From: an uncultured Bacteroidota bacterium
Lineage (GTDB): Bacteria; Bacteroidota; Bacteroidia; Bacteroidales; F082
Reading direction: 5' to 3'
DNA: 64,000 nucleotides
NCBI GenBank assembly: GCA_913055825.1
Contig: CAJXKB010000002.1
Span: 1 to 64,000 of the forward strand
The translations under genes were made by a program, and so were the position numbers. Below the pieces are notes generated by a model, which was not told the origin of the DNA, did not search any database, and was given only the letters and a program-made list of their open reading frames with translations. Below are positions 1 to 64,000 of the stretch, in pieces. How positions within the stretch are numbered: the first letter of the stretch is position 1; each line of letters begins with the position of its first letter.

Positions 1-432
1 TTACTCCATTCCATTCTTCATTATTTGCAGTAGTTGGTGATGTAGATGTAGCTCCTCCAAAAGCCAAAGCTGCTGTATATGTTCCAGTTCCACCAAAGGC
101 ATATCTTTCTTTAGCAACGGCAAAAAAGCCACCGCCTGGCTACCTGAACAGATCATGCCCGATTTGTTTTCCGTAGCTTCCGGATCGTGATTCTGAAAAA
201 GTAAATACGGTTTTAATTCCGATGAATTTTGAAGTTGCTTTTTCGATTTTTCCACCAGCAGGTGTTCCATCGTCCCGCCGCCAATAGAACCTGTAATTTC
301 CCCGTCAGCAGCAACTGCCATTTTGAATCCCACTTTGCCGGGGCTGCTGCCATTCCTTTGGATTACGACCATCAGCATTACGGAAATGTCCCGGCTCAAC
401 TGCTCTTTTATAAAAGGGAAGACTTTTTTCAT
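1..432 (-). pseudogene. XdhC/CoxI-family protein, N-terminal part with a disrupted 3' end
   Basis: Residues 1 to about 105 of this 143-residue frame match the N-terminal domain of XdhC/CoxI proteins, which help insert or protect the molybdenum cofactor of xanthine dehydrogenase-type enzymes. Visible marks are the N-terminal GSSPGKVGFKM stretch, the glycine-rich GSIGGGTMEH motif and MICSGSQAVAFLPL. Family members usually run to about 250-350 residues with a C-terminal Rossmann domain, which is absent. After about residue 108 the frame turns into low-complexity sequence rich in Leu, His and Gln and ends at the window edge. The same bases read in another frame give a phage-like repeat (see 2-103), so the true 3' end is missing or was joined wrongly. 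The start ATG at 432 sits behind a good promoter. Family call is fairly sure; a working product is unlikely. Confidence 0.65.
2..103 (-). other. Phage-structural-type repeat peptide in an alternative frame
   Basis: Read on the minus strand one base out of the XdhC frame, this stretch is open and encodes YAFGGTGTYTAALAFGG followed by a Ser/Thr/Asn-rich run ending in NEEWNGV. The pattern of AALAFGG then EEWNG is typical of repeats in tail or structural proteins of uncultured marine phages. It has no relation to XdhC. The composition of this frame is far more protein-like than the XdhC-frame tail. Either a contig was joined wrongly near positions 85-115 or phage DNA was inserted there. The peptide resemblance is from memory of such repeats, not from a search. 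Confidence 0.5.
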
Positions 433-448
433 TGCGCTATTTTAATGA

Positions 449-456
449 CAAATATA
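449..456 (-). promoter_or_regulatory. Bacteroidota -7 box for the XdhC-family gene
   Basis: The minus strand reads TATATTTG, a perfect TAnnTTTG box, 17 bases upstream of the ATG at 432. No clear TTTG -33 element was found at the expected distance. Confidence 0.5.
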
Positions 457-658
457 AAATTTTGGGCTGAACATTTAAACCGGCGTGCATTTCCGGGTGC
501 GAGATCCTTTACATCTCAACCCAACCACCTTACCTTAAAAATAGCGCGCAAACCTTTCAGGAACATAAGGTCTTGCGTTTCCAGGCAAAACCGCCCCTAT
601 TAATCCCACTATTTTTATGCAAATCAAAATTTTATATACAGTTTGCATCAAAATTTTC
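457..658. other. Intergenic region without recognised genes
   Basis: About 200 bases separate the divergent XdhC and ileS promoters. The open frame on the plus strand across 229-603 is antisense to XdhC and has no recognisable protein content. I see no RNA gene, repeat or strong hairpin here. Confidence 0.4.
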
Positions 659-666
659 TAATTTTG
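659..666 (+). promoter_or_regulatory. Bacteroidota -7 box for ileS
   Basis: TAATTTTG matches TAnnTTTG and lies 40 bases before the chosen ileS start at 706. The nearest TTTG (642-645) is only 13 bases upstream, shorter than the usual spacing of about 19, so the -33 element is uncertain. A start at 643 would lie upstream of this box, which argues for 706. Confidence 0.5.
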
Positions 667-705
667 CACCTCATTTTTTTGGATAGTAAAAGAAAATCAA
701 ACCTG

Positions 706-3700
706 ATGGGGAAGAAATATCAAGAGTATAAACGGCTGGATTTGCCTCAACTTGCCGGGGAGATAAGGAAATTTTGGGAAGAAAATCATATTTTTGAACA
801 AAGTTTGAAAAACAGGGAAGGACAGCCTTCTTTTGTTTTCTACGAAGGCCCGCCTTCGGCCAATGGTAAACCGGGAATCCACCATGTGATGGCACGTACC
901 ATCAAAGACCTTTTTTGTCGCTATCAAACTCAAAAAGGAAAATATGTTTCGCGTAAAGCGGGATGGGATACGCACGGGCTTCCGGTAGAAATAAGTGTGG
1001 AAAAAACACTGGGCATTACCAAGGAAGACATCGGGAAGAAAATCAGCGTGGAAGATTATAACAAGGCTTGCCGCAAAGAAGTGTTGAAATACAAGGATAT
1101 GTGGGACGATCTGACCAAACGCATTGGTTATTGGGTTGATCTGGATCATCCTTATATCACTTTTGATAATAAATATATCGAATCTGTCTGGTATTTACTG
1201 AAACAATTGTTTGAAAAAGGACTGCTTTATAAGGGGTATAGCATTCAACCCTATTCGCCTGCGGCCGGAACAGGTTTGAGTACCCATGAACTGAACCAGC
1301 CGGGTTGCTATCGCGATGTACAGGATACTACAGCTGTGGCGCAGTTTAAATTGATACGCAACGAACAATCTGAATTTTTATTTGAAGAAGCTTTTGGTGA
1401 TGTGTTTTTCATTGCCTGGACAACCACGCCCTGGACTTTGCCTTCAAACACGGCGTTGGCTGTGGGTGCCAACATTAATTATTTACGGGTCAAAACATTT
1501 AATCCTTATACCGGAATTCCCGAAACCGTAGTGTTGGCAGAAGATCGCCTCAATGCTTATTTCAATCCTAAAGATAAAAAGCTGGCTTTTGAAGATTATA
1601 AAACCGGCGACAAACACATTCCTTACGAAATTATTGGAAGCTACAAAGGTGATACACTTACCGGTATTGCTTACGAGCAACTCTTTCCATGGGTGAAGCC
1701 TATGGGCAAGGCTTTTGAAGTTATTACCGGCGATTTTGTTACCACCGAAGATGGTACCGGCATTGTGCATATTGCACCTACTTTTGGTGCCGATGACAAC
1801 CGTGTAGCCCAGGTATCAGGGATTGCCCCCCTTATTTTGATTGACAAAAACGGAGAAAAACGGCCTATGGTCGATTTGAAAGGCCGGTTTTTTCGTTTGG
1901 AAGAACTGGATGCCGATTTTATAAAAAATAATGTAAATGTTGGCCTGTATGGCGAATATGCAGGTCGTTATGTGAAAAATGATTATTCGGAAGAACTTGA
2001 CGATAAGGATGGTAACCTGGACATCGACTTGTCGGTTGCCCTGAAAAAGGAAAACAAAGTATTCCGTATCGAGAAACACACCCACAACTATCCCCATTGC
2101 TGGCGTACCGATAAACCCATTTTATATTATCCGTTGGATTCATGGTTTGTGAAAACCACCGCAATGAAAGACAGGATGATATCACTCAACAAAACCATCA
2201 ACTGGAAACCACGCGCTACCGGTGAAGGCCGTTTCGGTAACTGGTTGGAGAATTTAGTGGACTGGAACTTGTCGCGGTCACGTTTTTGGGGGGTTCCGCT
2301 GCCGGTTTGGGTTACCGAAGACCGCAGCGAACAAAAGTGCCTTGGGTCGGCAGCCGAACTTAAAGCTGAAGCCGAAAAAGCTGTCAAGGCAGGATTTATG
2401 GCCGAAAATCCGCTTAGGAATTTTAATCCCGATAATATGAGCGCCGAAAATTATGAAAGTTTCGATTTTCACCGGCCTTATGTTGATAAGATTGTGCTGG
2501 TTTCCGATAGCGGTAAAAAAATGTTCCGCGAGCCTTCGCTAATCGATGTGTGGTTCGACTCGGGCTCCATGCCTTACGCCCAACTACATTATCCTTTTGA
2601 AAACAAAGAGCTATTTGAAAAAAATTATCCGGCCGATTTTATTGCCGAAGGCGTCGATCAAACCCGTGGATGGTTTTTTACCCTCCATGCCATTGCTACC
2701 ATGCTTTTTGATTCAGTAGCATATAAGGCGGTGGTTTCCAATGGTTTGGTGTTGGATAAGAATGGAAATAAAATGTCAAAAAGGCTGGGGAACGCGGTGG
2801 ATCCATTTTCTACCATCGAAAAATTTGGTCCCGATGCCACACGCTGGTACATGATTAGTAATTCGCAACCCTGGGATAATCTGCGGTTCGACCTGGCCGG
2901 TATTGATGAAATTCGCCGTAAATTTTTCGGTACCTTATATAATACGTATACTTTTTTTGCCTTGTATGCCAATATTGACGGCTTTACTTATGCTGAGGAT
3001 GAAATTCCGGTTGAAAACCGTAATGAGCTTGACCGATGGATTTTATCTGAACTTAACTCACTTATTAAAACCGTTGATGATGCCTTCGGGAATTATGAAC
3101 CTACCCGGGGGGCACGTGCTATCCAGTATTTTGTAAACGAGCATTTAAGTAACTGGTATGTTCGCTTATCGCGAAGAAGATTCTGGAAAGGAAGCTACTC
3201 AAAAGACAAAATTGAGGCTTATCAAACCTTGTATCGTTGCCTTGAGGTGGTTTCCATGCTCTCGGCACCGCTGGCCCCATTCTTTGCCGATAGATTGTTT
3301 AATGATTTGAATAAGGTGAGCGGACGGATAAATAGCCTTTCGGTTCACATGACCGATTTTCCAAAAGCGGATGAATCGGTGATTGATAAGCAGCTGGAGG
3401 AACGGATGGAGTTGGCACAGAAAATTTCTTCCATGATTCTTTCGCTACGGAAAAAAACAAATATACGGGTACGTCAACCTCTAAACAAGGTGATGATTCC
3501 GGTGCTGAACCCGCACTTTAAAAAACAGGTGCAGGCTGTTGAAGATTTGATTTTGTCGGAAACCAATATCAAAGGAATTGAATATCTTACTGATGATTCG
3601 GATGTGCTGGTAAAGAAAATCAAGCCCAATTTTAAAAGTCTCGGGCCAAAATATGGTAAGATGATGAAACAACTGGCAATGGCAATAAACCAATTCGGCC

Positions 3701-4146
3701 AGGAAGATATCAGGCAACTTGAAGCCGAAGGAAAATACAGTTTGCAACTCGCAGATGAAAGTATAGATATAACACCGGAAGATGTGGAAATAAGTACCCT
3801 CGATATTCCGGGATGGAGTGTGGCTACCCTCGAAAATTTAACGGTTGCACTAGACATCACCATTACCGAAAGCCTTCAGGAAGAGGGGCTGGCCCGCGAA
3901 TTGGTTAACCGGGTTCAAAACCTTCGAAAAGACCGGGGATTGGAGGTTACCGACCGTATTCAATTAAAAATTGCATCAGAAGCGAATACAAAAAACGCGT
4001 TTATTAAATTTAAAAACTATATTTGCGCGGAAACACTGGCAGAGATGGAACTACTTGAAGGTTCTTTAGAAGGTGATTTTGTGGAGGTTGATTTGGTTGA
4101 CGGCATTAAAGCGCGACTAATTTTACAGAAAAGCCAGGAAAATTAA
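706..4146 (+). CDS. ileS: Isoleucyl-tRNA synthetase
   Basis: This enzyme charges tRNA-Ile with isoleucine in the cytoplasm. The protein is about 1146 residues from the ATG at 706. The class I signature appears as GKPGIHH at residues 54-60 in place of HIGH, and the second signature as KMSKR near residues 689-693. The editing (CP1) domain lies between them, and an anticodon-binding domain follows near residues 760-900. The long C-terminal part and the PPSANGKPGIHHVMART block match the long IleRS form seen in Bacteroidota. An upstream in-frame ATG at 643 adds 21 residues with no conserved content and lies before the predicted transcription start, so I reject it. The dksA-like gene follows after 83 bases. 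Confidence 0.97.
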   Translation: MGKKYQEYKRLDLPQLAGEIRKFWEENHIFEQSLKNREGQPSFVFYEGPPSANGKPGIHHVMARTIKDLFCRYQTQKGKYVSRKAGWDTHGLPVEISVEKTLGITKEDIGKKISVEDYNKACRKEVLKYKDMWDDLTKRIGYWVDLDHPYITFDNKYIESVWYLLKQLFEKGLLYKGYSIQPYSPAAGTGLSTHELNQPGCYRDVQDTTAVAQFKLIRNEQSEFLFEEAFGDVFFIAWTTTPWTLPSNTALAVGANINYLRVKTFNPYTGIPETVVLAEDRLNAYFNPKDKKLAFEDYKTGDKHIPYEIIGSYKGDTLTGIAYEQLFPWVKPMGKAFEVITGDFVTTEDGTGIVHIAPTFGADDNRVAQVSGIAPLILIDKNGEKRPMVDLKGRFFRLEELDADFIKNNVNVGLYGEYAGRYVKNDYSEELDDKDGNLDIDLSVALKKENKVFRIEKHTHNYPHCWRTDKPILYYPLDSWFVKTTAMKDRMISLNKTINWKPRATGEGRFGNWLENLVDWNLSRSRFWGVPLPVWVTEDRSEQKCLGSAAELKAEAEKAVKAGFMAENPLRNFNPDNMSAENYESFDFHRPYVDKIVLVSDSGKKMFREPSLIDVWFDSGSMPYAQLHYPFENKELFEKNYPADFIAEGVDQTRGWFFTLHAIATMLFDSVAYKAVVSNGLVLDKNGNKMSKRLGNAVDPFSTIEKFGPDATRWYMISNSQPWDNLRFDLAGIDEIRRKFFGTLYNTYTFFALYANIDGFTYAEDEIPVENRNELDRWILSELNSLIKTVDDAFGNYEPTRGARAIQYFVNEHLSNWYVRLSRRRFWKGSYSKDKIEAYQTLYRCLEVVSMLSAPLAPFFADRLFNDLNKVSGRINSLSVHMTDFPKADESVIDKQLEERMELAQKISSMILSLRKKTNIRVRQPLNKVMIPVLNPHFKKQVQAVEDLILSETNIKGIEYLTDDSDVLVKKIKPNFKSLGPKYGKMMKQLAMAINQFGQEDIRQLEAEGKYSLQLADESIDITPEDVEISTLDIPGWSVATLENLTVALDITITESLQEEGLARELVNRVQNLRKDRGLEVTDRIQLKIASEANTKNAFIKFKNYICAETLAEMELLEGSLEGDFVEVDLVDGIKARLILQKSQEN

Positions 4147-4181
4147 ACCGTATTTTTCTATTAACTTCTGAAAATATTTTG

Positions 4182-4189
4182 TATCTTCG
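4182..4189 (+). promoter_or_regulatory. Possible -7 box for the dksA-like gene
   Basis: TATCTTCG differs from TAnnTTTG at one base. It lies 41 bases before the ATG at 4230, in the gap after ileS. Confidence 0.35.
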
Positions 4190-4229
4190 GAGGGTTAATA
4201 ACATTATTAACAGATTAAAATAAGAGGCC

Positions 4230-4640
4230 ATGAAAGAAAGTAAAACAGAAGAAAAAACCAGATATTCAGCCGAAGAACTCGAAGAGTTTAAGCAAATTAT
4301 TCTGGATAAACTTGAAAAGGCACGTGCCGACCTCGAATTGTTAACAGAAGCTTATACTAATTCCGGCGGGGCGGATACCAACGACACGTCACCTACTTTT
4401 AAGGTGTTGGAAGAGGGACAGCAGGTTTTGTCAAAAGAAGAAAACAGCCGGCTGGCAGCACGTCAGCAAAGGTTTATCAACAACCTGGAAAACGCCTTGG
4501 TACGTATCGAAAACGGTACCTATGGAATTTGTCGTGAAACAGGCAAATTAATTTCCAAGGAAAGGCTCAGGGCTGTACCACATGCTACCCTCAGCATAGA
4601 AGCCAAAAATAGTCAGCGCTCCCGGAATATTAACAAATAA
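4230..4640 (+). CDS. DksA/TraR-family protein lacking the zinc-finger cysteines
   Basis: The 136-residue protein has the DksA layout: a long N-terminal coiled coil (residues 10-90) and a C-terminal globular part with the YGICRETGKLI and RLRAVPHATL motifs. DksA proteins bind the secondary channel of RNA polymerase and adjust transcription in starvation and the stringent response. In classical DksA four cysteines hold zinc; here only the Cys near residue 101 remains, and the other positions are Gly, Ile and Lys-type residues. Cysteine-poor DksA relatives are known and can act without zinc. The gene lies between ileS and lspA, which is a common arrangement in this phylum as far as I recall. The family call is firm; the exact role is inferred. 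Confidence 0.9.
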   Translation: MKESKTEEKTRYSAEELEEFKQIILDKLEKARADLELLTEAYTNSGGADTNDTSPTFKVLEEGQQVLSKEENSRLAARQQRFINNLENALVRIENGTYGICRETGKLISKERLRAVPHATLSIEAKNSQRSRNINK

Positions 4641-4661
4641 TACATGCTTTCCGTAAATTAA

Positions 4662-5282
4662 GTGATTTTGAAAAAAGCTGTATGGATTATCTTGCTGGTA
4701 CTGTTGCTGGATCAGGCTTTAAAATTCTTTATTAAGCTAACGATGTCCATGGGGGAAAATATCCCCATCATCGACCATTGGTTTTACATCTATTTTACCG
4801 AAAACAATGGTATGGCTTTTGGAATGCAATTGGCCGGCCAGTGGGGAAAACTGGCATTGAGTATTTTCAGGATTCTGGCTGTTACCGCCATCGGGATTTA
4901 TTTGTGGACGATGAGTGGAAAAAAACAAAAGAATGGACTGATAATCAGTGTTTCCCTCATCTTTGCCGGTGCTATGGGCAACATAATCGACAGTGCTTTT
5001 TACGGATTGATTTTTACCCCCAGTACCTATCACAGTGTAGCACATTTGGTAGCTCCCGGACAAGGATATTCTACGTTTCTTCATGGTCGCGTTGTGGATA
5101 TGCTTTATTTCCCGCTGATTGATATTTCCCGTTCGGATGCCCCTTCATGGCTGCCGTCTTTTATTTTTGGCCCCGATAATCACCTCGTTTTCTTTCGCCC
5201 TATTTTTAACCTTGCTGATGCTTCAATAACCATTGGCGTATTCTGGTTATTGCTTTTTCAAAGGAAAAATTTGAAGATATAA
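4662..5282 (+). CDS. lspA: Lipoprotein signal peptidase (signal peptidase II)
   Basis: LspA is an inner-membrane aspartyl protease that removes the signal peptide of prolipoproteins after lipid attachment. Four hydrophobic segments are visible. The two catalytic aspartates are in GNIID (about residue 110) and FNLADASI (near residue 187), and the N-terminal LLLDQALKF and NNGMAFGM motifs are also present. At 206 residues it exceeds the usual 160 because of an insertion between the last helices, around LVAPGQGYSTFLHGRVVDM, which is common in Bacteroidota. The start is GTG at 4662 or TTG at 4668, which would give MKKAVWIILL; there is no clear ribosome site to decide. It sits 21 bases after the dksA-like gene and is probably co-transcribed. 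Confidence 0.95.
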   Translation: MILKKAVWIILLVLLLDQALKFFIKLTMSMGENIPIIDHWFYIYFTENNGMAFGMQLAGQWGKLALSIFRILAVTAIGIYLWTMSGKKQKNGLIISVSLIFAGAMGNIIDSAFYGLIFTPSTYHSVAHLVAPGQGYSTFLHGRVVDMLYFPLIDISRSDAPSWLPSFIFGPDNHLVFFRPIFNLADASITIGVFWLLLFQRKNLKI

Positions 5283-5334
5283 CGGGATGCTGGTATTTTT
5301 TCTTTAAACAAAATTTAAATAAGCATATAATTCT

Positions 5335-5342
5335 TATATTTG
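5335..5342 (+). promoter_or_regulatory. Bacteroidota -7 box for atpD
   Basis: TATATTTG is a perfect TAnnTTTG box, 31 bases before the atpD ATG. An AT-rich TTTA lies near position 5314, about where the -33 element should be. Confidence 0.6.
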
Positions 5343-5361
5343 CCCCTTTAAAATCCACTAA

Positions 5362-6882
<1,521 letters not shown>

Positions 6883-6945
6883 TTTGAAATGAAAAACTGA
6901 TTATTAGCAGGTATATTGATATAAATATTCAATTAATCCGAAACG

Positions 6946-7179
6946 ATGAATCTTGAAATTATAACGCCTGACAAAACCATTTTTAAAGGAGAAGCCGATT
7001 TAGTTCAGCTTCCCGGAATAGACGGTTCGTTTGAAATACTGAACAACCATGCTCCTTTGATTTCAGCCCTGAAACAGGGGAAAATAAAAGTGGGAAAGGG
7101 AAAATCGGAAGAATTTTTTGACATCAAGGGAGGTGTTATTGAAGTGCTTGAAAATAAAGTGCTGATTTTGGCGGAATAA
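6946..7179 (+). CDS. atpC: ATP synthase F1 subunit epsilon, short form
   Basis: Epsilon links the rotating gamma shaft to the c-ring and can inhibit ATP hydrolysis. At 77 residues this protein has only the N-terminal beta-sandwich domain: LEIITPDKTIFKGEAD, the LPGIDGSFEIL loop and GGVIEVLENKV. The C-terminal two-helix domain that carries the inhibitory function in the usual 130-residue form is absent. Short epsilon subunits are normal in Bacteroidota, so this is not a truncation. It lies 63 bases after atpD and just before a strong terminator, so atpD-atpC is a complete two-gene unit. Confidence 0.95.
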   Translation: MNLEIITPDKTIFKGEADLVQLPGIDGSFEILNNHAPLISALKQGKIKVGKGKSEEFFDIKGGVIEVLENKVLILAE

Positions 7180-7198
7180 ATTCGTATTCAAAAAACAT

Positions 7199-7234
7199 AA
7201 AAAACCCTGAAAAGAAATTTTCGGGGGTTTTTTT
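7199..7234 (+). terminator. Rho-independent terminator after atpC
   Basis: An A-rich 5' arm with CCCTGAAAA pairs across a GAAA loop with TTTTCGGGG, followed by a run of seven T. It closes the atpD-atpC unit 20 bases after the atpC stop. Confidence 0.85.
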
Positions 7235-7296
7235 AACCTGTTCATTGCCGAGGAATTAATTCCCGGACAACTGATTTTAAAATCCCTGAACTTTTG

Positions 7297-7304
7297 TAAT
7301 TTCG
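7297..7304 (+). promoter_or_regulatory. Possible -7 box for aspS
   Basis: TAATTTCG is one base from TAnnTTTG and lies 27 bases before the aspS ATG. A TTTT run at 7274-7277 is about 19 bases further upstream. Confidence 0.45.
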
Positions 7305-7331
7305 CAGCCTGAAAAATTTAAAGCTATACAA

Positions 7332-9095
7332 ATGTTGCGTACACATACCTGCGGGGAACTGCGAATTGCAGATATAAATAAAGAAGTTGTTTTAAGTGGA
7401 TGGGTGCAACGCATCCGTGATAAAGGAGGGTTGATTTGGATCGACCTCCGCGACCGGTACGGTATTACCCAACTGCTGTTGGAAGAAGGGCGTTCGGACG
7501 TGCAACTGATTAAGCAGGTTCGTGAGTTAGGACGTGAGTTTGTAGTTCAGGCCAAAGGAAAAGTTATTGAACGGGTTTCAAAAAATCCGAAACTAGCCAC
7601 CGGCGATATAGAGATTGATTTGCAACAGTTAAATGTGTTAAATGCATCTAAAATACCACCTTTTACCATTGAGGATGAAACTGATGGCGGAGAAGAATTA
7701 AGGATGAAATACCGTTATCTCGATTTGCGACGAAACCCGTTGAAAAACAGCCTGATGCTGCGTCACAGGCTTTCTCTGGAAACCAGGAAATATCTTGATA
7801 GCCAACAGTTTATTGAAATAGAAACACCTTATCTTATTAAATCGACACCCGAAGGTGCCCGCGACTTTGTGGTGCCGTCGCGCATGAACCAGGGCGAATT
7901 TTATGCCTTGCCACAATCACCACAAACCTTTAAACAATTGCTGATGGTGGCCGGCTTCGACCGTTATTATCAATTGGTAAAATGCTTTCGCGATGAAGAT
8001 TTGCGTGCCGATCGTCAGCCGGAGTTTACCCAGATCGACTGTGAAATGGCCTTTGTGGAGCAGGAGGATATCCTGAATACTTTTGAGGGCATGATAAAAT
8101 ATTTATTTAAAGAAGTAAAAGGAGTTGAGCTTCCCGATCTTCCGCGAATGAGTTATGCCGATGCCATGAAACGTTATGGTTCCGATAAACCTGATATCCG
8201 TTTCGGGATGGAGTTCGTCGAGCTTAACGATGTGGCTCAGGGAAAAGGTTTCAAAGTATTCGATGAGGCAGAACTGGTAGTTGGTATTAATGCTACAGGT
8301 TGTGCTGCTTATACACGAAAACAACTCGATAAACTCACCGAATTTGTTAAACGCCCGCAAGTTGGCGCCAAAGGCCTGGTTTATGTTAAATATAAGGAAG
8401 ACGGCAGTTTTAAATCGTCTGTTGACAAGTTTTTCACTCAGGAAATGTTAAAAAGCTGGGCAGAAAAATTTCATGCCAAGGCTGGCGACTTATTGTTGGT
8501 ACTTTCGGGTGAAGCAGAAAAGGTGAGGATACAGTTGAATGAATTACGTCTTGAGATGGGAGAACGCCTTGGACTTCGTAACCCTGACAATTACAAAGCC
8601 TTATGGGTAGTTGATTTTCCTTTATTGGAGTGGGATGAAGAAAGTGGCCGCTATCATGCGATGCATCACCCGTTTACTTCTCCTAAACCTGAAGATGCCG
8701 ATATGCTGGAAACCGATCCGGGTAAGGTAAGGGCCAATGCTTACGATATAGTGATTAACGGTGTGGAAATTGGGGGTGGTTCTATCCGTATCCACGACCG
8801 TGATTTGCAAAGGCGTATGTTCAGGGCACTTGGCTTTACCGAAGAACGTGCACAGGAACAATTTGGTTTTCTGATGAATGCTTTTGAATACGGCGCTCCG
8901 CCACACGGCGGCATTGCTCTGGGTTTTGACCGACTGGCTGCCATGTTTGCCGGTAAGGATTCAATCCGCGATTTTATTGCATTTCCAAAAAACAATGCCG
9001 GCCGTGATGTGATGATCGATTCACCTTCACATATCTCCAATGTGCAGCTGGATGAACTGGGGCTGAAGGTGGTTGACAAGATTCCGGGTGAATAG
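7332..9095 (+). CDS. aspS: Aspartyl-tRNA synthetase
   Basis: This class II synthetase charges tRNA-Asp. The 587-residue protein has an N-terminal OB-fold anticodon-binding domain (residues 1-110, with [21 protein letters not shown]), the catalytic core with motif 2 [18 protein letters not shown] near residue 218, a GAD insertion domain in the middle (about 290-410), and motif 3 [10 protein letters not shown] near residue 527. This is the usual bacterial-type architecture and length. The start ATG at 7332 lies directly before [11 protein letters not shown], the expected N terminus. It is monocistronic; downstream lies degraded sequence. Confidence 0.97.
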
Positions 9096-9120
9096 TAAAA
9101 AGGTTTTTCTGCTAATAATA

Positions 9121-9150
9121 TGAAGCTGTGAACAAAGCTTATGTCGAACT
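9121..9150 (+). repeat. 30-bp dispersed repeat, copy 1
   Basis: The 20-base core GAAGCTGTGAACAAAGCTTA recurs on the opposite strand at 58000-58029. Over 30 bases the two copies differ at only three adjacent positions. This copy lies 25 bases after the aspS stop, just beyond the broken 3' end of a P-loop kinase gene. Confidence 0.75.
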
Positions 9151-9206
9151 TGGTATGTTTAGCTTGATGTTATCATACCATGTAAAGAGCCAAGGTAGAT
9201 TGGTTT

Positions 9207-9506
9207 TTAAACTACGATACGCACTTCTTCACCGGGGGTGCGAATACTTTCGATAATGGCACGGCCACCATGTTTGCTGGCTTTTTCGTATAATTTTTCA
9301 ATAATGAAAGCCGGATGATGATTTTTGCGTAAACGATTGGCCACCATGGTCATGCTGTCGCGATTTACGGGCAGCCCCTGCTTTTCTATCTCCTCAATCA
9401 AATACTGTCGTACTGAGAAATGCCTAAACTCTTCATGTTTTATTAAATAGTCGACTAATGTTCCTTTTCCTGCACCTAAAGTGCCTGTAATTCCGATTAT
9501 TAACAT
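9207..9506 (-). pseudogene. P-loop nucleotide kinase-like protein, C-terminally truncated
   Basis: The 99-residue frame starts with the P-loop GTLGAGKGT (residues 7-15) and continues with a helix and the segment VNRDSMTMVANRLR, typical of small kinases related to dephospho-CoA and nucleoside monophosphate kinases. Family members are about 185-200 residues long with a second half carrying the lid and base-binding parts. Here conservation runs to about IIESIRTPGE and the frame then ends after six unrelated residues. The other half is not found in the flanking DNA. The break lies about 60 bases from the 30-bp repeat at 9121. I infer a deletion; a functional product is unlikely. Confidence 0.7.
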
Positions 9507-9574
9507 AATGCTGTTTTATGAAACATAACCTAATGAAAGTTTTTTATTCACAACAGCCGGAACAAGTTTTTATT

Positions 9575-9780
9575 TTATTGCACCACCAGTTTTCGGGTTT
9601 GCATCCCATATTTGGTTAATATCCGCACAAAATAATATCCAGATTGACCTTTCCCCGTGCGGGGTTGGGATAAATTTTGAATTCCAGTTGATTGCCTGAC
9701 CCAAAGGTGTCAATGCCTGTCCGTTTAACTGATTCAATTTGCCCATGCAAATTTATCCGTACCAGAGATTGGAGTTCTTT
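9575..9780 (-). pseudogene. Relic of a type IX secretion C-terminal sorting domain
   Basis: On the minus strand, 9576-9640 encodes GYYFVRILTKYG then MQTRKLVVQ and a stop, which is the standard end of the type A sorting domain used by the type IX secretion system. In another frame just upstream, about 9650-9780, the DNA encodes a Gly/Ser linker and FKIYPNPARGKVNLD, the standard start of that domain. The roughly 45 residues between the two parts are missing and the frame has shifted. The body of the original secreted protein is gone. This shows the organism or a recent ancestor had a type IX secretion system. Confidence 0.75.
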
Positions 9781-9839
9781 TTTTTATTTACCTTTACAAA
9801 TAAGTACCCACTTTATAACGAATGCTAAAAAAATTTATT

Positions 9840-10400
9840 ATGAAAGTATTGGCCATATATGGAAGTCCTCGTAAAGAGGGAAATACCGCCCGGATGATGG
9901 ATGCCGCTTTATCGGTATTTCCCGAAGAGGCGGAAATTCATAAATTTTTTCTTGGAGATTTGAATTTTTCCGGTTGCGGCCCGTGTCGCGAGTGCAAAAG
10001 CAATAATTATTGTGTGGTGGAAGACGACTTGCAAGCTGTTTTTAAAGAGATGCTTTGGGCTGAAATTATTTTGTTCGGGTCGCCCAGCCAGTTTTCGGAT
10101 GTGAGCGTGGATATTAAAAAGTTGATGGAACGGACCTGGTGGATGAAAGGAGAATTGCGCAACAAGATTGGTGGCTATGTGGTTACCAGCCGGCGTTATA
10201 TGGAAAGTACCCTTAACACCCTGCATGCTTTTATGTTGCGACATCGGATGATTTTGGGGGGCAGTGGAGCCCTGGGTTTTACTTTTACCGAGATGGGCGG
10301 TCTCGAAAACGATCCTTTGGCTCTTAATGATGCACGAGGTACCGGTTTACGATTGGTAGAGTTGTGGGAAATCATTTACGGTAACAGCAAACCGGATTAA
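9840..10400 (+). CDS. NADPH-dependent FMN reductase/flavodoxin-family protein
   Basis: The 186-residue protein from the ATG at 9840 starts with MKVLAIYGSPRKEGNT, the FMN-phosphate-binding loop of the NADPH-dependent FMN reductase family. A cysteine cluster CGPCRECKSNNYC (near residues 45-58) is typical of the iron-sulfur flavoprotein-like subgroup, and FGSPSQFSDVSVDIKKLMERT forms the second flavin-binding part. The product is a soluble flavin oxidoreductase of unknown substrate. An upstream in-frame ATG at 9822 adds six residues; the later start fits the family. It is the only intact gene between 9.1 and 10.6 kb. Confidence 0.88.
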   Translation: MKVLAIYGSPRKEGNTARMMDAALSVFPEEAEIHKFFLGDLNFSGCGPCRECKSNNYCVVEDDLQAVFKEMLWAEIILFGSPSQFSDVSVDIKKLMERTWWMKGELRNKIGGYVVTSRRYMESTLNTLHAFMLRHRMILGGSGALGFTFTEMGGLENDPLALNDARGTGLRLVELWEIIYGNSKPD

Positions 10401-10430
10401 ACGGTGTTGAATGCCTCAAAGCAGAAAAAT

Positions 10431-10562
10431 ATGGAACCTATCAGAAACACCTATAAATTAGGAATAGACATCGGCTCTACCACTACTTGATTGGCATTGA
10501 TTGATGGTAAAAATGAGTTGTTGTATTCAAATTGATTAATACATAACAGGAAAATAATATCT
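10431..10562 (+). pseudogene. 5' relic of a 2-hydroxyacyl-CoA dehydratase activase (HgdC/BcrA type)
   Basis: From the ATG at 10431 the frame reads YKLGIDIGSTTT, then TGA, then LALIDGKNELLYSN, TGA, and LIHNRKII before another stop. This is the first phosphate-binding motif of the ASKHA ATPases that activate radical 2-hydroxyacyl-CoA dehydratases or benzoyl-CoA reductases, where GSTTTK is the norm. Only about 40 codons with two in-frame stops remain out of a gene that is 250 to over 1400 codons long. The rest is absent. Such enzymes belong to strict anaerobes, so the relic hints at an anaerobic ancestry. Confidence 0.65.
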
Positions 10563-10661
10563 TGTTAGCAAACTAACAAGCAATGTAAGCAAGTTTTAAA
10601 GGTAAAATCTTGGTTTATTGCGGTCGATACTTTCCCCATTGACGATGAGCGGCCTGTCTTG

Positions 10662-12899
10662 TTATTCCAACAAAGTATGCAAACGCCTGATAGATTTCAG
10701 ATTATCCGGATTGTGAATGGCTTTCATAAGGATTTGTTTTTCTTTTTTGGTGAGGTGCCAGCTCAATGAAATATGATTTTTGGCCGAGCCAAACGAAAAG
10801 CGGACGTGTGTAACAGGGACAGTAAGCATTTTGTTTAGCGTTGTTTCCATGGAAAGATAATTTATTTCCTGGATGTTGTTCCAGTCGTCGATTAATGAAC
10901 CTAACGGGCGTATGATCCTGCTAAGGACATTGGGGAGCATATTGTAATTGGCATTGTCATTTTCATCAATGCGAAGAAGGACCAAACCGGAGGTGTTTTC
11001 ATCGATCCACTCCTTAAATTCAGCCACAAAACGAATAGCTGTTATATAACCATAGTTGTCATTAAGTCCGGCGTCCATTACTACGAGGCGCGGATACCCC
11101 GGCAGGTTAACATCGGGGCTAACGTAAGGAAAACTGGCATTCATGCGCAGGGCCGACAAAAAGCGAAGACTGTCGGCGCCAATGTTGCGGTAATTATGCC
11201 GGAATTCGATATTTTTAATTACTGGGCTTTGCTTGTCTCTTACGAGATAAGAAACGTTTAGTGGTGATATAACCAATTGTGCACCTGTGTTTTCGATTGT
11301 AGGTGTAAGGATAAGCATGGGGATTTTGGCCTTTTCTTCCGGTTTTCGGTAGGCATAAAGGGGTTTATCGAGCAAAGGGCCCAAATTCCGGTTAAGGGTC
11401 TTCTCAAACATATAGGCCCTGTCGATAAAATACTTTTTTCCATTGTAGCTGAAATGTTGCAACCGGAAAAACCAATCACTCATCGAAAAGGTGTAAGCCA
11501 CAGGGTTGAGAATATCTGTAGCCAGTTTCTCAACATGCTGCCTGATTGTAGTGTTGTATTGCTGTTGATTTTTATGTAGTAATAATTCGCGCCAGTATGC
11601 TGCACCAATCATTCCCCCCGAAGCGCCGGTAATGAGTTGTGTTCGTTTCCTTAAATTGTTCCCCAACGTACTGTCGGCGGTGGCCAGTGAGTAATAAGCC
11701 CAGACTGCCATTTTCATGCCTCCGCCACTGGTACAAATAACAACCATACGTGGTTTTTGACCTGGATGCTTCGGATTGGTGTTTTTTTGTTTCCAGGCAT
11801 TCAGTACACCGATGGTTTGTAGCGAATCCTGTTGAAAGTTACCATGATCGAGAAGCTTGATTTGTGATTTGTGGTAACTTAGTCCGTAAGCATTGTTGTT
11901 GTATGAAGAAATGATGCCCGGCGAAGCATAGGCAGCAAGGAACAACATCACAATTACGGCAATAAAAGTCCAGCGTTGGAAAACAATGTAAAGCAGACTG
12001 GTGAAAAGCAAAATCACCGTGAGTAATAATTGGATACTGGCACCGGCAGGCAAAATAAGAGCCGGTTGATTTTTAAAAAGACCCCGTAGCAAAATGAACG
12101 CAAGGATAAAAACAATATAGTATAAGGCATGGCGATGCTGATAATGAAACACTTTTGTAAACTGTTCTTCGTTATACTGTTTAAAGCGGCCTGTTTTGGC
12201 CAGGCGTGTGAACGAAGGCATATAAATTTCAACCCGCGAAGGATCATTTTCACGGATGGGAGCCTCTTTTATTTTTAGACGTTTGTCTTTCTCAGAAATC
12301 CGTTGCAACCACCTGAAACGAGGGTGTTTTTTTAAAAACCGGCTCCTGAAATGAAACAAAGAAGGGATGCCCCGCACTACAATAAAAAAGAAGCCAAACG
12401 AAAAGAAAACAAAAATTAAAACTCCCGTTAAAAAGCTAATCAAATTGATAACAATATTTCCGTAAGGGATTAACTCGTAAACATGTTGGAAATAAGCACT
12501 ACGGTAAAGATAGTACAATAAATAGGAAAAAGGGATGGCCGAATTGTTGAGCGAATACACATAAAACGGCTTGGAAACTGTAACGATAAACGGGTATCGG
12601 TGTACCATAACCGTGTATGATGAAATATGAAACGCCATAATAAAACTTCCGGTAGCGAGGCCCGCAAATAAAAAAGCCCAGAAGCTTACTGCTCCCATGT
12701 ATTCAGGGGTGAGATAAAGTGAAGGAATGCCAAACTTTTGTCCAAATACTCCGGCAACAATCAAGAACGGCAATAACCACGAAAGCAGGATTAGGTGGTT
12801 ATTTTTAAGATAACCCAACAGTAACTGGACCGGAAAAAATGAAAAAAACCGCCTGATCCTAATACTGATTTTGTTTTTAGGTTTCAGTTTCCTGATCAT
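10662..12899 (-). CDS. Membrane-anchored patatin-like phospholipase
   Basis: The 745-residue protein has an N-terminal membrane region of about 350 residues with roughly seven to eight hydrophobic helices, then a patatin lipase domain. The domain shows the glycine-rich oxyanion loop TSGGGMK (near 392), the nucleophile motif GASGG (near 425) and the DAG catalytic aspartate motif (near 606). Patatins are Ser-Asp lipases that cut acyl chains from glycerolipids. The start is the ATG at 12899, 20 bases after the tetR stop, so it is probably co-transcribed with tetR and the LolA-like gene. Its place at the end of a block with lipid-type exporters suggests a role in lipid turnover at the inner membrane. 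Substrate unknown. Confidence 0.88.
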   Translation of the reverse strand: MIRKLKPKNKISIRIRRFFSFFPVQLLLGYLKNNHLILLSWLLPFLIVAGVFGQKFGIPSLYLTPEYMGAVSFWAFLFAGLATGSFIMAFHISSYTVMVHRYPFIVTVSKPFYVYSLNNSAIPFSYLLYYLYRSAYFQHVYELIPYGNIVINLISFLTGVLIFVFFSFGFFFIVVRGIPSLFHFRSRFLKKHPRFRWLQRISEKDKRLKIKEAPIRENDPSRVEIYMPSFTRLAKTGRFKQYNEEQFTKVFHYQHRHALYYIVFILAFILLRGLFKNQPALILPAGASIQLLLTVILLFTSLLYIVFQRWTFIAVIVMLFLAAYASPGIISSYNNNAYGLSYHKSQIKLLDHGNFQQDSLQTIGVLNAWKQKNTNPKHPGQKPRMVVICTSGGGMKMAVWAYYSLATADSTLGNNLRKRTQLITGASGGMIGAAYWRELLLHKNQQQYNTTIRQHVEKLATDILNPVAYTFSMSDWFFRLQHFSYNGKKYFIDRAYMFEKTLNRNLGPLLDKPLYAYRKPEEKAKIPMLILTPTIENTGAQLVISPLNVSYLVRDKQSPVIKNIEFRHNYRNIGADSLRFLSALRMNASFPYVSPDVNLPGYPRLVVMDAGLNDNYGYITAIRFVAEFKEWIDENTSGLVLLRIDENDNANYNMLPNVLSRIIRPLGSLIDDWNNIQEINYLSMETTLNKMLTVPVTHVRFSFGSAKNHISLSWHLTKKEKQILMKAIHNPDNLKSIRRLHTLLE

Positions 12900-12919
12900 A
12901 ACTATTTATTTTTAGTAGA

Positions 12920-13537
12920 TCATGAGGCTCCGGCCGGTTTCATAATTGCCTGGAGCAGACTGAGCATTTTACTGCAAAAATCTTTTTCAGGAAATTTATT
13001 AGGGTTTAAGGTAAGTTCAATATTTAAAACAAGCGGAATTCCCATGTACAGTTTAGCGAGATTTTCGGTTGAAATTCCCGAATCCCAATTCTCCTCTGCA
13101 ATTCCGTCGAGTATAATTTTGCAGAAGCCATGTTTGATTTGGTTATAGATCTCATCCAGCTTTTTTTTCATGGGTTCATCGTTTTGGTACGAGGCTTCTG
13201 TGAAAAATAAAAGTGTGATTCCTTTGTTCTTGATAAGGTATTTAACATGGAAACACAAATATTCGTGTAAACGATCTACCGCAGGTGTCCGCTGCATAGC
13301 GATTTTTTTCAGGGAAATAATCAGTTCATCCTCCACATTACTAACTATTTCCATTAATATTTCCTGCTTATTTTTAAAATGACGAAAAATGGTTGAGTCG
13401 CTGATACCCACCCTTTTTGCAATGTTTTTAACGGAAAGTTTGAGGAGGCCTTCATTAGATATGATTTCTTTAGAAGCCTCAACAATTTGTTTGCGGCGAA
13501 TATCAGTGAATGTACGAGTCGTTTTTTTTACCATCAT
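12920..13537 (-). CDS. TetR/AcrR-family regulator (copy 1)
   Basis: The 205-residue repressor-type regulator has an N-terminal helix-turn-helix (about residues 12-60) with VGISDSTIFRHFKNKQEI as recognition region and a ligand-binding C-terminal domain. It is clearly paralogous to the TetR at 25381-25980: both share IFRHF, KNKGITLLFFTEASYQN-type and LYMGIPLVLNIE-type segments across their length. The near-identical recognition helices suggest overlapping operators. It lies between the LolA-like gene and the patatin gene, all on one strand. Its promoter shares the bases ACTTGTCAATG with the TauE/SafE promoter at 28.9 kb. The ligand is unknown; a hydrophobic effector is plausible from the context. 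Confidence 0.93.
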   Translation of the reverse strand: MMVKKTTRTFTDIRRKQIVEASKEIISNEGLLKLSVKNIAKRVGISDSTIFRHFKNKQEILMEIVSNVEDELIISLKKIAMQRTPAVDRLHEYLCFHVKYLIKNKGITLLFFTEASYQNDEPMKKKLDEIYNQIKHGFCKIILDGIAEENWDSGISTENLAKLYMGIPLVLNIELTLNPNKFPEKDFCSKMLSLLQAIMKPAGAS

Positions 13538-13547
13538 TTTTTTTTGA

Positions 13548-13578
13548 TAAAATTACCAACTTTCCCTGTACTTGTCAA
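13548..13578 (-). promoter_or_regulatory. Promoter of tetR copy 1 with shared -33 region
   Basis: The minus strand reads TTGA, 19 bases, then TAATTTTA, close to the Bacteroidota promoter. The bases around the -33 element (ACTTGTCAATG on the plus strand, ending at 13580) are identical to those at the TauE/SafE promoter (28920-28930) and contain the ACTTG half-site also seen at tetR copy 2. Confidence 0.5.
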
Positions 13579-13617
13579 TGGTCTTACATTTTTATCAGAA
13601 TTAACAAAAAAAGGGTT

Positions 13618-14367
13618 TTAGTTAGCAGGTTTTGGAACCATGTTTTCCGGCGTAAATAAGCTATCTGGTAGTCCCTGGTTGAGCTTAATGCCGGTCATAA
13701 TAATTTTTGTTTTATGATTTCGTACCAAATCAGTCATGTCCACTTCGCGGGGCACCCAATATGTTCCAATTTTGATGTAAAAATAGTCTGAAATTTTTTC
13801 GCGCTTTCTTTCCAGATTAAAAAATTCAATTTTCTCGGGATAGTAATATTTTTTGTTGACGACAGCTAACAGATATATGTACGATGCATCCTTCGATTTA
13901 GGAATTAATTTTAAAACATAACTCGTATCGGTGGTTTTTACTAATACCGGATTGTATTTTTCGGTATAAGGCTTAGTAGCCATATCTTCAATCGAAAAAT
14001 CGGAAGGATTAAAGGTCCTGCTGTTGGCGATACTCGTCATTTTTTTTGGCTTGTTGAACATGGGTAGATACAAATACACCACACCCCCGGGTAACGAAAG
14101 GCTGGAAATACCAACTTCTGATTTTGGGGCGGTAAAACGGAAAAGTTTTGTGTCGGCTCCTTTTTGATACAACACTGCTTCTTTGGTTTTAATTTTAGCA
14201 CTGTTAAAATTGACCAGTACCATTTTAACATTGGCCTGTTTGTCTTTGGGGGCAAAAACCACCTGATCCATTTTTTTCAGGATCGATTGACCCTGTGTCT
14301 GTGCCTGAATTGGTAAAGGGTTCCATAACAGAAGAACAAGTCCTGCAAAAAACAAATACTTTTTCAT
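13618..14367 (-). CDS. Outer-membrane lipoprotein-sorting (LolA-like) protein
   Basis: The 249-residue protein begins with a signal peptide (residues 1-22, ending AQA) and continues as a LolA/LolB-like half-barrel of the COG2834 type, with segments such as LFRFTAPKSEVG, VYLYLPMFNKPKKM and YPEKIEFFN. Relatives carry lipids or lipoproteins across the periplasm and are often coded next to MMPL/RND-type exporters, as here. It follows the RND pump gene, separated from it by a strong hairpin terminator, so its expression may depend on read-through or a separate promoter. It precedes tetR copy 1 by 80 bases. Family call is good; cargo is unknown. Confidence 0.85.
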   Translation of the reverse strand: MKKYLFFAGLVLLLWNPLPIQAQTQGQSILKKMDQVVFAPKDKQANVKMVLVNFNSAKIKTKEAVLYQKGADTKLFRFTAPKSEVGISSLSLPGGVVYLYLPMFNKPKKMTSIANSRTFNPSDFSIEDMATKPYTEKYNPVLVKTTDTSYVLKLIPKSKDASYIYLLAVVNKKYYYPEKIEFFNLERKREKISDYFYIKIGTYWVPREVDMTDLVRNHKTKIIMTGIKLNQGLPDSLFTPENMVPKPAN

Positions 14368-14391
14368 GAGTTATTTTTTATAAAATTTAGT

Positions 14392-14430
14392 AAAAAGCGG
14401 AATGCTGATATACATGTGTCAGCATTCCGC
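14392..14430 (-). terminator. Terminator between the RND pump gene and the LolA-like gene
   Basis: The 12-base arm GCGGAATGCTGA pairs perfectly with TCAGCATTCCGC across a 10-base loop, and on the minus strand a run of five T follows. It lies 12 bases after the RND stop codon and splits the block into two possible transcripts or attenuates read-through into the LolA-like, tetR and patatin genes. Confidence 0.85.
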
Positions 14431-14441
14431 TTAAGATATTT

Positions 14442-17400
14442 TTAATTTACTTCTTTAGTTACTACTTTCAGCTTTTTTTTGTCTTTTGTATCAACAATAT
14501 ACGCATACATAGGGACAAATATCAAGGTCAGTAAAGTCCCGATGAGTAGTCCGCCAATGGCAACATCCGCCAACGGGCTTAAGCGTTCAAGGCCCACGGC
14601 TTGTTCCAGTGCAATAGGAACCATACCGGCAATAGTCCCAAAAGCAGTCATCATTACCGGGCGGAAACGGATACGGACACTCTCAACGGCACTGTCGAAA
14701 GGCGCTTCGCCACTTTCGCGGTGCATCTGGTAAAAGTCTATAAGCAAGACCGCGTTTTTAATAATAATGCCAAAAAGCAGCAATATCCCCAGCAAACTTG
14801 GCATACAACTGGGTTTATGGAATAATAACATACCCCATGCAGCCCCAATCATCGACAAAGGAAGCACCACAATCATAATTAGCGCCATCCTCACCGATTT
14901 GTAAATGGCAATGAGTGCCATGAGTAAAATGATGATACCTAAACCTATGGCTTTGGTCATGCGGTTAAAACTGTCGTTAATGGTAGCTATTGATCCTTCC
15001 TGGGTAATTACTACATCATCAAGTCCTTTTACTTTTTTCAGTGCATTAGCGGCAGCGTCGGTTATATGGGTAATAGGCCTTTTGTTACGATATCCGTTAA
15101 CGTCAACGCTATAAAGTAATTTGTCGCGTTCGATCTTGGCAAAAGTGAGCTGCTTTTTAATTTTAGCAATGGAAGCAAGGGGTATTTCCCCGAATTTTGT
15201 CTGAATTGGCAATAAGCGTAAACTTTGTATGTTCTGGCTAAATTTACCTTTCATATAAAGTCGCACAAACTGTGTTTTCATCGACTGCAAATCGGCATTC
15301 AGGCCTATTACTTGTCCTTTTACAGGAATTTGGCTGGCAATTTGGTATGGTGTTACGCCATAGCTGAGGGCTTTGTTTTCATTAATATCAAGTACTATTT
15401 CAGTGAAATCCTTATCCCAGCTGGTAGATACCGAAGTTAACCCATTCACATCCTGAATAGCTTTTTCTACCAAATGTGATTTTTTTGCCAGACCATCTAC
15501 AACCGGTGATTTCAATCGAATATCCAATGGTGCTTTGATAGATGATAGGGGAGTTGCTCCAAAATCGAAAACATCATCGCGTTTAAGGCCTTCCATATGC
15601 GATAGCTTATCGCGAATAAGGCTTTCCAATTGCCACATAGTTTGTTTACGGTGAAAACGGTCTACGCAGTTGATAGTGATGGAGGCTTCAGACGGCAGGT
15701 TTCCGCTTCCAAGGCTCAATACACCTGCCTCGGTACCAAAAGCCACTGAGCTTCTCACGGCCCATGGTTGTTTACGCAGCCATTTTAGGAAAGGCTCAAT
15801 CTTAATTTCAGCACTATTTACTGTTTCATTGGAGCTAAAACCTATCTGGGCTTTAATAATTCCTGTATCCATAGGTGGCATAGCATCTTTCCCGATAGTG
15901 GGCATAATGCTTTTCACACTTATTATTAAAATGAGTAAAACCCCAACTGTCAGTAATGTACGGCGTAGGAGTCGTCTTTTTGTGTTTGAAAATTTAATTA
16001 CACTCACATACGGCTCGACCAGACGTCCCATCGATTTTTGATATACTTTGTCAAACCAAAGTTCAATTTTGGTTTTCCCTGTTCCGTTTTTGTAAAGTAC
16101 TTTTAAAAGACTTGGGATAAAAGTAATTGACAGGAAAAAAGAAATCAGCAAAGCAATAATCAATGTGGAAATAAGTGGTTTAAATATTTTTTGGGGAAAG
16201 CCGCCCACAAACATCAACGGGAATAAAATAGCGATGGTTGACAGCGTACCGGCAAAAATAGGAGCAATAACCTCTTTTGTCCCTTTTTGTATAGCGGTCT
16301 CCAGATCCTCTTTCAATTCGTTGAGGTGCCGTTCCACATTTTCGAGTACTACCACCGCATCATCGGTCAACATCCCCAATGCAAGGATAATAGCAGTGTA
16401 AACTACGATATTTAATTCGCCACCGCTGAGCCAAATTACAGCCATAGTCGAGAAAAATACCATAGGGATCGACAATCCTGCTGCAATAATGGCTCTGAAG
16501 TTGCCCAAAAAGAACAACACAACTATTAAAGTGTATAAAATGGCATCGCGAAGAGCCGATAGCATATTGGCATTCGATAATTGAATTAAATCACGTTGGG
16601 TGTCTGAAATTTCAAACCGGATGTTTGGGTATTTGGCTTTCAGTTTTTTCATTTCGGCACGGGCTGCATTACTAACATCCAGGACACTGCCACCAGGTGA
16701 GCGTTGGATGGAAAGTGCAATGGCTGGTTTGCCGTTACCAATGTACCCGGCAGTGCGTTTTTTGTATTTCCAGCTCACATCGGCTATATTGCCCAACATT
16801 ACATTGGGCAGCACCATAATATGTTTAATTTTTTCCACTTCGTCCTTTTCACCATAAAAGGTGATAGTATAAAAGCTGTTGTCTCCTTTTACAAAACCTA
16901 TGGGCATATCGCGATTAAGCGTATTTAGTGCTTTGGCTATCAGGTCGAAATTTATACCATAACGTTTAGCCTTAAAAGGATCAACATCCACATTAATGGA
17001 ACTTTGATACCCCCCGAAGACTTCTACGTTTCCAATATCAGGATTACTCAAAAGGTGCGGCTTCATAAAACTGTCGGCCATTTTCCGGATATCGCCCAAG
17101 CTGATATTATCGTTTTTGGGCGACATAGAGATTACATCTACCGGGAGGGTAAAATCGCCAGCCGTATAAATGGCCGGATTGGTTCCGGGAGGTAATTTGG
17201 CCTTTGCAATAGAAAGTGCATTAGCCACATCCACAGCTGCGGCATTAAGGCTTTTTTTGTAACTAAAGTCGGCCTTAACAATAGAAAAGTTAGCCACATT
17301 GATGGAGCTGATATCGGTAACTTCGCCTAATCGGGCAATTTCCTGTTCGATGGGCTTTGAAACCGTATTGGCTGCTACCTGAGAAGTAGCTCCAGGAATA

Positions 17401-17543
17401 GCTGTGATAACGATAACTTCCGGTGGGTTGGCATCAGGGAAAAGATTTTTGGGTAAAGTAACCAAGGCCACTATCCCAAGAATAAAAAATCCTGTTATAA
17501 GCGCGTATAGCGTGTATGGTCGTTTATAAAAATAATTAAACAT
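14442..17543 (-). CDS. RND efflux pump, inner-membrane permease (HAE1/AcrB type)
   Basis: The 1033-residue protein has the full RND layout: twelve membrane helices with two large periplasmic loops after helix 1 and helix 7. Family marks are the N-terminal YALITGFFILGIVALVTLP helix, PGATSQVAANTVSKPIEQEI, the proton-relay helix with GMLTDDAVVVLENVERH (near residue 400), and the C-terminal RFRPVMMTAFGTIAGMVPIAL. It uses the proton gradient to move substrates out through a TolC channel. The gene follows the membrane-fusion gene by 3 bases and the TolC gene, giving a complete tripartite pump. A terminator follows. Substrate is unknown; the neighbouring lipid-type genes suggest a hydrophobic one. 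Confidence 0.95.
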   Translation of the reverse strand: MFNYFYKRPYTLYALITGFFILGIVALVTLPKNLFPDANPPEVIVITAIPGATSQVAANTVSKPIEQEIARLGEVTDISSINVANFSIVKADFSYKKSLNAAAVDVANALSIAKAKLPPGTNPAIYTAGDFTLPVDVISMSPKNDNISLGDIRKMADSFMKPHLLSNPDIGNVEVFGGYQSSINVDVDPFKAKRYGINFDLIAKALNTLNRDMPIGFVKGDNSFYTITFYGEKDEVEKIKHIMVLPNVMLGNIADVSWKYKKRTAGYIGNGKPAIALSIQRSPGGSVLDVSNAARAEMKKLKAKYPNIRFEISDTQRDLIQLSNANMLSALRDAILYTLIVVLFFLGNFRAIIAAGLSIPMVFFSTMAVIWLSGGELNIVVYTAIILALGMLTDDAVVVLENVERHLNELKEDLETAIQKGTKEVIAPIFAGTLSTIAILFPLMFVGGFPQKIFKPLISTLIIALLISFFLSITFIPSLLKVLYKNGTGKTKIELWFDKVYQKSMGRLVEPYVSVIKFSNTKRRLLRRTLLTVGVLLILIISVKSIMPTIGKDAMPPMDTGIIKAQIGFSSNETVNSAEIKIEPFLKWLRKQPWAVRSSVAFGTEAGVLSLGSGNLPSEASITINCVDRFHRKQTMWQLESLIRDKLSHMEGLKRDDVFDFGATPLSSIKAPLDIRLKSPVVDGLAKKSHLVEKAIQDVNGLTSVSTSWDKDFTEIVLDINENKALSYGVTPYQIASQIPVKGQVIGLNADLQSMKTQFVRLYMKGKFSQNIQSLRLLPIQTKFGEIPLASIAKIKKQLTFAKIERDKLLYSVDVNGYRNKRPITHITDAAANALKKVKGLDDVVITQEGSIATINDSFNRMTKAIGLGIIILLMALIAIYKSVRMALIMIVVLPLSMIGAAWGMLLFHKPSCMPSLLGILLLFGIIIKNAVLLIDFYQMHRESGEAPFDSAVESVRIRFRPVMMTAFGTIAGMVPIALEQAVGLERLSPLADVAIGGLLIGTLLTLIFVPMYAYIVDTKDKKKLKVVTKEVN

Positions 17544-17546
17544 ATC

Positions 17547-18605
17547 TTAGTCTTTATTTACCTGAATGGAAATACCACCCAGTAGTTTTAATAAAATATC
17601 TTGTTTTGCCACTACCAGCTCGTTACCTTCTAATTGTGTGTTGGCAACTACTGCTCCTTCTTCGCCCGATTGTATCAAGCTAACTTCTTGTGCTACGGCC
17701 TTATCACCTTCTTTTACCAGTACATAGCTTTTACCATTTCGGTTTAAAATAGCATCAAAAGGAAGCATAAGTCCATCACCTTTAAATACTTCAACATTTA
17801 CTTCAATACGGTCACCACTCATTAAACCGGTGGCATCCACATAAACTTTGTATTCTGCCAGGCTGTTGAAAGTACTGTTTAGTTTAATGGCATTATATTG
17901 TTTCTGGTTGTACCGTACACCGTATATATTCAAATCGGTGGGTACCCGTACCAGTAAATAAAAGCCGTTTTTGGCATTCAGGCTTGCAATGGGCCTGCCG
18001 GGCATGGATACATCCCCTGCATTTACCCAGGTTTTAGACAGCCGGCCATCTACAGGCGAAAGAATAACGGCATAAGTTAATGCATTGTTTAATTCACTTA
18101 AATTTTGGTTTAATGTTTCAATTTTAGATTGTAGTGCTGCAATATTGCTTTCTTCCATTTCCGATTGCTCAATGGAAGCGCCTTTCACTGCAATTAAGTC
18201 GAGGGTTCTTTTATGAGTTGCTTCCAGATTTTTAAGGGCAACTTTGGCAGCTTCAATGCCTGATTTTACGCTGTTGATGTTGCTTCTTATGCTGGTGTCG
18301 TCCAGTTTGGCAATTACATCTCCTTTTTTAACCTTTGAACCGCTGGCTTTAATATAATCAACACGGGCCGAAATGCGTGAAGTTAGTGTTACATCCTTAT
18401 CATTTTTAGCAATGGCCAAATAAGGCAAACTCAGCGTAACCGGTTTTATTTGGGGTTTAAACGTCGAAACTACTATGGCATATTTTTTGGCCACAGGTGT
18501 AGAAGCGTCTTTTTTCCGTGCTCTTTTTACAGCGAATATTCCGCCCGCAATGAGGATAACCACTACTACAATGCTGATAATTGTTTTTCTATTCATCTTC
18601 TTCAT
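17547..18605 (-). CDS. RND efflux membrane-fusion (HlyD/AcrA-like) protein
   Basis: The 352-residue periplasmic adaptor joins the RND permease to the TolC channel. It has an N-terminal membrane anchor (about residues 6-25), a lipoyl-type domain split around a coiled-coil hairpin (about 85-185, with KKGDVIAKLDDTSI before and VILSPVDGRLSKTWVNAGD after) and a C-terminal beta-barrel region. The start ATG at 18605 overlaps the tolC stop codon as ATGA, a sign of coupled translation; MNRKT three codons later is an alternative start. It precedes the RND gene directly. Confidence 0.93.
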   Translation of the reverse strand: MKKMNRKTIISIVVVVILIAGGIFAVKRARKKDASTPVAKKYAIVVSTFKPQIKPVTLSLPYLAIAKNDKDVTLTSRISARVDYIKASGSKVKKGDVIAKLDDTSIRSNINSVKSGIEAAKVALKNLEATHKRTLDLIAVKGASIEQSEMEESNIAALQSKIETLNQNLSELNNALTYAVILSPVDGRLSKTWVNAGDVSMPGRPIASLNAKNGFYLLVRVPTDLNIYGVRYNQKQYNAIKLNSTFNSLAEYKVYVDATGLMSGDRIEVNVEVFKGDGLMLPFDAILNRNGKSYVLVKEGDKAVAQEVSLIQSGEEGAVVANTQLEGNELVVAKQDILLKLLGGISIQVNKD

Positions 18606-19903
18606 TTTACTATGTTTTCAATGTTATTTCCATAAATCACGGCCAGTTGCATTAGCGTTTGCCATTTTTGAGCACGGGCCTTATAAAGTTTTGATTTTTC
18701 TAAAACGAGGTCGTCTTCGTATTTCAGATAATCTTCAATGGTCATTTGATCCGATTCATAACTAACACGGGCAATTTTCAGTAATTCGGTTTTGTTTTTT
18801 ACACTGTTGGCGTATAGCTTTAATGAAAGATTAATCAGCGACAGACTGTTTTGCAATTGCCGGGCCTGAGAGCTCAATTCCAGTTTCATTTTTGCCAGTT
18901 CGTTTTCGGTAGATTCCATATCGAGTTTACTCATTTTAATTTGAGTATATTGGCTTTTTGTAAAGATGGGAATATGTAACCCCAAGCCGAAAGTGGTAAA
19001 GTCTTCGTTGATACGGAGATTATTATTGTATGCATTGGCCATGCTATGGTTGTAGTTGCCATTGAAAGTAATGGAAGGCAACAGCTTTTCTTTTTCGGCC
19101 TTGAAACCTAATTGGTCGGCTTTCAGCTTGTTTTTCAACGGATCGAGGGCTCTGAGGGCACCACTCAGATATGTGCCTTTCTGCGTCATGGGAACAGCTT
19201 TTTGTAAAGTGATTCCTGTTAATGCACGGATGGCCGAAATTACCTGCTCGCGTTGAATGGAAATTTCGTTTTTCAGCAACTTAATTTCATTGATGCCGTC
19301 GTCAATTTTTAGCAGGGCCGACCCGGGTGCACGTTGGTTTTTCACCTTTATATTTATGATTTCTCTTGTTTTCAGCAACGACTGTTTTTTTTTCTGCAAT
19401 GCATTAGAAAGTGCATCCAGATACTGAATATTGGCATTTGAACTTACCAGGATAGCCTCGTTTTTCAAGAGATTTAAATGTTTCAGGGCTTGTGCCGAAT
19501 GTATCATCATCCTGGCTTTTCCGGCTGTTGTGTAAATTGACAGGGCGAAAACAGGCATGGATACAGCTGCCCCAATCCTGAAAATATTTTTACTGAAGGG
19601 TTGTGGAAGCGTTTGATCCTTTATAATTGAAAATAGCTCATTGGGAGCCAAAGGAACCATCCCATTTGGGGATGACGAGTTTTCGTAAGTGCCAAAAGCA
19701 GTAATACTTGGGTATAACTTACTGTATACCAGGTTTTTGCCTGTAATTGCTTTTTCCAGATTGATTTCATCACTTCTGGTTTGCGGGTGTGTTTTCAACG
19801 AATCGAAAAGTGTCCCGATACGCTGTGCTTCCTGGGCTTGTATAAAAACAGGCAACAGAAGCAGCCAAAGGAGATAGCTGATTGTTTTTGATTTTCTGAT
19901 CAT
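18602..19903 (-). CDS. TolC-family outer-membrane efflux protein
   Basis: The 433-residue protein has a signal peptide (residues 1-23, ending IQAQ) and two long coiled-coil repeats typical of the outer-membrane efflux family, with motifs such as KLYPSITAFGTYENSS, LGLHIPIFTKSQY and a C-terminal LKYEDDLVLEKSKLYKARAQKW. TolC trimers form the outer-membrane duct of tripartite pumps. It overlaps the membrane-fusion gene by four bases and lies 38 bases after the MMPL exporter gene, so it probably serves the RND pump and possibly the MMPL exporter. Confidence 0.93.
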   Translation of the reverse strand: MIRKSKTISYLLWLLLLPVFIQAQEAQRIGTLFDSLKTHPQTRSDEINLEKAITGKNLVYSKLYPSITAFGTYENSSSPNGMVPLAPNELFSIIKDQTLPQPFSKNIFRIGAAVSMPVFALSIYTTAGKARMMIHSAQALKHLNLLKNEAILVSSNANIQYLDALSNALQKKKQSLLKTREIINIKVKNQRAPGSALLKIDDGINEIKLLKNEISIQREQVISAIRALTGITLQKAVPMTQKGTYLSGALRALDPLKNKLKADQLGFKAEKEKLLPSITFNGNYNHSMANAYNNNLRINEDFTTFGLGLHIPIFTKSQYTQIKMSKLDMESTENELAKMKLELSSQARQLQNSLSLINLSLKLYANSVKNKTELLKIARVSYESDQMTIEDYLKYEDDLVLEKSKLYKARAQKWQTLMQLAVIYGNNIENIVK

Positions 19904-19941
19904 CTATTTGTGTTTATTTGTTTAAAAAGATATTCTCAAAT

Positions 19942-22182
19942 TTATTTTACAATAATTTTTCGCTTTATTAGAATAACAGGTAGCAGAGTCAATGCCCCCA
20001 AACTTGATCCCAGCATACTGGCGGCAATTAAAATACCGAAATAAATCATAGGGACCAGATCGGAGAATACAAGGACTAAAAAACCTGCTGAAACCGAAAT
20101 AAAGTTTATTAAAATAGCTTTACCGCTCATCATCATAGTTTCTTCAATAGCATTATGGATGTTGTTTAATTTACTGAAACTGTGTTCGTAATGCGACATA
20201 AAATGGATAGAATAATCAATACCGATTCCTAATGCTATACTGGCAACCAGGGCAGTTACAATGTTTAGCGGAATACCAAGTAACCCCATAATTCCATATA
20301 AAATAATAATTGTAGTAATGATGGGCAAACTCACATAAATCCCTTTTTGAAGTGATTTCATCATTAAACTTACAAGAATCAGTACCATAACTATGGCCAG
20401 CGCCAGGCTGGCAAACTGACTTTTAACCAAATTTGTATCAAGTTTTTCATTTACATAAGGCATCCCTGTAACGTGTATCTTACAGTCGGCTGAACGTTCT
20501 TTGTTCAGGTAGGCTTGAAGATAATTGTTAAAGGTTATCACGGCATTTTCTTTCTGGTCATCAAATTTGGCAATAACAATACCTTCATTCATATCTTCGT
20601 TCACCAGTTGATTGATACTTCCGGATTGTCCAAGTAAAAACCAAAGTTGCCCCACCGATGAAGCATCAGGAATGACTTCTTTGCCTTTGATGGCCTTGTT
20701 CATTTTTGCAATAATGTCGGCAATAGAGTTGGTGCTTGTGATGAACGGGCTTTGTTTCATGTATTTTTCTGTGGCCAGCATTTTTTTCAACACTGACGGG
20801 CTTTGCATGTCGCCATCAAAAACCACAAATACTACTTTTGACCCGCCGAATTTGTCACGCATAATATTTTCGGCCAAGGTGGCCGGGTGATTTTTCTTAA
20901 AATAATCGCTTACGCTGGTATTTCGTTTAATATGAAAAATACCTATTATACTGATAATCATTAGTAAACTCCAGAAAATAATGATCCGGCCGGGATGACG
21001 GAAAATTATATTTTTTAAAGGTTTCAGGATATATTCACCCATGAAAGATTTATCGCCAAGCCGGTGATTGCCAATTTTTTTTGTTCGATTATCAGGAAGG
21101 ACAGCGAGTAGGGCAGGAACGAAAAAGATGGCCAACAAAGCCGAAAAAAAGGTTCCGAGGGCAGCAAGAAATCCAAAATCGCGAATAAGCCCGAGGTAAG
21201 CACCGAAAATAAAGGATAGAAAACCTATCATGGTAGTAAGGGCTGTCAGGCTCACGGGAACAATCATCAAGGTCAGCGATTTGATGATGGCATGTTTTAA
21301 ATCTGAGTCTTTACACATGTTTACCCGGTTCAGGATGTGGATGGTATAGGCTGTGCCCACTGCCAGTATGATAATGGGGACGTTGTTGGAAACCATAGAT
21401 AATTTTAAGCCCATCAACACAAAAATTCCCATGGCCCAAACGATGGCCAGACCGGCTGTTAACAGGGGTAATGTTACCCCGCGAAAAGAACGGAAACTGA
21501 GGAAAAGCACCAGTGCCATCACCAAAAAGGCAATGGGAATCAATTTGATTAAATCGGTTGAAATTACATCCGACACATAAGTGGTCATAAACGAAGATCC
21601 GCCATAAAATATTTTATCGGGAAGATGAAGTGCATCAATTTTTGTTTTTACCACCCGGGATATGGTTTGGTCGTTTACGCCGTTTTTGAAAAAGAACACG
21701 ATAATGGTGGCTTTTCCGTCAGCCGATACCAGGCTGGCACGATACATTTTGTTGGATGTAATTGAATTGCGGAGCTGCACGGCTTCCTGGTGATTCTTCG
21801 GCCAGTTGCTGTCGTTTATAAGGCTGCCAATCTGAAAGTTGTCTTCCGTGATGTTAAAATTCATCACATTAGTCAAGCTTGTTACTGAAGAAATGCCGTC
21901 GGTGTGCTGCAGGGTGTCAGTAATTTGAATGATATTTTCCAGGGTATTGGGCTCAAACACATTGTCCGATTCCAAAATAATCATACCCATCTGGTTGCCG
22001 CCAAAAGTCTTGCCGACGTGTTTAAACAACTGAACGATAGTGTCGTTAGCCGGTAATGAATTGATTACGTTTGAATCGACTTGGATGTTTTTAAGTTGAT
22101 AACCAAAAAAGACGCTCAGCAACATAACCAAAGTGAGTATAATCCACCTGTACCGGACAATATAATCTGATAGTTTTCTCAT
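19942..22182 (-). CDS. MMPL/RND-family hydrophobe exporter (HAE3 type)
   Basis: The 746-residue protein has two MMPL units, each with one helix, a periplasmic loop of about 170 residues and five helices. The relay helices read VGTAYTIHILNRV in the first half and LGIGIDYSIHFMSHYEH in the second. Proteins of this size and layout (HpnN, the HAE3 group) move lipids such as hopanoids or other hydrophobic molecules. They need no TolC partner of their own, yet this gene lies 38 bases before tolC and after two radical SAM genes. I infer that it exports the product of those enzymes, or removes it from the inner membrane toward the LolA-like carrier. Confidence 0.93.
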   Translation of the reverse strand: MRKLSDYIVRYRWIILTLVMLLSVFFGYQLKNIQVDSNVINSLPANDTIVQLFKHVGKTFGGNQMGMIILESDNVFEPNTLENIIQITDTLQHTDGISSVTSLTNVMNFNITEDNFQIGSLINDSNWPKNHQEAVQLRNSITSNKMYRASLVSADGKATIIVFFFKNGVNDQTISRVVKTKIDALHLPDKIFYGGSSFMTTYVSDVISTDLIKLIPIAFLVMALVLFLSFRSFRGVTLPLLTAGLAIVWAMGIFVLMGLKLSMVSNNVPIIILAVGTAYTIHILNRVNMCKDSDLKHAIIKSLTLMIVPVSLTALTTMIGFLSFIFGAYLGLIRDFGFLAALGTFFSALLAIFFVPALLAVLPDNRTKKIGNHRLGDKSFMGEYILKPLKNIIFRHPGRIIIFWSLLMIISIIGIFHIKRNTSVSDYFKKNHPATLAENIMRDKFGGSKVVFVVFDGDMQSPSVLKKMLATEKYMKQSPFITSTNSIADIIAKMNKAIKGKEVIPDASSVGQLWFLLGQSGSINQLVNEDMNEGIVIAKFDDQKENAVITFNNYLQAYLNKERSADCKIHVTGMPYVNEKLDTNLVKSQFASLALAIVMVLILVSLMMKSLQKGIYVSLPIITTIIILYGIMGLLGIPLNIVTALVASIALGIGIDYSIHFMSHYEHSFSKLNNIHNAIEETMMMSGKAILINFISVSAGFLVLVFSDLVPMIYFGILIAASMLGSSLGALTLLPVILIKRKIIVK

Positions 22183-22332
22183 GTTTTACTTACCGTGTTA
22201 ATATTTTGCAATAAACATTACCGGGATATATTCTTTTATCCCTCTTCCTTTTTTTTAAATAGTTTCAAAAGTATGTTATTTTTCTCTATTAACAGGGATG
22301 TTTTTCCGCACTTTTCTTAAAACGGGGTCTTC

Positions 22333-23769
22333 TTAATTCTTCAGATATTTTTTACTTTTCCACATTTCTAAACGAAAAACCGAAAATACCCGAAAGGGCA
22401 CAATCAAATCGCGGATGGTAAAAGGTTTCTTATGCATTTTCTTCAACTTCTCGGTAATAATTTTCGATTGTGGTCTTTTGTGCAGGAGCCTGTTTTTGTT
22501 GATATAAGCCATTTTGTATGCTTTTATCAGCAACTGTTGGATACGTTTAGGGCTTATGTTGTCAGTCCGTACGGTAGAATGCAAAGCATCATAAAGTTCC
22601 CACTTTTTGTGTAGAAACCGGCCCTCTTTTTCTACATCGTTGTACAAAGCCGTTCCGGGATAAGGTGTTAAGACCGAAAACTGGGTTACTTTTGGGTTTA
22701 CGTCGCGGGCCCACCTCGCAGTTTGCAGTACCATATCTTCGGTTTCATTTATATCGCCTATGATAAAGCTTCCGTGGATATTGATTCCGTATTTATGTAA
22801 AAGTTCAATCGCTTTGTCTTGTTCGGTATTCCCTACGTTTTTTCCATAATCGTTGAGTACCCCTTCGTTGTGGCTTTCAAGGCCTAAAAATATTTGGAAA
22901 GCTCCCGACTCAGCCATTCGTTTTACCATGTCTTCATTTCTGATAAGGATGTCAACACGAGAGAAGCACCACCATAAGATATCGGTCATTCCCCGTTTCT
23001 CAAGTTCGTCGGCAAAATCCATCACTCTTTTTTTACTCAAGGTGAAATTGTCGTCCATAAAAGCAAAAGTACGGTAACCGTAATCATTGTACAGCATTTC
23101 CATCTCGTCAACAATAGATTTGGCACTGCGGTAACGCCATTTAAGCCCTCCAAATTTTGATGATGAGCAGAAATAGCAGTTAAATGGACATCCCCGGCTG
23201 GTGATCAGGTTTGTTAATGGCATCCCCTGCATCTGGCTGGTATATTTGTCCATGGGCAGCAAATCACGGGCTGGAAACGGCATTGCGTCCAGGTTTCTTG
23301 GTGGAGGGGCGTCAGGTGTACGGACATACTCTCCGTTTTCGAGATATGAAATACCTTTGACGGTTTTTAGGCTGGTTTTGTTTTCAAGGGCTTCCAACAG
23401 ATTTATAATAATTTCTTCGGCTTCACCTCTCACAATAAAATCGACAACTCCCGTGTCAAGTGCTTCTTTATCTAAAAAGGAAACATGATACCCGCCCATC
23501 AAGATCTTTTTCCCGGCTTTTTTGGCAATTTTTGCAATGCCAACAGCCTCGGGATAGCGGGGTGTATCGGCTGAAATACCTATAATATCGAATTTTTGAA
23601 AATAGTCGATTGTGAGCTTTCTGTGGTCGACAGCCCTGTCGAGGATGGTGACCTCATGTCCTTTTTCGCGGGTAACGGCAGCAAGGTAGGCTACACCTAA
23701 AGGAGGAAGTCCGACTTTCATTTTTGCATATAAATTAGAACCTTGCGGACTTACAAATAATATCTTCAT
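22333..23769 (-). CDS. B12-binding-domain radical SAM enzyme
   Basis: The 478-residue protein has an N-terminal cobalamin-binding-like Rossmann domain (residues 1-135), a radical SAM core with the cluster motif CPFNCYFC (Cys 194, 198, 201), and a C-terminal tail of about 90 residues rich in Lys and aromatic residues. The domain order is that of BchE, hopanoid HpnJ/HpnP and P-methylase-like enzymes. The B12 domain lacks a clear DxHxxG motif. Such enzymes methylate or rearrange unreactive carbons, often in lipids or antibiotics. It lies between the SPASM-type radical SAM gene and the MMPL exporter gene. Product unknown; a lipid substrate is an inference from the neighbours. Confidence 0.92.
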   Translation of the reverse strand: MKILFVSPQGSNLYAKMKVGLPPLGVAYLAAVTREKGHEVTILDRAVDHRKLTIDYFQKFDIIGISADTPRYPEAVGIAKIAKKAGKKILMGGYHVSFLDKEALDTGVVDFIVRGEAEEIIINLLEALENKTSLKTVKGISYLENGEYVRTPDAPPPRNLDAMPFPARDLLPMDKYTSQMQGMPLTNLITSRGCPFNCYFCSSSKFGGLKWRYRSAKSIVDEMEMLYNDYGYRTFAFMDDNFTLSKKRVMDFADELEKRGMTDILWWCFSRVDILIRNEDMVKRMAESGAFQIFLGLESHNEGVLNDYGKNVGNTEQDKAIELLHKYGINIHGSFIIGDINETEDMVLQTARWARDVNPKVTQFSVLTPYPGTALYNDVEKEGRFLHKKWELYDALHSTVRTDNISPKRIQQLLIKAYKMAYINKNRLLHKRPQSKIITEKLKKMHKKPFTIRDLIVPFRVFSVFRLEMWKSKKYLKN

Positions 23770-23859
23770 ACTATTAATCTTTTATGATTAAAATTAATTT
23801 CCCGTATCACTTTTTTAAAAAGGTAAGCCTTTACTAAACTGTTCTGTTGTTTGGGCTGT

Positions 23860-23897
23860 TTAATAACTCTCCCGGAATAGGCCGGGAGAGTTATTAA
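23860..23897 (-). other. Perfect 16-bp hairpin between two radical SAM genes
   Basis: TTAATAACTCTCCCGG and its exact reverse complement are separated by six bases. The hairpin begins seven bases after the stop of the upstream gene on the minus strand. No T-run follows on either strand, so it is a poor Rho-independent terminator. It could protect the 3' end of the first cistron, attenuate, or be a binding site. Confidence 0.85.
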
Positions 23898-23903
23898 TGA
23901 AGA

Positions 23904-25364
23904 TTATTTGGAGAATGTTTCAGCCGGAACTTTTTTCAGATATTTTTCATCGAAAATGCGTTGTGTCAGTTTCTCCAGTTCATCATCAAAATTTTTCATC
24001 ATTACTTCATATTCCGGGTCGTGTAATACGGCTTCGGCTTCTTCATCTTCGCCTTTGGCATCCGGGGTAAGAATGTTATGTTTGAAATTATCATAATGAT
24101 CACGAATAGAACAAGGCATCAAAACGTTGCCACGGTGATCGTGGTTTTCAAAACCATAGTCTTTTTGCCATTTACGTCCGTTTTTAAACATTTTCGATTG
24201 TAGGCCGTCAATAAGTGTTTTTCCATTGGCATACAAATCTTTCACGTTATCAACATGATACGGAACAAAAACGCAGGGCATAATGTTGCCGTTCCAGTCG
24301 ATGTAGAAGTATCCGTTCCACCGGCCGTAAGCAATACATCCGCTCGACAGCGAGGAAGAATTCCAGAAGTCGGCAATGGGATAATGTTTATCTTCAAGCA
24401 GATGTACCCATTGGTTATATAGTGCAACACGCTGTGGGGGTGTAACCATTAGATCGGTAACGTCTTTGCCCCGGCCAATAGGCATTAACTGAAATTGCCA
24501 CATATATGTCACGCCTTGCTCGTCAAAGAAGAATTTATAAAAATCATCATTGATAAGTACTTCATGATTTTTGCTGGTTGCCGTAACGGAGATTCCAAAA
24601 GGAACGCCGGCATTCCTCAGGTTAGCCATGGCTTTTAAGATGCGATGATAAACTCCCTTTCCGCGACGGTCGTCTGTTTGCTCTTCCCAACCTTCAACCG
24701 AAATAGCAGGTGTTACATTTCCCAGTTCGGCCAGTTTATTGGCCAGTCCCTCTGTAATAAGGGTTCCATTGGTGTAAACGAGGAAGAACATGTCGTTAAA
24801 TTCTTCAAAGATGTCCAGCATGGTTTTTCCGTCGCTTTTATACATAAAAGGCTCACCGCCGCTTATGGTCATAAAATGACTACCAAACAGGTCATGCGCT
24901 TCACGCACTATCCGGCGTGTAGTTTCGTAGTCGAGTTTTTCAGCTATGGCCGAGTCGGCACTGGCATAACAACCTGTACAGTGAAGGTTACATCCTTTTC
25001 CGGGAGATAATACGAGAAATTGGGGTGGGTAATCGCCATATTTTTCTTTATAGGCTTCTTTTACCGGATTTAGTTTTTTGTGCCGGTCGGGTGTGTAGGA
25101 ATCACCAACAAACACACTTGCCATCTTTTTCATTACTTCAGGCTTAATAAATCCTTTGTCAAGGTTTTTCCGGGCCTGTTGAACGATGGATGTCATAAAA
25201 GCATATTGATCCAGTTTTTCCTGTTCAAGTTGTTCCCCCTGGACATTCATCAAGTTTTTGTACAAATACTTGTCCAATTGCTTTACAGCCATGCCGCGAA
25301 GCATTTTATTGGAGATAATAGTGTTAACCGCTTGCTTAAATGCACTCTCTTTCAGATTTTTCAT
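23904..25364 (-). CDS. Radical SAM enzyme with SPASM-like C-terminal domain
   Basis: The 486-residue protein has a helical N-terminal region of about 110 residues, a radical SAM core with CNLHCTGC (Cys 125, 129, 132) and ISGGEP, and a C-terminal cysteine region with SSGCIAYG, IMPCVFVP and LMPCSIRD that could hold an auxiliary cluster. The helical N-terminal extension separates it from common sulfatase-maturase or peptide-modifying enzymes and resembles radical SAM proteins of lipid metabolism. No precursor peptide gene is visible nearby, which argues against a peptide-modification system. It follows tetR copy 2 by 16 bases and is the first structural gene of the block. The reaction is unknown. 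Confidence 0.9.
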   Translation of the reverse strand: MKNLKESAFKQAVNTIISNKMLRGMAVKQLDKYLYKNLMNVQGEQLEQEKLDQYAFMTSIVQQARKNLDKGFIKPEVMKKMASVFVGDSYTPDRHKKLNPVKEAYKEKYGDYPPQFLVLSPGKGCNLHCTGCYASADSAIAEKLDYETTRRIVREAHDLFGSHFMTISGGEPFMYKSDGKTMLDIFEEFNDMFFLVYTNGTLITEGLANKLAELGNVTPAISVEGWEEQTDDRRGKGVYHRILKAMANLRNAGVPFGISVTATSKNHEVLINDDFYKFFFDEQGVTYMWQFQLMPIGRGKDVTDLMVTPPQRVALYNQWVHLLEDKHYPIADFWNSSSLSSGCIAYGRWNGYFYIDWNGNIMPCVFVPYHVDNVKDLYANGKTLIDGLQSKMFKNGRKWQKDYGFENHDHRGNVLMPCSIRDHYDNFKHNILTPDAKGEDEEAEAVLHDPEYEVMMKNFDDELEKLTQRIFDEKYLKKVPAETFSK

Positions 25365-25380
25365 GATAATAGAATTTTAA

Positions 25381-25980
25381 TTATTTTTTCAAAGCTTTTA
25401 AAATTAATGTCAACATTTGGTAGCAAAAATTGTCGTGTTTGAACACGGGATTTAAGTTAATTTCAATATTCAAAATAATAGGGATTCCCATATATAAACT
25501 GGCCAGACTTTCAGTGGAAATGTCGCTGCTCCAAATACCGTCAAGTATTCCGTCCAGGATAATTTTGCTAAAATATTTTTGTTGAAGATGAAAAATTTCA
25601 TCTAGTTCCTCTTTTAATTCTTTGTTGTTTTGATAAGAGGCTTCGGTAAAAAGTAAAATAGTAATTCCTTTGTTCTCTTTTAGGTACTGCATGTGGTAGC
25701 AAATAAAATCTTCCAGCCTTTTATCGGGTGCAGTGTCCTGCATGGCAATATCGTGAAGCCGGGTTACCAACATGGCCTTCACGTCTTTTACAATACTGCC
25801 GATAATTTCTTTTTTTGAATTAAAGTGCCTGAATATGGTCCCTTCACTAATCCCTGCCTTGGCGGCAAGATGATGGGTGGATAGTTTTTTCAGCCCTTCT
25901 GAATAGATGATGTCCAGCGCTGTTTTTTTTATTTCAATTCTTCTCGTTTTACTTGGTTTACGTTGTGCTGTAACTGCCAT
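25381..25980 (-). CDS. TetR/AcrR-family regulator (copy 2)
   Basis: The 199-residue regulator has a helix-turn-helix in its N-terminal 60 residues, with AGISEGTIFRHFNSKKEI as recognition region, and a C-terminal ligand domain. It is a paralogue of the TetR at 12920-13537, similar along the whole length. It is the first gene of the radical SAM/efflux block. An inverted repeat with arms CAAGT and ACTTG lies just after its predicted transcription start and probably is its own operator. Autoregulation plus control of the downstream genes is the natural reading. Confidence 0.93.
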   Translation of the reverse strand: MAVTAQRKPSKTRRIEIKKTALDIIYSEGLKKLSTHHLAAKAGISEGTIFRHFNSKKEIIGSIVKDVKAMLVTRLHDIAMQDTAPDKRLEDFICYHMQYLKENKGITILLFTEASYQNNKELKEELDEIFHLQQKYFSKIILDGILDGIWSSDISTESLASLYMGIPIILNIEINLNPVFKHDNFCYQMLTLILKALKK

Positions 25981-26025
25981 GGTTTAATTCTTTTTTAAGC
26001 TGATTTCTTACATTATTTATATATA

Positions 26026-26078
26026 CAAGTAAGTAATCACTTGCAAAGATATAATAGAATTTTCATTTGTCAAGTGAT
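26026..26078 (-). promoter_or_regulatory. Promoter and candidate operator of tetR copy 2
   Basis: The minus strand has TTGA (26070-26073), 18 bases, then a perfect -7 box TATCTTTG (26044-26051). Directly downstream is CAAGTGATTACTTACTTG (26026-26043), an inverted repeat of CAAGT/ACTTG, and a further CAAGTGAT lies at 26071-26078 over the -33 element. This is a typical TetR operator arrangement. Confidence 0.65.
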
Positions 26079-26269
26079 TTGTATGATATTTTTAAAAGAA
26101 CAATTTTTGTTAGTAGTCTAATCAATTGATATATAGATATTAATATTCTATTAAGAATCGTTATGAATTATGTTTTTATATTTGGATGATGGGTAGCTAT
26201 AAATAAGGAGTGAGTACTTACAATTCCTTGATTAGATTGAATAGTAGTTAGATATGGGTTTGTGAGTAA
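26079..26269. other. AT-rich intergenic region upstream of tetR copy 2
   Basis: About 190 bases with no gene. Short blocks here (TATTAAGAA near 26150 and AGTACTTACA near 26212) recur in the same order in the region upstream of the TauE/SafE gene (near 29006 and 29082), suggesting that the two upstream regions are duplicates. Confidence 0.4.
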
Positions 26270-26308
26270 AAATTTGGGGGAAACCGTTTAGCGGATTCCC
26301 CCAAATTT
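26268..26308 (-). terminator. Rho-independent terminator after the FmdE-like gene
   Basis: Thirteen-base arms AAATTTGGGGGAA and TTCCCCCAAATTT pair perfectly across a 13-base loop, and on the minus strand five T follow. It lies 18 bases after the FmdE-like stop and separates that operon from tetR copy 2. Confidence 0.85.
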
Positions 26309-26325
26309 CTTTATTGAAGAAAAGA

Positions 26326-26928
26326 TTATTTATTTGCACAGGCGATACACAGCTTTTTATCTCCTTTGATACGGCCGTATTTTTCAACAACCATTTCGCC
26401 ACATTCATCACATACAAAGCCGTCATAGGTTCCTTTGGGCTCTTTCCAATCATAATCAAACACTTCCGAAATGTTTAACATTTCTTCGTCGGGGGTATTC
26501 ATCACCTTATCGATGAGAGGTTGAACTATTTCGATTGGAACCTGAGTGGGTGGTACGCCTTTCATACGGTAATCATTAAAAAAGGCTGTATTTTTTGTGG
26601 CAAGCATTGATTCGGCTTTAGGGGTAACCCTTACGGCACGATTGGTTTTTTTGTCCACCAGGGTAAGTCCCCATTTTCCCATGGGAACACTTTCGATATT
26701 TTCTTTACCCATTGTACAGCCTGTAATTACCTGTACACCATCGGCAAAGCAGTGTGCACAGTGATGTTCACCCAGCTCAAGTATGGCATGCAGGTTACTG
26801 TCGCCGGTACGTTCTACACCCAGTTTGTTCATTGCCGCAGCGGCTACCCTAAGTCCGTTTGGCATTGCCGGGCATTTATGCCCGTGAAATTTTTGCCCGA
26901 ATTCGAGCCATTCTTTTGGATCTACCAT
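26326..26928 (-). CDS. FmdE-family zinc-binding protein
   Basis: The 200-residue protein belongs to the family of subunit E of formylmethanofuran dehydrogenase. Motifs are FHGHKCP (residues 13-19), GEHHCAHCFADGVQVITGC (about 52-70) and a C-terminal zinc ribbon CDECGEMV and CIAC (about 172-198). Bacterial members do not take part in methanogenesis, and their role is not settled; some are found with molybdenum or tungsten enzymes. Here it is the last gene of a three-gene unit with a porin and a TauE/SafE transporter, which suggests handling of a small anion or sulfur compound. Family is firm; role unknown. Confidence 0.88.
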   Translation of the reverse strand: MVDPKEWLEFGQKFHGHKCPAMPNGLRVAAAAMNKLGVERTGDSNLHAILELGEHHCAHCFADGVQVITGCTMGKENIESVPMGKWGLTLVDKKTNRAVRVTPKAESMLATKNTAFFNDYRMKGVPPTQVPIEIVQPLIDKVMNTPDEEMLNISEVFDYDWKEPKGTYDGFVCDECGEMVVEKYGRIKGDKKLCIACANK

Positions 26929-26945
26929 TTTCTTAAATTTTTTGA

Positions 26946-27974
26946 TTAGTGAAAAAACAATTGAAATTGTAAACTTGTTATATTTTTTAGTTTTCCATTA
27001 TCACCCTGAAAACGGGTGTCAAGTGTTAACATCAAATCATGGTTCTTTATAAGATAATTATATCCTGCAACGTACCAGGGCTTGTTGTTTGTGCTGTTAA
27101 CCAGGTCGTTGTATTTATCATAAGAAACATAAATATGGTTTTTGTTATTGACTTTAATTGTAGCCAGGGCATAATATCCATCGACCGTTTGGCCGTTGAG
27201 CCAGGCACGAAGATACTCTGCCTGCATATCAAAATGATGGCTGTTAAATAAAGCGTAGAAGTCGAGCCGGAAATCATTTCCAGAAAATAATATGCTATCG
27301 GGCAAAATTTCTTTAAGGGGAAGGTTATAAGCTTTACGGTACATTACTGAGTATCCGATTTTCCATAGTGATGTTTTGCCTTTAATAGAGTAAGAAAGGT
27401 TGTGTGTAAACATATAGCCCTTGTTGGATAATTTATACAGTTTGATACCATATCCGTTGAAAATACCAAAATTGATTTCCAGGCGTTTACGGGCGGCTTT
27501 TAAATTGTATTGTAATCCAACATCCCTTACGCCCAAAGTTCCGTCAGGGATTACCGCATCAATTACATTTGCCCGGTCAATTGAAGGAATAACATAATCG
27601 GGTTGAAACCGTTGCAAACTGAATTTAGGAATAAACTGCCCGAACCTGATACTTGATACGCCCGATTTATTCCGGTATTGCCCGAAAACATCCTGCAGAA
27701 ATAACTTTTCCTTATTGCGGGTTGTGAATAATACCTGTACTTTATATGACCAGTGTTGTGAAAAGGCAGGTGCCGAACCCAGCCAGAATTTTAACCGGTG
27801 CACACCCATATAATAAGTGTCTTTAAATGCGCTATTTGCTTCAAACTGGACATAACCATGCCAATAAATCTTGTTTTGTGGTTGGACTTTCTTCATGCCC
27901 AGGTTTCCGGCAAAGGTTACATTCAATGTAAATAATGACAACAGGCCGATTATAAATAATCTTTTTTTCAGCAT
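26946..27974 (-). CDS. Phosphate-selective porin O/P-like outer-membrane protein
   Basis: The 342-residue protein has a signal peptide (residues 1-23) and a beta-barrel composition with alternating aromatic strands. Segments such as SSIRFGQFIPKFSLQRFQP and LDFYALFNSHHFDMQAEYLRA fit the OprO/OprP porin family, which forms anion-selective channels in the outer membrane. It lies between the FmdE-like gene (17 bases downstream) and the TauE/SafE gene (5 bases upstream), so outer-membrane and inner-membrane transport of the same anion is likely. The specific anion is not known. Confidence 0.8.
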   Translation of the reverse strand: MLKKRLFIIGLLSLFTLNVTFAGNLGMKKVQPQNKIYWHGYVQFEANSAFKDTYYMGVHRLKFWLGSAPAFSQHWSYKVQVLFTTRNKEKLFLQDVFGQYRNKSGVSSIRFGQFIPKFSLQRFQPDYVIPSIDRANVIDAVIPDGTLGVRDVGLQYNLKAARKRLEINFGIFNGYGIKLYKLSNKGYMFTHNLSYSIKGKTSLWKIGYSVMYRKAYNLPLKEILPDSILFSGNDFRLDFYALFNSHHFDMQAEYLRAWLNGQTVDGYYALATIKVNNKNHIYVSYDKYNDLVNSTNNKPWYVAGYNYLIKNHDLMLTLDTRFQGDNGKLKNITSLQFQLFFH

Positions 27975-27979
27975 TTTAA

Positions 27980-28858
27980 CTATTCTTTAAAAACCGGTTT
28001 ATAAACAAATACCTGATTCGTCGTGTTTGAATCCGTTTCCGAATGAAGAAGGAGGGCAGACTGTTTGTTATCTTTTGCAGGCATGGTCTTTTTAGGCTTC
28101 GGTTTGTAAGTTAGTGCACCATATGTTAACTTGCCGGCAATCAGAAACAAAACAATGGCATAGATTATTTTCACCTGTTTCGATTTTGCTTTTTGAGTCA
28201 TATAACGTCCTCCCATTTGTGAACCTATAATGACAGCAATTACGACTACAATGGTCAATGGCCAGTTCATTTGGCCCTGGGCCACGTGGGCCATATATCC
28301 CGAAAAGGATGAAAAAGTTACTACAAACGCTGTAGTAGCAGCAGCTTCCTTGGTTTTATACCCCATCATCATTAAAATAGGTGCAATGATAAAACCACCA
28401 CCAATTCCGAGCATGCCACCGACAAAACCAGCAAAAGCGCCTGTTAAGAATCCGTAAATACTGCGTTTCAGCATGGTCATTTTTGCTTCGGGTTCAGGTT
28501 GCCTTGAAGAAAAAATCATGCGGATGGCTGCGGCAACCACCATTATAGCAAATAAAATCTTTAAAGTTTGTACAGGAACTTTGTCACTGGTCAATGCCCC
28601 AAGCGGTGAAGCAATTAATGCTGTAACAGCCATTACAGCTCCTCCTTTCCAATCAACCAGTTTTTTTCGGGCAAAGGGAATCAATACTAACAGCGTGTTT
28701 AAACCGTTTAGTAATAATCCAAGGGGAATGGCCACATGTACCATGTCGTAACCTGCCCAATTTAAAACGGGAACATACACCATTCCTCCACCCAAGCCTA
28801 ACATGGCAAAAATGAAAGAAGCCGCCCCAATGATCAAAAACATTATACCGTAAATCAT
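27980..28858 (-). CDS. TauE/SafE-family (TSUP) transporter
   Basis: The 292-residue inner-membrane protein has about eight helices in two homologous halves, each with a glycine signature: GLGGGMVYVP near residue 22 and GIGGGFIIAP near residue 150. The family moves sulfite, sulfonates, thiosulfate or other small organic anions. A hydrophilic tail of about 35 residues follows the last helix. It is the first gene of the TauE-porin-FmdE unit and has its own promoter that resembles those of both tetR genes. A C-terminal relic of another TSUP gene lies 261 bases upstream. Confidence 0.92.
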   Translation of the reverse strand: MIYGIMFLIIGAASFIFAMLGLGGGMVYVPVLNWAGYDMVHVAIPLGLLLNGLNTLLVLIPFARKKLVDWKGGAVMAVTALIASPLGALTSDKVPVQTLKILFAIMVVAAAIRMIFSSRQPEPEAKMTMLKRSIYGFLTGAFAGFVGGMLGIGGGFIIAPILMMMGYKTKEAAATTAFVVTFSSFSGYMAHVAQGQMNWPLTIVVVIAVIIGSQMGGRYMTQKAKSKQVKIIYAIVLFLIAGKLTYGALTYKPKPKKTMPAKDNKQSALLLHSETDSNTTNQVFVYKPVFKE

Positions 28859-28880
28859 GATTTTTGTTTTTAGTTATGTA

Positions 28881-28930
28881 AGTGTGTAATTGCTTGCAAA
28901 AATAAAACAGAATTTTTCACTTGTCAATGT
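28881..28930 (-). promoter_or_regulatory. Promoter of the TauE/SafE operon, similar to tetR promoters
   Basis: The minus strand has TTGA (28924-28927), 19 bases and the -7 box TATTTTTG (28897-28904). The block from the -33 element through TTTGCAAG matches the tetR copy 2 promoter closely (TTGACAA, TGAAAA, TTCT, TTTGCAAG in the same order), and ACTTGTCAATG matches the tetR copy 1 promoter exactly. Confidence 0.6.
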
Positions 28931-29119
28931 CATTGTTCTGACTTTTTTATATGAAAGTACCAAAGTATAAAAATAAATAATTGGTAAACAGAGATATAAA
29001 AAATTATTAAGAAAGCTTACAAATTATAATGATTGGGTTTGTTATTTGGTAAAATTAAATAACGATTTATATGAAGCAAGTACTTACATATAGATTTTAT
29101 ACAGGGGTAATCATAGGGT
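28931..29119. other. AT-rich intergenic region upstream of the TauE/SafE gene
   Basis: No gene seen. It contains blocks in the same order as the region upstream of tetR copy 2, including CAAGTACTTACATATA (near 29080) with a perfect AAGTACTT palindrome that could be another TetR half-site pair. Confidence 0.4.
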
Positions 29120-29344
29120 CTATAATACTTTAAAGATCATTTTTACAGCCACGGCCAACAAAATAAATGCCAGAATTTTTTTTACGGTTGCCGGGTTCAG
29201 TTTTTTGTGCATAAACATCGTTCCCAGGCTTGCGCCGGCATAACCTGACACAGATACCCAAAGCAGCAACGTCCAGTCCACTTTTCCCATAAACCAGTAA
29301 GTTAAGAACCCTGCAAAAGAAGAAATAAGGACGATAATAGCCAT
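29120..29344 (-). pseudogene. C-terminal relic of a TauE/SafE-family transporter
   Basis: The 74-residue frame corresponds to the last quarter of a TSUP transporter: SSFAGFLTYW, then SGYAGASLGTMFMHKKLNPATVKKI and a final helix. It aligns in order with SSFSGYMAHV and SQMGGRYMTQKA of the intact transporter at 27980. The N-terminal half with the first glycine signature is absent, and a stop codon lies four codons upstream of the ATG. Two to three helices cannot form a transporter, so I call it a relic. It lies 55 bases after an osmC gene at the end of the arsenic operon. A TACTTTTG box upstream of it may still drive transcription. Confidence 0.7.
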
Positions 29345-29399
29345 CAGATAATTTTAAGTGTTCATGTTGCAAGCCAACGCAAAAGTAGAATATTTTCAA

Positions 29400-29801
29400 T
29401 TATTCGTAAATCAACGATCCATTTATTTCACAGCTTTTGGCTACGGTATTATAAATGGTACCAAATTTTTTGATGTTTTTATGGAGCAATTCAATTTTCC
29501 GCTTTTCAGCATCTGAATAAATCGTCAGTGTGTATTCCACTTTTACCATGGCCGGAGGAACATCGGTGCGCCAGCCTTTGACCTCGATTTTAGCCTTTTT
29601 GTAAGGTATATGTAATTTTTTGGAGTAGCGTTCCACATTTTTTAAAATGCAGGCGGCAAATGAGCTTAAAAACAACTCAGCCGGATTGGGCAGCTCATCC
29701 CCGCTTTCGGCAGTAGCATCAAAGGGAATGGCAATTTTTTTAGTGTTGGCCAGAGCAAAACCACCGGCTTTTGATTCGGCTTCAATTTGATATTCAAGCA
29801 T
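29400..29801 (-). CDS. OsmC-family protein (ars operon, second copy)
   Basis: The 133-residue protein has the OsmC/Ohr fold with two conserved cysteines, one in [14 protein letters not shown] (about residue 46) and one in AKSCEING near the C terminus. OsmC/Ohr proteins reduce organic hydroperoxides through such a cysteine pair. Its start overlaps the end of the arsenite efflux gene by eight bases, so translation is coupled. Membership of an arsenic operon suggests defence against the oxidative or thiol stress caused by arsenite. It is not closely similar to the other OsmC in the operon (30900-31379). Confidence 0.9.
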
Positions 29802-30855
29802 TTTTTAAATTTTCAAGTTGATTAAAATATTTTTTCTTCCATCGCAGTGCTACATTTACCAGCATGATCATAACCGGTACCTCAACCAGCGGACCGATAA
29901 CTGCGGCAAAAGCTTCTCCTGAATTAATTCCGAAAACAGCCACGGCCACCGCAATGGCCAATTCGAAATTATTACTTGCCGCTGTAAACGAGAGGGTGGT
30001 TGTTTTGGGGTAATCGGCACCAGCTTTTCTTCCCATGAAAAAGGACACAATAAACATGATTACAAAATAAAAAATCAGGGGGATTGCTACAAGAAGCACA
30101 TCCAATGGCAGACTTACGATAGTTTCCCCTTTTAGCGAAAACATCACCACAATAGTAAACAGTAAGGCTACCAAAGTAAGCGGACTGATTTTGGGGACAA
30201 ATTTCTTTTCATACCATTCCCTGTTTTTAAGTTTTATAAGGCTGTAGCGCGTGATAATTCCCGCGGCAAAAGGAATGCCAAGATAAATCAGTACACTTTT
30301 GGCAATTTCGCCCATAGAAATTTGCACGGTATAGGCATTCAACCCAATGAGTTTGGGCAGAATGCCAATAAAAAACCATGCGAAAACCGAGTAAAACAAA
30401 ACCTGAAAAATGCTGTTGAAAGCCACCAGTCCCGCTGCGTATTCGCGATCGCCCCCGGCAAGATCGTTCCAAACAATCACCATGGCAATACATCGCGCCA
30501 GGCCAATCAAAATTAGGCCGGTCATGTATTGAGGGTAATTATGCAGAAAGAGTACCGCTAGAAAAAACATGACGAAAGGGCCGATAATCCAGTTTTGGAC
30601 CAACGACAGGCTTAATATTTTCCAATTTGAAAAAACATCGCCCAGCTCTTCATAACGTACTTTTGCCAAAGGGGGATACAGCATCAGGATTAAGCCGATT
30701 GCGATGGGGATATTGGTGGTACCGGTACTCATACTGTCCCAAAATTTTGCAATCGTTGGAAAAAGATACCCTGAAAAAACGCCCACCAGCATAGCCAGGA
30801 AAATCCATAAAGTTAAGTAGCGATCCAGAAATGAAAGTTTTTTGACCTTTTTCAT
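29794..30855 (-). CDS. arsB: Arsenite efflux transporter, ACR3 family
   Basis: The 353-residue membrane protein has ten hydrophobic helices and the ACR3 signature [19 protein letters not shown] (about residues 118-136), whose cysteine is needed for arsenite transport in known members. It belongs to the bile acid/sodium symporter superfamily and expels As(III) using the proton gradient. It is part of arsR-arsC-osmC-acr3-osmC on the minus strand, and its 3' end overlaps the second osmC gene. Name usage varies (arsB or acr3); this is ACR3, not the unrelated ArsB type. Confidence 0.95.
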
Positions 30856-30899
30856 TAGCCTGCATTTTATGGTTGATTGAAATGGTTTGTATGATGCTT

Positions 30900-31379
30900 T
30901 TAAGAAAGTTGTGGCGCTTTATGGGTATGTGATACAACAATCTTGGTTGCATCTTTGATGTTGTCGGTAACCGGACAGCGTGCTTCGGTTTCTTTGGCCC
31001 AACTTTCGATCACTTCGTCGGAAGCTACTTCAAATTCGGGTTTTAAATGTACTTTAATTTGTTGGAAACCTGCCCTTTCATCAAACGAACAGCCCATGAA
31101 ATTACAGGCATTCATATTTCCTTCAATGTCAATTTTTATACGGTGTAATTTTAATCCTCTTTGTCTGGCGACTTCATGTCCGGTAACATTTAAGCAGCCG
31201 GCCAAAGCCATGAGCAACACTTGGACCGGTGCCGGCCCTTCGTTAGCTCCTCCCATATTTTCGGGTTCGTCAATTACCATTTTGAATTTCCCGGAGGAAA
31301 CATTCATTTTGGTTGGTGTTTCGCTAATTCCATGAACCCGAACCTGAACGGGTCTTCCAATTGTATTTTCAACTTTCAT
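30900..31379 (-). CDS. OsmC-family protein (ars operon, first copy)
   Basis: The 159-residue protein has the OsmC fold with the cysteine pair in [19 protein letters not shown] (near residue 61) and ARCPVTDNI (near 138), and the [13 protein letters not shown] strand in between. The product is probably a thiol-dependent peroxidase of the OsmC/YhfA type. It lies 15 bases after arsC and 44 bases before the arsenite transporter gene. Having two different OsmC genes in one arsenic operon is unusual. Confidence 0.9.
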
Positions 31380-31394
31380 AATAAGATTATTTAA

Positions 31395-31814
31395 TTATTT
31401 GTTAATGTGTTCGTTATAAAATTTAGTAAAGTCTCTGAAGATTTCATCCCTTACCCTTCTGAAAACCGCCAGGATTTCTTCGTCGGTTCCTGTTGCTTCT
31501 GCCGGGTCGTCAAAACCTATGTGCAGACGATGGTTCACTTTTCCCATAAAAACCGGACAGCTTTCGCGTGCACCATCGCAAACGGTAATTACATAATCGA
31601 AAGGTGTATTGATAAATTCATCAACCGATTTAGGATGTCCGTCATTGAGGTTAATGCCTTTCTCAGCCATTACCTGAATGGCTTTGGGGTGCACTTGTTG
31701 CCCCGGTTTGGTTCCGGCAGAATAGACCTCAAGCGATGGGTTTAACGATTTCAGATAGGCTTCTGCCATTTGGCTGCGGCAGGTATTGCCGGTACATAAA
31801 ACCAGTATTTTCAT
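31395..31814 (-). CDS. arsC: Arsenate reductase, low-molecular-weight phosphatase type
   Basis: The 139-residue enzyme reduces arsenate to arsenite, with electrons from thioredoxin. The catalytic loop is CTGNTCRSQ with Cys 7, and the redox shuttle uses Cys 79 and Cys 86 in VCDGARESCPVF. The spacing of 72 and 7 residues equals that of the well-studied Staphylococcus ArsC (Cys 10, 82, 89), so this is a true reductase and not a protein tyrosine phosphatase. It lies 33 bases after arsR and before the first osmC gene. Confidence 0.96.
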   Translation of the reverse strand: MKILVLCTGNTCRSQMAEAYLKSLNPSLEVYSAGTKPGQQVHPKAIQVMAEKGINLNDGHPKSVDEFINTPFDYVITVCDGARESCPVFMGKVNHRLHIGFDDPAEATGTDEEILAVFRRVRDEIFRDFTKFYNEHINK

Positions 31815-31847
31815 ATTAAATTAAGTGTTTAATAAATTGCTTATTGT

Positions 31848-32183
31848 TTAAATTTTACATTCGGTTTGGTTGGCTGCAAGTTTTTCCAAAAAATCATGCA
31901 TTTTTGTTTTTAATTCGTTGATTTTACCCGTCTCCAAACAATAAAAAACCCGGGTACCGGAAACCGTTCCGTGGACTAATCCGGCATTTTTCAATTCCTG
32001 AAGATGTTGCGATACGGTTGTCCGGCTAAGGGGGATTTCTTCGGTAATGTCACCACTGATGCATTGGCTTTGTTCGGACAAATAGTTTAAAATGGCCATA
32101 CGTGCCGGGTGACTCAAAACTTTAGCAAAAGTTGCAAGTTCCTGTAATTCAGATGAAAAAGCTTCGATCTTTGAGTACGTCAT
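31848..32183 (-). CDS. arsR: ArsR/SmtB-family repressor
   Basis: The 111-residue winged-helix repressor has VLSHPARMAILNYLSE (about residues 22-37) and the recognition helix LSRTTVSQHLQELKNAGLV (about 52-70). Cysteines at 41, 82 and 109 could bind As(III), but the classical CVC pair in the DNA-binding helix is absent, so the sensor site differs from the E. coli type. It is the first gene of the operon and has an inverted-repeat-like sequence over its -7 box. Confidence 0.93.
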   Translation of the reverse strand: MTYSKIEAFSSELQELATFAKVLSHPARMAILNYLSEQSQCISGDITEEIPLSRTTVSQHLQELKNAGLVHGTVSGTRVFYCLETGKINELKTKMHDFLEKLAANQTECKI

Positions 32184-32197
32184 TTTTGTTTATGTTT

Positions 32198-32220
32198 AAT
32201 GACGCAAACATACGACATAT
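32198..32220 (-). promoter_or_regulatory. Promoter and candidate operator of the ars operon
   Basis: The minus strand has TATGTTTG (32205-32212), a perfect -7 box, 22 bases before the arsR start. ATGACG and CGACAT flank it as an imperfect inverted repeat, a likely site for ArsR. Confidence 0.5.
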
Positions 32221-32246
32221 TTTAAATAAAAAAACAATTTCAACAA

Positions 32247-32486
32247 TTATTTTAAATTTTTTAAAATATTTTTTTCGGAAGGGCGATATCCGCGAGATAC
32301 TATTTTACCGTTGACGACTACCGTGGGTAAAATCCACGTCCGGTAATTCAGGAATGATTGGGTCTCGGTAATGACTTCAATTTCGGCATTCACCTTATGT
32401 TCATCCATCAATGCTTTAACGTAACGAATGATTTTCCTTGTTCGCCGGCAATTTTCACCGGGGCTGAGGATCTCAATGTGATTCAT
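32247..32486 (-). CDS. Small thioredoxin/glutaredoxin-like protein with one cysteine
   Basis: The 79-residue protein has a minimal thioredoxin fold: a first strand MNHIEILS, a helix, EIEVITE, the cis-proline segment WILPTVVVNGKIVSRG and a final helix. Small thioredoxin-like proteins normally carry CxxC after the first strand; here the site reads GENCRRT and only the second cysteine is left. It could act as a monothiol redox protein or have lost redox function. Its start overlaps the xseB stop by four bases, so it is translated together with exonuclease VII. The gene is convergent in position with nothing and ends 63 bases before arsR. Confidence 0.75.
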   Translation of the reverse strand: MNHIEILSPGENCRRTRKIIRYVKALMDEHKVNAEIEVITETQSFLNYRTWILPTVVVNGKIVSRGYRPSEKNILKNLK

Positions 32487-32698
32487 GGCTGTGATCCGGG
32501 TTTGTCTTCCTGCATATCTTTTAAAACCTTGTTTACCTCGTCTTCTGTTTTATATAAAACATCTTTACAGATACGGATGAGTTCGGAAGCGCGTTTAACT
32601 TTTTCAGACAAATCGTCTACCGAGATATCATCGCTTTCAATTTCAGCCACAATGTTTTCCAATTCTTCAATGGCTTCGGAATAATTTATTTTTTTCAT
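32483..32698 (-). CDS. xseB: Exonuclease VII small subunit
   Basis: The 71-residue helical protein contains the family pattern YSEAIEELENIVAEIESDDISVDDLSEKV and a second helix with ICKDVLYKTEDEV. Several copies bind each XseA subunit to form the exonuclease VII that degrades single-stranded DNA. It overlaps xseA by four bases and the thioredoxin-like gene by four bases. Confidence 0.95.
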   Translation of the reverse strand: MKKINYSEAIEELENIVAEIESDDISVDDLSEKVKRASELIRICKDVLYKTEDEVNKVLKDMQEDKPGSQP

Positions 32699-34089
32699 GA
32701 GTCCTTAATTTTTGTAATGACACTTTCAACTTTGCCTTTATGTAGTTGTGTTGTAATGGAATCGCCGGTATTTACATCCGTTAAAACTTTTATGGCTTTG
32801 CCGTTAATATAGGTGATGCTGTATCCTCGTTTCAATACATTTTCGGGTTTCAGCAGTTGTACTTTGTTCTCAAGCAATTCCAGGTGGCTAAAGGCGTCTT
32901 TTTGTCGTTGGGTACTATAAATTTGCAGCATATTTTGCTTTTGAAGCAGCTCTTGCCGGGCTTTTTGCAGTTGTTGCAGGGGACGTAATTGTAGTTTCAT
33001 CGTTGCCTCATTCAATCGTTTACGACCATTAATCAACAAACGCAAAGCCGACTGCTCCGTTGATTTAACAAGGTGTTGCAAATTGGTATCCTGATGGTTC
33101 AACAAATTCATGGTATGAATTTGAAGAATACGGGTGAGCTGTGCCAAATGCACTCGTTGGGCTTCCATCTGTCGCATCGTCGAACGTTGCAAGTTATTTT
33201 CTGCCGTTTCCAAACGATGTGCGAAGTTATGAAAAGCCTGTAGCAGAAAATGTCCGGCTTCGGTGGGCGTAATTTTGTTGGCAAAAGCCACCATTTGGAC
33301 AATCGTTTCGTTGGTGGAATGGCCGATGCCCGTAATCACCGGAAGTGGGAATCTGGCTACTTCTTTTGCAAGATAATAGTTATCGTAGGCATTCAATCCC
33401 ACGTCACCACCACCACCACGGATGATGCACACCACATCGAATTGTTCTTTTTGCTTGGCAATCTCACGCAATTGAAGTCCGATGGAACGGACAGCTCCAT
33501 CGCCCTGGAGCAGGGCCGGGAATAGATGTATGGAGAACCGGTAACCCCAGGCATTATTTTGAATCACCTTCAAAAAATCGTGATAACCTTTGCTGGTTTC
33601 TACTGAAATAACGGCGATTCTTTTTGGAAGTAAGGGAAAGTGTAGTTTTTTATTTTCATCAAACAGGCCTTCTTTTTTCAGGCGTTGTATGTTTGCCTGT
33701 TTTTCGCGTGCCATTTCACCAAGGGTAAACGAAGGTTCAGCATCCAGAATATTTAAAGCAAGCCCGTAATGTTCGTGAAAACTTACCCGTGCCAGAAAAA
33801 GAACTTTCATCCCGTCTTTGAGCACTTCACCAGTTACTTCCCTGAATTTCCGGTTAATTTGATTAAATTGTCCCGACCAGATATTGGCACGGATTTGTGT
33901 TTTGACCTGTCCGTTTTGTTTTTCAACGAGATCGGGATAACAATGGCCGCTTTTGGGGTAAAAATTCAGCTTTGCAATTTCGGCAGTTACCCAATACGAA
34001 GCCGGAAACGCCCGGCTGATAACCCGGCTGATGCTTTGGGTGATTTCCAATAAGCTGTAAATCTGTTTATTTCCTTCGGTCTGCGGCAT
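32695..34089 (-). CDS. xseA: Exonuclease VII large subunit
   Basis: The 464-residue catalytic subunit has an N-terminal OB fold (about residues 12-110, with WVTAEIAKLNFYPKSGHCYPDLVEK), a catalytic domain with IAVISVETSKGYHDFL, CIIRGGGGDVGLNAYDN and PVITGIGHSTNETIV, and a long coiled coil followed by a C-terminal segment LKRGYSITYINGKA. The enzyme degrades single-stranded DNA from both ends in repair and recombination. Its stop overlaps the xseB start (ATGA), so the two subunits are made together. Confidence 0.96.
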   Translation of the reverse strand: MPQTEGNKQIYSLLEITQSISRVISRAFPASYWVTAEIAKLNFYPKSGHCYPDLVEKQNGQVKTQIRANIWSGQFNQINRKFREVTGEVLKDGMKVLFLARVSFHEHYGLALNILDAEPSFTLGEMAREKQANIQRLKKEGLFDENKKLHFPLLPKRIAVISVETSKGYHDFLKVIQNNAWGYRFSIHLFPALLQGDGAVRSIGLQLREIAKQKEQFDVVCIIRGGGGDVGLNAYDNYYLAKEVARFPLPVITGIGHSTNETIVQMVAFANKITPTEAGHFLLQAFHNFAHRLETAENNLQRSTMRQMEAQRVHLAQLTRILQIHTMNLLNHQDTNLQHLVKSTEQSALRLLINGRKRLNEATMKLQLRPLQQLQKARQELLQKQNMLQIYSTQRQKDAFSHLELLENKVQLLKPENVLKRGYSITYINGKAIKVLTDVNTGDSITTQLHKGKVESVITKIKDS

Positions 34090-34158
34090 GAGCTCTTATT
34101 TCACAGCAAAGATAAACTGATTTTTGGCTTATGCTGTTTGCATGAACCATGAATGTTT

Positions 34159-35802
34159 TCAAATGATCATATATTTTTTAGATCGAATAAAACGGTTGGT
34201 TAGTACAATCATACCCATTACAAACAGACTAATGATCAGGATGCCCCAGGCGGGTAATAATGAACTTAGATAAACCAAGCCTATAATTGCTCCCATCAGA
34301 AACATTCCCAGAAACATCATGATCATGGTTCCTCCTTTTTGTTGTACTTCGCGCGGCTGCGTAAAAGGTAATTTCGTTTTTTGTGAAGTTACCATGATTA
34401 ATGACATAAAGATGGTCAGCAATCCTCCCAAAAGCATTTCAGGAAAAATCCGGATGTTCCAAATTAATAAGGTGCAGATAGTCAGTAAAGAATATACGGG
34501 AAAAAAGAATTTGTAAAGCAGAGCTTTCACTGCCCCTGAAATGATGTGGCCATGTTGATTAAAGGGTAAAGCCTTATAAATCCATGATGCTTCAGGGGTA
34601 TCGGTAAAAGGAAGCTGCATGATACTCATAGTGCCAAAAAATCCTAAAAATATGAAAAAGAGATACCGGTACGAATTTCCCATTTTATGTATCGAACCTG
34701 TAAAATCCCTGAAATCGGGCTTTAACATCAATATAGCCATCACCGGAATAATTCCCAGCATCGGGTAAACCGACTGCTTGAACTTGCGGTCGCGCCGGGT
34801 TATTTTCATGGTCAACTTCCATCCCAGCTTTTCCATTTCTGTGACACAAAATAAACGATTTAAGTGGTCAGAGAATTTTTCTTTCAGCGATCTTGTTTCA
34901 ATGAGTGAATTTTTATCCGCTGTGCTTTGGCCTAATATATTGCCAAAACCTTTCGACAGAAAACGAACAACTACAATTGCGCCAAAAAAAGGGACGGCCA
35001 ATGCCAATGTAAAGAAGATCGCCATGTTCATGGTGTCGGTAAACGTAAAAAATTTTACAAATCCGGCTACCCATGCCGGGGGTATCAAATAAGTCCACCA
35101 ATGAACTGACATGTAAATGTGTTTCATGGCATCTGTATCAATAATTTGCGGCACCAGCTGATACCCGCCGAAAATTACAACAGCTAAAAATATTTGAACA
35201 TAGGTAATAAAATCTTTAAACTTGTTCCCTTTTATCACCTTTGAAAGTGCCAGATAGAAAAAGATGGTGAAAAGTAATGTGATCCAGGCGCTTAATCCTA
35301 CTCCTAGAAAATAGGCAATGATTATTAAGACATTATATTTAAATGCCAGCACTATGCCCGAAATAAAGGAGAGGGCCAGGGCAATATATCCCACATAAAA
35401 CTGAATATGCATGAGCCTGGCTAAAAGCAGCGTACGATGGCTGATGGGCCGTGCAAGCAAAATGTCATTATCGCGTTCGTCGAATAAAACAGCAGTGAAT
35501 TCATTAATAAGAGTCGTGGCAAGCATCACCATAATTATTGAATACAGGATAGTGAAGTTCAAAAGGATGTCGTTAATGGAATACAAGCTAAATTCAATAA
35601 ACCCGCCAATAGATGCAAAAGTGATAAGCTGGCTGAGAAAAGGGTTTTTCTTTTTTTTAGATGATTTATGTTTAGAAGGATTTCTTCTAAAATCGAGGAC
35701 GAGCTTATTGCGTAGAAGCGCTTCAAATTGAGGATAATCAACCCCCCACAGTTGAATTAACTTTCTAAAAAGCCGGACAAAAAATAGCGAAAAATTTATC
35801 AT
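34159..35802 (-). CDS. ABC-2-type exporter permease
   Basis: The 547-residue protein has about twelve hydrophobic helices and a loop between residues 310 and 350. The segment FDERDNDILLARPISHRTLLLARL (split here around residue 110-135) resembles permeases that work with a separate ATPase of the CcmA type. The gene follows its ATPase partner by three bases. Such pairs export drugs, polysaccharides or help gliding and surface functions in Bacteroidota, so the substrate cannot be told. Topology and operon support the call. Confidence 0.85.
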   Translation of the reverse strand: MINFSLFFVRLFRKLIQLWGVDYPQFEALLRNKLVLDFRRNPSKHKSSKKKKNPFLSQLITFASIGGFIEFSLYSINDILLNFTILYSIIMVMLATTLINEFTAVLFDERDNDILLARPISHRTLLLARLMHIQFYVGYIALALSFISGIVLAFKYNVLIIIAYFLGVGLSAWITLLFTIFFYLALSKVIKGNKFKDFITYVQIFLAVVIFGGYQLVPQIIDTDAMKHIYMSVHWWTYLIPPAWVAGFVKFFTFTDTMNMAIFFTLALAVPFFGAIVVVRFLSKGFGNILGQSTADKNSLIETRSLKEKFSDHLNRLFCVTEMEKLGWKLTMKITRRDRKFKQSVYPMLGIIPVMAILMLKPDFRDFTGSIHKMGNSYRYLFFIFLGFFGTMSIMQLPFTDTPEASWIYKALPFNQHGHIISGAVKALLYKFFFPVYSLLTICTLLIWNIRIFPEMLLGGLLTIFMSLIMVTSQKTKLPFTQPREVQQKGGTMIMMFLGMFLMGAIIGLVYLSSLLPAWGILIISLFVMGMIVLTNRFIRSKKYMII

Positions 35803-35805
35803 GAT

Positions 35806-36603
35806 TTAATTCTCGTTGAATGCTTTAAACAATACATCTGCATTGGAATTGCTGTTTTGTCCTCCGGTAAGCTGCGCAAATAATTGCTCAAGGGTGGCCG
35901 ATTGATCGGTTTTCAGTTCTTCAAATTTACCATCGGCAATGACATTTCCATCATTAATCAGTAAAATACGATCAGATATTTTTTCCACAATATCCATCAG
36001 GTGAGAGCAGTAAAAAATGGTTTTGCCGTTGGATGCCAGTTGTGTTAACATCTCTTTTACAAGGATTACCGAATTGGCATCGAGGCCTGAAAGTGGTTCG
36101 TCCAGGAAAAGGATATCCGGATCGTTAATGATTCCTGACATGATGAGCGTTTTTTGTTTCATTCCTTTGGAAAAAGTATCCATGCGTTGATCGGCATGTT
36201 CTTCCATTCCGAAAAAGCTTAATAATTGTTTTGCCCTTTTTTCGAGTGAATGAGCCTCAAGTCCGTATAAAGTTCCAATAAATGTGAGGTATTCATTTGG
36301 CGTGAGCAAATCATATAATGCCCCATTTTCAGGAACATAACCAATGCGTTTTTTAATTTCAAGGCCATTGCTTTTTAAGTCCTGCCCAAACATTGTAATC
36401 TCTCCTTCAAAATCAGGAATGATTCCGCACAGTATTTTCACGGTGGTACTTTTTCCTGCGCCGTTGGGGCCGATATAACCAATAATCTGTCCGGGATAAA
36501 TATCCAGGTTAATTCCTTTTAGGACTTCATTTTTTGTTTTCCCGTTACTGAAACTTTTCTTTAAATTGCGGATGGTAATGTGGGGACTTTCTATTTGTTT
36601 CAT
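35806..36603 (-). CDS. ABC transporter ATP-binding protein
   Basis: The 265-residue ATPase has Walker A GPNGAGKST (near residues 43-51), the Q-loop GYVPENGALYDLL, the signature region FSKGMKQKT (near 143) and Walker B DILFLDEPLSGLDA (near 160), then the switch histidine in YCSHLMD. The class is that of CcmA-type exporters with a separate membrane subunit, here the next gene. An exact palindrome GATTTTGAAAATC lies in the promoter gap shared with the divergent sigma factor gene. Confidence 0.94.
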   Translation of the reverse strand: MKQIESPHITIRNLKKSFSNGKTKNEVLKGINLDIYPGQIIGYIGPNGAGKSTTVKILCGIIPDFEGEITMFGQDLKSNGLEIKKRIGYVPENGALYDLLTPNEYLTFIGTLYGLEAHSLEKRAKQLLSFFGMEEHADQRMDTFSKGMKQKTLIMSGIINDPDILFLDEPLSGLDANSVILVKEMLTQLASNGKTIFYCSHLMDIVEKISDRILLINDGNVIADGKFEELKTDQSATLEQLFAQLTGGQNSNSNADVLFKAFNEN

Positions 36604-36614
36604 TTTTTATTATT

Positions 36615-36627
36615 GATTTTGAAAATC
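36615..36627. promoter_or_regulatory. 13-bp palindrome in a divergent promoter region
   Basis: GATTTT-G-AAAATC lies 12 bases from the ABC ATPase start and about 70 bases from the sigma factor start. On the minus strand CATCTTTG just upstream resembles a -7 box, and on the plus strand TATTTTTC near 36669 may serve the sigma factor gene. The palindrome could be an operator. Confidence 0.35.
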
Positions 36628-36697
36628 AAAGATGAGAAAAAAGCGTGGATAAATTCGTTTAAAATCACTATTTTTCGGAATAAAATACACGAAAGGT

Positions 36698-37279
36698 TTG
36701 TCAATAAATAAAATCGAAAGTCGTTTGGGAAAGGAAATACAACTTCATGCGGATGATGTAGCGTTGGTAGAGCGTGTGAAAGCCGGTGACCAAAAGGCTT
36801 TTGAACAGATTGTACGTCAGTATAAATCCATGATGGCGCGGGTTATTGTTGGGATGTTGGGCAATCAAAGTGATGCAGACGATGTGGGGCAGGAGGCTTT
36901 TATCCGGTTTTATCGGTCGGTGGATCAATACAAAGGAGATGCATCATTGGGAACTTATCTTACGCGAATTGCCATTAACCTGTCGCTGAATGCCTTGAAA
37001 AAGCGAAAGTCGCGTCAATGGGTAAGTCTGGAAGAGAAACACGACAGCATGCAACGGGGCCAAAGCCCGGAACATCGGAACGATGATGAGGAATTGGTGC
37101 GGAAAGCACTTGAGCAGTTAGCACCTAAATACAGGGCTGTCGTGGTTTTAAGATTGATGCAGGGCTATTCGACCAAAGAAACGGCCAAAATATTAAAATT
37201 GCCTTTGGGAACCGTCCTTTCTCGGTTGGCAAGGGCGCAGGAAAAACTAAAACCAATTATTGAAAAACTGGAGGGATAA
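36698..37279 (+). CDS. ECF-type RNA polymerase sigma factor
   Basis: The 193-residue protein has sigma region 2 (about residues 35-90, with FEQIVRQYKSMMARVI and DADDVGQEAFIRFYRS) and region 4 (about 140-190, with YRAVVVLRLMQGYSTKETAKILKLPLGTVLSRLARA) and no region 3, as in extracytoplasmic-function sigma factors. The start is TTG at 36698, since there is no ATG before region 2. The next gene begins within five bases and codes for a small one-helix membrane protein, and then a Spy/CpxP-like protein follows. The trio looks like an envelope-stress unit, with one of the two small proteins as possible anti-sigma factor. Confidence 0.93.
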   Translation: MSINKIESRLGKEIQLHADDVALVERVKAGDQKAFEQIVRQYKSMMARVIVGMLGNQSDADDVGQEAFIRFYRSVDQYKGDASLGTYLTRIAINLSLNALKKRKSRQWVSLEEKHDSMQRGQSPEHRNDDEELVRKALEQLAPKYRAVVVLRLMQGYSTKETAKILKLPLGTVLSRLARAQEKLKPIIEKLEG

Positions 37280-37283
37280 AAGG

Positions 37284-37589
37284 ATGGAACAAAACAAAAA
37301 CACCATGGAAAGCGGGAAAGCGTGGAATGGTTTTACTCAGAAGTTGAACCGTTTCCAACCCGAATTTTTACCGGGATTTGAGCAACGGCTCATGCAAAAG
37401 CTTGCCGCTGCCCAATTGGAAGGGCTCACCGAGTTCCTGCCGGTTTTCAGAATTTTTGCCTTGTCGGGAATTGCCGCCATTGGCTTGCTGATGATCGGCT
37501 TATATTTCAGCAATGGTAGTTTGAATTTAGACAGCTTGTTGGGAATTAGTGGTTATACACCCGATATGGGGTTGTTGAGTTTTCTTTAA
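37284..37589 (+). CDS. Small single-pass membrane protein, possible anti-sigma factor
   Basis: The 101-residue protein has a charged N-terminal half (about residues 1-55, with the helix FLPGFEQRLMQKLAAAQLE) and one membrane helix (about residues 58-78, FALSGIAAIGLLMIGLYFS), then a short periplasmic tail. I do not recognise a named family. The layout and its place four bases after the ECF sigma factor fit an anti-sigma factor, but no known anti-sigma motif is visible. The ATG at 37284 with AAAAGG before it is preferred over the TTG at 37260, which lies inside the sigma gene. Confidence 0.75.
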   Translation: MEQNKNTMESGKAWNGFTQKLNRFQPEFLPGFEQRLMQKLAAAQLEGLTEFLPVFRIFALSGIAAIGLLMIGLYFSNGSLNLDSLLGISGYTPDMGLLSFL

Positions 37590-37601
37590 ATGTAATGTCA
37601 T

Positions 37602-38042
37602 ATGAATACTAAATCGAAATACACATTGAGTTTGGTTGGGGTTTTGGTCATTGGATTAATTCTGGGCGTATTGCTTTCGGGTTTATTGATCCGGACCAGG
37701 GTCAGGCGTTTGCAGGGTTATTATACCGAACAGGGTTTCCGTCAGGAGTTTATGCGTGTGCTGCGTCCGAGTCCCGACCAATTTAAACGCATGAAGCCGT
37801 TGTTGATTAATTACGGTCAGCAAAACCGTGCCAACATGATGGAATATCGTAAACGACAGCGTGAGCTTATGATGGATCTGCGTCACGACCTGCAACCGAT
37901 TCTGAACCCTGCTCAAAATCAACGACTCAGATTGTTGCAAAATCGCTGGAACCGTCGTTTCTTCGATCGTCGTGGCCCGGCAGGCCCGCATGGCCCAATG
38001 CGGGGTAGAAACCCCGGACGGGAAATGAGTATGCCTAAATAA
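37602..38042 (+). CDS. Spy/CpxP-like periplasmic protein
   Basis: The 146-residue protein has one N-terminal hydrophobic helix (residues 9-30) and then a helical, very Arg/Met-rich domain. The segments LRPSPDQFKRMKPLLINYGQQ and LRHDLQPILNPAQNQRLRLLQNRW have the paired-helix pattern of the Spy/CpxP and heavy-metal resistance families, in which dimers act as chaperones or stress sensors in the periplasm. The C-terminal tail is rich in Gly, Pro and Arg. It follows the ECF sigma factor and the small membrane protein, consistent with an envelope-stress unit. Assignment is by pattern, not by search. Confidence 0.7.
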   Translation: MNTKSKYTLSLVGVLVIGLILGVLLSGLLIRTRVRRLQGYYTEQGFRQEFMRVLRPSPDQFKRMKPLLINYGQQNRANMMEYRKRQRELMMDLRHDLQPILNPAQNQRLRLLQNRWNRRFFDRRGPAGPHGPMRGRNPGREMSMPK

Positions 38043-38107
38043 CGTTGACCGTTTTTACTTACTTCTTTCCACTATTCACCAATCACTAAAAAATCCCCCG
38101 GCTTTCG

Positions 38108-38115
38108 TAGCTTTG
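38108..38115 (+). promoter_or_regulatory. Bacteroidota -7 box for the M16 peptidase pair
   Basis: TAGCTTTG matches TAnnTTTG and lies 45 bases before the ATG at 38161. A candidate TTG start at 38113 falls inside this box and is therefore rejected. Confidence 0.6.
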
Positions 38116-38160
38116 CCGCCGGAAAAAATTTATTTTCCGAAAGAAAAAGAAGAGTGCTTT

Positions 38161-39399
38161 ATGATTGAATTCGACCGATTTACATTGGATAACGGCCTTC
38201 GCGTGTTAGTGCATCGCGATAAGCAAACCCCTATTGTTGCAATGAATATTATTTACCAAGTGGGATCACGTGATGAGGAATTCCATAAAACAGGTTTTGC
38301 TCATCTGTTTGAGCATCTTATGTTTGGCGGTTCGCTAAATATTCCCAAATTTGATGAACCTTTGCAAAAGGCTGGCGGCGAAAACAATGCTTTTACCAAT
38401 AGTGATTTTACTAATTATTATCTGACCTTGCCGAAAAACAACCTCGAAACGGCTTTTTGGTTGGAGTCGGACCGTATGTTGTCGCTTGCGTTCAGCGAGA
38501 AAAGTCTTGAGGTACAACGCCAGGTGGTCATTGAAGAGTTTAAACAGAATTATCTTAATCAGCCTTACGGCGATGTGTATTTGCTGCTGAAACCACTTGC
38601 TTATAAAATCCATCCTTATCGCTGGAACACTATCGGTCGTGAGATAAGCCATATCGAGAAGGCCACCATGGCCGATGTGAAAGCTTTTTACAATAAATAT
38701 TATCATCCTGCCAATGCCATTTTGTGCGTGGCAGGTGATGTGGAAACCGGGGAGATAAAACCCTTGGCTGAAAAATGGTTTGGTAGCATTCCCGGCAGGC
38801 AGCGGCCCGTACAATCCTATCCGCAGGAAGCCGAACAAACCGAAGCCCGTGTAAAAGAGGTCGTGCGTGATGTCCCTCAGGATGCTTTTTATATGGCCTG
38901 GCATATGCCCGCCCGACTGCATCCTGATTATTACACCTGCGATTTAATAAGTGATTTGCTGTCAAACGGCCAGTCTTCCCGCTTGTTTCAAAAATTGGTA
39001 AAAGAGAAACCTCTGCTAACGGAAGTTAATGCGTACATCAGTGGTGATCTGGATGGGGGATTATTTTTGGTAACGGGAAAATTATATCCCGGGGTCGATT
39101 TTAATACTGCTGAAAAGGCTGTGATGGATGAATTACAAAAGCTTGCCATTGAGCAGGTGCCGGAAAACGAGTTACAGAAAGTAAAAAATAAAGCGGAAGC
39201 AAATCTGGTATTTTCTGAAATTTCTGTTTTGGGCCGTGCTATGGCGCTGAGTTATTACGAAATGTTGGGCGATGCGGCCCTGTTCGGAAAGGAAGTTGAA
39301 AAATACCGGGCAGTGAGTGTACAGCGTGTTCAGCAGGTGGCTGCCGACTTGTTTAGCCCGCAAAAAAGAAACTTTTTGATTTACAAATCAAAATCATAA
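38161..39399 (+). CDS. M16-family zinc peptidase, catalytic member
   Basis: The 412-residue protein is an M16B-type metallopeptidase. The inverted zinc motif HxxEH is at His 48, Glu 51 and His 52 (GFAHLFEHLMFGG), and the third zinc ligand is a Glu in QVVIEEFKQN near residue 125. There is no signal peptide, so it is cytoplasmic or uses another route. M16 enzymes often work as heterodimers of one catalytic and one non-catalytic subunit; the next gene, three bases downstream, is such a partner. They degrade peptides inside a closed chamber. The start is ATG at 38161, 45 bases after the promoter box. Confidence 0.93.
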   Translation: MIEFDRFTLDNGLRVLVHRDKQTPIVAMNIIYQVGSRDEEFHKTGFAHLFEHLMFGGSLNIPKFDEPLQKAGGENNAFTNSDFTNYYLTLPKNNLETAFWLESDRMLSLAFSEKSLEVQRQVVIEEFKQNYLNQPYGDVYLLLKPLAYKIHPYRWNTIGREISHIEKATMADVKAFYNKYYHPANAILCVAGDVETGEIKPLAEKWFGSIPGRQRPVQSYPQEAEQTEARVKEVVRDVPQDAFYMAWHMPARLHPDYYTCDLISDLLSNGQSSRLFQKLVKEKPLLTEVNAYISGDLDGGLFLVTGKLYPGVDFNTAEKAVMDELQKLAIEQVPENELQKVKNKAEANLVFSEISVLGRAMALSYYEMLGDAALFGKEVEKYRAVSVQRVQQVAADLFSPQKRNFLIYKSKS

Positions 39400-39401
39400 A
39401 A

Positions 39402-40709
39402 ATGAAAACGACACAATATCCCGACCGCACTAAACAACCCTCTTTGGGCAGGCCTGTTAGTTTGGTGTTACCCCAAATTGAAAGTATAAAATTAAATAAT
39501 GGACTGGAATTTTTTTTAATTCCCGATTCGACACAGGAAGTTACCCGCCTTGATCTGGTTTTTGATGCGGGGAGTTCGGCTCAGAAAAAAAAGTTGCAGG
39601 CTGCAGCGGTCAATCAATTGTTGAGTGAGGGAACCCGGCAGAAAACATCAATGGAGATTGCTGAAATACTGGATTTTCACGGGGCTTATCTTGATAAGTT
39701 TTTGTCAAAAGATAAAGCGGGGCTGACGCTTTTCGGCCTGACAAAATATTACCACCGGTTGTTGCCCCTGCTGGTTGAAATGTTGTCCGAAGCCGTTTTT
39801 CCCGAAAGGGAATTGAAAATTTTCGATGACCGTAAGAAACAGGAATACCTGGTAAATATTCAAAAAGTGCGTTATCAGGCTTCGTTGGAGTTTAACCGGC
39901 TTGTGTTCGGCGTTAATTCGGCTTACGGTCAGATACTTGAAGCAGATGATTTCGGTTTATTGACACGTGAAGATTTGCTCGACTTTTATAAAAATAATTA
40001 TCAGACGACCGGATTTTATGGCATTTTGAGCGGTAAAGTTGATAATGAACTGTTAAAGCATCTTCAGGCAAGTTTTGGACATTTGGGTCAAGCGGAACAA
40101 ACAACTCCGGTTATCCCGGTTGATTTTATCTCCCCTTCATCAAAAAATGAAAAGCTGATTCCTAAAAAAGCTGCTTTGCAGTCGGCCATACGCATGGGCG
40201 GGCTTACCATCGATCGCAATCATCCCGATTTCCCAAAACTGTCATTGTTGAATACGGTTTTGGGTGGTTATTTTGGCTCGCGACTCATGGGCAGCCTGCG
40301 CGAGGATAAAGGTTATACATATGGTATTTATTCGTTAATACAAAACTATCGTCATGCGGCTTATTTTGCCATCGCCACAGAGGTGAATGCCGAACATACC
40401 AAAGCTGCCGTGGATGAGATTTGCAGACAAATGGAGATGTTACGCTCGGAAAAAATATCAGGAGATGAACTCAGGACGGTAAAAAATTATGTGTACGGTT
40501 CTTATCTTCGCAATTTTGACGGTTCTTTTGCACTTGCCGAACGTTTTATGAAAAGCCGGGAGTTGGAAATGCCTTTTGAAAGTTACCGGCAAACGCTGGA
40601 TGCCATGATGCGATGTACTGCAGATGATTTGTTGCAGACGGCGCAAAAGTACCTGAACCCGGATAAAATGAAAACGCTGGTTGTGGGAAATACAACAGAT
40701 TTTGTTTAG
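39402..40709 (+). CDS. M16-family protein, non-catalytic partner
   Basis: The 435-residue protein has both M16 half-domains (LDLVFDAGSSAQKKKLQAAAVNQLLSEG in the N-terminal half and MGSLREDKGYTYGIYS in the C-terminal half) but lacks HxxEH: the corresponding region has no histidine pair. The RxxxGYxYG-type substrate-binding motif of the C-terminal half is intact. It would pair with the catalytic subunit coded directly upstream, the stop and start being two bases apart, as in other M16B heterodimers. Confidence 0.9.
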   Translation: MKTTQYPDRTKQPSLGRPVSLVLPQIESIKLNNGLEFFLIPDSTQEVTRLDLVFDAGSSAQKKKLQAAAVNQLLSEGTRQKTSMEIAEILDFHGAYLDKFLSKDKAGLTLFGLTKYYHRLLPLLVEMLSEAVFPERELKIFDDRKKQEYLVNIQKVRYQASLEFNRLVFGVNSAYGQILEADDFGLLTREDLLDFYKNNYQTTGFYGILSGKVDNELLKHLQASFGHLGQAEQTTPVIPVDFISPSSKNEKLIPKKAALQSAIRMGGLTIDRNHPDFPKLSLLNTVLGGYFGSRLMGSLREDKGYTYGIYSLIQNYRHAAYFAIATEVNAEHTKAAVDEICRQMEMLRSEKISGDELRTVKNYVYGSYLRNFDGSFALAERFMKSRELEMPFESYRQTLDAMMRCTADDLLQTAQKYLNPDKMKTLVVGNTTDFV

Positions 40710-40758
40710 TGTTTTTATCCTGATGTTGAAGCCCGTTTAATTATTGGGCGGCTTTTCC

Positions 40759-40766
40759 TACTTTTG
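40759..40766 (+). promoter_or_regulatory. Bacteroidota -7 box for prfC
   Basis: TACTTTTG matches TAnnTTTG and lies 18 bases before the ATG at 40785. The alternative TTG start at 40764 lies inside the box. Confidence 0.55.
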
Positions 40767-40784
40767 CAGCCTTATTTTTCGTCC

Positions 40785-42359
40785 ATGGTCAACAAAAAAG
40801 AAATAGAAAGAAGACGCACCTTTGCCATAGTCAGTCATCCCGATGCGGGAAAAACCACTCTTACAGAGAAATTATTGCTTTACGGCGGGGCCATTCAGGT
40901 GGCGGGTGCCGTTAAGTCGAACAAAATAAAAAAAACGGCCACTTCCGACTGGATGGAGATTGAGCGCCAGCGTGGTATATCGGTGGCCACTTCCGTGATG
41001 GGTTTTGAATATAACGGCGTCAAAATTAATATTCTGGATACGCCGGGCCACCAGGATTTTGCCGAGGATACTTTTCGTACGCTTACTGCTGTTGATAGTG
41101 TTATTGTGGTAATTGATGCGGCCAAAGGGGTGGAACCTCAAACCGAGAAGCTGGTGAAGGTTTGCCGCATGCGTAAAACGCCCATGATTGTTTTTATTAA
41201 TAAGTTGGATCGTCCCGGAAAGGACGCTTTTGAATTACTGGATGAAATTGAACAAAAGCTTGGTTTACAAGTGATTCCGCTTAGCTGGCCCATTGGGATG
41301 GGAAGCGGTTTTAAAGGGGTTTATAATAATTATTTTGAAAATCTTCAGCTTTTTACACCCGGTAAACAGGTTATTGAAAATAGTATTCAGTTTAGCAATT
41401 TGAGTGATCCCGAACTGAAAACCTATATCGGTGATGATGCCGAAACCCTGCGCTCGGAACTGGAACTTGTTCATGGCGTTTATCCTGAATTTAAAAAGGA
41501 GGATTACCTGTCAGGTGAAATTTCACCTGTTTTTTTTGGTAGTGCCCTGAATAATTTCGGGGTAAAAGAGTTGCTGGATATTTTTATCAAAATTGCACCT
41601 ACTCCGTTGGGACGTGAGTGTGATGTACGTTTTGTGAAACCTGAAGAAGAAAACTTTACGGGTTTTGTGTTTAAGATTCATGCCAACATGGATCCCAATC
41701 ATCGTGACAGGCTTGCATTCGTAAGGGTAGTTTCGGGAACCTTTAAACGGAATACCAATTATTTGCATGTGCGTCAAAACCGGAAGCTTAAATTTTCGAG
41801 CCCGACGGCTTTTATGGCGCAAAAGAAAACCATTGTAGATGAGGTTTATCCTGGCGATATTGTGGGTTTGCACGATACCGGGAATTTTAAAATCGGGGAC
41901 ACTTTGACCGAAGGCGAAACGCTTCACTTTAAAGGAATTCCCAGTTTTTCGCCCGAGCTGTTCCGCTATGTGGTGAATGCTGACCCGATGAAATCGAAAC
42001 AGTTGGCCAAAGGTATCGACCAGCTGATGGATGAAGGTGTTGCCCAACTTTTTGTGGGAAAGCATAGCGGCCGGAAAATTATCGGCACTGTGGGGATGCT
42101 ACAATTTGAAGTTATTCAATACCGGTTGGAGCATGAATATTCGGCCAAATGCCGTTACGAACCCATTAAATTGTACAAAACAGCTTGGTTTGTTAGTGAA
42201 AATAAAACACAGCTTGAAGATTTCAGGGCAAGGAAGTCTTCGCAAATTGCTTTTGATAAAGAAGGGCGTGAAGTTTTTCTTTCCGATTCTCCTTTTGCCC
42301 TGCAGATGGCACAGGAAAAATACCCGGATATCCGGTTTTATTTTACTTCGGAATTTTAG
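40785..42359 (+). CDS. prfC: Peptide chain release factor 3
   Basis: The 524-residue translational GTPase removes RF1 or RF2 from the ribosome after termination. The G1 loop is SHPDAGKTT (about residues 13-21), G2 is in [13 protein letters not shown]3 is DTPGHQDF and G4 is NKLD near residue 130. The beta-barrel domain 2 and a C-terminal EF-G-like domain follow, with [20 protein letters not shown]. Length and motifs fit RF3 and not EF-G. The ATG at 40785 gives [20 protein letters not shown], the typical N terminus. It is monocistronic. Confidence 0.96.
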
Positions 42360-42372
42360 AAACTTATACGAA

Positions 42373-42400
42373 AGGTGTTAAAACCATTTCCCAAACACCT
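42373..42400. terminator. Weak hairpin between convergent prfC and the ChaN-like gene
   Basis: AGGTGTT and AACACCT pair across a 14-base loop in the 54-base gap between two convergent genes. There is no strong T-run, so it is only a possible bidirectional terminator. Confidence 0.35.
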
Positions 42401-42413
42401 AACCAATTAAACC

Positions 42414-43277
42414 CTAATATGTTTTTGTCATATCATTGGGGATGGCCAGGATAAAGTTTGCCTGATTCAGGTAATTTTTGGCGAGCGTATCTACGGTTGG
42501 CTGTTCTACCGAAGTAATAGTCATAATTTTCAGTCCGGGTTTATATTGGTTTAAGTACCAGAGGATGCCCTGAAAATGATCGGAATGGTAAGAACCGTTA
42601 TAATGGATAAACAGATTGCCATTGCCGGCATGTTGTGCAATAAAATAACCCATGGTGGCATCTTTTATAGCCTGTGCTTTAGGGAAATTGGCATTTCCGT
42701 GTCCCATAAGTTTCATTTGAGTGAGCATATCCTTATAACATTTTAGTTCTGGGTCGTATGGAAAAGGCAGGGGTGCCATATACGATTTGGCTTCTCTTGA
42801 AAGGGTATCAAGCGCTTTTACACCGTGTTTGTAAACTACTGAGGCATACCGCCTTGGTACGTTAGTGGCAACAAATGGGAGATGGTTATTATGGGCAAAT
42901 TCCACAAGCGGTTTGTAATCTGTTTTATAGTTGGGCCATAACCGGGCTTCTTCTTCAAAGCTTTTCCTACTAATTTCGTTTTTCAGATATTCGTTAAGTA
43001 TGAGTTGATTATCGCGTTCAAACATTTCGGCGCCCAACAACAGTTTGCCCTGGCGCCGCTGGTACAAATCTTTTGTTATTTCCAATTCAAACCAATGGCT
43101 TATGGGATTGTTGTGGAGTTCGCCAAAAAAGATAACATCGGCCTGTTGTAATTGGTTCAACATTTTTTCATATCTGATTTTTTTTCCCTTGGCGGTAAAA
43201 AAGCGATAGGCGGGTTTGTCGCTTTTGAAAGAGGCAAAAGTGATAAACAAAGCCAAAAGAAGGACGATGCGTTTCAT
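42414..43277 (-). CDS. ChaN/Tiki-like putative haem-binding or protease-fold protein
   Basis: The 287-residue protein has a signal peptide from the ATG at 43277 (MKRIVLLLALFITFASF) and the conserved ChaN-family opening VIFFGELHNNPISHWFELEITKDL, with later motifs RYASVVYKHGV, MGYFIAQHAGNG and HYNGSYHSDHFQGILW. ChaN of Campylobacter binds haem at the outer membrane; the fold is related to the Tiki/EreA proteases, and many members have no known function. It follows the cytidine deaminase gene with a small overlap of upstream frames only. An upstream ATG at 43313 lies within the deaminase gene and is less likely. Confidence 0.85.
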   Translation of the reverse strand: MKRIVLLLALFITFASFKSDKPAYRFFTAKGKKIRYEKMLNQLQQADVIFFGELHNNPISHWFELEITKDLYQRRQGKLLLGAEMFERDNQLILNEYLKNEISRKSFEEEARLWPNYKTDYKPLVEFAHNNHLPFVATNVPRRYASVVYKHGVKALDTLSREAKSYMAPLPFPYDPELKCYKDMLTQMKLMGHGNANFPKAQAIKDATMGYFIAQHAGNGNLFIHYNGSYHSDHFQGILWYLNQYKPGLKIMTITSVEQPTVDTLAKNYLNQANFILAIPNDMTKTY

Positions 43278-43281
43278 GTTT

Positions 43282-43779
43282 TTATTTTTTTGTTTTCTGA
43301 AGTTGTTTCTCATAAAAAGTAAAAGGTAGTAAGTTCTTGATTCCGTCCATCACATGGACAGGGCCTGATTCGCCTTGCATAATCAGCTTGATTTTACTTT
43401 GCTGCCTGTTTTCGGTTTCGGCAATTACCTGCCGACATGATCCACAGGGGGTGATGGGCCGGGCCATTACAAAATGATCGGCTTTTGCCGTAATGGCCAT
43501 GGCTTTTACTGCTACTCCCGGGTATTGCGAGTTGGCATAAAACAGGGCTACACGCTCGGCACATAATCCCGACGGATAAGCAGCATTTTCCTGATTTGAG
43601 CCACAAATTACTTCTCCATTTTCCAGCAATACAGCGGCACCCACATGAAATTCGGAATAGGGTGCGTACGAACGGGCTGCCGACTCAAGTGCTTTGATTA
43701 ATAAATTCCGGTCTTCAGGAGTTAATTCTGTTTCATTTTCAAATTCCTCAAATTCCAGTTTAATTTCCTTCTTCTGCAT
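43282..43779 (-). CDS. cdd: Cytidine deaminase
   Basis: The 165-residue enzyme converts cytidine and deoxycytidine to uridine compounds in pyrimidine salvage. The substrate segment FHVGAAVLLENGEVICGSNQENAAYPSGLCAERVAL holds the first zinc ligand and catalytic Glu (CAE, about residue 72), and PCGSCRQ (about 112) holds the other two zinc cysteines; this is split here only for description. Length fits the tetrameric type, with an acidic N-terminal extension of about 20 residues. It lies 38 bases after the O-antigen ligase-like gene. Confidence 0.95.
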   Translation of the reverse strand: MQKKEIKLEFEEFENETELTPEDRNLLIKALESAARSYAPYSEFHVGAAVLLENGEVICGSNQENAAYPSGLCAERVALFYANSQYPGVAVKAMAITAKADHFVMARPITPCGSCRQVIAETENRQQSKIKLIMQGESGPVHVMDGIKNLLPFTFYEKQLQKTKK

Positions 43780-43817
43780 GCTTTACAAATTTAGTGCTAA
43801 GATAGAAAAAATGTGGG

Positions 43818-45488
43818 TTAAACTGCATTCTTCCTTTGTTTCCCAAAAAGGATGAGGGAAGTAAAAAAAGCAAAAAGCATGACTCCGGCATGGGTTTCCA
43901 ATGTGTCGTCGGAGAGCATGGAAATGAGCATAATAAGATAAAAAACAACGAAGAAATAATCGCGATAAGCGTGGGTTATCAGTACCGGATAAATGAGCGC
44001 AAAAAGGAAAATCAGTAAGCCAAAAATGCCAAATGCCACAAAAATTGCCAGATATTGGTTGTGGGCATGAAACATGAATTTGCGACTCAGCTGTGAGTGC
44101 ATGGCTGAAAACTCACCGTAAAAAGCATCTTGTAGATCACCTGTCCCCACGCCATGCCAAAAGTTGCTTTTTATGATGCCGAGCGAGGCTTTGGTGTATT
44201 CAATACGTTGCATGAGCGAATTGCCACTGGGGTTTCCTGTACTTTTGTAAACCTGATAACCTTTCAGTATTTTTAAAATCCGCGATCGTAATCCAGGATG
44301 TTTAAGGTAGTTATAATTGGCAACGCCATTTTCAACCCGATTAATATCGCGTGATGTTAGTGCAGCAACTCCTGCGGCATCTTTTCGTAAATTTTTTGAA
44401 GTAAGATATCGAATTAGTGTCTCGCGAAGCTCGTTGCCTTGTTTGTCGGTCCCGTTAAAATCTATCGAACTCCGCTGGTTCCAAGCTTTTTTTAGTTCGG
44501 ATTCGCACAAATACCATCCCACATATTTTCCATCTTCCACGCCTTGGTTAATAGTATCGAAGGTGTAAGGATTTCCTAACGCTGTCAATTTATCTGGAGG
44601 TGCCGTTGGCAGGATTACCGTAGTGGCTTCGTGGACAACATCTTTTACATAAGTATATAAAAACGACGGAATTGCAAGTATGAGCAGGAACAGGGTTCCT
44701 TTTAAAATAAGGTTCCGGATTTTGAACGTAAGAAAAATCAGGTAAAAAATCCCGATAATCAGGATGATGCTTAGGGAAGTGATTGATTCCATCAGGGACA
44801 AAAAAACAAGAAACCAAAGGGCCATTAACCCCATTGAAATTTTCTGTTTTTGATTAAAATGATGATCTGCAATAATAAAATAAAGCAAAATAAAAAAGCC
44901 AAAACTAATGTTGAGGCCAAAGCGGACGGAAGAAATGAAAGGGCTTATTTCGCGAATATCCAGAAAATCACCTTTTACCAACAAATAACTGCTATACAAA
45001 GTGCCGATAAAAACAGCACAGAGGTAATAAAGCAACAGTTTACGGAACCATCGATAATCAAGCTTTGGCATGCCTGCGAAAACAAGCGGGAAGAAAAATA
45101 ATGGAAGTTTCACCTTCAGGTCTTTCATCCCATATGCAAAATTAGAGGTGAAAAACAGTCCGGCGAGATGTAAAAAGTAAATCGAAGCAAAAATTACTGC
45201 TGCTTTATTGTGCAAAAAGCGATTGAATTTTTCGTTTAGATTTTGTTTTGTCAGGTGCCATACGTATGCTAAAAACGGAGAAATTCCCCGGATAAATCCT
45301 TTTTGCCGAAAAAAACGCAGGGCTACTTCCCCCTGAAAATCCTCCATCAGCCAAAGTACAAACAAGAGTATCGAACCCATGCTCATGGTGTATTTGGATA
45401 AGGGAAGGCTTATGGCAATATAAACCAATATCCAAAAGTAAAATTGGAAATAGATATTTTTTTTACCAAGGGTCATTCGATTTATCAA
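43818..45488 (-). CDS. O-antigen ligase/polymerase-like membrane protein
   Basis: The 556-residue protein has about ten to twelve hydrophobic helices and one long hydrophilic loop (about residues 275-410). Near the C terminus the segment WHGVGTGDLQDAFYGEF followed by FHAHNQYLAIFVAFGI is the H-rich pattern of the O-antigen ligase/Wzy_C family (WaaL, Wzy, teichuronic acid synthesis). It would join or polymerise surface glycans at the periplasmic side of the inner membrane. Two glycosyltransferase genes lie 3 kb upstream in the same direction, in line with surface glycan synthesis. Exact reaction unknown. Confidence 0.85.
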   Translation of the reverse strand: MINRMTLGKKNIYFQFYFWILVYIAISLPLSKYTMSMGSILLFVLWLMEDFQGEVALRFFRQKGFIRGISPFLAYVWHLTKQNLNEKFNRFLHNKAAVIFASIYFLHLAGLFFTSNFAYGMKDLKVKLPLFFFPLVFAGMPKLDYRWFRKLLLYYLCAVFIGTLYSSYLLVKGDFLDIREISPFISSVRFGLNISFGFFILLYFIIADHHFNQKQKISMGLMALWFLVFLSLMESITSLSIILIIGIFYLIFLTFKIRNLILKGTLFLLILAIPSFLYTYVKDVVHEATTVILPTAPPDKLTALGNPYTFDTINQGVEDGKYVGWYLCESELKKAWNQRSSIDFNGTDKQGNELRETLIRYLTSKNLRKDAAGVAALTSRDINRVENGVANYNYLKHPGLRSRILKILKGYQVYKSTGNPSGNSLMQRIEYTKASLGIIKSNFWHGVGTGDLQDAFYGEFSAMHSQLSRKFMFHAHNQYLAIFVAFGIFGLLIFLFALIYPVLITHAYRDYFFVVFYLIMLISMLSDDTLETHAGVMLFAFFTSLILFGKQRKNAV

Positions 45489-45503
45489 TATGATTTCAAA
45501 TGA

Positions 45504-47177
45504 TTATTTACCTGATTTAGAGGCTGTCGGCTTTGGCTTTCTTAAAATAGCCTTATACCGGGTATGGTTGTTCAGTATGTCTATTGCTTTGGTTACTTCA
45601 TCATCGTTTACAAGTGAAGCTTCGGTTTTTCCCGATTGATAAAAATAGCGGGTAACAATTTCCATGCGGAGCATCTCATCAATTTCACTTTTATGTTTGT
45701 CGAGGTCATTTTTCTTTTCCCGGTTTAGCCGTTGTAGCAGGCTGTCCAAACCGGGTTTTAAGGCGTCATAATAACCTTCTCGTTTAGCACTTTGGTTCAG
45801 GCGTTTAATTAATGCTCCGGTTTCGGTTTTATAGCTAAAACCTTTTTTCAATACAAATTGTTTGAACCGGTTAAAAGTAGTATCGCTAATGCGGAAGTCA
45901 CGCGGGCCGGATATAGAGTCATGTTTCAGGTAAAATTTATTGGCAAAATCGAAAATATAATTTTGCGCATACAGATCGGCCGAAAGCTGACTGAAAACAG
46001 TGGGTTTCAGTGAAATGTCGGGTTTTAGCCCGCCGCCGTCATATACTGTCCGGCCATGTTTGGTTTTAAAAGCAGAAATTAATGAATCGGGGACTTTTGC
46101 AGCCCGGCCTCTTTTTCCTCTGTGAAAATAGTCGATAGCCTGGATACACCTCCCGCTGGGGATGTAGTATTTTGCAATGGTTACTTTCATTTTGGCCCCG
46201 TAAGGCAAAGACACCACATTTTGAACCAGCCCTTTGCCAAAAGTACGTTGGCCGATGATTACCGCACGGTCGAGGTCCTGCATTGAGCCGGCCACAATTT
46301 CCGAGGCGGAAGCGGTATTTTCATTTACTAAAATGGCGAGGGGAATTTTGGCGTCCACTACCGGAGCGGTTGTTTTGCGTACACTGGTGTTAGCTTGTAA
46401 TTTACCTTTTGTTGTAACAATGGTCTGGCCTTTTTTCACAAAAATATTGGCTATGTTCACAGCTTCGTTCAGCAATCCTCCTCCATTGTTTCGCAGGTCG
46501 AGGATGACCCCTTTAATATGGTGGTTATTTTTTAAATCGAGAAAAGCATTCCTCACATCATTCGCGGCATTGGGGTTAAACTGGCTCAGGCTGATATATC
46601 CGATATCTTTGCCTACTACGCCGTAATAAGGTACGTTGGGAATTTTAATTTTTTGTCGTTTAATCTTCAGCGTAGTTGTTGCCGAGTCGCCAAAATGTTG
46701 AATGCTAAGGTTTAAAGCTGATCCCGGTGATCCCTTCAATAAGTTACTAACTTTGGAAGAGGTCATGTTTTTGGCCGATTTGCCATTGATGGCAATAATT
46801 TTATCACCGGCTTTCAATCCTGCTTTTTGGGCCGGAAAATTTTGGTAAGGTTCGGTAATTACGACATAATGTCCTTGTTGTTGAATTAACGCGCCTATGC
46901 CGCCATATACGCCCTGCGTCATTAATTTAAAATTGGATAATTCTGCTGGCGGAATAAAAATAGTATAAGGGTCCATCTTTCCCAGCATGGCCTTTATGGC
47001 TGTGGTAGTCATTTTTACAGGATTGATACTGTCGGCATAATTCAAATTCAACTGTCGCAGGACTGCCGAATAGGTTTCAATACTTTTGGCAATTTTAAAA
47101 TTATTTTGATCCTGGGCATTTAGTTGCGTATATCCGATGATCAAAAAGCTAAGTACGAAAATTGTTTTTCTTAACAT
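45504..47177 (-). CDS. C-terminal processing peptidase (S41 family, CtpA/Prc-like)
   Basis: The 557-residue periplasmic protease has a signal peptide (residues 1-21), a PDZ domain (about 80-165, with YGGIGALIQQQGHYVVITEP and GLKAGDKIIAINGKS) and an S41 catalytic domain (about 190-370). The catalytic Ser lies in NTASASEIVAGSMQDL and the Lys in TFGKGLVQNV. It cuts proteins near the C terminus in envelope quality control. A further C-terminal region of about 180 residues is helical. It stands 16 bases after the yidD stop region and precedes the O-antigen ligase-like gene. Confidence 0.95.
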   Translation of the reverse strand: MLRKTIFVLSFLIIGYTQLNAQDQNNFKIAKSIETYSAVLRQLNLNYADSINPVKMTTTAIKAMLGKMDPYTIFIPPAELSNFKLMTQGVYGGIGALIQQQGHYVVITEPYQNFPAQKAGLKAGDKIIAINGKSAKNMTSSKVSNLLKGSPGSALNLSIQHFGDSATTTLKIKRQKIKIPNVPYYGVVGKDIGYISLSQFNPNAANDVRNAFLDLKNNHHIKGVILDLRNNGGGLLNEAVNIANIFVKKGQTIVTTKGKLQANTSVRKTTAPVVDAKIPLAILVNENTASASEIVAGSMQDLDRAVIIGQRTFGKGLVQNVVSLPYGAKMKVTIAKYYIPSGRCIQAIDYFHRGKRGRAAKVPDSLISAFKTKHGRTVYDGGGLKPDISLKPTVFSQLSADLYAQNYIFDFANKFYLKHDSISGPRDFRISDTTFNRFKQFVLKKGFSYKTETGALIKRLNQSAKREGYYDALKPGLDSLLQRLNREKKNDLDKHKSEIDEMLRMEIVTRYFYQSGKTEASLVNDDEVTKAIDILNNHTRYKAILRKPKPTASKSGK

Positions 47178-47196
47178 GTAAATTATCTTTTAATTT

Positions 47197-47418
47197 TTAA
47201 GGGACCGGGTCATATCCGCTGCCACCCCACGGGTTACAGGATAAAACTCTTTTCAACGCCATCCATCCGCCTTTAAAAGGGCCGTATTTATTGATAGCTT
47301 CCACGCTATATACCGAGCAAGTAGGTGTATAGCGGCAGGAGCGGCCAATAAAGGGCGATAAGGTGTATTGATAAATCCTGATTAGTAGAACGAAAAATTT
47401 CCCCAGTAACTTACTCAT
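47197..47418 (-). CDS. yidD: Membrane protein insertion efficiency factor
   Basis: The 73-residue protein is a full YidD: an amphipathic N-terminal helix, the YQYTLSPFIGRSCRYTPTCS block with its cysteine pair, and GPFKGGWMALKRVLSCNPWGGSGYDPVP at the end. It helps YidC insert inner-membrane proteins. The start overlaps the end of rnpA by eight bases, and rnpA-yidD is a widely conserved pair, normally followed by yidC; here the S41 protease gene follows instead. Confidence 0.96.
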   Translation of the reverse strand: MSKLLGKFFVLLIRIYQYTLSPFIGRSCRYTPTCSVYSVEAINKYGPFKGGWMALKRVLSCNPWGGSGYDPVP

Positions 47419-47824
47419 ATTCTTGTTTTAATTGTTGCAAAGCTATGATTATTTTCCTTTCTATTTCGCTAAACGAAATGAGTTGGCGTGCCGTGTAAAT
47501 AAACCCAATCACATATATCTTGCTTTTGTACTCATTTTTTTCAGTCGTGTTCAATATAAACTTATTTCTACGGTAAGCCTCACGTACGAGTCTTTTGATT
47601 CGATTGCGGTCAACCGCCCTTTTGAAATTTCGTTTGGGAACACTGATAAGGATTTTAGCCAGATAAACAGCCGGTTCATCCAGACGAAGATAAACGACTT
47701 TAAAAGGAAATTGAAAAAAGTTGTTACCTTCTTTAAAAAGCCGGTCAATTAACTTTTTCTCAAATAAGCGCTCTTCTTTCTTAAAAGTCTGACGTAAGCT
47801 GTTTGTTTCTGCTTCCAAAGTCAT
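47411..47824 (-). CDS. rnpA: Ribonuclease P protein component
   Basis: The 137-residue basic protein has the RNase P signature in the segment AVDRNRIKRLVREAYRRNK (about residues 70-88) and LISVPKRNFKRA before it. It assists the RNA subunit in cutting precursor tRNAs. In many bacteria rpmH lies directly upstream; here the upstream neighbour is a glycosyltransferase gene more than 100 bases away, so rpmH is elsewhere. The stop overlaps the yidD start. Confidence 0.95.
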   Translation of the reverse strand: MTLEAETNSLRQTFKKEERLFEKKLIDRLFKEGNNFFQFPFKVVYLRLDEPAVYLAKILISVPKRNFKRAVDRNRIKRLVREAYRRNKFILNTTEKNEYKSKIYVIGFIYTARQLISFSEIERKIIIALQQLKQEYE

Positions 47825-47929
47825 TTATCTGTTATTTGAAGTGCAAAAATACGCCGAAATGTTTGAATGTGTCCGGCATACAGTGCAGGCAACGTAATAT
47901 TTTAAAAATATTTAACGAAACCGATGCGC

Positions 47930-49099
47930 TTATTTCTGTTTAAATAATGTTTCCAGGCCGGCAGTAGCCGTTTCCCAATTAAAATTTTTCTGTACAAAAT
48001 CCAGGGCATTGTCTGCAATTTTATTCCGGAGTTTTTGATTTTCCAAAAGGTTAATCAAGTGATTGGCCAACTCCTGTGCATTACTGCCGGCAAGGATTTC
48101 TTTTTCGTTTTGAGCGTGTAGCGCAGCACTGGCTAGGGGTGTGGTTACCGTGGGGATGTGCATGGCCATGGCTTCCAGTAATTTATTCTGAAGTCCGGTT
48201 CCCAGCCGCATGGGCGCAATAAAAACCTGCGATGTGGCATAAGCTTCCCTGATATCGTCCATCCAGCCGCTTACTTTTACTTTTTCCGAAGCCAGCCGCC
48301 TTATGCGTGGATGCGGATAAGCTCCTGCCAGTAAAAGTCGTGCCCCGGAAACTTTTTTCCAAACCATGGGCATAATTTCATGTACCAAAAATTCGGCTGC
48401 ATCAATGTTTGGTGGATAATTCATGTTTCCCGTAAAAACAATTTCCTGTTTTTTTTCGGCTTTATATGGGGAAAAATAGGACATGTCCACGCCATTGTGA
48501 ACTACCTTAATTTCATCCTTTCGGGGATGGGGGATAAGTTGCTTATCTTGTTCGCTGATAATGGTTTTTCCGTCAAACAGGTCAAATATTTTTTTTTCAA
48601 AAACTGCCAGTCGTCGATGTTCGAGCAGCAAAACGGGCTTTATAAAAAAAGAAGCTGTTTGTGTCCGCCTTTTCAAGCCATACGAAAAAGCATCCTGATA
48701 ATCCAGTGTTTTGCGAATGGGCTCATCCATCAGATAAAGGGCTGTCCGGGATAATTGTCCGTACAAATGGCCTGGTTGATATTCACGGATGAGCCGTTGG
48801 ATTTTTCGGGCTGCTTTCCGGTTGTAAAAATAACCTACCTGAAGGGGAAGCCCTTTAAAATAGGCCTTAAAAATATTGAAAACACGCTGTAAAAACGGTA
48901 AGTCGATAAAAGTAACCGATCGGCAATAGGGCTGCAATTGGGCAAAAGCTTTCTGCTTGTCGGTTTTTTTAATTGGGTTTAACGCACACAGGATGATTTC
49001 ATTGTTTTTCGACAGTGCTTTTATCTGATGAAAAGCACGCAGCTTGTCTCCTTTTTCCAAAGGGTAGGGAATTCTGGAAAGTAAAACAAAAATCCTCAT
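47930..49099 (-). CDS. Glycosyltransferase, GT4 family (first of a pair)
   Basis: The 389-residue enzyme has the GT-B fold. The N-terminal domain starts with LSRIPYPLEKGDKLRAFHQIKAL, as in the sugar transferase group first described with exosortase systems; the C-terminal domain has IVFTGNMNYPPNIDAAEFL, VKVSGWMDD and APMRLGTGLQNKLLEAMAM with the family's E-x7-E nucleotide-sugar site (about residue 310). No exosortase is visible here. It probably adds a sugar to a lipid-linked surface glycan. It follows the second GT gene by 40 bases. Confidence 0.9.
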   Translation of the reverse strand: MRIFVLLSRIPYPLEKGDKLRAFHQIKALSKNNEIILCALNPIKKTDKQKAFAQLQPYCRSVTFIDLPFLQRVFNIFKAYFKGLPLQVGYFYNRKAARKIQRLIREYQPGHLYGQLSRTALYLMDEPIRKTLDYQDAFSYGLKRRTQTASFFIKPVLLLEHRRLAVFEKKIFDLFDGKTIISEQDKQLIPHPRKDEIKVVHNGVDMSYFSPYKAEKKQEIVFTGNMNYPPNIDAAEFLVHEIMPMVWKKVSGARLLLAGAYPHPRIRRLASEKVKVSGWMDDIREAYATSQVFIAPMRLGTGLQNKLLEAMAMHIPTVTTPLASAALHAQNEKEILAGSNAQELANHLINLLENQKLRNKIADNALDFVQKNFNWETATAGLETLFKQK

Positions 49100-49139
49100 A
49101 ATTTCCAGGCGTTGTTTAAGGCCTCACTGCCGGCAAAAG

Positions 49140-50339
49140 TCATAAAATTTTCTGATAAAATACACAAAGTTGTTTGATAATTTCGGTGTGATTATATTTT
49201 TCCGCAATAAGTTCCCGTGCATTTTTCCCTATCCGGATGGCTTCATCGGGGTGTTCAGTTAAAAATTGAATGGCCCTGGCGAAATCTTCCGGGGTGTCGG
49301 CTATCAATATATTTTTACCTGCTTGATAATCAATACCTTCGGCACCAACCGGAGTGGCTACAACCGGCTTTGCCAGGCTCATGCTTTCGAGGATTTTTAT
49401 ACGGATACCACTTCCTGATAACAATGGGGCAATAGATATTTTTCCGGTGTTGATAAAAGCCTGTGCCTCGGATACTTCGCCAAGTACTGTTACATTTTTA
49501 ATATTGAGGTGTAAAAGTTTGTCGGGCATTTCACGGCCTGCAAGGGCCAGTTTGATATTGGGAATTTTCTGTTGAAGACGCGGCCAGACCTCTTTTATAA
49601 ACCATTCGATTCCTTCCTGATTTGGTAACCAGTTCATGGCGCCAATGTGTACCAAATCGTATTTTTCAGGAAATGTCGCATTTGATTTGGCTTTATGTAA
49701 GTCGATTCCAAAGGGAATACATTGTACTGATACTGATGTGTTTGCCCGGAAAAAAGCAGCATCTTTTTCCGAAATTGGTAAAATACCATCAAATTGATCC
49801 AATGCCTTTATTTCGTAGTTTTTCAGGGATTTATGAAGGTAGGCGAGGTAGGCTTTTTTCAGGATGTTTTTTTCCTGACGATGCATTCTTTCCCAGATAA
49901 GATGTTCGATGTTATGCGCACGAAGCACAATCTTAGCCCGGCTGTGTTTTCTGATGACTTCAACATATGGGGTCATAAAAAGTGTTTCCATCTCGACAAT
50001 ATCAAATTGCCCGTGTTTTAAAAGTTCAATAAGCTTGTTGCGGAAAGCGGTTGAAATAAAACGTTGCACATGATACGACCGGCCCAAAATCCAGTTCCAC
50101 AGTGCAGGCAAAAGTTTAATCCGTAAATCAAGCCTGACAAATTCAATATTTGTTTGTTGCCGGTATTGAGTTGGAATTTCATCCGGATTAACGTGATATT
50201 TAACTGAATCCACCGCTAACACTTTTACCGAATGTCCTTTTCGGAGCAAGCCTTCGATAAGCTGGTTCATAGCCATGGGGCCACCTTCTTTAGGCGGCCA
50301 TGGTGATTTGTTACAGATGAATAATATTTTAAGGGACAT
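49140..50339 (-). CDS. Glycosyltransferase, GT4 family (second of a pair)
   Basis: The 399-residue enzyme also has a GT-B fold. The N-terminal domain holds SPWPPKEGGPMAMNQLIEGLL and IVLRAHNIEHLIWERM; the C-terminal domain has LVHIGAMNWLPNQEGIEWFI and SIAPLLSGSGIRIKILESMSL, the latter with the sugar-nucleotide site. Its layout matches the neighbouring GT4 gene, so the two may act in sequence on one glycan. It lies 16 bases after the LptF/G-like permease gene. Confidence 0.9.
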   Translation of the reverse strand: MSLKILFICNKSPWPPKEGGPMAMNQLIEGLLRKGHSVKVLAVDSVKYHVNPDEIPTQYRQQTNIEFVRLDLRIKLLPALWNWILGRSYHVQRFISTAFRNKLIELLKHGQFDIVEMETLFMTPYVEVIRKHSRAKIVLRAHNIEHLIWERMHRQEKNILKKAYLAYLHKSLKNYEIKALDQFDGILPISEKDAAFFRANTSVSVQCIPFGIDLHKAKSNATFPEKYDLVHIGAMNWLPNQEGIEWFIKEVWPRLQQKIPNIKLALAGREMPDKLLHLNIKNVTVLGEVSEAQAFINTGKISIAPLLSGSGIRIKILESMSLAKPVVATPVGAEGIDYQAGKNILIADTPEDFARAIQFLTEHPDEAIRIGKNARELIAEKYNHTEIIKQLCVFYQKIL

Positions 50340-50355
50340 AGGTTCGGTACTCAGC

Positions 50356-51855
50356 TTATTTTTTGAATTTTAACAGATGAACTGCCGATGAAACATAAGT
50401 AATTAGTTTTGTCAGGCCTTCGTGTTTCCGGAAATATTTTCGCCAGCTTTCGGTATCTAGCAGTGGCGCATCGGTAGTGGCTTTATAAGTCAGGAACAAG
50501 CCAATGGGCAGAATTACCAAAGCAGATAGCCAAACGCCTGCTACAACACTCATTTCGCCGGTGCGGGCAGCTTTCTCGCCGGTAACGGATATAACGTGGT
50601 AAACCACGAAAAACAGTACCGATACCACCACAGGTAATCCCAGTCCCCCTTTGCGGATGATAGCGCCCAGCGGTGCCCCAATAAAAAAGAAAATTAAACA
50701 AGCCAGTGAAAGTTTAAATTTTTGATTCCACACAATTTCATGACGGATAATTAATTCCTTTTTTGGCTTTATTATCCGGTGTTTATGAAAAAGAAAATTG
50801 TCCTTGGCATTGCGTGCTTTTCTTTGCGCAAGGTTCAGAATCTCAGCTTTAATGTCCGGGTTGAAATTCTGTAAAAAGGGATAAAGAATAGTTGAAGATG
50901 ATTTTTGTTGAAGAACTGCTTTTGGTTTTGGTGGTTTTGTCTTTCCTGTGTCAGCTACGGCGAGATAACCGAACTTGCGAAATGAATTGATTCGGAAAGC
51001 CTTTTCGCGGTTTACTACCCTGCTGCTCAGCGAATCAATGGCATGGTCGAGCTGACTGACATTCAGCATTGAATAATGTTTCCGGAACAGCGACTCTTTG
51101 GTATGGCTAAGATCCAGTTGCGAAAGGTCGAAAGTAAGTATTTGTTTAGTGAAGTGGAGCGATTCAAAAGGCCGCTTTTCGCGATAACCCCGCTCGTTGC
51201 TTATGTCGTGATATGAATAGCCATCATATAAAGTGAAAATAATTTTTTCCTGATTGGGTGTTAATTCCATGGTTCCGCGTTTGGCCACAGTAACCTTGTT
51301 ATTTCCCATCCGTTGAGTATGATCATAAATCATCACATCATAAATGGTTTTGTTGTCCTTGCCTTTACGCCCCACGCGGATAACATAACCATTTAAACTA
51401 TTGTCAAATACTCCTTCATCTAAGTTAAAAGCCAGCTTTTTTTGACGCACATCATACAGTAGCGAACCGAATTTCAGGTTTGCAACCGGATAAACATAAT
51501 TGGAAAACAAAAAAGCACTGATACTAATAAGGACTGCCAAAATAGTAAGCGGCCTCATGGCTTTTCCGATAGAGATGCCGGAACTCTTCATGGAAACCAA
51601 CTCATAATGTTCACCAAGGTTACCAAACGTCATGAGCGAAGAGAGTAACACAGCCAGGGGCAGGGCAAGGGGAATAAAAGTGGCAGAAGCATAAAACAAT
51701 AATCGGAGAATCACATCCCAATCAAGTCCTTTTCCAACCAAATCGTCGATGTATTTCCACAGAAATTGCATCAACAATATAAAAAGTGTAATGAAAAAAG
51801 TAACCACAAAAGGTCCCAAAAAGGAACGAAGCATATATTCATGTAACTTTTTCAT
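50356..51855 (-). CDS. LptF/LptG-family permease
   Basis: The 499-residue protein has three N-terminal and three C-terminal membrane helices and a large periplasmic jellyroll domain between them (about residues 125-370), the layout of LptF/LptG (YjgP/YjgQ). These subunits, with the LptB ATPase, lift lipopolysaccharide from the inner membrane to the LptA bridge. The N-terminal part LLRSFLGPFVVTFFITLFILLMQFLWKYIDDLVGKGL is characteristic. Only one gene of the pair is seen here; the other must be elsewhere, as is common in Bacteroidota. It is followed by two glycosyltransferase genes. Confidence 0.93.
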   Translation of the reverse strand: MKKLHEYMLRSFLGPFVVTFFITLFILLMQFLWKYIDDLVGKGLDWDVILRLLFYASATFIPLALPLAVLLSSLMTFGNLGEHYELVSMKSSGISIGKAMRPLTILAVLISISAFLFSNYVYPVANLKFGSLLYDVRQKKLAFNLDEGVFDNSLNGYVIRVGRKGKDNKTIYDVMIYDHTQRMGNNKVTVAKRGTMELTPNQEKIIFTLYDGYSYHDISNERGYREKRPFESLHFTKQILTFDLSQLDLSHTKESLFRKHYSMLNVSQLDHAIDSLSSRVVNREKAFRINSFRKFGYLAVADTGKTKPPKPKAVLQQKSSSTILYPFLQNFNPDIKAEILNLAQRKARNAKDNFLFHKHRIIKPKKELIIRHEIVWNQKFKLSLACLIFFFIGAPLGAIIRKGGLGLPVVVSVLFFVVYHVISVTGEKAARTGEMSVVAGVWLSALVILPIGLFLTYKATTDAPLLDTESWRKYFRKHEGLTKLITYVSSAVHLLKFKK

Positions 51856-52136
51856 CTAAAATCTTCAATAATTTTTACAAAGATAGAGATTCTTTCGTGC
51901 CTTATGCCCGAGTTTTACATTTGTTCAATTTCCCTGACAAGGAAAGTTTATGATAATGGTTCGCTGTCTTTTTGTCAGAAACCGGCTGGCAGCTAAATTG
52001 TGGCAAACGCCCAACACGCTTAATACTTAAATAGTTGTAGTTCAGATATATAAAACATTTTATCGTGTCGATAATATGGCCGGTAAGATAAAAAAGAGTT
52101 TTTGCATAACAATTCATATGTATACAAATCATTCAT
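51856..52136. other. Intergenic region between LptF/G permease and dnaK
   Basis: About 280 bases with no supported gene. The minus-strand frame at 51902-52132 has no recognisable protein content. CTGACAA (51934-51940) and TTGTCAG (51973-51979) form an inverted repeat with a 32-base gap. The stretch is otherwise featureless before the dnaK promoter. Confidence 0.35.
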
Positions 52137-52152
52137 TTGGCATAATCCTTGC
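52137..52152 (+). promoter_or_regulatory. Candidate sigma-54 promoter for dnaK
   Basis: TTGGCATAATCCTTGC has the -24 GG and -12 GC dinucleotides with exactly ten bases between them, matching the sigma-54 consensus TGGCAC-N5-TTGC at all but one -24 base. It lies 86 bases before the dnaK ATG. No TAnnTTTG box is closer. Confidence 0.5.
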
Positions 52153-52223
52153 CCGGCTAAAGCACGTTGAAAACATACAAATTATTTTGAAAATTAAAAG
52201 AATTAAAAATAAATCATAATTTT

Positions 52224-52230
52224 AAGGAGG
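52224..52230 (+). promoter_or_regulatory. Strong Shine-Dalgarno site of dnaK
   Basis: AAGGAGG lies seven bases before the ATG at 52238. Such a perfect site is rare in this window, where most starts have none, and suggests high-level translation. Confidence 0.75.
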
Positions 52231-52237
52231 AAAATAA

Positions 52238-54166
52238 ATGGGAAAAATTATTGGCATAGACTTGGGGACTACAAACTCCTGTGTAGCTGTAATGGAAGGG
52301 AACGAACCTGTGGTTATCCCTAACAGCGAAGGCCGTCGTACAACCCCTTCCATTGTTGCTTTTACCGACAATGGTGAAAGAAAAATCGGTGATCCGGCCA
52401 AACGCCAGGCCATCACCAATCCGAAAAAAACCGTGGCATCAATTAAGCGTTTCATGGGAAATTCTTTTTCGGAAACGAGTAACGAAATTAAACGCATGCC
52501 TTACGAGGTAGTGAAAGGCGATAACAATACTCCCAGGGTTAAAGTTGAAGATCGTTTATATACACCCCAGGAAATTTCGGCTATGGTCCTTCAAAAAATG
52601 AAGAAAACAGCAGAAGATTATCTCGGTCAAAGTGTTTCGGAGGCAGTAATTACCGTTCCTGCATATTTTAACGACTCACAACGTCAGGCAACCAAAGAAG
52701 CAGGTGAAATTGCCGGTTTAAAAGTTCGTCGTATCATCAACGAACCTACTGCCGCTTCGCTGGCTTATGGCCTCGATAAAAAGAAACAAGATGAAGTAGT
52801 GGCTGTATTTGACTTGGGCGGTGGTACTTTTGATATTTCTATCCTGGAACTGGGCGATGGTGTTTTTGAAGTAAAGTCAACCAATGGAAATACCCATCTC
52901 GGTGGTGATGATTTCGATGAAATAATTATCAACTGGCTGGCCGATGAGTTTAAAAATGATGAGGGTATTGATTTGCGAAAAGACCCTATGGCCCTGCAGC
53001 GTTTAAAAGAAGCTGCCGAAAAAGCTAAAATTGAACTTTCGAGTTCTACTGAAACCGAAATCAACCTGCCTTACATTATGCCTGTTGACGGGGTTCCGAA
53101 GCACCTCGTGCGTAAATTGACCCGTGCTAAATTTGAGCAACTGGCCGACCATTTAATTAAAGCAACCATCGAGCCTTGTAAACTGGCTTTGAAAGATGCC
53201 GGATTAAATACCTCTGATATCAATGAAGTGATTTTGGTTGGGGGTTCTACCCGGATTCCTGCCATCCAGAATGTGGTGAAGGATTTCTTTGGAAAAGAGC
53301 CATCAAAAGGGGTTAACCCCGATGAGGTGGTGGCCATTGGTGCTGCCATTCAGGGTGGCGTTCTTACCGGTGAAGTGAAAGATGTGTTATTACTGGATGT
53401 TACCCCGCTTTCACTCGGTATTGAAACGCTTGGTGGCGTGATGACGAAGCTGATTGAGTCAAATACTACTATCCCGACTAAAAAATCGGAAGTATTCTCC
53501 ACAGCTGCTGATAACCAGCCTTCTGTTGAAATTCATGTGTTACAGGGCGAAAGACCCATGGCCAACCAAAATAAAAGTATCGGCCGGTTCCATCTCGATG
53601 GTTTGCCGCCTGCCCCACGCGGTGTTCCGCAAATTGAAGTATCTTTTGATATCGATAGCAATGGTATCTTGAACGTGTCGGCCAAAGACAAAGCTACCGG
53701 TAAATCGCAAAGTATCCGCATTGAAGCTTCATCAGGATTATCTGAAGAAGAAATTAAGAAAATGAAAGCCGAAGCTGAAGCAAATGCCGAGGCTGACAAA
53801 TCAGCCCGTGAAAGAGTGGATAAACTAAATGCTGCCGACGCATTGATTTTCCAGACCGAAAAACAATTAAAAGAGTACGGTGATAAATTGCCGGCTGATA
53901 AAAAATCGGAAATTGAAAGTGGTTTGGAAAGCCTTCGTACGGCACACAAGTCGCAGGATATTGCTGCTATTGACGCCGCCATGGAAAAACTTAATGCTAC
54001 CTGGCAAAAAGCAAGTGAGGATATGTACAAAAGTACGCAGGGTGCTCCGGGCGGACAAACTCCTCCGAATGCAGGCCCGGCCGACGGAAATACTCAGGGT
54101 GGCAACGGCAACGGCGGTGACGATGAAGTTACAGATGTTGACTTTGAAGAAGTAGATGATAAATAA
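52238..54166 (+). CDS. dnaK: Chaperone DnaK (Hsp70)
   Basis: The 642-residue Hsp70 has the ATPase domain (residues 1-380, with [11 protein letters not shown] at the start, [12 protein letters not shown] near 195 and [11 protein letters not shown] near 335), a substrate-binding domain (about 390-510, with [15 protein letters not shown]) and a helical lid ending in a Gly/Asn-rich linker and the conserved tail [10 protein letters not shown]. It folds proteins with DnaJ and GrpE; neither is coded beside it here. A strong ribosome site, a possible sigma-54 promoter and a strong terminator show it to be a single-gene unit. Confidence 0.98.
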
Positions 54167-54186
54167 AAGTATCATCTAAAACGAAC

Positions 54187-54216
54187 AAAAAAGGCGGCCA
54201 TCGGTCGCCTTTTTTA
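54187..54216. terminator. Bidirectional terminator between dnaK and the serine hydrolase gene
   Basis: AAAAAAGGCG and CGCCTTTTTT flank a short inner stem (GCC/GGT region), giving a hairpin with A and T runs on both sides. It lies 20 bases after the dnaK stop and 20 bases after the stop of the convergent hydrolase gene. Confidence 0.85.
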
Positions 54217-54236
54217 GTATATGTCAAAATGCTTCT

Positions 54237-55574
54237 CTAACCCGGAAAAGCATCCAAAATGGAAGTTACAAATTTGTTAAAATCAAATTCTCCATGGCCG
54301 TTGAGTCCCATGCGGACAATGACCAAATCTTTTGAAGGAATAATGTAAACCCGTTGCCCATGGAAACCATCACAATAATAAATATCCGGATGACCCGTAA
54401 TTTCATGTGTCCCTTTGTTTAACCAAAACTGAACACCATATTTGTTGTGTGATTTTCGGGCTGGTGTGGTGGTGTATTTTACCCAACCTTCGGGCAAAAT
54501 CCGTTTTCCCTGCCAGGTGCCGTCCTGTAAATACAACAAACCAAAACGTGCCCAGTCGCGGGGTGTGGCAAAAGTGTAAGATGAACCCACAAAATTACCG
54601 CTGGCATCTGTTTCCAGTACTGCCGAGCGCATCCCTATTTTATTGAATAATGCTTTGCGAGGAAAGTTCCAGTAATCCTGATCGTTACCAATTGTGCGGC
54701 GGATAATTTCGGAAATCACGTTGCTGTTTCCCGATGAATAATACCAAACCGAATCGGGTGGATACTCGGCAGTATGGTTGATTACAAATTTGGCCATATC
54801 CCCCTTTTGATATAACATGACTGTTACATCCGAAATGTCACCGTAATCTTCCACCCATTTCAACCCGCTCGACTGGTGAAGTAAGTCTTCGAGCCTGATG
54901 TTATGCCGCGAATCGTTTGCCCATTCTTTGATGGGCGCAGGAGCTTTCACATTTAGCTTCCCTTCGCCGCTTAAAATACCTATCAGTGCACTGGTGATGC
55001 TTTTGCTCATTGACCAACCCAAAATACGGGTGTTTTTATCAAAACCCGGGGCATATTTTTCAAGCATCATAACTGTGTCATAAGCAACAATAACTGCCCG
55101 TGTATTGCCAGGGTTAAATGCCGAATCCATGGCGGCCCTTAGCTTTTTTATGTTTACCCCCGGAGGTATCGTATCCCTCAATTTATCACCCATGGGCCAG
55201 TATATGCTCCCGGGATGTGCGGGAAGAGGCCTCAACGTTGCTTTCTGTTTTAGTACGTCGGTCAGCCTGGCATCGGCAAGTAGGGTACAACCCAATCCCT
55301 CACGGTAAACAGCGGTTTGTTTAGCCATCCCTAAAAAAGTTCCGGTAACAAATTTCGCTTTGCGGTGAATCACATTGTGCGAGAGGTTAACCGGGAAAAA
55401 ATCCAGGTCGTTTTTTTCAATGTCTGCCTGTGTGCGCTTGGTGAGAAACGACCATGAAGCCAGGTCTTTGGCGGCATAACCCGTGAAAATAGGCGCACGG
55501 TTTACAAAATAGCTAAATCCGTAAACCAACGCGGCAATAATAATCAGTAAGATAAAATATTTTAGTTTTTTCAT
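54237..55574 (-). CDS. Serine hydrolase of the class C beta-lactamase family
   Basis: The 445-residue protein starts with one membrane helix (residues 4-22) and carries a beta-lactamase/PBP-like domain. The nucleophile motif SMSK (SxxK) is near residue 188 in RILGWSMSKSITSALIG, the second motif YSSGNSN near 278, and HGQRVYI near 415 takes the place of the third. Proteins of this kind are esterases, peptidases or of unknown substrate, and only rarely confer resistance. The protein is anchored at the outer face of the inner membrane. It is a single gene, convergent with dnaK, and followed upstream by the GC-rich element at 55.7 kb. Confidence 0.88.
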   Translation of the reverse strand: MKKLKYFILLIIIAALVYGFSYFVNRAPIFTGYAAKDLASWSFLTKRTQADIEKNDLDFFPVNLSHNVIHRKAKFVTGTFLGMAKQTAVYREGLGCTLLADARLTDVLKQKATLRPLPAHPGSIYWPMGDKLRDTIPPGVNIKKLRAAMDSAFNPGNTRAVIVAYDTVMMLEKYAPGFDKNTRILGWSMSKSITSALIGILSGEGKLNVKAPAPIKEWANDSRHNIRLEDLLHQSSGLKWVEDYGDISDVTVMLYQKGDMAKFVINHTAEYPPDSVWYYSSGNSNVISEIIRRTIGNDQDYWNFPRKALFNKIGMRSAVLETDASGNFVGSSYTFATPRDWARFGLLYLQDGTWQGKRILPEGWVKYTTTPARKSHNKYGVQFWLNKGTHEITGHPDIYYCDGFHGQRVYIIPSKDLVIVRMGLNGHGEFDFNKFVTSILDAFPG

Positions 55575-55652
55575 GGAATGTGGTGTTAGTTAATTGACTT
55601 CAAATGTACATTAATTTTTTTGCGATTACACACAAAATAGTTCATATTAATT
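55575..55652. other. AT-rich spacer upstream of the serine hydrolase gene
   Basis: About 80 AT-rich bases between the hydrolase start and the GC-rich element. No clear TAnnTTTG box was found for the hydrolase gene. Confidence 0.3.
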
Positions 55653-55800
55653 TGGGCGCCCGGGCGTGCCTTCCGTTGTAGATGGTTTAGCGCTGCTAAC
55701 CTGCTGTAGGCCGTGCGTGGGCTTCCGATGTCAGCCTCCGCCGGCCAACAGCCGCTAAGCAGCGCTTTCACCATGCTGCCACTCCAGCCACTGGCGCAGG
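55653..55800. other. GC-rich structured non-coding element
   Basis: By hand count about 97 of these 148 bases are G or C (66%), against a surrounding value of roughly 42%. Nested inverted repeats run through it: ATGGT (55682-55686) with ACCAT (55770-55774), AGCGCTGCT (55689-55697) with AGCAGCGCT (55758-55766), and GCTG-GGCC (55702-55711) with GGCC-CAGC (55743-55752). A GGGCGCCC palindrome opens it and a GCCA/TGGC hairpin closes it. The boundaries to AT-rich DNA are sharp. It fits a folded RNA or a small mobile element better than a protein gene. Confidence 0.7.
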
Positions 55801-55857
55801 AAACAAAATATTAACTTAATTCTTTTTAGTCATTTAACTTTAAACGGCTTCTTTATA

Positions 55858-55865
55858 TAAATTTG
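55858..55865 (+). promoter_or_regulatory. Bacteroidota -7 box for nadB
   Basis: TAAATTTG matches TAnnTTTG and lies 16 bases before the nadB ATG. TTTAA runs at about 55834-55842 lie near the -33 position. Confidence 0.55.
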
Positions 55866-55881
55866 CTAAAAATTTAAATAA

Positions 55882-57453
55882 ATGCAACGACAAGTTGATT
55901 TTTTAGTGATTGGTTCCGGCAGTGCCGGATTAATATATGCTTTAAAAGCAGCGCCTTACGGAAAGGTGCTTGTCTTAACCAAAGACAAACTGGAATACAC
56001 GGCTACTTCCTTTGCCCAGGGAGGCGTGGCAGCAGTCATGTATTCGCCTGACAATTATGAAAAACACATCCGGGATACGCTGAAAGCCGGGTCCGGCATC
56101 AACAATGAAGAGATTGTGCGGATTACCATTACCGAATCCACTGACCGGGTAAAAGAGCTTGTGGAATGGGGAACACAATTCGATCGTGAATTATCGGGCA
56201 GGTTTTCCCTGGCACGTGAAGGAGGACATTCCGAATTCCGGATATTGCACCATCAGGATAATACCGGGTTTGAAATTCAGCGTGCACTGAGCGCAAAAGT
56301 AAGGCAGCATCCCAATATTGAAGTGCTGGAAAATTACTTTGCCATCGACCTGATTACTCAGCACCATTTGAACGAAGAAGTAACCCGGCGCCGGAAAAAT
56401 ATTAAGTGTTATGGTGCCTATGCGATGAACATGAAAACCAATACTGTGGAAACTATTCTTTCTAAAGTAACCCTCATTGCAACCGGGGGGATGGGCAACA
56501 TTTACCAAACTACTACAAATCCGCTGGTAGCCACCGGCGACGGGCTCGCTATGGCTTATCGGGCAAAAGCCCATCTCGAAAACCTGGAATTTGTTCAGTT
56601 TCATCCTACTTCGTTGTACAATCCGGGCGAAAAGCCCTCATTTCTGATTACGGAAGCCCTGCGAGGTGCAGGTGCTATCCTCAAAACAAAAAAAGGAAAA
56701 GAGTTCATGCACAAATACCACGAGCAAGGTTCTCTGGCACCTCGCGATATTGTGGCCCGTGCTATTGATAATGAAATGAAACTTTCGGGAGATGACTTTG
56801 TATTGCTTGATGCACGGGCAATTAGTAAACACGAAATCCTACATCATTTTCCAACCATTTATGCCAAATGTTTAAGTATTGGTATCAACATTACCAAAGA
56901 TATGATTCCTGTGGTTCCCGCTGCTCATTACTCCTGCGGTGGTATAAAGGTAGATAAAAATGGAAAATCATCCATACAAAACCTGTATGCTTCAGGTGAA
57001 GTGGCCTGTACAGGCCTTCATGGGGCTAACAGACTTGCTTCCAATTCGTTGCCCGAAGCGGCCGTGTTTTCTCACCGCGCTGCCATGGACTCCGTCCAGG
57101 CAATAAAGGATATCGGTTTTCAGGAAAATATCCCCGAGTGGGATGCAGAAGGCCGCGTGCTGAACGAGGAAATGATCCTGATTACGCAATCCAAAAAAGA
57201 ACTGCAGGCCATTATGAGTAGCTACGTAGGAATTGTGCGCTCGGACCTTCGTTTGAAACGGGCTTTCGACAGGCTCGAAATTTTATATAAAGAAACCGAA
57301 GACCTCTACGATAAATCTATCGTTTCAAAAGACATCTGTGAATTGAGAAATATGATTAATGTGGCCTATGTGGTGATAAAAATGGCGATGAACCGTAAAG
57401 AAAGTGTGGGACTGCATTATTCAATCGACTATCCTGACAAAAATAAAAAGTAG
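55882..57453 (+). CDS. nadB: L-aspartate oxidase
   Basis: NadB oxidises L-aspartate to iminoaspartate, the first step of NAD synthesis from aspartate, with FAD as cofactor. The 523-residue protein has the FAD-binding GSGSAGLIYAL (residues 10-20), the family segment TSFAQGGVAAVMYSPDN (about 41-57), EGGHSEFRILHHQDNTG (about 114-130) and PAAHYSCGGIKVD (about 347-359). The C-terminal helical domain has RSDLRLKRAFDRLE. NadA and NadC are not adjacent. The next gene starts at the base after the stop codon, so the two are co-transcribed. Confidence 0.95.
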   Translation: MQRQVDFLVIGSGSAGLIYALKAAPYGKVLVLTKDKLEYTATSFAQGGVAAVMYSPDNYEKHIRDTLKAGSGINNEEIVRITITESTDRVKELVEWGTQFDRELSGRFSLAREGGHSEFRILHHQDNTGFEIQRALSAKVRQHPNIEVLENYFAIDLITQHHLNEEVTRRRKNIKCYGAYAMNMKTNTVETILSKVTLIATGGMGNIYQTTTNPLVATGDGLAMAYRAKAHLENLEFVQFHPTSLYNPGEKPSFLITEALRGAGAILKTKKGKEFMHKYHEQGSLAPRDIVARAIDNEMKLSGDDFVLLDARAISKHEILHHFPTIYAKCLSIGINITKDMIPVVPAAHYSCGGIKVDKNGKSSIQNLYASGEVACTGLHGANRLASNSLPEAAVFSHRAAMDSVQAIKDIGFQENIPEWDAEGRVLNEEMILITQSKKELQAIMSSYVGIVRSDLRLKRAFDRLEILYKETEDLYDKSIVSKDICELRNMINVAYVVIKMAMNRKESVGLHYSIDYPDKNKK

Positions 57454-57978
57454 ATGGCACTTGTTAAGGTCGTAAAAGGTATAAAACCCCGTTGGGGAAA
57501 AGATTGTTTTTTGGCTGAAAATGCAACACTTACCGGCGACGTGGTACTTGGCGATTCGTGTAGTGTATGGTTCAATGCTGTTGTTCGCGGTGATGTGCAT
57601 CAAATTCGCATCGGAAACCAGGTTAATATTCAGGATGGCGTGATTATCCATTGTACTTACAAAAAATCACCCGTTCATATCGGTAATCGTGTTTCCATTG
57701 CCCATGGTGCTATAATTCATGGCTGTACTATTCACGATAATGTTTTGATTGGTATGGGTGCCATTGTGATGGATGATGTGGTTGTTGAAAGCAATTCGGT
57801 AATTGCTGCGGGAGCCGTGGTAACCAAAAATACGGTAATCAAATCGGGAAGTGTTTATGCCGGTATGCCGGCGAAAAAAATTAAGGCCCTGAGTCCTGAA
57901 CTTCTTGAAAATAATGTACATCGCATTGCTGACAATTACAGCATGTATGCTTCGTGGTATGATGAAGATGTTTTGTAG
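57454..57978 (+). CDS. Gamma carbonic anhydrase-family hexapeptide protein
   Basis: The 174-residue protein has a left-handed beta-helix of hexapeptide repeats and the three zinc histidines seen as IIHCTY (near residue 68) and IAHGAIIHGC (near 87-92). Related proteins (Cam, YrdA, PaaY) hydrate carbon dioxide or have unknown function. The C-terminal helix with LSPELLENNVHRIADNYSMYASWY is normal. Its start codon follows the nadB stop directly, without any spacer. Such coupling hints at a metabolic link, but bicarbonate is not a substrate of NadB, so I do not push it. Confidence 0.92.
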   Translation: MALVKVVKGIKPRWGKDCFLAENATLTGDVVLGDSCSVWFNAVVRGDVHQIRIGNQVNIQDGVIIHCTYKKSPVHIGNRVSIAHGAIIHGCTIHDNVLIGMGAIVMDDVVVESNSVIAAGAVVTKNTVIKSGSVYAGMPAKKIKALSPELLENNVHRIADNYSMYASWYDEDVL

Positions 57979-57999
57979 ACATTTTAGGCTCTTAACCTC

Positions 58000-58029
58000 A
58001 GTTCGGACTAAGCTTTGTTCACAGCTTCA
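58000..58029 (-). repeat. 30-bp dispersed repeat, copy 2
   Basis: On the minus strand this copy has the core GAAGCTGTGAACAAAGCTTA that also occurs on the plus strand at 9122-9141, followed by CCGAACT against TCGAACT in the first copy. Both copies lie at the edge of a decayed gene; here it is the response regulator relic at 58033-58289. Confidence 0.75.
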
Positions 58030-58032
58030 GAT

Positions 58033-58289
58033 AATTATAAGTATTTTTCAAGTATTCTGCATAAATATTATTTGCGAATCGGCTTGGAGATGTAATCATC
58101 GCAACCGGCTTCATTTGCTTTAATTTCCTCATTAACCGTAACATAAGCTGTCTGGGCAATAATGGGTAATTGAGGGAATATCTTTTTAATCTGCTTTGTG
58201 GCCTCAAATCCGTTTAACACCGGCATCTTTAAATCCATCAACACAAAGGCAATCTCCGGATTTGTTTTATGGTTTATATTTATAACCAA
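58033..58289 (-). pseudogene. Relic of a response-regulator receiver domain
   Basis: The frame encodes the second half of a receiver domain: VLMDLKMPVLNGFEATKQI with the phosphorylation Asp, PIIAQTAY, and AGCDDYISKPIRK with the invariant Lys. The first half, including the acidic pocket, is missing and no proper start codon is left. After KPIRK comes TAA, and then the frame goes on with YLCRILEKYL and a second TAA, which is the normal end of such a domain, so the first TAA is a nonsense mutation. It was probably a CheY-like domain of a hybrid kinase. Confidence 0.75.
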
Positions 58290-58500
58290 AAATAGTAAAC
58301 AATTGGTTTTATGTCAAACGGGTTAAATGTTATTTTAGGATGCTAAGGAAAGAAATCACCTTCATATTAGCCTCCGAATATTTTTATGATATTGCTTCGT
58401 CGTGTCTCCTCGCGATAGGTACGTTTTTTTTGTAGTCGGATAAAAAAAGCTCTGTATCCCTTTATTTATTGGGGATAATTTTGAGATCGTGGTTATTTTA
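58290..58500. other. Intergenic region without recognised genes
   Basis: About 210 bases between the response regulator relic and the REP-like repeat. No coding frame, promoter or hairpin of note was recognised. Confidence 0.3.
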
Positions 58501-58600
58501 CTCCGGCTTTTAAGCCGGTGCTAAAACAATACTAACCTTCGACTTTAGCCATTAAAATTATTAACGGCTAAAGCCGGTTTGGGTTATGCTTTGGTTGTAA
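58501..58600. repeat. REP-like palindromic repeat
   Basis: Three inverted repeats follow each other: CCGGCTT/AAGCCGG (58503-58518), CTTTAGCC (58543-58550) with GGCTAAAG (58566-58573), and AACGGCT/AGCCGGTT (58564-58579). The set, with ACAATACTAACC between and GGGTTATGC after, resembles dispersed repeats I know from other Bacteroidota genomes, where such elements are linked to REP-associated transposases. There is only this copy in the window. Confidence 0.65.
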
Positions 58601-58638
58601 TTTAGTTGTAGTGTGCCCATGTGATACAACCCGGGCAT

Positions 58639-58675
58639 AAAAAAAAGCCTGCTTCATCGAAGCAGGCTTTTTTTT
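58639..58675. terminator. Strong bidirectional terminator
   Basis: GCCTGCTTC (58647-58655) and GAAGCAGGC (58659-58667) pair perfectly across ATC, with eight A before and eight T after. On the minus strand it ends the transcript of the Skp-like gene whose stop is at 58692. Confidence 0.92.
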
Positions 58676-58691
58676 AGTGTAACTGAAAAAA

Positions 58692-59210
58692 TTATTTCAG
58701 GTTTAATTTCTTTTTTACCAAAGGAAGAATATTATCTCCGTTTGCGTAATATAAAACAACTCCCTGCGAAACATCAAGGATATAAGTATATCCATGTTCT
58801 TTTCCCACGCTGGTAATGGCTGCTTTAACTTTGGCAATTATAGGCTGGAAAAGTTCCTGTTGTTTTTTCTGAATATCCTGGTCGGCGGAAGCCTGAAAAG
58901 CCTGGATGCGTTGTTGTAAATCAGAAATTTCTTTTTCTTTGGTTTGTCTGATTAAGTCGGACATTGTACCCACGTTACTTTGATAATCCTGCACTTTGCT
59001 TTGGTACTCCTGTGCCATAGCCTTCATTTGGTTTTGCAGGTTGTTGGCATAGCGTTTTACCTGAGCCTGAGCGGTATCGGTTTCGGGCATCATTCCCATC
59101 AATTTGTTCGAATCAACATAACCGATTTTCATTGTTCCCTGTGCATATCCCATACCTGTGAAAAGCAGGGCAATGGCTAAAAGTAAAAATCCTTTTTTAA
59201 TTGTTTTCAT
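58692..59210 (-). CDS. OmpH/Skp-family periplasmic chaperone (copy 1)
   Basis: The 172-residue protein has a signal peptide (residues 1-23, ending GYAQG) and a Skp domain: a beta segment MKIGYVDSNKLMGMMPE, a long charged coiled coil (about residues 45-120) and a C-terminal strand YTYILDVSQGVVLYYANGDNI. Skp trimers hold unfolded outer-membrane proteins on their way to the Bam complex. A second Skp-like gene and bamA lie upstream on the same strand, the usual order in this phylum. Confidence 0.93.
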   Translation of the reverse strand: MKTIKKGFLLLAIALLFTGMGYAQGTMKIGYVDSNKLMGMMPETDTAQAQVKRYANNLQNQMKAMAQEYQSKVQDYQSNVGTMSDLIRQTKEKEISDLQQRIQAFQASADQDIQKKQQELFQPIIAKVKAAITSVGKEHGYTYILDVSQGVVLYYANGDNILPLVKKKLNLK

Positions 59211-59410
59211 TTAAATGAATATTGATATTAGTATTTATTTTCCATGTTAACTGAGGGGCAAATGTAAAAAAATTTCGTTGAATATGGTATAATTTACTTC
59301 GCATGGCTCATAAAAATCGTTAAATCCTATTTTTTATTGATAGGTCAGAAAAATTATTTGTGTTTTAATGCTGGTTACAAGCTTATAAAATAACAACGGG
59401 GGTTACTCTT

Positions 59411-59965
59411 TTATTGTTGCGTATTGGTCTGCAACACATTCCCCACTTCGTTGAGTACCTCGTCACTGATGTCGAATTTGGGATTTCCATATAGAAGGGT
59501 AGGGCTTCCTGCCTTATCAAAAACAAAATCGATATGTTCGTTTGTAGCTACCGTTTCAATGGCATTATAAACTTTTTCCTGAATGGGTTTTATTAGTTCT
59601 TCCCTTTTCTTGAAAAGCTCTCCCTTAGGGCCAAAATATTTTTTCTGTAATGCCTGTACTTCCTGGTCTTTTTGCATGATGGCATCCCTGCGTTTTTTCT
59701 TTACATCTGAGGGTAGCAACACCTCTTCGGCCTGATAAGCTTTATACATGGCCTGTACCTGCGCATGTTTATCTGTGATTTCTTTTTGCCATTTTTCGGA
59801 TAACGAATTGAGAATATCCTGAGCATCACCGTATTCGGGAATGTTACTCAAGATGTATTGGGTGTCGACAAAGGCTTGTTTCTGCGCCTTAAGTTGCGGA
59901 ATAAATGCCAGAAAACTTATGGCAAAAACCGTCATGGCTATTCCTGATATTTTTAAACTTTTCAT
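59411..59965 (-). CDS. OmpH/Skp-family periplasmic chaperone (copy 2)
   Basis: The 184-residue protein from the ATG at 59965 has a signal peptide (MKSLKISGIAMTVFAISFLA, cut near LKAQ) and a Skp domain with QAFVDTQYILSNIPEYGDA, a coiled coil (about residues 50-120) and IDFVFDKAGSPTLLYGNPKFD. An upstream start at 60031 would add 22 residues without signal-peptide character. It lies directly after bamA, about 107 bases away, and 200 bases before copy 1. The two copies differ enough to have separate clients or form mixed trimers. Confidence 0.92.
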   Translation of the reverse strand: MKSLKISGIAMTVFAISFLAFIPQLKAQKQAFVDTQYILSNIPEYGDAQDILNSLSEKWQKEITDKHAQVQAMYKAYQAEEVLLPSDVKKKRRDAIMQKDQEVQALQKKYFGPKGELFKKREELIKPIQEKVYNAIETVATNEHIDFVFDKAGSPTLLYGNPKFDISDEVLNEVGNVLQTNTQQ

Positions 59966-60071
59966 ATCGTTTTTTAATTTTTGATTTGAAAAAATGCAAT
60001 AAGCCTGCCAAATTTCGTAAAAAAAATCCAATGGGCTGAAAAAACCTTTTTTTAGAAACGTACTTATCCGT

Positions 60072-62720
60072 TTAATCCAGTGATTGGTTCATGGAGAAAT
60101 GGAAATGGCTTCCAGCTGCAGAGGGCAAACCCGGTATCGGATCGAATCCGTAAGCCCAGTCGAGGCCAAGCATCCCAAACATGGGTAGATAGATTCTTGC
60201 GCCGAAACCTGCAGAACGTTTCACATCAAACGGGTTAAAGTGTCGCGGTCCGTCCCACGCGTTACCGGCTTCGAAAAATGCCTGTACATAAATGGTGGAA
60301 GTAGGTGCCAGCGAAATGGGGTATCTCAGCTCAAGAGTATAACGCGAATAAATGGTCCCTCCAATATTATGGTCGGTGCTGTAGTGTGGTGTAACGGTTT
60401 CGTTGGCGTAACCACGCATACCTATAATTTCGCGGCCATCATAATTATTGTAACCTGATAAGCCATCACCGCCAAGGTAAAAACGTTGGAAAGGAGTAAT
60501 TCCCAAAGCGTTGTTGTATGCGCCGAGATATCCGAATTTAATTTTAGAAACCAATACAAGTTTATTCATTACCTCGAAATACCAGTAAGCTTTTAATTTC
60601 CATTTGTGGTACTCAATCCATTTATAACGTTCTTCTTCACTCATGTGGGCATAATCTTTATTGGAAAATAACGAGTAAGGAGGCGTTAAAGTAAGTGATA
60701 GCGAAACATCCGAACCACTGCGCGGGAAAATTGGCTGGTCAACCGAATTGCGGCCCAGTACAATATTGTAGTTGATGTTATTATATTTTCCATTGCCATT
60801 GCCTACGCGGAAAATATCGGAATAATTTTCAAGGTTATACAACTGAACATTGATGGATTGATAAAGGGTAAAATAGTCATCGGGCCATGTAAGGCGTTTT
60901 CCTAATCCCAACGTAATTCCATCGGTAGCAAATTTACGGTGTAGTTTGGTAATGGGGTCATCATATGCATAAATAGAATGATAATATGACACTGTCAGGG
61001 CATTGGGTTTTTTACCGCCTAGCCATGGCTCGGTAAAAGAAGCGTTCCAGCTCATATAGCCTAACCCATAGCTTTGGAAGCTGATCGACAGTTTTTGGCC
61101 GTCACCCGATGGAACCGGTTTCCATGCTTTTTTGTTAAAGAAATTCCGTAAAGAGAAGTTGTTAAAACTCAGTCCTACGGTTCCGATAATTCGCCCGTAG
61201 CCCCATCCTCCGGAAAGCTCAATTTGGTCGGCTGAGGTTTCTTCTACATGATACCCGATATCAACCGTTCCGTTGGCAGGATTGGGTTTGATATCGGGTT
61301 TAATGGTCTGAGCATTAAAGTATTTAAGGTTAGCTAACTCGCGGGTGGAACGAATAACATCCTGACGGCTGAACAACTGCCCGGGTTTGGTATAAAGTTC
61401 GCGAATAACCACATGGTCGTTGGTTTTGGTATTTCCGCTGATTGTTACTTTGTTAATCCGTGCTTGTTTCCCTTCATGTAACCTTATTTCCAAATCAATG
61501 GAATCGTTGCCTACATAGGTCTCAACAGGGGTGGCATTGAAAAACAGATATCCGTTATTCATATATAAACTACTCACATCAAAGCCTTTGTCGTTGTAAT
61601 TTAGGTTAGTTTCGAGTAATTTTTTGTTGTACACATCGCCGGGTTTGATGCCTAACACGCTACTTAAAAATTTAGAAGGGTAGATGGTATTACCCACCCA
61701 GGTGATTTTACGATAGTAATATTTCTGGCCTTCGGCGAGATAAATGTTAATTCCTATATTTCCGCTGTGGGTTTTGTAGATAGAATCTTTGATAATGTGA
61801 GCGTCGCGATAACCTTCCTTGTTATAAGCATCTACAATTTTATTCAGGTCGTCTTCATATTTATCTTTGATAAACTTAGAGGATTTAAAAATACGGGCAT
61901 TATAATTGTTAAGTATATAACCAAGAAAATCGTCGCGAAACTTTTTAAAATGTAACGTTAGCGCATCGAGGGTTAAATGAATCACCACGGGTCCCAAGGG
62001 GTTCAGTGGGTCTATTTTACCCATTTCCTTGGTATCTTTCATGGCTTTTTTTATTTTATCGGACGAAAAGGCATGGTTGCCGTAAATGTTGATTTTGGCA
62101 ATTTTAACCTTATTGTTTTTTTTGATATTGATCAACAGGTTTACGAAGTTTTTACGATTTGTTTTTGAGCCGGTTTTTTCCTGTGTGATGTTAACCTGTG
62201 TGTTCAGGTAGCCTTTATCGCTAAAATGTTGTTTAATAATGTTAGCTGTACGGTTTATCAGATGTTCGGTTACCACATCGCCACGTGAAAGGTTGATTTT
62301 ATCCTTAATATCGTCTTGAGCGCTTTTTTTGATGCCATAGAAAGTGTATTTATTTAATCGGGGTTTTTCACTCAGATAAATGTTTAAATAAACGGTATCA
62401 CCTTCGAGGCGGTTAGCCGAAATTTTTATGTCATCAAACAAACCCTGATCCCAGAGTTTACGAATGGCGGTGGTTATGGCGTCTCCCGGAATTTTGATTT
62501 TTTTACCGATATCTAAATCGGACAGCATGATAACTACCGATTTATCAAGATAATTAGCTCCTGACACATTTATTCCGCCTAAAATAAACTTTTGAGGATG
62601 ATCGTAGCTTAACGCAGAGAGCTTCGATTTTACTTTTTCTTGTGCTTTAATTCCTCTGGGGTAAAGACCTATTCCTATAATAAATAAAAGCAGAAACCAA
62701 TTTTTAATATTAATCTTCAT
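60072..62720 (-). CDS. bamA: Outer membrane protein assembly factor BamA
   Basis: BamA folds and inserts beta-barrel proteins in the outer membrane. The 882-residue protein has a signal peptide (about residues 1-27), five POTRA domains (about 45-440; for example the segment NKVTISGNTKTNDHVVIREL near 430) and a C-terminal 16-strand barrel with the QFYLGG-type segment FQRFYLGGDGLSGY and the closing strand. The start ATG at 62720 lies inside the 3' end of uppS, an 11-base overlap, so translation is coupled. Downstream are the Skp-like chaperones, which deliver its clients. Confidence 0.96.
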   Translation of the reverse strand: MKINIKNWFLLLFIIGIGLYPRGIKAQEKVKSKLSALSYDHPQKFILGGINVSGANYLDKSVVIMLSDLDIGKKIKIPGDAITTAIRKLWDQGLFDDIKISANRLEGDTVYLNIYLSEKPRLNKYTFYGIKKSAQDDIKDKINLSRGDVVTEHLINRTANIIKQHFSDKGYLNTQVNITQEKTGSKTNRKNFVNLLINIKKNNKVKIAKINIYGNHAFSSDKIKKAMKDTKEMGKIDPLNPLGPVVIHLTLDALTLHFKKFRDDFLGYILNNYNARIFKSSKFIKDKYEDDLNKIVDAYNKEGYRDAHIIKDSIYKTHSGNIGINIYLAEGQKYYYRKITWVGNTIYPSKFLSSVLGIKPGDVYNKKLLETNLNYNDKGFDVSSLYMNNGYLFFNATPVETYVGNDSIDLEIRLHEGKQARINKVTISGNTKTNDHVVIRELYTKPGQLFSRQDVIRSTRELANLKYFNAQTIKPDIKPNPANGTVDIGYHVEETSADQIELSGGWGYGRIIGTVGLSFNNFSLRNFFNKKAWKPVPSGDGQKLSISFQSYGLGYMSWNASFTEPWLGGKKPNALTVSYYHSIYAYDDPITKLHRKFATDGITLGLGKRLTWPDDYFTLYQSINVQLYNLENYSDIFRVGNGNGKYNNINYNIVLGRNSVDQPIFPRSGSDVSLSLTLTPPYSLFSNKDYAHMSEEERYKWIEYHKWKLKAYWYFEVMNKLVLVSKIKFGYLGAYNNALGITPFQRFYLGGDGLSGYNNYDGREIIGMRGYANETVTPHYSTDHNIGGTIYSRYTLELRYPISLAPTSTIYVQAFFEAGNAWDGPRHFNPFDVKRSAGFGARIYLPMFGMLGLDWAYGFDPIPGLPSAAGSHFHFSMNQSLD

Positions 62721-63474
62721 TCCGTTCTCCAAATTTTAATTGCTCACTGATTAAACCAAATCTTCTTTCTCTGTTTTGATAATCAATGATAGCCTTGTAA
62801 AAATCTTCTTTTCCAAAATCGGGCCATAATGTTGGTGTAAAATACAACTCGGCATATGCAATTTGCCACAAAAGAAAATTGCTCAAACGCTCTTCACCAC
62901 TTGTTCTTATCAGTAATTCCGGATCGGGCATTCCTGCCGTATCCAGATAGGATGCAAAAATTTCTTCCGATATTTCACCGGTATTCAATTTTCCCGCAGC
63001 CTGGTCGTTAATGATGTTTTTAACGGCATGCAGCATTTCCCACCGACTGCCATATGCCAGGGCCAGAGTAAGTACCATTTTTGTATTATGCTTGGTTTTT
63101 GACATGGTGGTCAAGAGTTTCTTCCGGTTTTCACGGGGCAAACTATTGATGTTACCAATGGCATTCAGCCGTATATTATTTTTATTCAGGGTGGGAATCT
63201 CTTTTTCGATGGTTTCCACAAACAAATGCATCAACGCATCCACTTCTCCTTTTGGTCGTTTCCAGTTTTCAGTTGAAAATGTAAAGAGTGTCAAGTATTT
63301 AATCCCCAGCTCGGCAGCAGCTTCTGCGGTTTCACGTACGGCATCCACGCCTTTGTGGTGACCAAAAACACGATCGTGGCCTTGTTTTCGTGCCCAACGC
63401 CCGTTTCCATCCATGATGATGGCCACATGTTTTGGCAGTTTGTTTTTATCGATGTGTTTTAGTTGACTCACCAT
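62710..63474 (-). CDS. uppS: Isoprenyl transferase (undecaprenyl diphosphate synthase)
   Basis: The 254-residue enzyme makes the C55 undecaprenyl diphosphate carrier for cell-wall and surface-glycan synthesis. The catalytic motif is HVAIIMDGNGRWA (about residues 17-29), and TLFTFSTENWKRP (about 70) and SGEERLSNFLLWQIAYAELYF (split near 200) complete the signature. The ATG at 63474 overlaps the stop of the upstream barrel gene as TAATG, so I choose it over the GTG at 63480. The 3' end overlaps bamA. The order DUF6089-like, uppS, bamA, skp, skp is a standard envelope operon in Bacteroidota. Confidence 0.95.
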   Translation of the reverse strand: MVSQLKHIDKNKLPKHVAIIMDGNGRWARKQGHDRVFGHHKGVDAVRETAEAAAELGIKYLTLFTFSTENWKRPKGEVDALMHLFVETIEKEIPTLNKNNIRLNAIGNINSLPRENRKKLLTTMSKTKHNTKMVLTLALAYGSRWEMLHAVKNIINDQAAGKLNTGEISEEIFASYLDTAGMPDPELLIRTSGEERLSNFLLWQIAYAELYFTPTLWPDFGKEDFYKAIIDYQNRERRFGLISEQLKFGERNED

Positions 63475-64000
63475 TACCACTTCACCGTGTTACACGTATT
63501 CTTTTTAATTAAATCGACTTTGTAGGTTAATGACAACTGCGTAAAATTATACCAGTCGTTACTTCCGTTTTTTATACCATCGAGGCAATCAGTAAAAGTT
63601 TTATGCATCGACCATTCTATTCCTATTCCCAACCGTTTTGCCAGGCTATACTTAAACCCCAGGCCAAACACAACGGCAAAATCGGATTTGTTAGTTGATT
63701 GGCACGCCGAGTCGGCAGGAATATCTTTAACCGTCGGGTTATAAAAAAAGATACCGATACCTCCCATCAGATAAGGGCTAAAAGATCTCTTTTTACTTCC
63801 GGTGGCATAATTCATAAAATTAAATTCACCGGTTATTGAAGCGTCATCTAAGGTGGTTAGAAAATTAGCTGTTGTATCATAATTTGCAACTTTTGCTACC
63901 GAATTATCGCCTTTTATTTTCCCATGTGTAAAAGAAAATTTTGCCGACCAGCGGTCGTCAAAGTTATATCGTGCCAGCAATCCGTAACTAATTTGTGGCA
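63474..64000 (-). CDS. DUF6089-like outer-membrane barrel protein, partial
   Basis: The open frame runs off the window at 64000, so the N terminus is missing. The visible 175 residues have alternating strands of a small beta barrel, with LLARYNFDDRWSAKFSFTHGKIKGD, the segment SFSPYLMGGIGIFFYNP and the closing LGIGIEWSMHKTFTDCLDG. This is the pattern of DUF6089 proteins that lie directly before uppS in many Bacteroidota. The frame upstream of the internal TTG at 63980 continues with PQISYG, so that TTG is not the start. Function is unknown; an outer-membrane location is likely. Confidence 0.8.
   Translation of the reverse strand, partial: PQISYGLLARYNFDDRWSAKFSFTHGKIKGDNSVAKVANYDTTANFLTTLDDASITGEFNFMNYATGSKKRSFSPYLMGGIGIFFYNPTVKDIPADSACQSTNKSDFAVVFGLGFKYSLAKRLGIGIEWSMHKTFTDCLDGIKNGSNDWYNFTQLSLTYKVDLIKKNTCNTVKW

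Follow-up and report, generated by a model that had tools for sequence, protein, structure and literature searches.

The question raised by this locus is what a GC-rich, self-complementary block is doing in the AT-rich gap that separates a serine-hydrolase-like gene on the minus strand from a nadB-like gene on the plus strand (names taken from reading the translations). In the window, by which we mean the whole 64,000-nucleotide stretch of DNA that was analysed, positions 55658-55797 are the most GC-rich 140-base stretch, at 65% compared with a mean of 41% and 57.9% for the runner-up; a slightly wider interval, 55650-55799, has 64% GC between flanks of about 27%. An earlier note on this DNA had described a 148-base GC-rich patch with sharp borders that stands out from the rest of the window, encodes no credible protein, and carries at least three nested inverted repeats. 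This description was borne out on every point: comparison with relatives confirmed and refined the borders, no open reading frame of at least 80 amino acids overlaps the patch, and all three repeats were found, together with an outer stem that the note had missed. The whole forms a single long imperfect hairpin with nested 25-nt arms that are 84% complementary, and its fold is better than that of dinucleotide shuffles on both strands (z of -3.1 on plus and -4.1 on minus). Its parts are collected in Table 1.

Table 1. Features of the hairpin element, in window positions.
Feature	Position	Strand or placement	Sequence and basis
Whole hairpin element	about 55654-55797	+ (orientation of model R1; Flavo-1 on minus strand)	
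T/A-rich hexamer, left border	55648-55653	+	TAATTT here; TTTTTT in most copies
Left end module	55654-55680	+	consensus GGGCGGC..CGGGCTNTCCGYTNTAG; conserved in alignments A1 and A2
Outer stem	55656-55660 / 55793-55797	left arm inside left end module	GCGCC / GGCGC; comparison with relatives
Variable stem, left arm	55682-55697	+	ATGGT (55682-55686), AGCGCTGCT (55689-55697); covarying helices 3 and 4 of A2
Apical module	55703-55752	+	consensus GGCxGTGCGTGGGCTTCCTNCGTCAGCCTCCGCCxGCC; inner repeat GCTG-GGCC (55703-55712) / GGCC-CAGC (55743-55752); loop at about 55724-55732
Variable stem, right arm	55758-55774	+	AGCAGCGCT (55758-55766), ACCAT (55770-55774); covariation, complementarity
Right end module	55775-55798	+	consensus GCTRCCRCTNCNATCCCTGCCGC, then A; conserved in A1/A2

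The element is one of many. Although BLAST returned a single strong copy in its own genome, the reading of a single-copy feature was rejected when a covariance model made from its relatives, R1, which matches the window at 55648-55805 (146.8 bits, E 1e-35), gave at least 37 copies there and at least 45 in G143, a complete one-contig genome of the same genus; with 150 candidates scored per genome, these numbers are lower bounds. The genome-wide copy count proposed in the earlier note thus gave many further copies. Among the 173 genomes of the same family that were searched, matches were dispersed and had their centre in the apical block, the segment first found to be common to other genomes; 42 of the 173 held R1 copies, and all named records with the apical block belong to Bacteroidota. 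A 23-base pattern from the right end matched 23, 42, and 80 times in G143, G144, and G152, and its reversed control did not match at all. Each of the 30 right ends inspected belongs to a unit as long as the hairpin, the left end being degenerate in one unit and an internal stretch deleted in another; a gene enclosed by the two ends, as an autonomous copy would have, was found in none of the 30. Family borders are sharp, with a T-rich hexamer followed by GGGCGGC at one end and GCCGC followed usually by A at the other; T occupies positions -6 to -1 in 57-78% of copies and is back at background at -7. Copies cluster by genome (those of G144 are 87% identical to each other and 51% identical to others), and copy number per genome ranges from 0 to more than 100. 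A search for carriage on plasmids gave no match. In one genome, two family elements lie 75 bp apart in opposite orientation (L212:2027-2186 on plus and 2261-2419 on minus), the second of which has a sub-threshold match to the Rfam family Flavo-1 (RF01705).

The relation to Flavo-1 proved to be one of homology. Against RF01705, which has a gathering cut-off of 42 bits, the window element gave no match even at E values up to 10; the best RF01705 match in its own genome had an E of 0.47, and one same-genus copy reached a sub-threshold 31 bits. Of 395 genomes from all over the phylum, 32 gave R1 matches, mostly from one family, here called Flavobacteriaceae-type because most Flavo-1 occurs there. 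Many of these matches are shorter, at about 76-110 nt, and when 20 of the phylum-wide R1 loci were compared with RF01705, 16 passed its cut-off, at coinciding positions on the other strand. In the reverse direction, a model built from nine copies of the Flavobacteriaceae-type family only (R2) hit the window element at exactly the right coordinates (42.2 bits, E 7e-9), its best match to anything other than the element having an E of 0.94. These reciprocal model matches therefore identify the window element as a long homologue of Flavo-1 that falls beyond Rfam's own definition of the family. Flavo-1 itself reaches 110-131 copies in several genomes. It was proposed as an RNA on the basis of comparative analysis (Weinberg et al. 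2010, PMC2864571) and is ranked with the most abundant families of sRNA (PMC9029176), no function having been assigned to it since 2010. Apart from Flavo-1, we found no literature on the repeat in searches that included the main text of the 2010 paper.

The consensus hairpin derived from an alignment of 23 copies (A2) has 34 pairs, and in 27 of them both sides have changed at least once, so that the paired mutations that the earlier note had named as support for a structured element are present; the covariation score was 0.57, compared with 0.18 for shuffled alignments and at most 0.13 for slid controls. Isolated G-U pairs make up about 1% of stem pairs, as opposed to 9.9% in tRNAs of the same loci, although the pairing method scores G-U as a mismatch and hence undercounts it at stem ends; a count based on the alignment gave about 3% with one conserved T-G site and about 1% without it. 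That site excepted, G-U is no commoner than A-C mismatches. Isolated conserved mismatches on the plus strand are pyrimidine-pyrimidine in 169 cases and purine-purine in 15, leaving the minus strand with mostly purine-purine mismatches.

The 70 copies examined appear intergenic, and they show no preferred orientation with respect to neighbouring genes (23 divergent, 17 convergent, and 25 co-directional) or, in G143, to the replication fork (23 versus 22); the Flavo-1 copies listed in G515 were split 27 to 18 (p 0.23). A terminator or riboswitch was rejected given the lack of orientation preference and a T tract that lies 5' of the hairpin. Insertion of the IS200/IS605 type on the lagging strand (PMC6006769) is unsupported, as there is no orientation bias relative to the fork. 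Compared with shuffled flank pairs, no convincing target-site duplication was seen, the best z of 3.35 (expected maximum about 2.7) falling at a biologically odd offset. The flanks of the copies contain no conserved sequence where a minus-strand promoter should be. Behind a tRNA-Leu-like gene in each of two same-genus genomes (L037 and L047) stands a terminator-like hairpin, the T tract of which is immediately followed by an element.

Comparison of shared sites revealed both gain or loss and persistence. The gene junction that holds the element in the window is empty in G150 and G153, of the same genus, where it measures 137 and 140 bp rather than 307 bp, and a Flavo-1 copy at a convergent junction in G515 is absent from the close relatives G581, G574, and G572. 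In the best-sampled pair, G000 and G143, flank matches showed no more than about five occupied intergenic regions in common, two with the copies in opposite orientation. In another genus, the same site is filled across species (L321, L323, and L326) by stems that differ yet stay complementary, and a site upstream of an asnS-like gene is filled, again with compensated stems, in at least five Flavobacterium-type species; at these cross-species sites, the copy is missing from one species, through loss or because it was never there, and survives as a remnant in another. No exact insertion junction was obtained at the nadB or Flavobacterium-type sites because the flanks there are too diverged, and no transposition event was observed. 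Next to the Flavo-1 copy upstream of the asnS-like gene in one Flavobacterium-type genome lies another high-copy palindrome (TGTCATTTCGACGAAGGAGAAATCAC..., L347:8703-8833). Elsewhere, in two genomes that are about 94% identical, different DNA starts exactly at the right end of a common element (L007, reverse strand, and L005:1593-1812), about 1.3 kb with an open reading frame in one case and about 0.2 kb in the other, as though the element had served as a target for insertion.

The earlier note had left the choice between a structured RNA, a small non-autonomous mobile element, and a recombination site. No function of the last kind was seen, the RNA fits worse, and the mobile element fits best because of the dispersed copies, the bursts in particular lineages, and the orthologous junctions that lack the element. 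A functional structured RNA, transcribed from the minus strand as an sRNA or within untranslated regions and with a multiplied gene, would account for the strong covariation, and RF01705, which Rfam types as an sRNA, has a model that matches the minus strand of the relatives. The purine-purine mismatches conserved on that strand would suit an RNA too, which to that extent counts against the mobile-DNA reading. However, orientation with respect to neighbouring genes is random, no conserved flank lies on the expected promoter side, and G-U pairs are nearly absent; in the transcriptome of F. psychrophilum, moreover, transcription was not consistent, Flavo-1 matches falling without distinction on either strand of transcribed regions and often beyond such regions (PMC9723704). 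An RNA gene is thus disfavoured by its random orientation, its near lack of G-U, and the published transcript data, and we regard it as rather unlikely.

Alternatively, the copies could be chromosomal protein-binding sites, of the nucleoid or gyrase type suggested for BIMEs, which selection maintains where they are and which multiply through conversion or an occasional duplication instead of transposition. Intergenic placement, indifference to orientation, and compensated stems at the same sites in different species (L321/L323/L326 and the asnS-like site, at least five species) would all be expected of such sites. Conversely, the few regions that G000 and G143 have in common, two of them with reversed copies, the lineage bursts, and a copy number that varies between genomes from none to over a hundred are unsuited to a fixed essential site, and we find this explanation unlikely. 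Less probable still is a giant REP/REPIN-type element moved by RAYT (Y1_Tnp) transposases. Y1_Tnp genes were present in all 12 genomes searched, and high-copy intergenic palindromes without target duplication are what such enzymes would leave; no element was found beside a RAYT-like gene, however, a single nearby copy lying more than 1 kb from an IS200-type gene, and RAYT-like genes are flanked by short palindromes of their own. Nor is there a GTAG (or CGTC) tag at the borders, which read TTTTTT-GGGCGGC and GCCGC-A, or any replication-strand bias, and the length is 150 rather than 20-40 bp. The palindromes flanking RAYT-like genes (L068, L075, L082, L084, L077, and L085) differ from gene to gene, for example, GGTCCAAGCGGACGCTTGAACCA and GTCCTCGTTTGTAACGAGGAC, and form a tandem-like array at L084.

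We therefore return to the mobile hairpin. The window element is probably one member of a dispersed family of mobile, non-autonomous DNA repeats in Bacteroidota, belonging to a long sister clade of Flavo-1. The repeat is an imperfect palindrome of about 150 bp in which the ends and an apical module, the latter with columns invariant in A1/A2, are conserved and the stems vary freely yet remain complementary. Its many intergenic copies are randomly oriented, amplified by lineage, present at some orthologous sites and absent from others, and evolve by compensated changes nearly without G-U. Because pairing is of the Watson-Crick kind, orientation is random, and copies are gained and lost, the hairpin appears to matter as DNA, and we infer that the element acts at that level. 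A putative enzyme supplied in trans would recognise the element as folded DNA, either as a cruciform or as a single strand such as the purine-rich minus strand, and would insert it next to a T-rich hexamer, with no duplication of the target; inserted copies would then persist and turn over slowly. Against mobility count the lack of an autonomous copy among the units inspected, of an exact insertion junction, and of an observed transposition event. Compensated stems at fixed sites also count against it, in that a dead copy would need conversion, repair, or selection to keep them; old copies may have evolved in this manner through selection for binding, conversion by other copies, or repair templated by the opposite arm. 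More tentatively, and with some doubt, Flavo-1 and its long relatives could constitute one phylum-wide class of mobile DNA, a folded hairpin spread by an enzyme, the arms of which are kept complementary by arm-templated repair or conversion. If this were true, one of the commoner "sRNA" families of Rfam would not be an RNA, with a bearing on sRNA annotation throughout Bacteroidota. Once Flavo-1 is linked to a long clade that shows end conservation, bursts, and empty junctions, the question becomes what moves the DNA rather than what the RNA does.

Several known systems share features with this repeat. Like MITEs such as ERIC and NEMIS (listed in PMC3733652), it is small, non-autonomous, devoid of coding capacity, and able to fold as a hairpin, but it shows no target duplication, its arms vary freely among copies, and no parental transposon was found. 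Non-autonomous elements derived from IS200/IS605 (PMC6006769) also have hairpin ends, no target duplication, and a T-rich flank on one side; unlike them, the repeat has no fork orientation bias, and no tnpA-bearing copy was found. With REPINs and BIMEs accompanied by RAYT (PMC3116915, PMC2817692) it has in common non-autonomous intergenic palindromes in which the ends are conserved and the middle varies, a high copy number, and the absence of target duplication, whereas there are no GTAG-tagged REP ends, no association with RAYT was found, the unit is 3-5 times longer, and the whole stem covaries. The closest system is Flavo-1, to which the element is linked by its end modules (on the minus strand, AGGGATNGNAGYGG ... 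TAGCGGANAGCCCG), its hairpin architecture, and its many intergenic copies in Bacteroidota hosts. In contrast to the 76 positions of the Rfam model, the window type extends to about 150 nt and has a long stem rich in GC as well as a conserved apical module, and it is interpreted here as mobile DNA instead of RNA. What emerges is a long clade of the known Flavo-1 motif, together with a testable case for the motif as a mobile DNA repeat.
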